DNA from: JBBIVP01 sp037439705 [NCBI: bacterium]
GTDB lineage: Bacteria > JBBIVP01
Direction: 5' to 3'
DNA length: 26,316 nucleotides
Assembly (NCBI GenBank): GCA_037439705.1
Contig: JBBIVP010000006.1
Coordinates: 1-26,316, forward strand
Shown here piece after piece: positions 1 through 26,316 of the stretch; position 1 is the stretch's first letter; every line of letters starts with the position of its first letter. The position numbers and the translations under genes are program-made. The notes beneath the pieces are model-generated. The model made no database searches and was not told where the DNA came from. It saw nothing but the letters and a program-made list of their open reading frames with translations.

Positions 1-336
1 ATGAGGTTCTATGCAGATTGTGGATTTGGAATAATTGATGAGACCACAGGACCTCAAGACCACATAACTTGTGAGTTAAAATTTATGTCAATGATGTGTG
101 TGAAAGAAAGTGAGGGATGGAAGGAGTCCTTTGAAGAGGCACTGAAGTGGTTACACAGAGAGAGGAAGTTCCTGAAAGAACACATTCTTCAATGGGTTCC
201 GCAATTCTTAAAAATCGTTGAAAAAGAAAATGATGGGTTTTATTCTATTATTGCTAAACTTACGCATAAATGGGTTGAAATGGATTTTGAGTATATAAAG
301 GATGTTTTACATTTTCCTAAGGAGGTGAGTCTATGA
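1..336 (+). CDS. TorD/DmsD-family molybdoenzyme chaperone, C-terminal part (5' partial)
   Basis: The visible 111 residues match the C-terminal half of TorD/DmsD/NarJ-type all-helical chaperones. These bind the twin-arginine leader of DMSO-reductase-family molybdoenzymes in the cytoplasm and help insert the cofactor. Supporting segments are GPQDHITCELKFMSMM (residues 17-32; the family has a P-x-D-H-x-x-x-E-L-x-F-M pattern), then EHILQWVPQF (60-69) and a final helix with FYSIIAKLTHKWVEMD. Family members are about 200 residues, so the N-terminal half probably lies before the window and the ATG at base 1 is likely internal. The TGA overlaps the ATG of the barrel gene (ATGA). The molybdoenzyme itself is not in view and is inferred to be upstream. 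Confidence 0.75.
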   Translation: MRFYADCGFGIIDETTGPQDHITCELKFMSMMCVKESEGWKESFEEALKWLHRERKFLKEHILQWVPQFLKIVEKENDGFYSIIAKLTHKWVEMDFEYIKDVLHFPKEVSL

Positions 337-1580
337 AGAAGAATTTGTCATTTTTCTTGAGCGTCATTATGGTAATTTTGTGCTTCAAGGGTTCTGCCCT
401 TGCATTTAAATATGAAATAAATTCAAAAACAATATGGCTTCTTTTTGAGGAAGAGAGAACAGGGGTTTCTGCGAATCTCGCACCACTATACGAGTTTCTT
501 TCAATAAGAACTTCTGACGCAGGAGTAAATGGTCTTGAGGTGAATCTCTCCCTCTGGGGAGAGGTTCAGACCCTGGATTGGTGGGAAGGGGAGAGGGGCG
601 ATAGTAAACTCATCTACGGGTATTTGAGGTATAGGAATCCAGAACTTGGCATAGATGCGAAGGGAGGAAGGATTTTTGTTGCCTCGGGAGCCTCGCCAAT
701 CCTCAAGCAATTTGACGGGGGATATTTTTCTTACAGGTTTAAAAAGGGAAGCATGGTTGAAATCTATGGAGGTTCCCAGTTTGATGAACTTGACGAAGAA
801 AGAAAGGGAAACTGGCTAACAGGGACGAGGTTATCGCACAGATGGGATGACAGGGGTGAGATAGGGATTTCCTATCTTTATGAGGCTGAAAGGGATGACA
901 TAAATTTTAACAGGATAGGAATTGACGGATGGTCATTTTTTGGAAAGTTTAACCTTAATGGCTACCTTTCATACGATATAACCTATAATGAGTTTGCGGA
1001 TGGAGATATAAACCTGACATGGTTTACCAACAGGAAATTTTTTAAAGAGCTCAATCTGGAAGTAGGTTACAGAAGCACCTCTTCTTTTCTCGGTAATCAA
1101 TCTGTCCTTTCCGTTTTCGCCTTTGGAAACTATTTTGACCCCGGGATAAAATTTACACTTGAAAAGGGTGGATTGCAAATCCTTCCGGGATATGAAGCAA
1201 TGCTTTACCTTGACCCATCAAGACAGGCTCACAGGTTCTCTTTGAGGCTTTCTAAGTTTTTCAGGGACGGGGATTATGTTCCGATACTTGAGGTTTCCAG
1301 ATTACAGATGAGCGATGATGTTGATTATACAGAATTCAGGGTTGGAATGCATGCAAAGGTGGTCAAAAAAATGAGTTCTGATTTTGAAATTCTGTGGGAC
1401 CTGTTTGACAAAAAAATAAAAATTGGTGAGGAAAAAGCAGGCTACGCTTTTCAGGCTCTTTTGAGCCTCAACTATGAAATTCTCAACTGGATGAGGATAA
1501 ATGCAGGAGTAAGCCTTTATGAGGGGATATCTTCGGACTGGAACTGGAAAGGTTATGGAAAAATTGAAATACTTTTGTGA
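333..1580 (+). CDS. Predicted outer-membrane beta-barrel protein
   Basis: A 415-residue protein with a clear Sec signal peptide: lysines at 2-3, hydrophobic core 5-18, and likely cleavage after SALA (residue 24). The mature part is built of alternating hydrophobic/polar stretches rich in Tyr, Trp, Phe and Gly, separated by Asp/Asn/Gly turns. This is the composition of a transmembrane barrel. No CXXCH or enzyme motif is visible. The last residues are KIEILL, not the usual terminal Phe/Trp. A strong ribosome site AAGGAGGTGA (319-328) sits 4 bases before the ATG. It lies between a molybdoenzyme chaperone and an octaheme cytochrome, which suggests a porin for a trans-outer-membrane electron route. 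That role is an inference; the fold is the firmer part. Confidence 0.7.
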   Translation: MKKNLSFFLSVIMVILCFKGSALAFKYEINSKTIWLLFEEERTGVSANLAPLYEFLSIRTSDAGVNGLEVNLSLWGEVQTLDWWEGERGDSKLIYGYLRYRNPELGIDAKGGRIFVASGASPILKQFDGGYFSYRFKKGSMVEIYGGSQFDELDEERKGNWLTGTRLSHRWDDRGEIGISYLYEAERDDINFNRIGIDGWSFFGKFNLNGYLSYDITYNEFADGDINLTWFTNRKFFKELNLEVGYRSTSSFLGNQSVLSVFAFGNYFDPGIKFTLEKGGLQILPGYEAMLYLDPSRQAHRFSLRLSKFFRDGDYVPILEVSRLQMSDDVDYTEFRVGMHAKVVKKMSSDFEILWDLFDKKIKIGEEKAGYAFQALLSLNYEILNWMRINAGVSLYEGISSDWNWKGYGKIEILL

Positions 1581-1589
1581 GGTGAAAAG

Positions 1590-2252
1590 ATGAAGGAATT
1601 ATTTAAAGGTTTTATAATTTTAATTCTCTCAGGATTCCTTTTTTCATCCCATACCCTTACAGAAGAAACCGAACTTTTCAAAGAACATAAGGATAATATA
1701 AGAAAAGGAAATACATGCATTTCCTGTCACGATGTGGAGGAAATAAAAGAACTCACCCACCTTTCAGCATGGATAACCTCTCACAAATCAGTAGCCATAC
1801 GAAAAGAAGAATCCTGTTTAAAGTGCCACTCAACGGATTTCTGCGCGGATTGTCATTCAGTAAGACAGGGACTGAAGCCATCGGAAAAGAACTTCGGTGA
1901 CCTTGAGCCATCATACCCGCACAGGGGCGAGTGGAAGACAAGGCATACCATAGAGGCAAAAGCAGACCCGTCAAGATGCTATAGATGTCATACAAGGAAA
2001 TTCTGTTCTGATTGTCATCCTCGTGTTGAATCACCCCATCCCCAGGGATGGCTTTCAATCCACGGAGAGGAAGCGAGAAAGAACATAGCAAGCTGTTCCT
2101 CCTGTCATGAAGACGGAGCAAACACAGTATGCATAGGATGTCACAGGGTAGGTGGTCCGGGAGGGAAACCACATCCAAAGGGATGGAGCGATGAACGTCC
2201 GGGGATAAAACGGACGAAGGATAGACCCTGCGTTTACTGCCACAAACAATAA
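1590..2252 (+). CDS. Octaheme c-type cytochrome, secreted
   Basis: A 220-residue protein with a hydrophobic N-terminal signal (about residues 5-20) followed by eight CXXCH heme-c sites. They begin at residues 43, 76, 85, 130, 139, 169, 181 and 214. Several are closely paired (76/85, 130/139, 169/181), as in periplasmic multiheme wires, and scattered extra His residues (57, 65, 111, 119, 150, 158, 195) could be distal ligands. A GAGGTGA site lies just before the start and the preceding barrel gene ends 9 bases upstream. Size and heme number resemble the octaheme periplasmic partners of porin-cytochrome complexes (OmaB-like), but I cannot show homology. An ordinary periplasmic donor or acceptor for the expected molybdoenzyme is the alternative. 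Confidence 0.88.
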   Translation: MKELFKGFIILILSGFLFSSHTLTEETELFKEHKDNIRKGNTCISCHDVEEIKELTHLSAWITSHKSVAIRKEESCLKCHSTDFCADCHSVRQGLKPSEKNFGDLEPSYPHRGEWKTRHTIEAKADPSRCYRCHTRKFCSDCHPRVESPHPQGWLSIHGEEARKNIASCSSCHEDGANTVCIGCHRVGGPGGKPHPKGWSDERPGIKRTKDRPCVYCHKQ

Positions 2253-3203
2253 ATGAAAATTGATTATTTAAGAATTTCTCTAACTGATAGATGCAATTTC
2301 AGATGTTTTTATTGTATGCCGTACGGTCCTGTTTTGTTGAGGGAAAGAAGTTCCATTCTCTCTTTTGAAGAGCTTTTAAGAGTTATAAGAGGGTTCTCAA
2401 GAATCGGGGTTAAGAAGGTCAGGTTTACAGGTGGTGAACCATTGTTGAGAAGTAATTTTTCAACCCTTCTTATGGAAACCTCTAAAATAGATGGGGTAGA
2501 AAGTATAGGGATCACGACAAATGGCTATTATCTCAATGAATTTATTGATGATTTTTTATCAATCAAAAAGCCTTTATCAATTAACATAAGTCTTGACACA
2601 TTAAATAGAAAGAGATTTGAAGATATAACAGGTCTGAATGCTTTTGAGAGGATTATGAAGAACCTGGAGGAGGGATTGAGAAAGGGTTTGAACATCAAGA
2701 TAAATACGGTGGTCCTTAAGGGAATAAACGAGGATGAGATTCCACACATAATAGAGTGGGGGATAGAGGCTGGTGTAAGCGAGGTCAGATTTATTGAGCT
2801 TATGTCATTCAGACCGAGAGGAAAGATGGGAAATTTTTCGGAAACTTTAAAAGTTTGTGAACAAGAGATACTGAAAATCATAAAAGAAAAATTTATCCTT
2901 TTCCCCTTAGGGAGATATGGTAAGGCAGTGAAGTTTCTTGTAAATAAGAATAAGCCTGTTATTGGAATCATCTCATCTGATTCAGATGAAGGATGTTTAA
3001 ATTGTTCAAAATTGAGAATCACACCGGAAGGGAAACTCCTTTTCTGCCTCAAAAGCTCCCTTTATGCGGATTTAAAAGGCATAATTGCCACATCCGATGA
3101 TGAAAACCTTGTTGAAAAGTTGAGGGAGATAGTTGTTTACAAAAAATATGTACGGAGAGAAAAAGAAATCCCTTCTTATGGGATGCATCTGATAGGTGGA
3201 TGA
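2253..3203 (+). CDS. moaA: GTP 3',8-cyclase MoaA (molybdenum cofactor biosynthesis)
   Basis: A radical SAM enzyme that, in the known family, converts GTP to 3',8-cyclo-7,8-dihydro-GTP, the first step of molybdopterin synthesis. The 316-residue protein has the SAM cluster C14-x3-C18-x2-C21 inside the typical LRISLTDRCNFRCFYCMP start, and the GGEP motif at 60-63. Its second, GTP-binding cluster is C248-x2-C251-x13-C265 followed by the family-typical arrangement, and it ends in the characteristic Gly-Gly (IGG). The ATG follows directly on the cytochrome stop codon with no Shine-Dalgarno site, so translation is probably coupled. Its place behind the TorD/barrel/cytochrome genes supports a molybdoenzyme operon. 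Confidence 0.93.
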   Translation: MKIDYLRISLTDRCNFRCFYCMPYGPVLLRERSSILSFEELLRVIRGFSRIGVKKVRFTGGEPLLRSNFSTLLMETSKIDGVESIGITTNGYYLNEFIDDFLSIKKPLSINISLDTLNRKRFEDITGLNAFERIMKNLEEGLRKGLNIKINTVVLKGINEDEIPHIIEWGIEAGVSEVRFIELMSFRPRGKMGNFSETLKVCEQEILKIIKEKFILFPLGRYGKAVKFLVNKNKPVIGIISSDSDEGCLNCSKLRITPEGKLLFCLKSSLYADLKGIIATSDDENLVEKLREIVVYKKYVRREKEIPSYGMHLIGG

Positions 3204-3249
3204 TTGATTCAGGAAATCATTGCGAAATTACTTGATTATTTTTTGAGAT

Positions 3250-3255
3250 TATAAT
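3250..3255 (+). promoter_or_regulatory. Possible -10 box for the DUF1015 gene
   Basis: A perfect TATAAT lies 13 bases before the ATG at 3269. A TTGATT at 3232-3237 is only 12 bases upstream, too close for a normal -35. At usual spacing only a poor TTACTT (3228-3233) is found. The very short leader has no Shine-Dalgarno sequence. Confidence 0.4.
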
Positions 3256-3268
3256 AAATAAAATCATA

Positions 3269-4498
3269 ATGGCGAAAATTAAGGAATTCAAAGCGTACAG
3301 ATACAATTCAGAAAAATTGAATCCATTAGATGTAATATGCCCCCCCTATGACATAATTGAAAGAGAGATGTATCTCAAAATAATAAATGGAAATCCCTAT
3401 TCCTTTGCAAACCTTATAAGAAGCGAACACATACCCCCTCCTCATGGATGGTATGAAGAGATAAAAAATAAAATTTTTTTCTGGATAGAAGATGGGATCT
3501 TTATTGAAGAGGAAAAACCATCAATATATATCTACAGGCATAAAACAAATTTTCTGGATAAGGAAATAGAAAGAACAGGGATAATAGCAGTTCTTTATAA
3601 CAGGGATTGGGATGGAAAGAGGATAATCCCACATGAAAAGACCTACGAAATTTTTAAAAAAGATAGATTCCATTTAACAATAACAACAGGGTTTCAACTT
3701 GAACCAATATTCTGCATATTCCCAGATCAGGATGAAAGTGTAAAAAAACTGATAGAATCTGGAATTTCGTCAAAGCCCTTAATAGAAGGAAATGGAAGCG
3801 ATGGAATAACCCACCAGCTCTGGAGAAACTGGGATACTGATTTCATTGAAAGCCTTAAAAATCTTCTCAGCAAAAAAGATTTAATGATAGCAGATGGTCA
3901 CCATCGTTTTGAGGCATCAAGGATGGTGGGAGATTACTTCAAAAAAATGGGAGAAAATTCCGGCGAATTTGTTTTATCATTTATAGTTCCTTTCAGCGAG
4001 ATTCCCATCGGGGTTTATCCGATTCACAGGGGGTTAAAAAGAAAAGAGGGACTGGATGAGGTTCTGATGGAAAACTTTGTTAATATAAAAATAAATGAAA
4101 AAGAGATAGAATCGTTTTTTGAAAACCACAAGAAAGAAAAGGGCAAATTTATACTCTTCAAAAAAGATGGAATTTATGCCTGCTACCTCAAAAGTGAAAA
4201 ACTTTCTCAGATTCATCCACTTCTGAAAAATCTTGATGTGGCGGTTCTTCATCAATTTTTGATTGACATCCTCTTTCCCGAAGAAGATGAGAGGGGAAAA
4301 ACTCTTACCTACACTCCAATTTCTGAAAAGGGATTAGAAATGCTCCGCAATGGAGAAATTGAAGCCTTTATCCTTCTACCGAATTTCTATGTGGGAGATG
4401 TGTTTGAGGCTGCGAGGGCAGAACTGAAACTACCTCACAAGTCCACATTTTTCTATCCGAAGGTCTCTTCGGGTATGGTTTTTTATAAACTAAGATAA
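3269..4498 (+). CDS. DUF1015 family protein
   Basis: A 409-residue, apparently cytoplasmic protein with the DUF1015 signatures. These are VICPPYDII near the N-terminus (22-30), PHEKT (121-125) and the hallmark ADGHHRFEAS (208-217), which resembles the active region of ParB/SerK-like proteins. Function in bacteria is not established; a phosphotransfer role is only suggested by the distant SerK resemblance. Full length appears intact. No Shine-Dalgarno site precedes the ATG, which lies 13 bases after a TATAAT. The ssb gene follows 13 bases later. Confidence 0.85.
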   Translation: MAKIKEFKAYRYNSEKLNPLDVICPPYDIIEREMYLKIINGNPYSFANLIRSEHIPPPHGWYEEIKNKIFFWIEDGIFIEEEKPSIYIYRHKTNFLDKEIERTGIIAVLYNRDWDGKRIIPHEKTYEIFKKDRFHLTITTGFQLEPIFCIFPDQDESVKKLIESGISSKPLIEGNGSDGITHQLWRNWDTDFIESLKNLLSKKDLMIADGHHRFEASRMVGDYFKKMGENSGEFVLSFIVPFSEIPIGVYPIHRGLKRKEGLDEVLMENFVNIKINEKEIESFFENHKKEKGKFILFKKDGIYACYLKSEKLSQIHPLLKNLDVAVLHQFLIDILFPEEDERGKTLTYTPISEKGLEMLRNGEIEAFILLPNFYVGDVFEAARAELKLPHKSTFFYPKVSSGMVFYKLR

Positions 4499-4511
4499 GG
4501 AGGTAAAAAAG

Positions 4512-4916
4512 ATGGGGTTTTTAAACAGAGTGATGCTGATTGGAAATCTCGGAAGGGACCCTGAAATAAGGTACACAAAAGATGGGGTTTCTGTAGCGAC
4601 ATTTACAATTGCAACGAATGAATACTACAGGGATAAAACGGGTGAGAGAGTAGTTAAAACCGAATGGCACAAAATTGTGGTGTGGAGAAAACTTGCGGAA
4701 TGGGCTGGTCAATACCTTTCAAAGGGAAAGCAGGTTTATGTTGAAGGAAAAATAAGGACAAGAGAATATGAAGATAAAGGGGGAATAAAAAGGAGGGTTA
4801 CAGAAATAGTAGCATTGAGGATTCAACTTCTTGGTGTTCCTCCATCCACTGAAGCAGTGTCCGAGGAAACCGAAGAACCACCTCCTGAAGCAATAGAAGA
4901 GGATGTGCCCTTCTGA
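4512..4916 (+). CDS. ssb: Single-stranded DNA-binding protein
   Basis: A 134-residue protein with an N-terminal OB fold (about 1-108) beginning MGFLNRVMLIGNLGRDPE. It has conserved stretches WHKIVVWRKLAEWA and GKQVYVEGKI, then a short acidic linker and the canonical partner-binding tip EEDVPF. It coats single-stranded DNA in replication, repair and recombination. An ideal AAGGAGGT site (4499-4506) sits 5 bases before the ATG. It is shorter than many SSBs because the disordered linker is brief. The usual rpsF/rpsR neighbours are absent; it follows the DUF1015 gene closely. Confidence 0.95.
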   Translation: MGFLNRVMLIGNLGRDPEIRYTKDGVSVATFTIATNEYYRDKTGERVVKTEWHKIVVWRKLAEWAGQYLSKGKQVYVEGKIRTREYEDKGGIKRRVTEIVALRIQLLGVPPSTEAVSEETEEPPPEAIEEDVPF

Positions 4917-4942
4917 GTTTTAAAAGTTACCTCGGGGGGCTT

Positions 4943-4970
4943 TTTGGGGTCGGTCTGGCCTTTTGACTTT
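4943..4970 (+). repeat. GGGGTC-type dispersed repeat, copy 1
   Basis: This segment starts TTTGGGGTCGGTCTGG and ends TTTTGACTTT. It matches a second copy at 25981-26008 in the same orientation at most positions, with one base of offset. Both lie in intergenic DNA. Motifs of this GGGGTCAGGT...TTTTGAC type are, as I recall, common beside REP-associated (RAYT-like) transposases in anaerobe genomes, but no transposase is present here. The rest of the 4917-5101 spacer shows pyrimidine-rich runs and no gene. Confidence 0.45.
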
Positions 4971-5101
4971 TTTAAATCCAGCTCCTTTCAAAGCACTATC
5001 TATCACCAAAATAGAAGTTTTTCATTCAATTTTACCCCTTTTAACTCAAATTCCCCCTTTCCCCCTGCGAACAATGTCTATGTTCTTCTACAGCAGTAGG
5101 C

Positions 5102-5130
5102 TTGAAAGAAGTTTAAAATTGTGTAATAAT
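5102..5130 (+). promoter_or_regulatory. Promoter of tRNA-Gly
   Basis: TTGAAA at 5102-5107 and AATAAT at 5125-5130 are separated by 17 bases. The tRNA begins 9 bases after the -10 box, which fits a start of transcription just before the mature 5' end. Confidence 0.55.
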
Positions 5131-5139
5131 TAAAAATAT

Positions 5140-5211
5140 GCGGGAGTAGCTCAGTGGTAGAGCACCGCCTTGCCATGGCGGGGGTCGCGGGTTCGAATCC
5201 CGTTTCCCGCC
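5140..5211 (+). tRNA. tRNA-Gly (anticodon GCC)
   Basis: A full cloverleaf can be drawn. The acceptor stem is 5140-5146 with 5204-5210 (closing G:U at its base). The D stem is GCTC/GAGC (5149-5152/5160-5163) and the anticodon stem is 5165-5169/5177-5181 with loop TTGCCAT and anticodon GCC at 5172-5174. The T stem is 5187-5191/5199-5203 around TTCGAAT. CCA is not encoded. The discriminator base (5211) is C; bacterial tRNA-Gly normally carries U, or A with the other synthetase type. Confidence 0.95.
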
Positions 5212-5223
5212 CTTTTTATTTAA

Positions 5224-6183
5224 TTGTTTCCTGTAATAGACCTTCACATTGATACATTTATCTGGACAGAAAGGTTTGGATACAATATCAGAAAAAAGCA
5301 CAGGCATTTATTTGGATTCACTCCGTTGTTCAATCATTTTGATATACCGAGGGCTTTTGATGGCGGTTTGAAAATAGGTGGATTTGGAATAGTTGTTCCG
5401 CCGAACACAAAAAACAAAAAGAAAAGACTGCTCCGAACCTTAAATCACATTGAATCAATTTTGAAAGAAAATCCTGAATTCAAACTCATAAAATCCTCTT
5501 CAGACCTTAATGTTGAAGAGGGAAAAATCGGAATAATTCTTGGTCTTGAAGGTGCACATGCGATAGAGGATGACCTGTCAATGATTTCCATTTTAAAAGA
5601 AAAGGGAATAAGGTATTTCACCATCTCACATTTTACAAAGACAGTTTACGCAAGTCCTTCTTTAAGAAAAAAGTTCGGGGATGAGGGACTTACAGAAAAG
5701 GGAATAGAACTGGTTAAAAAGCTCAATAAAGCAGGAATAATTATAGACCTTGCTCATATCAGTTATAAGGGATTTTTTGATGTACTTGAACATTCTGAAA
5801 CTCCACCTTTTGTTTCTCATACAGGAATAGGAGGCGTGAAGGATATGTGGAGAAATTTATCTGATGACCAGCTAAAAGCAATAAAGGAAGCAGGGGGAAT
5901 AGTGGGAATAATTTTTTATCCCTATTTTCTTTCCTCAATTTTTTCAAGGAGGATAGAGGATGTTGTTATGCACATAACCTACTGTGCTGAGAAATTCGGC
6001 ACAGATTTTATAAGCATTGGCTCGGATTTTGATGGTTTTATATTTTCCCTTCCGAAAGAACTTGAAGATGTTTCAAAGTATCAGAACCTTGCAAAAGCCC
6101 TTCTCAAAAAAGGCTTTGCGGAAGAAGATGTTAAAAAAATCTTCTATGAAAACGGCTTCAGATTTTTCAAAACTTACCTATAA
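5224..6183 (+). CDS. Membrane-dipeptidase-like metallopeptidase (family M19)
   Basis: A 319-residue TIM-barrel hydrolase of the renal dipeptidase family, which cleaves dipeptides using two zinc ions. All expected metal ligands are visible: H8 and D10 (HID), bridging E109 (LGLEGAHAIEDD), H178 (DLAH), H199 (SHTG) and D268 (GSDFDG). The RNLSDDQL segment is typical. No signal peptide is present, so it is probably cytoplasmic. The reading frame has only a TTG (5224) ahead of the conserved VIDLHIDT, with no Shine-Dalgarno site. It begins 12 bases after the tRNA, so it may be co-transcribed with it. Substrate is not deducible; dipeptides or D-amino-acid peptides are family possibilities. Confidence 0.88.
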   Translation: MFPVIDLHIDTFIWTERFGYNIRKKHRHLFGFTPLFNHFDIPRAFDGGLKIGGFGIVVPPNTKNKKKRLLRTLNHIESILKENPEFKLIKSSSDLNVEEGKIGIILGLEGAHAIEDDLSMISILKEKGIRYFTISHFTKTVYASPSLRKKFGDEGLTEKGIELVKKLNKAGIIIDLAHISYKGFFDVLEHSETPPFVSHTGIGGVKDMWRNLSDDQLKAIKEAGGIVGIIFYPYFLSSIFSRRIEDVVMHITYCAEKFGTDFISIGSDFDGFIFSLPKELEDVSKYQNLAKALLKKGFAEEDVKKIFYENGFRFFKTYL

Positions 6184-6188
6184 TTTCC

Positions 6189-6215
6189 TTGAAAGTTTTT
6201 CATCTTTCATATATT
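6189..6215 (+). promoter_or_regulatory. Candidate promoter for the MshEN gene (near-leaderless)
   Basis: TTGAAA (6189-6194), 15-base spacer, TATATT (6210-6215). The ATG at 6226 is 10 bases beyond the -10 box and lacks a Shine-Dalgarno site. Confidence 0.4.
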
Positions 6216-6225
6216 TTAAAAAGTG

Positions 6226-7350
6226 ATGAAGAAACTGGGCGAGATTCTTGTTGAGCATGGAATTGTAACAAAAAAACAGCTTGAAGAGGCTGTGGAATCC
6301 CAGGTAATTTTTGGAGGAAAGATAGGAACAAACCTTGTGGAACTCGGTTATCTTTCTGTAAATTCCCTTTCTGTATTTTTGAGCATCCAGTATGGAGTTC
6401 CCCTTCCACCCTATTCGGAGATAGAAAACATTCCACAGGATGTAATTTCCCTTATACCCAAGGAAATAGCGAAGAAATATCGCGTAATTCCTTTCAAAAA
6501 AGAACACAGAACACTTCATCTTATAATGGAGGAACCAGATAATATAGATGCAATAGATGAAATAACATTTTTAACGGGTCTGAAAATAAAGCCATATATC
6601 CTTCCCGAAATCCTGATAAGGTATCTTCTTGAAAGGAATTATGGGATAAAGAGGGAAACGAGATATATTCTCCTTACGAAAAGGGAAAGGGAGGAGTATT
6701 TGGGGAAGAGAGAAGAGGTTATAGAGAGGAGGGAAGAAGTTATTGAGAAAAGGGAACAACCAACTGAAGAGCTTCTTTCACAGGAGGATTTTGAAAGACT
6801 GTACATGAAGAAAGAGGAAATGGAAGAAGAGGAAGAGTTTGAGGTTGAGATTGAGGAAGAGGAACTTTCACCCATTTCGCTTGAGGAAGCAAAAGTTCTT
6901 CTTGAAAGGGCTAAAACCAGGGAAGAGCTGGGTGAGACGGTTTTAAGGCTTGCGATGAAAAAATTTAAGAGAACCTGTCTTTTTGTGTTGATCAAGGAAA
7001 AACTCATTGGATGGGATGGGATTGGAGAAGGAGTGAACAGGGGGATGATAAGGAGATTTGTGAAAAATATAGATGAGATGGGAACATTCAAATTTGTTTT
7101 CCAGACAAAGAGCCATTATGTTGGAAAGTTATCAGGCATTCCCGAGGATTTTATAAGGATGCTCGGAGGAGAACCTGCAACTGCTTTTATAATTCCCGTT
7201 CTCGTAAAGGGCAAGGTGGTAAACATGTTTTATGGAGATGGAGGAAAGGGACTTCATTCTCCAACCGATGTGGCTGACCTTCTCATATTTTTTACCCGGC
7301 TCGCTCCAGCATACGAAAGAATGATAAGAGAGAGAAAAATAAAAATTTGA
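6226..7350 (+). CDS. MshEN-domain protein without ATPase domain
   Basis: The first ~150 residues are a GspE/MshE N-terminal domain. Two tandem copies of the cyclic-di-GMP-binding MshEN motif are readable: KLGEILVEHGIVT..Q (about 3-27) and KIGTNLVELGYLS..Q (about 32-56). Both have Lys in place of the usual Arg. The family N-domain continues with IPKEIAKKYRVIPF. A Glu/Arg-rich linker (about 150-220) follows. The C-terminal ~140 residues (LSGIPEDF, FIIPVLVKGKVVNMFYGD) look GAF-like. No Walker A/B is present, so this is not a secretion ATPase; a c-di-GMP-responsive adaptor is an inference. GTG at 6223 precedes the ATG directly, and I prefer the ATG. Confidence 0.8.
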   Translation: MKKLGEILVEHGIVTKKQLEEAVESQVIFGGKIGTNLVELGYLSVNSLSVFLSIQYGVPLPPYSEIENIPQDVISLIPKEIAKKYRVIPFKKEHRTLHLIMEEPDNIDAIDEITFLTGLKIKPYILPEILIRYLLERNYGIKRETRYILLTKREREEYLGKREEVIERREEVIEKREQPTEELLSQEDFERLYMKKEEMEEEEEFEVEIEEEELSPISLEEAKVLLERAKTREELGETVLRLAMKKFKRTCLFVLIKEKLIGWDGIGEGVNRGMIRRFVKNIDEMGTFKFVFQTKSHYVGKLSGIPEDFIRMLGGEPATAFIIPVLVKGKVVNMFYGDGGKGLHSPTDVADLLIFFTRLAPAYERMIRERKIKI

Positions 7351-8498
7351 AGGTTCTTTATCTTGATCCATTTTCCGGTATAGCAGGAGATATGTTTCTC
7401 GCTTCCCTTTTTGATATGGGATTCTCTAACAGGAAGCTTGAAGAAGAGTTGAAGAAAGGAGGAATTAAAGGATTTGAGATAAAAAAAAGGAAGGTAGAAA
7501 CCAAGGGATTGAGTGGAACGAGGGTGGAGATAAAAGGAGGGGAGAAAAGGGTTTTTGATACATATAAAGGGTTCAAGGAGATTTTAAAAAATTTGAGGTT
7601 CAAAAAAGAGATAAAGGAGAAGATAAAAAATGCCTTTGAAATCCTTTTTTCCGCGGAATCCAGGATTCATGGTAAAAAACTTAATGCCATTCACTTTCAG
7701 GAACTCGGAAGCCTTGATACTCTTGTTGACATAGCAGGAGCCATCCTTTCAAAGGAGATTTTTCAGATTGAGAAGGTTTATTCATCAGCGGTAAATATAG
7801 GGAGCGGGATTGTAAGTTTTTCACATGGTTCAATGCCCTCTCCTGCACCTTTAACCCTTGAGATTCTTAAGGGTTTTCCGGTTTTCAGAGAAGGAACAGG
7901 AGAACTTACCACTCCAACTGGTGCGTTAATTTTAAGAATACTGGATGCTGAGTTCCATCCAAACCTGAGATTTTCAGTTGAAAGAATAGGTTATGGAGTT
8001 GGAAGGTATGAAAAGAATCCTTTCCCTGATGTGTTGAGAGCATTTATATGCGATGAGGTAAAGGAGGAAGAAATAATTGTGGTTGAGGCAAACATTGATG
8101 ATATGCCTCCATTTATGTTTGAAGACCTTTTTGAAAAGGCATTTTCCGCTGGTGCCCTTGAGGTTTATATTACTCCGGTGATAATGAAAAAATCGCGTCC
8201 CGGTTATCTCGTATCCATAATCTGTGAAAGGAAGAAACTTCCTGATATTTCTTCGGTTCTATTCAGGACAACCACAACCATAGGTCTCAGATATTATGGA
8301 GTTGGAAGGATTGAACTTTTAAGAAGGAAGGAGTTCATAAAATTGGGTCAGGAAAAGGTAGAGGTCAAAAAGGCATTCTGGCTTGGAAAACTGCCAAATT
8401 TTTCATACGAGTATTCAAGCCTCAAGAAAATAGCAGAAAAAAGGGAAAAGACCATAAAAGAGGTTTTAAGGGATGTGGAAAAAGGTAAAATTGAATAA
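7347..8498 (+). CDS. larC: Nickel-pincer cofactor biosynthesis protein LarC
   Basis: A 383-residue DUF111/LarC protein; the characterised family member is the CTP-dependent nickel insertase that completes the nickel-pincer nucleotide cofactor of lactate racemase and relatives. The N-terminus LYLDPFSGIAGDMFLASL and the conserved HFQELGSLDTLVDIAGA block are diagnostic. The NIGSG and PTGALIL stretches and the C-terminal EANIDDMPP...ITPVIMKKSRPG region are also typical. It is one continuous frame, unlike the frameshift-dependent larC1/larC2 of lactobacilli. The likely TTG start overlaps the upstream stop (TTGA). larB is in this window at 24921-25661 on the other strand; larE and larA are not seen. 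Confidence 0.92.
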   Translation: MKVLYLDPFSGIAGDMFLASLFDMGFSNRKLEEELKKGGIKGFEIKKRKVETKGLSGTRVEIKGGEKRVFDTYKGFKEILKNLRFKKEIKEKIKNAFEILFSAESRIHGKKLNAIHFQELGSLDTLVDIAGAILSKEIFQIEKVYSSAVNIGSGIVSFSHGSMPSPAPLTLEILKGFPVFREGTGELTTPTGALILRILDAEFHPNLRFSVERIGYGVGRYEKNPFPDVLRAFICDEVKEEEIIVVEANIDDMPPFMFEDLFEKAFSAGALEVYITPVIMKKSRPGYLVSIICERKKLPDISSVLFRTTTTIGLRYYGVGRIELLRRKEFIKLGQEKVEVKKAFWLGKLPNFSYEYSSLKKIAEKREKTIKEVLRDVEKGKIE

Positions 8499-9183
8499 GA
8501 GGAAAAGAAACTGGATAATTGCAATCGCTTCCATATTTCTTTTTCTATACATATTCAAACCAATTCAGATAATAATGCTGAATTTTTACAATCCGAAAAT
8601 GACTTCAATGATGAAATACAGGATTGAAGAAGCAAAGAAAAAAGGGAAAACTCTAAAAATAAATCAGAGGTGGGTTCCGTTAAGCAAAATATCTCCGAAC
8701 CTCGTAAGGGCTGTTATAATTTCAGAGGATGCAAACTTCTTCAAGCACAATGGATTTGATATTGAAGGGATAAAATATGCTATTAAGGTAAATCTGAAAA
8801 AGAGGAGGTTTGTGAGGGGTGGAAGCACCATTTCCCAGCAGGTTGCAAAAAACCTTTTTTTGAATCCCAAAAAGAGCATAATAAGAAAAATTTATGAGGC
8901 TTTTTTAACCGTTGAATTAGAATTATTTCTTTCCAAGAAGAGAATCCTTGAGATTTACCTTAACATAGTTGAATGGGGAAATGGAATATTTGGAGCGGAA
9001 TCAGCATCGCTTTATTACTTTCACAAGCATTCCTCATCTTTGGATGAAGAGGAGGCATTGAGACTCACTGCAGTTCTTCCTAATCCGAGGAGATATTCGC
9101 CAATCAAAGATTCCTTTTTTCTGATGAACCGATTGAGAAAACTGCGGGACAATTTCTACACCAATGGAATTATAAGAAGATGA
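8473..9183 (+). CDS. mtgA: Monofunctional peptidoglycan transglycosylase (GT51)
   Basis: A 236-residue protein that polymerises lipid II into glycan strands at the periplasmic face of the inner membrane. One N-terminal membrane helix (about 13-36) is followed by a GT51 domain. That domain has the catalytic Glu in SEDANFFKHNGFD (E85), the RGGSTISQQVAKNLFL block (116-130) and the EIYLNIVEWGNGIFG block (160-174). No transpeptidase domain follows, so it is the monofunctional type. The ATG lies 26 bases inside larC. A TAAGGG (8466-8471) sits just before it, although spacing is short; a TTG at 8491 is a less likely start. Confidence 0.93.
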   Translation: MWKKVKLNKRKRNWIIAIASIFLFLYIFKPIQIIMLNFYNPKMTSMMKYRIEEAKKKGKTLKINQRWVPLSKISPNLVRAVIISEDANFFKHNGFDIEGIKYAIKVNLKKRRFVRGGSTISQQVAKNLFLNPKKSIIRKIYEAFLTVELELFLSKKRILEIYLNIVEWGNGIFGAESASLYYFHKHSSSLDEEEALRLTAVLPNPRRYSPIKDSFFLMNRLRKLRDNFYTNGIIRR

Positions 9184-9202
9184 CCTGAAATAAGGAGGGT
9201 TC

Positions 9203-9233
9203 TGAAAAAGTGGGGCTAACTCTTCCTTTTTCA
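9203..9233. terminator. Inverted repeat, possible terminator after mtgA
   Basis: TGAAAAAG (9203-9210) and CTTTTTCA (9226-9233) are perfect 8-base arms around a 15-base loop, 20 bases after mtgA. The arms are AT-rich, so this is weak as an intrinsic terminator. Confidence 0.3.
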
Positions 9234-9254
9234 TAGACCAAAAATAACCTTTTC

Positions 9255-9260
9255 TTGACA
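9255..9260 (+). promoter_or_regulatory. Possible -35 box for the ndk operon
   Basis: An exact TTGACA lies upstream of ndk. At 17-base spacing the -10 would be a poor TATTTA (9278-9283), leaving 7 bases to the ATG. A better TAAAAT (9282-9287) is 21 bases away. There is no Shine-Dalgarno sequence before ndk. Confidence 0.35.
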
Positions 9261-9290
9261 TTGAGCAGTTTTTAAATTATTTAAAATAAT

Positions 9291-9713
9291 ATGAAGGAAA
9301 GAACTCTTGCTATAATAAAGCCCGATGCAGTGGAAAGGAACCTCATAGGCGAAATAATTTCTCATTTTGAAAAAAATGGTTTGAGAGTGATAGGGATGAA
9401 GATGGTGAAACTCTTAAAGGAAGAGGCAGAAGGATTTTACTACATTCACAGGGGAAAACCTTTCTTTGAAAGCCTTATAGATTACATGTCCTCCGGTGCC
9501 TGCGTTCCAATGGTAATTGAAGGAGAGGATGCAATAACCAGGGTGAGAAAAATAATGGGTGCCACAGACCCTCAAAAGGCTGAGGAGGGAACAATAAGGA
9601 GGAAATACGGCTTAAACATTGAAAGAAACAGCGTTCACGGTTCCGATTCAAAGGAAAGTGCAGAATTTGAAATAAAATATTTCTTCAATTCCCTTGAAAT
9701 ATGCAGGAAATAA
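9291..9713 (+). CDS. ndk: Nucleoside diphosphate kinase
   Basis: A 140-residue enzyme moving the gamma phosphate from ATP to other (deoxy)nucleoside diphosphates through a phospho-histidine. The protein starts ERTLAIIKPDAVERN with the conserved Lys10, contains the Arg-rich RKIMGATDP segment, and has the catalytic His116 in NSVHGSDS. The length is typical of bacterial Ndk. It heads a tight gene run; rlmN begins 13 bases before its stop codon. Confidence 0.97.
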   Translation: MKERTLAIIKPDAVERNLIGEIISHFEKNGLRVIGMKMVKLLKEEAEGFYYIHRGKPFFESLIDYMSSGACVPMVIEGEDAITRVRKIMGATDPQKAEEGTIRRKYGLNIERNSVHGSDSKESAEFEIKYFFNSLEICRK

Positions 9714-10747
9714 AAGACCTGTTGTATAACGAGTTGAAGGAAATTCTGGAAAATAACGAATTTCCTCCATACAGGGCAGGGCAGATATTCAAATGGATTT
9801 ACAAAAAATTTACCTGTGATTTTGAGGAGATGACCGACATAAGAAAAGAAGAAAGGAAATACCTTGAGGAGAATTTTGAGAATTATCTTCCACCAGTTTT
9901 GAAAAAAATTGAGTCAAAGGATGGAACCACAAAATATGCTTTTATTCTTAAGGACAAAAAGGTGATAGAAAGCGTTCTCATTCCGGATGGGAAAAGGTTG
10001 ACCGTATGCGTTTCAACCCAGGTGGGATGTCCTCTTGGATGCAAATTCTGTAAAACCGGAAGGATGGGGTTTGTAAGAAATCTTTCCGTTTCTGAGATTC
10101 TGTCTCAGATAATAGCAGTTTCAAAGGATTCAGCACTCAAGCCAACCAATATAGTTTTCATGGGAATGGGAGAGCCTCTTCTTAATATGAAAAATCTTGT
10201 GCGTGCTCTAAAAATTATAACATCAGAAGAGGGAATGAACTTCTCGCCAAGAAAGGTTACAGTTTCAACAGCAGGAATTCCTCACCTGATAGAGGAACTC
10301 GGAAATTCTATCAGGGTTTCGCTTTCCATTTCCCTTAATGCGCCCGAGAATGAAACCCGTTCAAAAATTATGCCGATAAATGAAAAATATCCGATAGAGG
10401 AAATCATGTTTGCTGTTGAAAGATATCCACATCCTCCAAAGTCTCTCTTTACCATTGAATATGTAATGCTTAAGGGAGTGAACAGTTCTCTGAATCATGC
10501 AAAAAAACTTGCCTCCCTTCTCAAAAAGAACAGGATGCGCTTCAAGGTTAACCTCATAAATTTCAACCCCTTTGAGGGATGTGAGTTTGAGCCGGTAGAT
10601 GAGGATGAAATTTTGAAATTTCAGGAGGAATTGTTGAAAAATTCCATTTCCACCACGATAAGAAAGAGAAAGGGAGCAGATATTGGTGCAGCATGCGGAC
10701 AGCTTGGAGGAGTTGCAGAATTATATTTGAAAAATCAGGAGGTTTGA
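9701..10747 (+). CDS. rlmN: 23S rRNA (A2503-C2)/tRNA methyltransferase RlmN
   Basis: A radical SAM methylase that adds a methyl to C2 of A2503 of 23S rRNA (and A37 of some tRNAs) using a methyl-cysteine intermediate. The 348-residue protein has the cluster C110-x3-C114-x2-C117 (VGCPLGCKFCKTG) and the two catalytic cysteines at the expected places: C103 (seven residues before the cluster) and C332 in GAACGQLGG. FMGMGEPLLN follows the cluster as usual. The start is ATG 9701, inside the end of ndk. It is followed after one base by mtnP. Confidence 0.96.
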   Translation: MQEIKDLLYNELKEILENNEFPPYRAGQIFKWIYKKFTCDFEEMTDIRKEERKYLEENFENYLPPVLKKIESKDGTTKYAFILKDKKVIESVLIPDGKRLTVCVSTQVGCPLGCKFCKTGRMGFVRNLSVSEILSQIIAVSKDSALKPTNIVFMGMGEPLLNMKNLVRALKIITSEEGMNFSPRKVTVSTAGIPHLIEELGNSIRVSLSISLNAPENETRSKIMPINEKYPIEEIMFAVERYPHPPKSLFTIEYVMLKGVNSSLNHAKKLASLLKKNRMRFKVNLINFNPFEGCEFEPVDEDEILKFQEELLKNSISTTIRKRKGADIGAACGQLGGVAELYLKNQEV

Positions 10748-10748
10748 G

Positions 10749-11609
10749 ATGGATATAGGAATAATTGCAGGAAGTGGGTTCTACAGAATGGAGGGAATGG
10801 AGGTAAAGGAAAAGATAAAGGTTGATACTCCTTACGGAAGTCCGTCTTCGGAGATAGTGATAGGAAGAATTGGAGGAAAAGAAGTAGCATTTTTGAGCAG
10901 ACATGCAGAGGGGCACATCTTTATGCCCTCTCATATCAACTACCGCGCGAACATCTATGCCTTTAAACTTCTCCGCATAAAAAGAATTTTTTCTGTGAGC
11001 GCTGTTGGAAGCCTGAAAGAACACATAAAGCCTGGAGAGTTCGTTGTACCTGACCAGCTTATTGATTTTACAAAAAATAGAATAAACACATTTTTTGAAC
11101 CAGGACTTGTTGCACATGTTTCAATGGCTTTTCCATTCTGTGAGAGATTGAGAAACCTTCTTCTTTCCTCTTCTCAGGAACTGGGATTTAAATCCCACAA
11201 CAATGGCACATACATATGCATTGAGGGACCACAGTTTTCAACGAGGGCTGAATCAAATCTGTTCAGAAGCTGGGGTGCTGATATAATTGGAATGACAAAC
11301 CTTCCTGAAGCAAAACTGGCGAGAGAGGCGGAAATCTGTTATGTCACACTTGCACTTGTTACGGATTATGACTGCTGGCACCAATCGGAGGAAAAGGTTA
11401 CGGTGGAGATGATATTGAATGTGATGGCAAAAAATGTTGAGAGGGCAAAATTGCTTCTAAGGAAATGTATTGAGAAAATTGGCGATTCCGATTGTGAATG
11501 TAATCACAGCCTTAAAGATGTATTTGTGACCAATCCTTCTTATGCCAATAAGGAGGTAATAGAAAAGCTTAAACCAATCATTGGAAAATATTTTGAGAAA
11601 AAGAAATGA
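10749..11609 (+). CDS. mtnP: S-methyl-5'-thioadenosine phosphorylase
   Basis: A 286-residue PNP/MTAP-family phosphorylase predicted to split 5'-methylthioadenosine into adenine and methylthioribose-1-phosphate, recycling the by-product of polyamine and radical chemistry. Diagnostic segments are the phosphate-binding GSGFY (8-12), LSRHAEGH (49-56), EGPQFSTRAES, GMTNLPEAKLAREAE and VTDYDCW. The MTNLPEA and TDYDCW forms are those of MTAP rather than guanosine/inosine enzymes. An AGGAGGTTTGAG stretch lies at the end of rlmN just before the ATG. Its stop overlaps the next start (ATGA). Confidence 0.93.
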   Translation: MDIGIIAGSGFYRMEGMEVKEKIKVDTPYGSPSSEIVIGRIGGKEVAFLSRHAEGHIFMPSHINYRANIYAFKLLRIKRIFSVSAVGSLKEHIKPGEFVVPDQLIDFTKNRINTFFEPGLVAHVSMAFPFCERLRNLLLSSSQELGFKSHNNGTYICIEGPQFSTRAESNLFRSWGADIIGMTNLPEAKLAREAEICYVTLALVTDYDCWHQSEEKVTVEMILNVMAKNVERAKLLLRKCIEKIGDSDCECNHSLKDVFVTNPSYANKEVIEKLKPIIGKYFEKKK

Positions 11610-12508
11610 AGACAGTTACTGTTGGTTCAATAGCCATTGATTCCATAAAAACGCCTTTCGGAGAGGTAAGGGATGTTCTCGGAGGTTCCGCTTCCTACTT
11701 TTCTATAAGTGCGAGTTATTTCACATCGGTTGGAATTATAGGAGTTGTAGGGAAGGATTTTCCCGAGGAATACATTGAACTTTTTAAAAAAAGGGGGATT
11801 GACACAAGTGGAATAAAGTTTGAAGGTGGAAGAACCTTCAGATGGGCAGGTGATTATGGATATGACCTGAACAATCCCAAAACCATCAATCTGGAGTTAA
11901 ATGTTTTTGAGAAGTTCAAACCGGAGGTGCCTGAAAAAATGAGAAATGTTGAAATCCTTTTTCTTGCTGCGATTCATCCCGAGCTCCAGATGGCTGTTCT
12001 CCATGAGATAAATGCTAAACTTGTGATTTCTGATACAAGAGACCACTGGATAAAAGGAAACAAAAAAAAACTTGTTGAGGTTTTAAAAAGGACCGATGGG
12101 CTCCTCATAAATGAGGAAGAGGCGAGGATGCTTTCAGAAGAGTATAATATTCTTAAAGCGGCAAGGGCGATAATGAAGATGGGACCAGAGTTTGTCGTTA
12201 TAAAAAGGGGAGAGTATGGAGCAGTTCTTTTTTACAGGGATAAAATTTTTTATGTTCCTGCATATCCTCTTGAGGTGATATTTGACCCAACAGGAGCAGG
12301 AGATTCTTTCGCAGGAGGATTTACCGGATTTCTTGCACATACAGGAGATTATTCTTTTGATAATATGAAGAAGGCAGTTGTATACGGAAGCGCTATGGGT
12401 TCTTTTGCGGTTGAGAAATTTTCTGTTGAACGTTTAATTGATCTCAAGGAAGGAGAAATTTTTGAGAGGGCGAGCAAATTCAAAGAGTTTGTTGAGTTTG
12501 AACTTTGA
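11606..12508 (+). CDS. PfkB-family (ribokinase-like) sugar or nucleoside kinase
   Basis: A 300-residue ribokinase-fold kinase. It has the N-terminal GGSASYFSISA block (26-36), GVVGKDFPEEY, and the PfkB signature 2 DPTGAGDSFAGG (227-238) with catalytic base D233. The substrate is not readable. Its four-base overlap with mtnP suggests it acts on a nucleoside or methylthioribose-related compound made in the same salvage route, but this is inference. A kinase for adenosine, ribose or another sugar is equally open. Confidence 0.85.
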   Translation: MKTVTVGSIAIDSIKTPFGEVRDVLGGSASYFSISASYFTSVGIIGVVGKDFPEEYIELFKKRGIDTSGIKFEGGRTFRWAGDYGYDLNNPKTINLELNVFEKFKPEVPEKMRNVEILFLAAIHPELQMAVLHEINAKLVISDTRDHWIKGNKKKLVEVLKRTDGLLINEEEARMLSEEYNILKAARAIMKMGPEFVVIKRGEYGAVLFYRDKIFYVPAYPLEVIFDPTGAGDSFAGGFTGFLAHTGDYSFDNMKKAVVYGSAMGSFAVEKFSVERLIDLKEGEIFERASKFKEFVEFEL

Positions 12509-12526
12509 TAAGGAATCTCAAAATTA

Positions 12527-12555
12527 TTGAAAATCGTCTTTTGGAAAACTATAAT
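12527..12555 (+). promoter_or_regulatory. Strong promoter for a leaderless transcript
   Basis: TTGAAA (12527-12532), 17-base spacer and a perfect TATAAT (12550-12555). The ATG at 12563 is 7 bases past the -10 box, at the expected transcription start. No Shine-Dalgarno sequence is present. The TTG at 12527 that could be read as a start codon is better explained as the -35 box. Confidence 0.65.
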
Positions 12556-12562
12556 ATTTTCA

Positions 12563-13204
12563 ATGCCGTTTGTTGAAAGTAAACTGAAAAACCTGGTTGG
12601 AATGAAGGGCACACTTTATGCTCTTCTGAAATCTGTGAATCTATCAAATGTATATTTTCCTGAAACGGGTGCTGAAGGGGCAAGGGCTTACATAATTTTT
12701 ATAGAAAAAGAAAGGAAACTGTTTCCTTTCATTTATTTTTATCTCATGAGCAATGAGGGAAAGACCTTCAATTACAATCCAGAAAGCGTTGATATAAAAA
12801 ATTTTGAAAGCGTTAAAAACGAAGCACTTGAGATGGTTGAGTCAATGGGATTCATAATGGAGGAGATTGACCTTCTTTCCCTTTCTCCTCCGGAAATGAA
12901 AGAAATAGTCAAAACTCTGCCATTTTATTATGAGAATCTTGAAGATTTTAAAAAATTTATGGATGAAATGGAAAAGGAGAAGGTTGATGTAGGAGAGGTG
13001 GAGATAGTAGAAGATGAAGAGGAGAAAGAAGTTGAGGTTGAAGTGGAGGAAAAGGAGGGTGCAGAAGAGGTGGATGAGGAGAGGGAGACGATAAAATTTT
13101 TAATTAACAAATACGGGCTTGGAAGGCTTCCAAAGATGGAAAAGAAATCAAAAATAAGCGGGAGCTTAAAATATGTACTTGGTAAACTTCTGGCGAGCAG
13201 TTAA
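12563..13204 (+). CDS. Unrecognised acidic protein
   Basis: I do not recognise this 213-residue protein. Residues 1-130 look globular (SKLKNLVGMKGTLYALLKS; EGARAYIIFIEKERKLFPFIYFYL). Residues about 138-183 are a run of Glu/Asp/Val-rich sequence likely to be disordered or coiled. A basic tail (about 185-213) reads KYGLGRLPKMEKKSK. There is no signal peptide or membrane segment. It sits directly upstream of, and overlaps by 32 bases, a PilF/Tgl-like TPR gene, so a link to pilus or envelope function is possible but unproven. The start is chosen from the promoter placement; an in-frame TTG 36 bases earlier would add 12 residues. Confidence 0.65.
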   Translation: MPFVESKLKNLVGMKGTLYALLKSVNLSNVYFPETGAEGARAYIIFIEKERKLFPFIYFYLMSNEGKTFNYNPESVDIKNFESVKNEALEMVESMGFIMEEIDLLSLSPPEMKEIVKTLPFYYENLEDFKKFMDEMEKEKVDVGEVEIVEDEEEKEVEVEVEEKEGAEEVDEERETIKFLINKYGLGRLPKMEKKSKISGSLKYVLGKLLASS

Positions 13205-13967
13205 AAGAGGATTACCTATTCTCTTTTTATTCGTCTGTGCGCCTGTGGAGAATAAAGACAAAGGGAAACTCTACGATGCCTATTACAATACAGGACTTTC
13301 CTTCATGCAGGTTGGCGATTATTCATCAGCAATTGAAAATTTCATGAAGGCTGAAAGTATAAGGAAGAATGACCCCAAACTCTATCATGCCATGGGACTT
13401 GCTTACATGGGGAAGGGACTTCTTAAAGAATCCCTTTCTTATTTTGAAAAGGCGTTGAAGATAAATCCAGATTATTCTGAAGCAAGAAACAACTTTGGAG
13501 TTGTGCTGTATCAGCTGGGAAGGTTTGATGAGGCAATAAGGGAGTTTGAAAAGGTCTTGAGTGATGTTCTCTATAAAACACCTCAGCAGGCTTATCTCAA
13601 TCTCGGACTTGTTTATTATGCGAAGGGAGATATAAGGAGAGCAGTCTTTTACTTTAAAAAGGCTATATCCGTGGACCCTGGTTTTGCTCTTGCATATGCA
13701 AATCTTGGATTTGCATACTTTGAACTGAAATCCTATGATGAGGCTGAAAGGAGTCTGGAGACAGCAATGGATTTGATGAAAAAAATGCCGGGAGCGGAGC
13801 TCAATCTTGCAGAGGTGAACCTTTATCTTGGAAGGATAAACCTGAACAAAAAGAATTATCAAAAAGCCTTTGAACTTTTTGATGAGGTGTTGAAATTAGC
13901 ACCGGGAACGAATATGGAGAAGGAAGCAAGGGAAAGGATTAGGGAGATAAAGGGAAAAACGAGATGA
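13173..13967 (+). CDS. TPR protein resembling PilF/PilW/Tgl pilotin
   Basis: A 264-residue protein with a basic N-region, a hydrophobic stretch (about 14-21) and a Cys at 22 (LFLFVCAP), a poor lipobox because Val precedes Cys. Six tetratricopeptide repeats then follow from about residue 32 to 255. Examples are YYNTGLSFMQVGDYSSAIENF and YHAMGLAYMGKGLLKESLSYF. Six TPRs behind a lipoprotein-like leader is the plan of the PilF/Tgl proteins that help assemble type IV pilus secretins at the outer membrane. No other pilus genes are in the window, so the specific role is inferred; TPR proteins are functionally diverse. Confidence 0.75.
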   Translation: MYLVNFWRAVKRGLPILFLFVCAPVENKDKGKLYDAYYNTGLSFMQVGDYSSAIENFMKAESIRKNDPKLYHAMGLAYMGKGLLKESLSYFEKALKINPDYSEARNNFGVVLYQLGRFDEAIREFEKVLSDVLYKTPQQAYLNLGLVYYAKGDIRRAVFYFKKAISVDPGFALAYANLGFAYFELKSYDEAERSLETAMDLMKKMPGAELNLAEVNLYLGRINLNKKNYQKAFELFDEVLKLAPGTNMEKEARERIREIKGKTR

Positions 13968-15142
13968 GAGAGGTTGCAATAATAGGGACAGGGACAACCA
14001 AATTTGGAGAACTTTTTGATAAGGACTATAAGGATTTGCTCTGGGAGTGTTTCAATTCAGCCCTTGAAGATGCAGGTATTGATAAGAAGGAACTTCAGGC
14101 AGGATGGCTCGGGACCTACATGCCATACGCATGGGGTTATGAAGGAAATGCAGGAAGCACTGTGGCAGAGACTCTCGGGCTCTATCCAATTCCTGTTACC
14201 AGGGTTGCCAACTATTGTTCCACAGGAATGGAGGCAGTAAGGAATGCTTATTTTGCCATAAAAAGCGGAGAGTTTGATATGGTATTCGCAGTGGGCGTTG
14301 AAAAGATGAGGGATGTTCCGTCAAGGGGAAGTCTCGTTGCCCAGCACATAGAGAAAGGACACCCCCTTTTCTGTAAGGGGCGAACTGCTCCGGGAATGTT
14401 TGCACTCCTTGCTACAAGATATCTTTACGAACACAATCTTACGAGAAGAATTCTATCAAAGGTGGCGGTGAAAAATCACGGATACGGTGCCATGAATCCA
14501 AAGGCACATTTTCAGAGGGCAATAACAGAAGAAGACGCAGAAAATGCTCCTCCTGTTGCTGAACCATTGAGACTCTATGACTGCACTCCTACCACCGATG
14601 GAGGAGCCTGCTGTATAATGACAACGGAAGAAAGAGCAAAGGCTCTTAAGAAGGATTACATCCTTATAAAAGGAATAGGATTTGCTACCTACGGTGGATA
14701 TTTCACCCTTCAGTTTGACCCCACATTTGATTTCCTCGGTTTTAAAGCCACACAGTTTGCAGCAAGGAAGGCTTATGAGATGGCAGGGATAAAGAAGCCA
14801 TCCGAAGAAATAGATGTTGTTGAATGTCATGACTGTTTCACTATCACAGAGATAATAAACTATGAAGACCTGTTTTTATGTGAAAGAGGGGAAGGGTGGA
14901 AACTGATAGAAGAAAGGAAAACCTATCTTGATGGAAAAATTCCTGTGAATGTAAGCGGAGGTTTGAAATCCTTCGGACATCCCATAGGTGCCTCAGGAGT
15001 GAGAATGGTTAATGAAATATGCGAGCAATTGAGAGGAAGATGCGGTAAAAGGCAGGTGAAGGATGCGAGTACAGGGCTTGCTCATACCCTCGGTGGTCCC
15101 GGGATAGTTTCATGCGTAATAATTCTCGCAAGACCGGATTGA
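13964..15142 (+). CDS. Thiolase (acetyl-CoA acetyltransferase-like, SCP2 type)
   Basis: A 392-residue thiolase of the archaeal/SCP-x-like class. It has the nucleophilic Cys85 in NYCSTGMEAV and VECHDCFTITEI in the C-terminal half. The catalytic GHPIGASG motif also lies in the C-terminal half. It would condense or cleave acyl-CoAs; chain length is unknown. Members of this class often work with a DUF35 (zinc ribbon plus OB) protein encoded next door, and none is seen here. The start overlaps the TPR gene stop (ATGA) and the 3' end overlaps folE, so it is embedded in an otherwise unrelated operon. Confidence 0.88.
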   Translation: MREVAIIGTGTTKFGELFDKDYKDLLWECFNSALEDAGIDKKELQAGWLGTYMPYAWGYEGNAGSTVAETLGLYPIPVTRVANYCSTGMEAVRNAYFAIKSGEFDMVFAVGVEKMRDVPSRGSLVAQHIEKGHPLFCKGRTAPGMFALLATRYLYEHNLTRRILSKVAVKNHGYGAMNPKAHFQRAITEEDAENAPPVAEPLRLYDCTPTTDGGACCIMTTEERAKALKKDYILIKGIGFATYGGYFTLQFDPTFDFLGFKATQFAARKAYEMAGIKKPSEEIDVVECHDCFTITEIINYEDLFLCERGEGWKLIEERKTYLDGKIPVNVSGGLKSFGHPIGASGVRMVNEICEQLRGRCGKRQVKDASTGLAHTLGGPGIVSCVIILARPD

Positions 15143-15702
15143 GGCTTCAGAAGATAATAAAAGACCTTATAAAAGAACTTGGTGAAGACCCTGAAAGGGA
15201 AGGATTAAGGGAAACCCCGCAAAGGGTGGAGAAATCATTAATGTATCTTTTAAAAGGATATAAAGAAGACCCAAAAAAAATTCTGGGAAAGACATTTGAG
15301 GTAAAGGATTACGATGAGATGATTGTTGTAAAGGACATAGACTTTTTTAGTCTCTGCGAGCATCATCTCCTGCCATTTTTTGGTAAAGTTCACATAGGCT
15401 ACATACCGAAGGAAAAAGTTGTGGGAATAAGCAAAATTGCAAGGTTAGTTGAGGTTTTTTCAAGGAGGCTTCAGATTCAGGAAAGGATGACAACGGAGAT
15501 TGCACAAACGCTTATGAACCACATCAATCCGCTTGGAGTAGGTGTGGTGTGTGAAGCAGTTCACCTGTGCATGATGATGAGGGGGGTTGAGAAACAGAAT
15601 TCGGTTGTTTTAACGAGTGCCATGCTCGGGGTTTTCAGAAAAAGGGCTGAAACACGCCATGAATTTTTAACCCTTATAGGGAGGGAGAAACCCATCAAAT
15701 GA
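15112..15702 (+). CDS. folE: GTP cyclohydrolase I (type IA)
   Basis: A 196-residue enzyme that converts GTP to 7,8-dihydroneopterin triphosphate, the entry to folate (and possibly other pterins). Signatures are the family start [15 protein letters not shown] (25-39), the zinc ligands C82 (SLCEHH) and C153 (HLCMMMRG) with the catalytic His of the CEHH segment, and [23 protein letters not shown]. The ATG at 15112 lies 31 bases inside the thiolase gene. A TTG at 15139 overlapping the thiolase stop is an alternative start that would trim nine residues. Confidence 0.96.
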
Positions 15703-16157
15703 AATGCCCCTTCTGCGGAGAGTTGGAGACAAAGGTTATTGACTCAAGGCTTTCAAAAGAGGGAGACCTGATAAGAAGAAGGAGAGAGTGTCTGAAGTGT
15801 TCAAAGAGATTTACCACCTTTGAAAGGTTTGAACTCACCATGCCACTTGTTGTAAAAAAGGATGGAAGAAGAGAGGTATTTTCAAGGGAAAAAATTTTCA
15901 GGGGAATTCAAAAAGCCTGTGAAAAAAGGCCGGTTTCTACAGATGAGATTGATGCTATTGTGAGAAAAATTGAGATAGCTCTCACCGAGAGGGGAGAAAA
16001 AGAGGTTCCATCATCCCTGATAGGAGAGATGGTTATAAAAGAACTTTATAACCTTGATAAGGTAGCCTATGTAAGGTTTGCCTCTGTTTATAAAGAATTC
16101 AAGGATGTAGAACAATTTATGGACGAGTTGAAAAAGCTTTTGAAAAAACGAAAATAA
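15699..16157 (+). CDS. nrdR: Ribonucleotide reductase repressor NrdR
   Basis: A 152-residue regulator with an N-terminal zinc ribbon (C3, C6, C31, C34; MKCPFCG and RRECLKC) and an ATP-cone domain (about 49-139, [16 protein letters not shown]). NrdR senses ATP/dATP and represses nrd genes by binding paired NrdR boxes. No nrd gene or obvious NrdR box is present in the window. It overlaps folE by four bases (ATGA), and its TAA overlaps the ATG of the next gene. Confidence 0.96.
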
Positions 16158-16603
16158 TGTCTCTTGAAATAAGGGAAGCAATTAAAGAAAAGGAGGAATG
16201 TTTTAAAATAAGAAAGAAAATTTTTGTAGAAAAGCTTGGTTTATTCCACGAAACTGATATTGATGAATACGACATGGACACCAGAACCATTCATATACTT
16301 GCACTTTATGACGGAATGCCTGTCGGGACAGTTCGCATAATAGATGAAGGTAATGGAATTTTCAGAGGAAGCAGACTTGCTGTTCTCCCTCAAGCTCCTC
16401 CCCTTACAGGTTTCAAACTTGTCCGATATGCGATGAATGCTGTGAAAAACAGGGGTGGAAAGTTTTTCCGGGCTTTCGTCCTTCCAGAACTTGAAGGATT
16501 TTTTAAAAGATGTGGATGGATTTGGAAAGGAGAAACTCTAATCTATGCGGGAAGAAAACATTTAATTATGTTTGCAAAATTAAATCTGAAGGACTCCTTT
16601 TAA
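16157..16603 (+). CDS. GNAT acyltransferase of the MSMEG_0567/Sll0786 type (NitE-like)
   Basis: A 148-residue GNAT-fold protein. The segment KIRKKIFVEKLGLFHETDIDEYD (about residues 17-39, shown here only as the key pattern R-x3-F-V-E-x-x-G-L-F-x-x-T-D-x-D-E) is the family signature of the Nit1C-cluster acetyltransferases. It is followed by a beta strand plus VGTVRI (104-109 region in family terms) and GSRLAVLP with FKLVRYAM. The substrate is unknown. The start overlaps the nrdR stop (TAATG). The two genes that follow (16649, 17569) are the AIR-synthase-like and radical SAM members of the same cluster, which strengthens the call. Confidence 0.8.
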   Translation: MSLEIREAIKEKEECFKIRKKIFVEKLGLFHETDIDEYDMDTRTIHILALYDGMPVGTVRIIDEGNGIFRGSRLAVLPQAPPLTGFKLVRYAMNAVKNRGGKFFRAFVLPELEGFFKRCGWIWKGETLIYAGRKHLIMFAKLNLKDSF

Positions 16604-16611
16604 CGAGGTGC

Positions 16612-16641
16612 TTGAAAATCCCGGTATTTATGAGATATAAA
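16612..16641 (+). promoter_or_regulatory. Promoter for a leaderless transcript (AIR-synthase-like operon)
   Basis: TTGAAA (16612-16617), 18-base spacer, TATAAA (16636-16641). The ATG at 16649 is 7 bases after the -10 box, exactly as at 12563. There is no Shine-Dalgarno site. Both sites begin TTGAAAATC. Confidence 0.6.
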
Positions 16642-16648
16642 TTTCAAA

Positions 16649-17578
16649 ATGGCGAAAAATATGCAGATAATTTCCAGAAATTATTTTAAATCCTTTAAAA
16701 GATGGATAAAAGAAATGAAGGAAGGTGCCGGGATTTCTATGAAGGAGTTTTCCATTAAAAAATCAGAAGACGGGCACGAAATCCTAGGAAAGGGAATTGT
16801 GGTTACTGCAGATGGTATTCTTCCAGAACTTTTGAAAAATTCTCCGTTTTTCGCAGGATGGTCATCGGTTGTGGTCGTCCATTCGGATATGATTGCTTCC
16901 GGTGGAAAACCCCTTGAACTCTTTGTGTGTATCTGCGCAGAAGACAAAAAGAATTTGAGGACAATTCTTTCTGGAATAAAATCTGCTTCCACCCTTTTGA
17001 GGATTCCAGTTTCGGGAGGGCATACAATCCTTAAAAGTCCTCCGTCTCTGAGCACATTTTTGGTAGGTGAAAAAAAAGCAAGGAATATAAAAACTGGCAA
17101 GAATCTGGTTATAGGACTGATTTTTGATGAAAATGGAAAAAAGGGGACAAAGTTTTTTCCTTCATGGAACATCTTTTATAGAAGTTCATCAGAAGAAATA
17201 GAAATGAAAAGGAATTGCGTCCTTGAGATAACAAAACTTTCCTTCCTTGTTAAAGACATAAGCACAGGAGGAATTCTCGGAACCTGTGCCATAGCGCTTG
17301 AAAGCATGGGGACTGGCGGAGAGGTGGAGATTGATAGAATTTCCCCGCCTCCCGGGATTGACCTTGGATACTGGCTTAAAGCCTTTCAAAGTTTCGGATT
17401 TATTGTTTTTACTAAAGGCGAACTGGTAGATATAATAAAAAACAAGTGTGAAAAAAATGGATTGGGATTTGAAGTGATAGGAAGGACATTGAAGGAAAGA
17501 ATTTTCTATGTAATTTACAATTCAAAGAGGATAAAGTTCTTTGACTTTTCAAAAGAGAGGATTCTCAAATGGCGTTGA
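16649..17578 (+). CDS. AIR-synthase-related PurM-like protein (Sll0787/NitF-like)
   Basis: A 309-residue member of the PurM/SelD/HypE/ThiL ATP-binding superfamily. The segments FFAGWSSVVVVHSDMIASGG (67-86) and IPVSGGHT (119-126) match the Sll0787-type AIR-synthase-related proteins of Nit1C clusters. Those have a WFAGW...SDIAAMGG region and an I-V-G-G-H-T motif. It is expected to bind ATP and activate a carbonyl, amide or carboxylate oxygen, but no reaction is established. It is not purM itself: no pur genes are nearby and the N-terminus differs. It has its own promoter and overlaps the radical SAM gene by ten bases. Confidence 0.78.
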   Translation: MAKNMQIISRNYFKSFKRWIKEMKEGAGISMKEFSIKKSEDGHEILGKGIVVTADGILPELLKNSPFFAGWSSVVVVHSDMIASGGKPLELFVCICAEDKKNLRTILSGIKSASTLLRIPVSGGHTILKSPPSLSTFLVGEKKARNIKTGKNLVIGLIFDENGKKGTKFFPSWNIFYRSSSEEIEMKRNCVLEITKLSFLVKDISTGGILGTCAIALESMGTGGEVEIDRISPPPGIDLGYWLKAFQSFGFIVFTKGELVDIIKNKCEKNGLGFEVIGRTLKERIFYVIYNSKRIKFFDFSKERILKWR

Positions 17579-18621
17579 GCCATCTTCAAAGAATAAAAAT
17601 TGAACTTCTATGCCATGGAATAAGGATTGGTGAGATGAAGAAAAATTTTACAAGGTACAGGTTCAAAAGAGCCTCCCTTTCAGAAGGACTCTATTTCGTT
17701 CTGAAAAAGAACGGAGAGGAAACAGTAGCAAATCTTCCGGTTTTTGAGGATTTTGTTGAAACCTCACCATTTTTTTACAGGGACGGGGTTATTTATAAAA
17801 ATACCTCTCCTTTATGCGAGGCTGAAATCATAGCAGAGCCTCCGTGGTATAAAGAACTTCTTCCTGATGGCAGGGAATTTCAGAGCATTCTCCAACAACA
17901 TGGAAAGGATGTTCTCGCAATTGCAATTTCTGATTGTTATTTTAAAAGGGAAGGGAGGGGATGCCTGTTTTGCGCCCTTAGAAATAATGGTGAAATGAAA
18001 AGGGCAGAGGATGTGGAACATGTGATAAAAAAATTGAAAAATGAAGGATTTTATTATAGAGAATTAAACATAAATTCAGGAACAATAGATGAGAAAAATT
18101 TTGGCGCAGAGATATATGGAGAAATTGCAAAAATAGGAAAAAAAGAAGGGTTCATGGTTTACATTCAGATTCCTCCTGTAGAAAGGGAAACCATGATATT
18201 TTTAAAGGAGTCAGGTGTTGATTCGGTAAGCATAAACCTTGAGATATACAATGACGAAATAAGAAAGAAAATTTGTCCTGGAAAATCGGGAATAGAAAAG
18301 AGAAGGTATTTCAAAGCACTTTCAGATGCAGTGGAGGTGTTTGGACCATCGCAGGTTTCCTCATGGCTTATCATAGGGCTTGAGCCTGAGGAAGATACAA
18401 TGAAAGGAATAGATGAGATTATAAAATGCGGTGCAATACCGCATCCGAGCATATTTCGTCCTCTGAAGGGCTCAAAACTGGAAAATCTTCCGCCTCCATC
18501 TCCTGAAACCTCAATGAGAATTTATACCTACCTTAATGAAAAACTTAAAAAAAATGGACCGAAGGTTCACCTGTCAAAAGCAGCGTGTGTGAACTGTGGA
18601 TGCTGTTCGGTGATGGGATGA
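17569..18621 (+). CDS. Radical SAM protein of the MSMEG_0568 type (NitD-like)
   Basis: A 350-residue radical SAM enzyme with an atypical cluster motif C123-x8-C132-x2-C135 (SDCYFKREGRGCLFC) in place of C-x3-C-x2-C. This spacing, the long N-terminal extension and the C-terminal Cys group C340-x2-C343-x-C345-C346 set it apart from MoaA or RlmN. The C-terminal group could bind a second metal centre. Motifs LNINSGT and SWLIIGLEPEEDT fit the barrel. Together with the two preceding genes it forms the acyltransferase / PurM-like / radical SAM set of Nit1C clusters. Its chemistry is unknown. Its stop overlaps the start of the TatD fusion gene (ATGA). Confidence 0.78.
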   Translation: MALSHLQRIKIELLCHGIRIGEMKKNFTRYRFKRASLSEGLYFVLKKNGEETVANLPVFEDFVETSPFFYRDGVIYKNTSPLCEAEIIAEPPWYKELLPDGREFQSILQQHGKDVLAIAISDCYFKREGRGCLFCALRNNGEMKRAEDVEHVIKKLKNEGFYYRELNINSGTIDEKNFGAEIYGEIAKIGKKEGFMVYIQIPPVERETMIFLKESGVDSVSINLEIYNDEIRKKICPGKSGIEKRRYFKALSDAVEVFGPSQVSSWLIIGLEPEEDTMKGIDEIIKCGAIPHPSIFRPLKGSKLENLPPPSPETSMRIYTYLNEKLKKNGPKVHLSKAACVNCGCCSVMG

Positions 18622-19991
18622 AAATAGCTGATTCACATGCCCATCTGAATTTTCCTGATTATGATAAAGATAGAGAAGAAGTAATTAAAAGGGCTTATGA
18701 TGGAAAGGTAAGAATAATAATAAACATAGGTTCAGGCAACGGAAAAGATGGTATAAAAGATTCCCTTGAACTTGCTCGTTCTTATGATTTTATATATTCT
18801 ACCATTGGAATTCATCCTCATGAAGCAGATTCTGTAGATTTTGAAGAAATTCTATCCTTTTCTTCTGAAAATAAAATTGTAGCAGTTGGAGAATGTGGGC
18901 TTGATTTCTACAAAAACTATTCTCCAAGGGAAAAACAGATTACAGTTTTTAAGAAACATATTGAATTCGCCCTTCAAAAAAATCTACCCCTCATAATTCA
19001 CTCAAGAAATGCAGGAGACGAAGTTATGAAGATTCTAAATAAAGGTGATGTTTGGAAAAATGGTATTATATTTCACTGCTTTTCAGGAGACGAAGGACTG
19101 GCTGATGAAATAATAAAACTCGGAGGTTTTATATCTTTTGCAGGAAACATCACATACAGAAATTCAGAGGCAGTAAAAAATCTTGTCAGAAAAATTCCTG
19201 ATGAGAGAATTCTCGTTGAAACTGACTGCCCATTTCTTTCGCCTGTGCCATATAGAGGTAAAAGAAATGAACCCCTTTATGTATGGATGACTGCAGACTT
19301 TCTTGCAAAGATAAGGGGAATAACTGCGGAAGATATGGGCAGAATTTCTTTCGTTAATACAGTGAGGGTTTTCAAACTTCCTGTGAAAATAGAGCCATCC
19401 ATTGTTTATAAAATAAGGCGTTCCCTTTACATAAACCTTACAAATGAGTGCACTCTCTCCTGTACATTTTGTGGAAAAAAGAGGTCATATTTTGTGAAGG
19501 GACACTATCTCAAACTTGAAAGGGAACCATCCGTTGAAGAGGTTCTCTCGGAGATAAAATGTTATAGCAGAGATTCCTTTGACGAGGTTGTTTTCTGCGG
19601 ATATGGAGAACCCCTTTTGAGGCTTGATAAAGTTAAAGAAATTGGAAGGGAATTAAAATCGACGGGAATAAAGACGAGAATTGACACCGATGGACTTGCA
19701 AATCTGGTTTACCGAAGGAACATAGTTCCTGAACTTTCAGGAATGATAGACTGCGTTTCTGTAAGCCTGAATGCTCCTGACGAAGAAACCTATGCAAAGA
19801 TATGTCCCTCCCCTTACGGGAGGGAAGCATGGAGGCATGCCTGCGAATTTGTTAAGGAGTGCACAAAATTCATTCCCGAGGTAATAATAACTGCAGTATC
19901 ATTACCTTCCATTTCCTATGAAGACATGGATAAACTTGCAAAAACTCTCGGTGTCAAATTCAGAATTAGAGAATATAATGAACTCGGCTAA
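18618..19991 (+). CDS. TatD-family hydrolase fused to a radical SAM domain
   Basis: A 457-residue two-domain protein. Residues 1-255 are a complete TatD metal-dependent hydrolase with metal ligands H7 and H9 (DSHAHL), E92 (GECGLDFYK), H128 (IHSRN), H153 (FHCFSG) and D203 (ETDCPFLSP). Residues about 265-457 are a small radical SAM domain with C278-x3-C282-x2-C285 (NECTLSCTFCGKK) and GYGEPLL (328-334). This domain resembles the TatD-associated radical SAM family, which is usually a separate neighbouring gene. The ATG at 18618 gives the standard TatD N-terminus and an ATGA overlap with the gene before. TatD proteins are nucleases; what the second domain modifies is unknown. Confidence 0.9.
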   Translation: MKIADSHAHLNFPDYDKDREEVIKRAYDGKVRIIINIGSGNGKDGIKDSLELARSYDFIYSTIGIHPHEADSVDFEEILSFSSENKIVAVGECGLDFYKNYSPREKQITVFKKHIEFALQKNLPLIIHSRNAGDEVMKILNKGDVWKNGIIFHCFSGDEGLADEIIKLGGFISFAGNITYRNSEAVKNLVRKIPDERILVETDCPFLSPVPYRGKRNEPLYVWMTADFLAKIRGITAEDMGRISFVNTVRVFKLPVKIEPSIVYKIRRSLYINLTNECTLSCTFCGKKRSYFVKGHYLKLEREPSVEEVLSEIKCYSRDSFDEVVFCGYGEPLLRLDKVKEIGRELKSTGIKTRIDTDGLANLVYRRNIVPELSGMIDCVSVSLNAPDEETYAKICPSPYGREAWRHACEFVKECTKFIPEVIITAVSLPSISYEDMDKLAKTLGVKFRIREYNELG

Positions 19992-21114
19992 AAAAATTTC
20001 AAATGTTCTGATGAATGGCGGGGTTATTCTTTTTTCGGTTTCTCCATTCTTCTCAAATATCCCGTTTGACATAGGACTTTTTCTATTTTTTACAGGCTAC
20101 TTATTCAAAGAAAAGAGACTCTCTATTTTTGAAAGAATTGATAAGCCCTATATTGCCCTTTTTCTCGCTGGTGTAATATCAATTTTTTTTTCTTCCGCGC
20201 CCCTTGAAACCCTTGCAAAAATCAGATTCTTTCGTTTCTTTTTACTCGTTCCATTTTTGAGGATATATTTTGAAGAAAAAAATGAGAAAGATGTAATAAA
20301 AATTGCCCTCATTTCAGGCATAATAATAGGTTCATGCATACTTTTAACCACTCTTCTCAACACAAGGAATTTCCCATTCTACCTTCACTACCACTTTGAA
20401 AACGATGGAAGGATTATCCCGCAGTGGTCTCAGGTTTTCTTCTTTTATCTCATTCCTTCCGTTTATCTTATCTTAAAAAGAAAGTTCTCAATTCCGTCTC
20501 TTCTTTTTTCTCTCATCGCAATTTCAATTATTCTGCTTTCAAAAACGAGAAGCACATTTATAGCAATTTTTTGTGTTCTTTTTGTCATTCCGTTTTTCAC
20601 ATCAAAAAAGTTGCTTCTTATTCCGGTTTCCTGCCTTCTTCTCTTGTTTCTTTATTCCCATTTTTATCCATCTTCCCACACCTCAATTTTATTAAAAAGT
20701 GTGCTCGCACCTTTTGATAAAAATAATCCGAGGTTCGGCTCAAACATGGAAAGGGTTGAAATGATTAAAGAGGCATTCTCAAGAGAGCCATTAAAAATTA
20801 TCACCGGAAGCGGTTTTGACTCCTACGAGTTCATCACAAAAACCCCTCACAGGAGGATTTTTTCCGACCCAATCCATACGCTTGTATGCACTGGGATTCT
20901 TGGACTTATTTCATTTCTATGGCTGATAATCCACTGGTTCAGGAAATCCATAAGCCATGAAAATAGAAAAAATTTTGTCCCAATTTCCCTCGTAGTGGGG
21001 ATTTTGGTGGCAGGGCTTTTTGAACCAAATTTTTATAACACCGAAACCCTCCTTTCTTTACTCTTTCTTTTTACATGGTATACTGAAAAAGGTGAAGGAA
21101 GGAGAGAGGCTTAA
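19978..21114 (+). CDS. O-antigen ligase/polymerase-like membrane protein
   Basis: A 378-residue protein with about ten hydrophobic segments spread over its length and a large outside loop near residues 220-310. That loop contains NPRFGSNMERVEMIKEAF...GSGFDSYEF and a downstream DPIHT with a His. This is the layout of the Wzy_C/WaaL family, which transfers or polymerises undecaprenyl-linked glycans at the periplasmic face of the inner membrane. The specific role (ligase or polymerase) cannot be told. The start is ATG 19978, 14 bases inside the upstream gene. A longer frame from 19918 would add 20 polar residues. Its end overlaps the UDP-sugar pyrophosphorylase gene. Confidence 0.75.
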   Translation: MNSAKKISNVLMNGGVILFSVSPFFSNIPFDIGLFLFFTGYLFKEKRLSIFERIDKPYIALFLAGVISIFFSSAPLETLAKIRFFRFFLLVPFLRIYFEEKNEKDVIKIALISGIIIGSCILLTTLLNTRNFPFYLHYHFENDGRIIPQWSQVFFFYLIPSVYLILKRKFSIPSLLFSLIAISIILLSKTRSTFIAIFCVLFVIPFFTSKKLLLIPVSCLLLLFLYSHFYPSSHTSILLKSVLAPFDKNNPRFGSNMERVEMIKEAFSREPLKIITGSGFDSYEFITKTPHRRIFSDPIHTLVCTGILGLISFLWLIIHWFRKSISHENRKNFVPISLVVGILVAGLFEPNFYNTETLLSLLFLFTWYTEKGEGRREA

Positions 21115-22780
21115 AGATATTCTCAAAAGCATGGATATGGAGGAGGCATACGAAAAATATGTGAGGGGACTTTCTGAAGATGCTGTTTATAGGCTCCTTC
21201 ATGAAATTGAAAGGGTAGACAAAAAAAGGTTGATGGAGCACAAAAAGATACTTCTTGAGCATAATAAGGGAGTATCTCCACTCAATCTGGAAGAAGTAGA
21301 GCCCGTTGAGGCGAAGGAAATTACCCCTGAACTTGAAGAGATAGGAATTAATTCTCTAAAAAACGGAGAATGGTCTGATGCCATTCTTGCGGGAGGTGCT
21401 GGAACAAGGTTCTTTTCTGAACTCGGCGAGGCAAATTTGAAATCAAAAGGACTCTTTCCGATAACCCCTCTTGGAAGACATTCCTTTCTTGAATTTTTCC
21501 TCTCAGAAATCCTTTCTACAGGAATCTCCTGCGGAAGGCTTCCCATCTGTCTCATAATGACGAGTTCCATAACCGATGAGGAGATTAAAAACTGGATAAA
21601 GAGGGAGGAAATTTTTGGCTTTCCAAAAGAAGCTGTAATCATTTTTCAGCAGGAAGAGCACCCGAGACTTGATGATGATAGCTCTTTGATCGTTTTAAAT
21701 GATGGAAGCCTCTCATGGACAGGGGATGGACACGGTGGAATATACAGGGCACTTTTGAAGAAAAGAAATGGTGAATCCGTTCTTGAAAGAATTTCAAAGG
21801 AAGGAATCAAGTACATGGTCATCCACAATGTGGACAATATACTCTCAAGACCATTTGAGCCTGGAAGGCTTGGATTTCACATAAAAGGCAATTATCTTTT
21901 TACGATGTCCTGTGTGGAGAGAACAGACCCCGACGAAAAAATAGGAATAGCAGTTTACCTTAAAAAAGAAAATAGATTAGGGGTTGTTGAATACAGCGTC
22001 TGTTCACCCGAAATTATGAAAGCGGTTCAAAAAAATGGGAAACTCGTGTTCAATGCAGGACACATCAACACAAACCTTGTTTCTATACCTGCAATAAGGG
22101 AAGATGTTCCTCCTACCCTTTATACAGGTAAACCCATAAAGATAGGAGAAAGGATGGTTATGAGCAGTTCCTTGGAGGTCCTCAACCAGACCCTCGTCCA
22201 GATGCTTCCAAAGGAAAGAGTTGGGGTATGCAGTGTAAAAAGGGAAAAGTTTTTCTCTCCAACAAAATCCGTAAAGGGAAGGGATTCTGTGGATGATACA
22301 AGGAAAAATTTTTCTCTGTATTTTTCAGAGATACTTAAAAATTGTGGAGCCATTGTAAAGGATGGAGCAGTTGTTGAGATAAATCCCTGTTGTGGATTGA
22401 GTGAGAAGGATTTAAAAGAAATGGGAATAGGCGAAGGATGGTTTGTGGGGAAAAATTCCTCTCTTTATCTATGTGCAAAATTTGGAATCTCCAACTCTTC
22501 GCCTTTTGATAGAGAACTTATCCTTGAAGATGGTGCATCCTTAATTTTAAAGGTTAGAAAGCCCTTTGGAAATCCGAAATTGCGGAAAGGAAGGTTCATA
22601 GAGCCAGACCCAGAAACAGCAGGGAAGGTTAGATTGGGAAAGAAGGTTGGGATATCAAAGGGTGTAAGGGTTGAGATAGAAATAGAAGGCAATGGAATTC
22701 TTGAGGTAAAAGATCATTACACCTTTTCAACCTCATCCATCATAAAAATTGGAAACGGTGAAAGGATAATTTTGAAGTAA
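21092..22780 (+). CDS. UDPGP-type UDP-sugar (UDP-HexNAc) pyrophosphorylase
   Basis: About 562 residues from a GTG start. It has the UDPGP nucleotidyltransferase signature LAGGAGTRF (99-107), a following KSKGLFPITP and the substrate-site GDGHGGIYRALLKK. It also has the metal-binding region VIHNVDNILSRP and NAGHINTNL, and a C-terminal beta-helix-like part. The eukaryote-like UDP-GlcNAc/GalNAc pyrophosphorylase (UAP/AGX) class has the same order and a similar N-terminal helix (EEAYEKYVRGLSED). It would supply an activated sugar for cell-surface glycans, fitting the O-antigen-type gene before it. The start is uncertain: ATG 21131 or 21137 would shorten it, but GTG 21092 matches the family N-terminus better. 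Confidence 0.78.
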   Translation: MKEGERLKDILKSMDMEEAYEKYVRGLSEDAVYRLLHEIERVDKKRLMEHKKILLEHNKGVSPLNLEEVEPVEAKEITPELEEIGINSLKNGEWSDAILAGGAGTRFFSELGEANLKSKGLFPITPLGRHSFLEFFLSEILSTGISCGRLPICLIMTSSITDEEIKNWIKREEIFGFPKEAVIIFQQEEHPRLDDDSSLIVLNDGSLSWTGDGHGGIYRALLKKRNGESVLERISKEGIKYMVIHNVDNILSRPFEPGRLGFHIKGNYLFTMSCVERTDPDEKIGIAVYLKKENRLGVVEYSVCSPEIMKAVQKNGKLVFNAGHINTNLVSIPAIREDVPPTLYTGKPIKIGERMVMSSSLEVLNQTLVQMLPKERVGVCSVKREKFFSPTKSVKGRDSVDDTRKNFSLYFSEILKNCGAIVKDGAVVEINPCCGLSEKDLKEMGIGEGWFVGKNSSLYLCAKFGISNSSPFDRELILEDGASLILKVRKPFGNPKLRKGRFIEPDPETAGKVRLGKKVGISKGVRVEIEIEGNGILEVKDHYTFSTSSIIKIGNGERIILK

Positions 22781-22810
22781 AATTTCCCTCCCCTCCTCAA
22801 CGAATTTTAC
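22777..22810. terminator. Inverted repeat between convergent genes
   Basis: GTAAAATT (22777-22784) and AATTTTAC (22803-22810) form perfect 8-base arms around an 18-base C-rich loop. Each arm contains the stop codon of one of the converging genes (TAA of the UDP-sugar gene and, on the other strand, TAA of groEL). It could stop transcription from both sides, though the stem is AT-rich. Confidence 0.4.
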
Positions 22811-24540
22811 ATTTCGTAGTCAGGTGGCATATGAGGGATTTTTTCTTCCTTCTTTGGTTTTTCAGCAATCATCACTTCGGTGGTGAGCAGGAGTGAGGCA
22901 ACATTAGCCGCGCTCTGAAGGGCAGTTCTTACTACTTTTGTTGGGTCAATAACTCCGGTCTCAACGAGGTCTTCAAATTTTTCAGTCTGGGCATTGAACC
23001 CGAGGTTTCCTTTTCCCTGTTTGATCTTTTCAACAACGATGCTTCCATCATATCCAGCATTCTGAGCTATCCATCTTGCTGGCTCCTCAAGTGCCTTTTT
23101 CACTATATGGACACCAAATATCTCATCACCCTGGAGGGTGTAGAAAGAGTCGGGATGTGGAAGTTTCAATTCTTCAGGAGGAATATCTTTTTCTTTTCTC
23201 TTCCTTTCAAGTTCTTCCTCGTGCGCCTTTTTCAGATTTTTAAGAGCGGCTTCCGGATCTTCCAGGACTTTTGAAGCCCTTATGTAGGCAACGCCACCAC
23301 CACAAACTATACCTTCTTCAACCGCAGCCTTTGTAGCGTGAAGGGCATCTTCAACCCTTGCTTTCTTTTCCTTCATTGCGGGTTCAGTTGGCGCTCCAAC
23401 ATGGATAACTGCCACTCCTCCTGCAAGTTTGGCTAATCTCTCCTGAAGTTTTTCTCTGTCATAATCGGAGGTGGTTTCTTCAATCTGTTTTCTTATCTGG
23501 GCTATTCTTCCTTTTATTTCCTCCTTGCTTCCATGACCATCTACAATCGTTGTGTGTTCCTTATCAACAATGACTTTTCCAGCCCTTCCAAGTTCGCTCA
23601 ACTGGACACTTTCAAGCTTTATGCCGAGTTCATCTGCTATCATCTTTCCACCTGTAAGAATAGCAATGTCCTCAAGCATTGCCTTTCTCCTCTCGCCAAA
23701 GCCTGGAGCCTTTACCGCACAGCATTTGAGTACTCCGCGTACCTTATTTACCACCAAAGTAGCAAGGGCTTCTCCTTCCACATCCTCTGCTATAATGAGA
23801 AGGGGCTTTCCTTCCCTTGCAATTTTTTCCAGAAGCGGGAGAAGTTCTTTCATATTGCTTATTTTTTTCTCGTGGCACAGGATGTAAGCATCCTCAAGAA
23901 CGCATTCCATCTTTTCAGGATCTGTTATGAAGTAAGGAGAGAGGTATCCCCTGTCAAACTGCATTCCTTCCACAAGTTCAAGGGTTGTCTCAAGTCCTTT
24001 TGCTTCCTCAACAGTGATAACGCCCTCCTTTCCAACCTTTTCCATCGCCTCAGCTAATATGGCGCCTATGGATTCATCATTATTGGCAGAGATTGTTCCA
24101 ACCTGCTGGATCTCTTTTTTATCTTTTGTAACTTTTGAAAGATTATTCTGTAGTTCGTACACAACCAGTTCTACTGCCTTCTCAATTCCCCTCTGTATGT
24201 CCATAGGATTATGTCCTGCTACAATAAGCTTAAGTCCTTCTTTATATATTGCCTGAGCAAGAACAGCAGCAGTGGTGGTTCCATCTCCAGCCACCTCGGA
24301 AGTCTTGCTTGCTACTTCCTTGATGAGTTGTGCTCCCATATTCTCAAATTTATCTTCAAGTTCTACCTCTTTTGCTACTGTTACACCGTCTTTTGTGACT
24401 AAAGGTGCGCCAAATGTCTTTTCTATTATCACATTCCTTCCCCTTGGGCCGAGTGTGGCCTTTACAGCATTCGCTATTATGTCTACTCCCTTCGTTATTT
24501 TATCCCTTGCCTTATCACTAAAAGTTAATTCCTTCGCCAT
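22807..24540 (-). CDS. groEL: Chaperonin GroEL, with equatorial insertion
   Basis: A 577-residue Hsp60 chaperonin that folds proteins inside a double ring with GroES and ATP. Standard blocks are [11 protein letters not shown] (31-41), [13 protein letters not shown] (87-99), [16 protein letters not shown] and [13 protein letters not shown]. It is about 30 residues longer than usual. Compared with E. coli GroEL (from memory) there is an insertion of about 37 charged residues at about 430-468 ([19 protein letters not shown]... [11 protein letters not shown]). The C-terminus ends PHMPPDYEM without a GGM repeat tail. An ideal AAGGAGGTGA (24545-24554, - strand) precedes the ATG, 21 bases after groES. 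Confidence 0.96.
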
Positions 24541-24561
24541 TTTATCACCTCCTTATTTATT

Positions 24562-24852
24562 TTAATCTTCAATTATTGCCAGAATTTCATCTTCAGAAAC
24601 AATGAGGTGTTCCTCACCATCAATTTTCACCTCTGTCCCCGCATATTTCGGGAAGAGAACCTTATCCTTCACCTTCACTTCAGGTGGTTGAATTTTTCCG
24701 TCTTCAAGAACCTTTCCCTTTCCTACTGCCATAACGATTCCTATCATCGGTTTTTCCTTTGCGGTATCCGGTAGAATTATGCCGCCCTTTGTTTTTTCAT
24801 CCTCTTCAATTCTTTTGATTAAAATTCTATCCCTTAATGGTTTTACCTTCAT
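24562..24852 (-). CDS. groES: Co-chaperonin GroES
   Basis: A 96-residue Cpn10 starting [20 protein letters not shown]. It has the mobile loop segment [15 protein letters not shown], then [40 protein letters not shown] (quoted only in outline) and the conserved terminal [10 protein letters not shown]. It caps the GroEL chamber. The ATG at 24852 is chosen because AAGGAGGTG (24858-24866, - strand) lies 5 bases upstream. The longer frame to 24897 adds 15 non-conserved residues. The promoter overlaps the end of larB; no CIRCE operator is visible. Confidence 0.96.
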
Positions 24853-24886
24853 CTTTTCACCTCCTTGTGATATTGTTTCATTACTC

Positions 24887-24914
24887 AATATAATCATTTT
24901 TTTTGATAAATCAA
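24887..24914 (-). promoter_or_regulatory. Promoter of groES-groEL
   Basis: On the - strand, TTGATT (24909-24914), 16-base spacer and TATATT (24887-24892) lie between the larB stop and groES. No HrcA-binding CIRCE repeat (TTAGCACTC-N9-GAGTGCTAA) is present near it, so heat regulation, if any, uses another signal. Confidence 0.5.
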
Positions 24915-24920
24915 GAATTA

Positions 24921-25661
24921 TTAAAGCCTGTTTATGAGAGATGCTGTATAGGCTGCTCCAAAGCCATTATCTATGTTGACCACAACAACATTTGGAGAGC
25001 ATGAATTGAGCATTCCTAAAAGTGCAGCAATTCCCCCTGTTCCAGTCCCGTATCCTCTGCTTGTCGGAACTGCTATAACCGGTTTATCAACAAGTCCTCC
25101 AACCACTGATGGTAAAGCCCCTTCCATTCCTGCCACTACAATCAGGACCCTCGCTGAACGAATTTTTTCGTAATGTGAGAAGAGCCTGTGAATTCCGGCA
25201 ACGCCCACATCGGTGATTTTTTCTACCCTGTTTCCCATCACCTTTGCAGTAATATATGCTTCCTCCACCACCTGTATATCACTTGCTCCTGCGGAAATTA
25301 TAAGTATTTTTCCTTTTCCAGTTATCCTTTTTGAGGAATGTTTGTAAAAGCATCTTCCTTCTTTGCTGTAATTAAAATTTTTGAATATTCTCTTCAATTT
25401 CATTCCTGTTTCGGGGTCAACCCTGGTTACCAGCAGGTCAGGATATGTTTTTTCCATTTGAGAGATTGCCTTTTTCAGGTCCTCAAATTTTTTCCCTTCC
25501 CCCATTATAACTTCAGGAAAACCATGTCTTAAAGCCCTGTGCATATCAAGGGTAATATTTCCTTCGTTGAAAATGAAGAGTTTCTTTAAAATTTCAAGAA
25601 ACTTTTCTTCTGAAATTTTTCCGCTTTTGAGGTCTTTTATGAGTGCTTTTAGGTTTTTCAT
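24921..25661 (-). CDS. larB: Nickel-pincer cofactor biosynthesis protein LarB
   Basis: A 246-residue protein of the LarB family, which carboxylates and hydrolyses nicotinic acid adenine dinucleotide to start the nickel-pincer cofactor pathway. An N-terminal helical segment is followed by an AIR-carboxylase-like domain (about 115-246). It contains [50 protein letters not shown] and [12 protein letters not shown], all typical of LarB. A TTG at 25664 lies just before; I choose the ATG. larC lies 16 kb away on the + strand. groES-groEL follow on the same strand with their own promoter. The cofactor is known only for LarA-type racemases, and no LarA is in the window. Confidence 0.93.
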
Positions 25662-25681
25662 CAATTTAGTCTCTTGTTCAA

Positions 25682-25709
25682 AATTTACATGTCAAATTCC
25701 AAAAGTCAA
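25682..25709 (-). promoter_or_regulatory. Candidate larB promoter
   Basis: On the - strand, TTGACT (25704-25709), 16-base spacer, TAAATT (25682-25687). Transcription would begin near 25675, giving a leader of about 14 bases to the ATG (25661) with no Shine-Dalgarno site. Confidence 0.35.
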
Positions 25710-25715
25710 CTTTTG
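25700..25715. promoter_or_regulatory. Palindrome overlapping the larB -35 box
   Basis: CAAAAGT-CA-ACTTTTG has perfect 7-base arms with a 2-base centre and covers the candidate -35 box of larB, the position of a repressor site. It is A/T-rich and could also be chance. Confidence 0.3.
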
Positions 25716-25791
25716 ATTTTTTTGAATTAAATATTCTAAAAAAGGGGCTGTTTTTGTAGATTTTTTGAAAAACCAATCACCCCAAAAATAA

Positions 25792-25959
25792 ACCACCTCA
25801 TACAGGGTAATGACCAGGGAGAATGTATTTGCCATATTAAAGGACAAGGGAATAGACCCGACCAAATGTGCTGATGTAGCGTGTGAGGTTGAGTATGGAA
25901 GAATTCTTCAGGCGGACAAACTTGTTGTGGGTGAGTTGAGTTATGTTGAGGGGATATAA
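25792..25959 (+). pseudogene. Remnant of a LpoB/CsgG-like (PBP-activator type) domain gene
   Basis: The open stretch reads TTSYRVMTRENVFAILK, then KGIDPTKCADVACEVEYG and RILQADKLVVGEL, and ends at TAA 25957-25959; a stop lies just before it. This matches the domain found in TolB/CsgG/LpoB-like proteins of many delta-type bacteria. There the pattern is R-x-M-T-R-E-N, a D-x-x-K-C...C-x-V-E-x-G-R-x-x-x-A-D motif and V-x-G. Such domains are normally only the N-terminal or middle part of a longer secreted protein. Here neither signal peptide nor the rest is present. I read it as a fossil, although a 49-residue ORF from ATG 25810 cannot be ruled out. Confidence 0.5.
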
Positions 25960-25980
25960 TATTTGAGTTTGTGTTGCTCA

Positions 25981-26008
25981 TTTGGGGTCAGGTTTTGAAT
26001 TTTGACTT
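25981..26008 (+). repeat. GGGGTC-type dispersed repeat, copy 2
   Basis: It begins TTTGGGGTCAGGTTTTG and ends TTTTGACTT. It aligns to copy 1 (4943-4970) in the same orientation with one single-base gap, and both flank intergenic debris. It lies 21 bases after the coding remnant and 3 bases before a perfect palindrome. Confidence 0.45.
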
Positions 26009-26011
26009 CCG

Positions 26012-26028
26012 CAATGAAATTTTCATTG
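26012..26028. repeat. Perfect 17-base palindrome beside repeat copy 2
   Basis: CAATGAAA-T-TTTCATTG: 8-base arms, one-base centre. Together with the adjacent GGGGTC repeat it may form a REP-like unit, or it may be an operator. Confidence 0.4.
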
Positions 26029-26244
26029 ATTTTTGTGGCCAGAGTTCAAGCACGATATAAAGAATACTGGATTTTACACAGGAAACCAAAATCCACCCTG
26101 GTAAACATGTAGTTTGTTTGGGCTCAGGTCATTTAATATAACAAAGATAGACTGATGAATATTTTTCCTTTCACACCCTTTTGGATTACGACACAGCCTC
26201 TACGCTATTACAAGTTCACTGGAAAAAGTGAGTAAGAAACTTAT

Positions 26245-26271
26245 TTGATTTCTATTTTAAGAGATTATAAA
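26245..26271 (+). promoter_or_regulatory. Candidate promoter for the gene at the right edge
   Basis: TTGATT (26245-26250) and TATAAA (26266-26271) with a short 15-base spacer. The -10 box is 8 bases before the ATG at 26280, the same near-leaderless arrangement as at 12563 and 16649. Confidence 0.4.
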
Positions 26272-26279
26272 ATTTAGTT

Positions 26280-26316
26280 ATGAAGCCAGTTGAGGAAATA
26301 AAAGAGGAGATAAAGA
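26280..26316 (+). CDS. Start of an unidentified gene (3' partial)
   Basis: The ATG opens a frame reading MKPVEEIKEEIK that runs off the window. Twelve residues are too few to identify it. Its start is supported by the -10-like TATAAA just upstream. Confidence 0.35.
   Translation, partial: MKPVEEIKEEIK

What the first reader, a model, noticed from the sequence alone, without database searches (positions are those of the whole stretch)
16157..18621. Reduced Nit1C-like trio: GNAT, PurM-like and radical SAM genes without a nitrilase
Seen: three consecutive genes with the FVEKLGLF...TDIDEYD acyltransferase motif, the FFAGW...SDMIASGG / VSGGHT PurM-like motif, and an atypical C-x8-C-x2-C radical SAM motif with a C-x2-C-x-C-C tail. 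Established: these families co-occur as NitE, NitF and NitD in Nit1C clusters (MSMEG_0567/0568, Sll0786/0787), tied to nitrile/cyanide nitrogen assimilation, together with a nitrilase and a flavoprotein. Inference: here the trio stands alone between nrdR and a TatD fusion, so it may be a minimal or ancestral pathway core whose chemistry does not depend on the nitrilase. The PurM-like gene has its own promoter.
Basis: partly seen in the sequence, partly recalled or inferred. Interest (0 to 1): 0.72.

Follow-up and report, generated by a model that had tools for sequence, protein, structure and literature searches.

The report
Nitrilase-free GNAT, PurM-like, radical SAM trio
Three neighbouring genes of an unidentified microbe are distant relatives of the core of a known cyanide/nitrile gene cluster, and related gene sets without the nitrilase turn up in other bacteria and in many Asgard archaea, which suggests that the core reaction is separate from, and may be older than, nitrile breakdown.

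Summary
In detail: three intact co-directional ORFs encode a GNAT (16157-16603), a PurM-like protein (16649-17578) and a radical SAM protein (17569-18621), with the motifs described. All three are homologous to NitE/NitF/NitD, but none reaches its NCBIfam equivalog cut-off. The rSAM is not a NitD orthologue: it falls in a separate clade ("W-type", six rows, 100/99) found in 5 of 395 genomes from the phylum of a Syntrophobacterales MAG. In one (G712) it sits in one run with a NitD-type rSAM, a GNAT and a PurM; in the other four it has neither beside it. Among loci held, all three window proteins resemble that phylum's most. No nitrilase lies in the window; the host genome is not held. Elsewhere the trio occurs without an adjacent nitrilase: a recurrent cassette in that phylum (HdrD-like Fe-S protein, SsuABC-like importer, rSAM-GNAT often fused, PurM), and rSAM plus PurM in 100 of 195 Asgard genomes (two of three PurMs scanned pass as "methanogenesis marker 2"). 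Nit1C is one clade beside these. So a nitrilase-independent core is supported; this window is a divergent variant, not its ancestor. The chemistry is unproven. A private PurM promoter is possible, not shown.

The parts
16157..16603 (+). GNAT acyltransferase, NitE / MSMEG_0567 / Sll0786 type
   Evidence: TIGR04045 67.6 bits (cut-off 68.45); best relatives among loci held 45% and 43% identical, in L109 and L253; 20 invariant columns over 19 rows
16649..17578 (+). PurM-like (AIR synthase related) protein, divergent member of the NitF / sll0787 / methanogenesis-marker-2 family
   Evidence: PF00586 54.1 and PF02769 32.5 bits, both over cut-off; TIGR04049 152 and TIGR03267 139 bits, both below cut-off; model pLDDT 89, fold matches PurL, SelD, HypE, ThiL
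17569..18621 (+). radical SAM protein of the W-type clade, sister to NitD / MSMEG_0568; CX8CX2C motif and CXXCXCC C-terminal motif
   Evidence: NF045502 171.9 bits (cut-off 125), TIGR04043 145.5 (cut-off 303.7); clade of six rows 100/99; model pLDDT 90, nearest solved folds lipoyl synthase, HydE, biotin synthase
16612..16641 (+). possible promoter (TTGAAA-N18-TATAAA) before the PurM-like gene; unproven
   Evidence: only match of that pattern in the window, 0.06 expected, pattern chosen after the fact; not counted by the standard scan
15699..16157 (+). nrdR, upstream gene overlapping the GNAT start by one base (context)
   Evidence: PF03477 and PF22811
15112..15702 (+). folE, GTP cyclohydrolase I, overlapping nrdR (context)
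   Evidence: PF01227
18585..19991 (+). TatD nuclease fused to a TIGR04038 radical SAM domain; likely start ATG 18618 (context)
   Evidence: TIGR00010 262 bits, TIGR04038 253 bits; sequence

Best explanation
The three genes form one small-molecule module: an acyltransferase, an ATP-using PurM-fold enzyme and a radical SAM enzyme with a probable auxiliary Fe-S cluster, acting on one metabolite. It is a divergent, nitrilase-independent relative of the NitD-NitE-NitF core, closest in all three proteins (among loci held) to trio loci from the phylum of a Syntrophobacterales MAG, with the radical SAM step carried by a sister of NitD (W-type). Shown: homology, adjacency and overlap of the genes, conserved cysteines and aspartates, and recurrence of the three activities together (fused, adjacent, or for rSAM and PurM in the same genome) without an adjacent nitrilase in other bacteria and, for rSAM and PurM, in Asgard archaea. 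Inferred: that they act in sequence on one compound. Proposed chemistry, inference only: the GNAT forms an N-acyl amide from an acyl-CoA, the PurM-like enzyme activates the amide or carbonyl oxygen with ATP as PurM, PurL and HypE do (recalled), and the radical SAM enzyme makes a C-C, C-S or C-N bond or rearrangement at an unactivated carbon. In Nit1C a nitrilase was added and uses or finishes a product of this core.
For: Homology of all three. Best blastp relatives of GNAT and PurM, and the best of the rSAM, among all loci held are in loci of one phylum survey. In G712 one contig carries, in order, the 3' end of a NitD-type rSAM, a W-type rSAM (42% identical to the window's), a B12-binding rSAM, a GNAT and a PurM; a second contig, alike at 91% over 934 bases, adds SsuA-, permease- and ATPase-like genes upstream. 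NitD-type rSAM at >=380 bits in 24 of 247 genomes of that phylum, the query's own genome included. Of 24 NitD-type loci of 23 genomes read there, 14 have rSAM and GNAT in one frame and 8 more a separate GNAT, 15 have the ABC ATPase, 17 the CCG Fe-S protein, 6 the FMN reductase and 15 a PurM (G712's PurM is on its other contig); several are cut by contig ends (counted by hand). tblastn finds no nitrilase in 39 loci of that phylum or 20 Asgard loci. A Nit6803-type nitrilase is absent at E<=1e-10 from 4 of 5 genomes, 19 of 25 (G004 is in both) and 15 of 20, and from all five W-type genomes. Asgard: both 100, rSAM only 11, PurM only 15, neither 69 of 195, Fisher p 6e-26; a GNAT gene beside or fused to the rSAM in 6 of 20 Asgard loci, Pfam-confirmed in all six. 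Trees. Folds.
Against: None of the three proteins reaches its family's equivalog cut-off. Of the five other W-type loci only G712 has a GNAT and PurM beside the W-type gene; G217 has neither in its genome at the thresholds used, G731 has its trio about 15-20 kb away around a NitD-type rSAM, and G090 and G016 keep a NitD-type rSAM and GNAT elsewhere, so the W-type enzyme can work without these partners. The window PurM has the longest end branch of its tree (3.69) and reads SED where relatives have GDD, so it may have changed function. Nine of 35 genomes of the phylum and 2 of 10 Asgard genomes tested have a nitrilase homologue somewhere. In Asgard loci read, rSAM and PurM are not neighbours and the GNATs are of another subfamily; relatedness and completeness were not controlled in the Fisher test and its thresholds were set after seeing the outputs. 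No chemistry was tested.
Confidence: 0.65

Rival explanations
1. The window carries the remnant of a Nit1C cluster that lost its nitrilase and still serves nitrile or cyanide nitrogen use.
For: Same three families; one Alteromonadaceae locus (L053) inside the Nit1C clade has no adjacent nitrilase.
Against: The rSAM lies outside the Nit1C clade; closest relatives held are nitrilase-free loci; gene order differs; no Sll0783, MSMEG_0570 or flavoprotein homologue in the window.
Confidence: 0.05
2. The W-type radical SAM enzyme has taken up a different reaction, and the window GNAT and PurM follow it into a pathway that differs from the NitDEF reaction, perhaps one with B12-dependent radical methylation.
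For: Separate clade; in G217, G712 and G731 the W-type gene is followed by a B12-binding rSAM, with a methyltransferase between in G217 and G731; long PurM branch; G712, G731, G090 and G016 also have a NitD-type rSAM; GNAT and PurM are beside the W-type gene in only one of five other loci.
Against: The window has no B12-binding rSAM or methyltransferase among the genes next to the trio; the G712 gene run links W-type to the ordinary trio.
Confidence: 0.25
3. The bacterial cassette imports a sulfonate- or thiamine-precursor-like compound and breaks or rebuilds it without oxygen, the radical SAM enzyme standing in for the oxygen-dependent SsuD (role of SsuD recalled).
For: Binding protein over the SsuA_fam cut-off (182.5 against 163.5); FMN_red protein in 6 of 24 loci; transporter beside NitD-type and, in G090 and G016, W-type rSAM.
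Against: That binding-protein family has many substrates; the window has no such transporter, and the binding protein and permease are each matched in only 1 of 74 Nit1C loci and in 1 and 0 of 20 Asgard loci; does not explain the GNAT or PurM.
Confidence: 0.08
4. Three unrelated genes lie together by chance.
For: Flanking genes (folE, nrdR, tatD) are unrelated housekeeping genes.
Against: The same three families recur together in Nit1C, in the cassette of the L024 phylum and in two Chloroflexota loci.
Confidence: 0.03

Closest known systems
Nit1C cluster (nitBCDEFGH; Podar 2005, PMC1199592, passages read)
   Same: GNAT, PurM-like and radical SAM genes adjacent; same protein superfamilies and motif positions
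   Different: No nitrilase, NitB/Sll0783, NitG or flavoprotein in the window; order rotated; rSAM in a sister clade; all below equivalog cut-offs. Podar 2005 took conservation of all seven genes as a sign of selection on the whole cluster
Nitrilase-free rSAM-GNAT-PurM cassette of the phylum of Syntrophobacterales Delta_01 (L024, L111-L129, L143, L144; described here)
   Same: Trio without adjacent nitrilase; closest relatives held of the window GNAT and PurM
   Different: NitD-type rSAM, fused to the GNAT in 14 of 24 loci, often with an SsuABC-like importer and HdrD-like Fe-S protein; the window has a W-type rSAM and none of these neighbours
W-type rSAM of G712, G217, G731, G090, G016
   Same: Same clade, 42 to 31% identical
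   Different: In G217 and G731 followed by methyltransferase and B12-binding rSAM genes, in G712 by a B12-binding rSAM before GNAT and PurM, in G090 and G016 by an SsuABC-like importer
Methanogenesis marker 2 (TIGR03267)
   Same: Same PurM-like family; two of three Asgard relatives scanned pass its cut-off
   Different: Window protein 139 bits against 365
Lipoyl synthase, LipS2, biotin synthase, HydE (radical SAM)
   Same: Core barrel; weak profile matches
   Different: TMq about 0.48; other cysteine spacing (recalled); N-terminal strands before the barrel

Membership tests
Nit1C gene cluster | Subfamily-1 nitrilase in the cluster | tested here: not met
   No nitrilase by tblastn in the 26 kb window; rest of genome not testable
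Nit1C gene cluster | NitB (Sll0783), NitG (MSMEG_0570), NitH (MSMEG_0569 flavoprotein) present | tested here: not met
   No tblastn match in the window
Nit1C gene cluster | Order rSAM-GNAT-PurM | tested here: not met
   Window order is GNAT-PurM-rSAM
NitD / MSMEG_0568 (TIGR04043) | Score over 303.7 bits | tested here: not met
   145.5 bits; sister clade in tree
NitE / MSMEG_0567 GNAT (TIGR04045) | Score over 68.45 bits | tested here: inconclusive
   67.6 bits over nearly the whole profile; relative in G712 scores 133.3
NitF / sll0787 (TIGR04049) | Score over 321.3 bits | tested here: not met
   152 bits; on the family's side of the branch (95/91) that parts it from three weaker PurM-fold rows
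Methanogenesis marker 2 (TIGR03267) | Score over 365 bits | tested here: not met
   139.4 bits
Radical SAM superfamily | Radical_SAM domain and three-cysteine motif | tested here: met
   PF04055 45.8 against 29.5; NF045502 171.9 against 125; C123, C132, C135
PurM-like (AIRS) superfamily | AIRS N- and C-terminal domains | tested here: met
   PF00586 and PF02769 over cut-off; D41, D80, D203 and GGH kept in all 39 aligned rows
W-type rSAM clade (defined here) | Falls in the clade; A10 profile match far above NitD-type | tested here: met
   100/99; W-type genomes 409-654 bits, next genome 223; at most 5 candidates scored per genome
Nitrile or cyanide metabolism | Activity or growth phenotype | not testable with these tools
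   No experiment

The most novel reading that the evidence does not exclude
The radical SAM and PurM-like pair, with a GNAT, is an old pathway of anaerobes and archaea that predates Nit1C: rSAM and PurM occur together in about half of the Asgard genomes sampled, where two of three PurM proteins scanned pass as methanogenesis marker 2, and all three occur in a bacterial cassette with its own importer and electron-transfer proteins. Nit1C is one branch that gained a nitrilase. If so, methanogenesis marker 2, NitF and the window protein share one reaction, and neither the methanogenesis nor the nitrile label describes it.
Probability: 0.45. Interest if true: 0.75.

Novelty: new variant of a known kind. 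Interest (0 to 1): 0.55.

Why it matters
Nit1C has been read through its nitrilase. A core that occurs without the nitrilase in distant bacteria and archaea says that the unknown step is the radical SAM, GNAT and PurM-like one, and offers natural nitrilase-free systems in which to look for its product. It also ties an uncharacterised methanogen protein family to a radical SAM partner outside methanogens.

Tried and rejected
A single-protein scan of genome contigs with the window rSAM found no relative; the alignment scan A4 was needed. It kept only the best 80 of 536 confirmed candidates, so its 74 loci with and 6 without a nitrilase hit (L007, L008, L010, L024, L036, L053; L036 is cut upstream) are no census. 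Plasmid searches matched 518, 518 and 513 records, all below 60% identity; the rows listed were nearly all Nit1C-type, one (H60, L006) was not. A direct NitD assignment was rejected by the trees, and so was the 'second' rSAM group (L132-L138). The PurM tree does not place the window protein within the family. Among 201 Chloroflexota genomes only the two query genomes scored over 560 bits; four others scored 75-169. In 14 named control genomes TIGR04043 matches Synechococcus elongatus (over cut-off) and Methanosarcina acetivorans, one of the two over it; TIGR03267 passes in 2 of 14, so methanogens can have the PurM without a NitD match. The host taxon could not be determined. G048-type 'phylum' names are not given by the tool; Asgard is taken from the Jordarchaeum record (Promethearchaeati; that this equals Asgard is recalled). 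It also said that W-type loci without GNAT and PurM were two of five; the calls show four of five, so I lowered the main confidence from 0.70 to 0.65 and raised the second rival to 0.25. Literature: 'Nit1C' 24 papers (23 listed), MSMEG_0568 none, Sll0786/0787 one, combined terms (listings, 95 showing 10 of 44). No paper on a nitrilase-free trio was seen in these listings, which is no proof that none exists. Passages read: PMC11049912, PMC1199592, PMC3226654, PMC6368324, PMC3901256. The chemistry of ThiL, SelD, HypE, PurM and SsuD is recalled.
Full report
What is there. The window holds three intact, co-directional genes: a 148-aa GNAT, a 309-aa PurM-like protein and a 350-aa radical SAM protein. 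They lie in a gene run that starts upstream (thiolase, folE, nrdR) and continues into a TatD-rSAM fusion, with short overlaps at the junctions nrdR-GNAT, PurM-rSAM and rSAM-TatD and a 45-base gap before the PurM gene. That gap holds a TTGAAA-N18-TATAAA pair (16612-16641), the only one in the window, 0.06 expected; the pattern was chosen after seeing it, the standard scan does not count it, and a start there would leave almost no leader. The promoter is possible, not shown.

What the proteins are. NCBIfam gives TIGR04045 67.6 bits (cut-off 68.45) for the GNAT, TIGR04049 152 (321.3) and methanogenesis marker 2 139 (365) for the PurM-like protein, and NF045502 171.9 (125) and TIGR04043 145.5 (303.7) for the rSAM. 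Pfam confirms the AIRS and Radical_SAM domains and gives only sub-threshold FeeM/LuxI-type matches for the GNAT. Identities to five Nit1C proteins are 28-29% (rSAM), 25-31% (GNAT) and 22-25% (PurM). C132, C135, C340, C343 and C346 are invariant in 38 aligned rows, and C123 in the eight rows of A5. In the PurM-like protein D41, D80, D203 and the GGH motif are kept in 39 rows, but GDD reads SED. Models with pLDDT 90 and 89 match lipoyl synthase, HydE and biotin synthase, and PurL, SelD, HypE and ThiL. Profiles agree: ThiL, PurL, SelD, HypE; lipoyl and biotin synthase and ThiH, with pentatricopeptide-repeat chains also listed and read as spurious; small GNATs such as SACOL1063.

Where the rSAM belongs. 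In a 77-row tree the window rSAM joined L130 and L131 (100/99), outside the rows of Nit1C, the cassette and Asgard archaea. A profile of these three (A10) over 395 genomes of the phylum found five genomes at 409-654 bits and the next at 223. With the new members the clade has six rows at 100/99. I call it W-type. In G712 it follows a NitD-type rSAM and precedes a B12-binding rSAM, a GNAT and a PurM; another contig, alike at 91% over 934 bases, puts SsuA-, permease- and ATPase-like genes upstream. In G217 and G731 it is followed by a methyltransferase and a B12-binding rSAM, in G090 and G016 by an SsuABC-like importer. In these four loci no GNAT or PurM of the family is beside it; G217 has neither in its genome at the thresholds used. 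The window gene has none of these other neighbours. Best blastp relatives among loci held are 45% and 43% for the GNAT (L109, L253), 30-31% for PurM (L234, L024, L122, L114) and 42% and 40% for the rSAM (L253, L130).

Trios without an adjacent nitrilase. Of the 80 kept loci closest to the window rSAM in genome contigs, 74 have a nitrilase match and 6 do not, one of them cut upstream. A Nit6803-type nitrilase is absent from the genomes behind L007, L008, L010 and L024; the genome behind L053 has four homologues elsewhere. In the phylum of L024, 24 of 247 genomes have a NitD-type rSAM at 380 bits or more and G217 a W-type at 288. I read 24 NitD-type loci of 23 genomes of that phylum, not all that the surveys found. 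They show a cassette of CCG-domain Fe-S protein (17 of 24), SsuA-like binding protein, permease and ATPase (ATPase in 15), sometimes an FMN reductase (6), rSAM with GNAT in the same frame (14) or separate (8), and PurM (15) (counted by hand). tblastn finds no nitrilase in 39 loci of this phylum. In whole genomes a nitrilase homologue was found in 6 of 25 and 3 of 10 further genomes, each on another contig than the rSAM hit; contigs are often short, so this is weak evidence of distance.

Asgard archaea (phylum of the Jordarchaeum MAG). In 195 genomes, 111 have the rSAM at E<=1e-80 and 115 the PurM-like protein at E<=1e-40; both 100, rSAM only 11, PurM only 15, neither 69, Fisher p 6e-26. Relatedness and completeness are not controlled. 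Two of three Asgard PurM proteins scanned pass the methanogenesis-marker-2 cut-off and two of three rSAMs pass TIGR04043. In the 20 genomes searched for both, the PurM hits lie away from the rSAM. A GNAT of another subfamily is next to or fused with the rSAM in 6 of 20 loci read, all six confirmed by Pfam, and a gene like the alpha subunit of NDP-forming acyl-CoA synthetase is next to it in others. The A9 GNAT profile matches only 3 of 20 Asgard genomes, weakly. A nitrilase homologue occurs in 2 of 10 Asgard genomes tested; in G275 it lies about 15 kb from the rSAM.

History. Nit1C rSAMs and the two nitrilase-free Chloroflexota rows (which have Sll0783) form one clade (100/99); Nit1C alone, with the L053 row, has 96/71, and 98/88 without that row. 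The cassette rows are next to them. The simplest reading is a core joined first by Sll0783 and then by the nitrilase; the trees are rooted at the midpoint, so this is inference. [quoted passage not shown] the wider sample shows that the core is separable. The window is a side branch of the core family, not its ancestor.

Mechanism. Shown: homology, gene linkage, conserved residues. Inferred: the GNAT acylates an amine, the PurM-like enzyme activates a carbonyl or amide with ATP, and the rSAM makes a bond or rearrangement at an unactivated carbon. I put about 0.2 on this specific chemistry and 0.65 on the statement that the trio is a nitrilase-independent module of this family.

Verdict.

Noticed in passing
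window 18585-19991: TatD nuclease fused to a TIGR04038 radical SAM domain directly after the trio, with a likely ATGA overlap.
   Followed up: partly
window 7347-8498 and 24921-25664: LarC and LarB of nickel-pincer cofactor synthesis lie about 16 kb apart on opposite strands.
   Followed up: no
window 13964-15142; L131, L252, L254: Thiolase genes lie near the W-type rSAM in the window and in three other W-type loci, in L131 and L254 with a ChsH2-type OB-fold protein; not tested against chance.
   Followed up: partly
L132-L138: A second NF045502 radical SAM group in the same phylum; in L132 it has a ThiF-family gene and a DASS symporter beside it, and genes alike recur in most of these loci.
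   Followed up: partly
L187-L190: In some Asgard loci the rSAM lies next to methylmalonyl-CoA mutase, B12-binding and, in L188-L190, MeaB genes.
   Followed up: partly
window 22807-24540: GroEL-like ORF of 577 aa on the minus strand whose best GroEL match stops near residue 432, with a second matched stretch; frame or assembly not examined.
   Followed up: no
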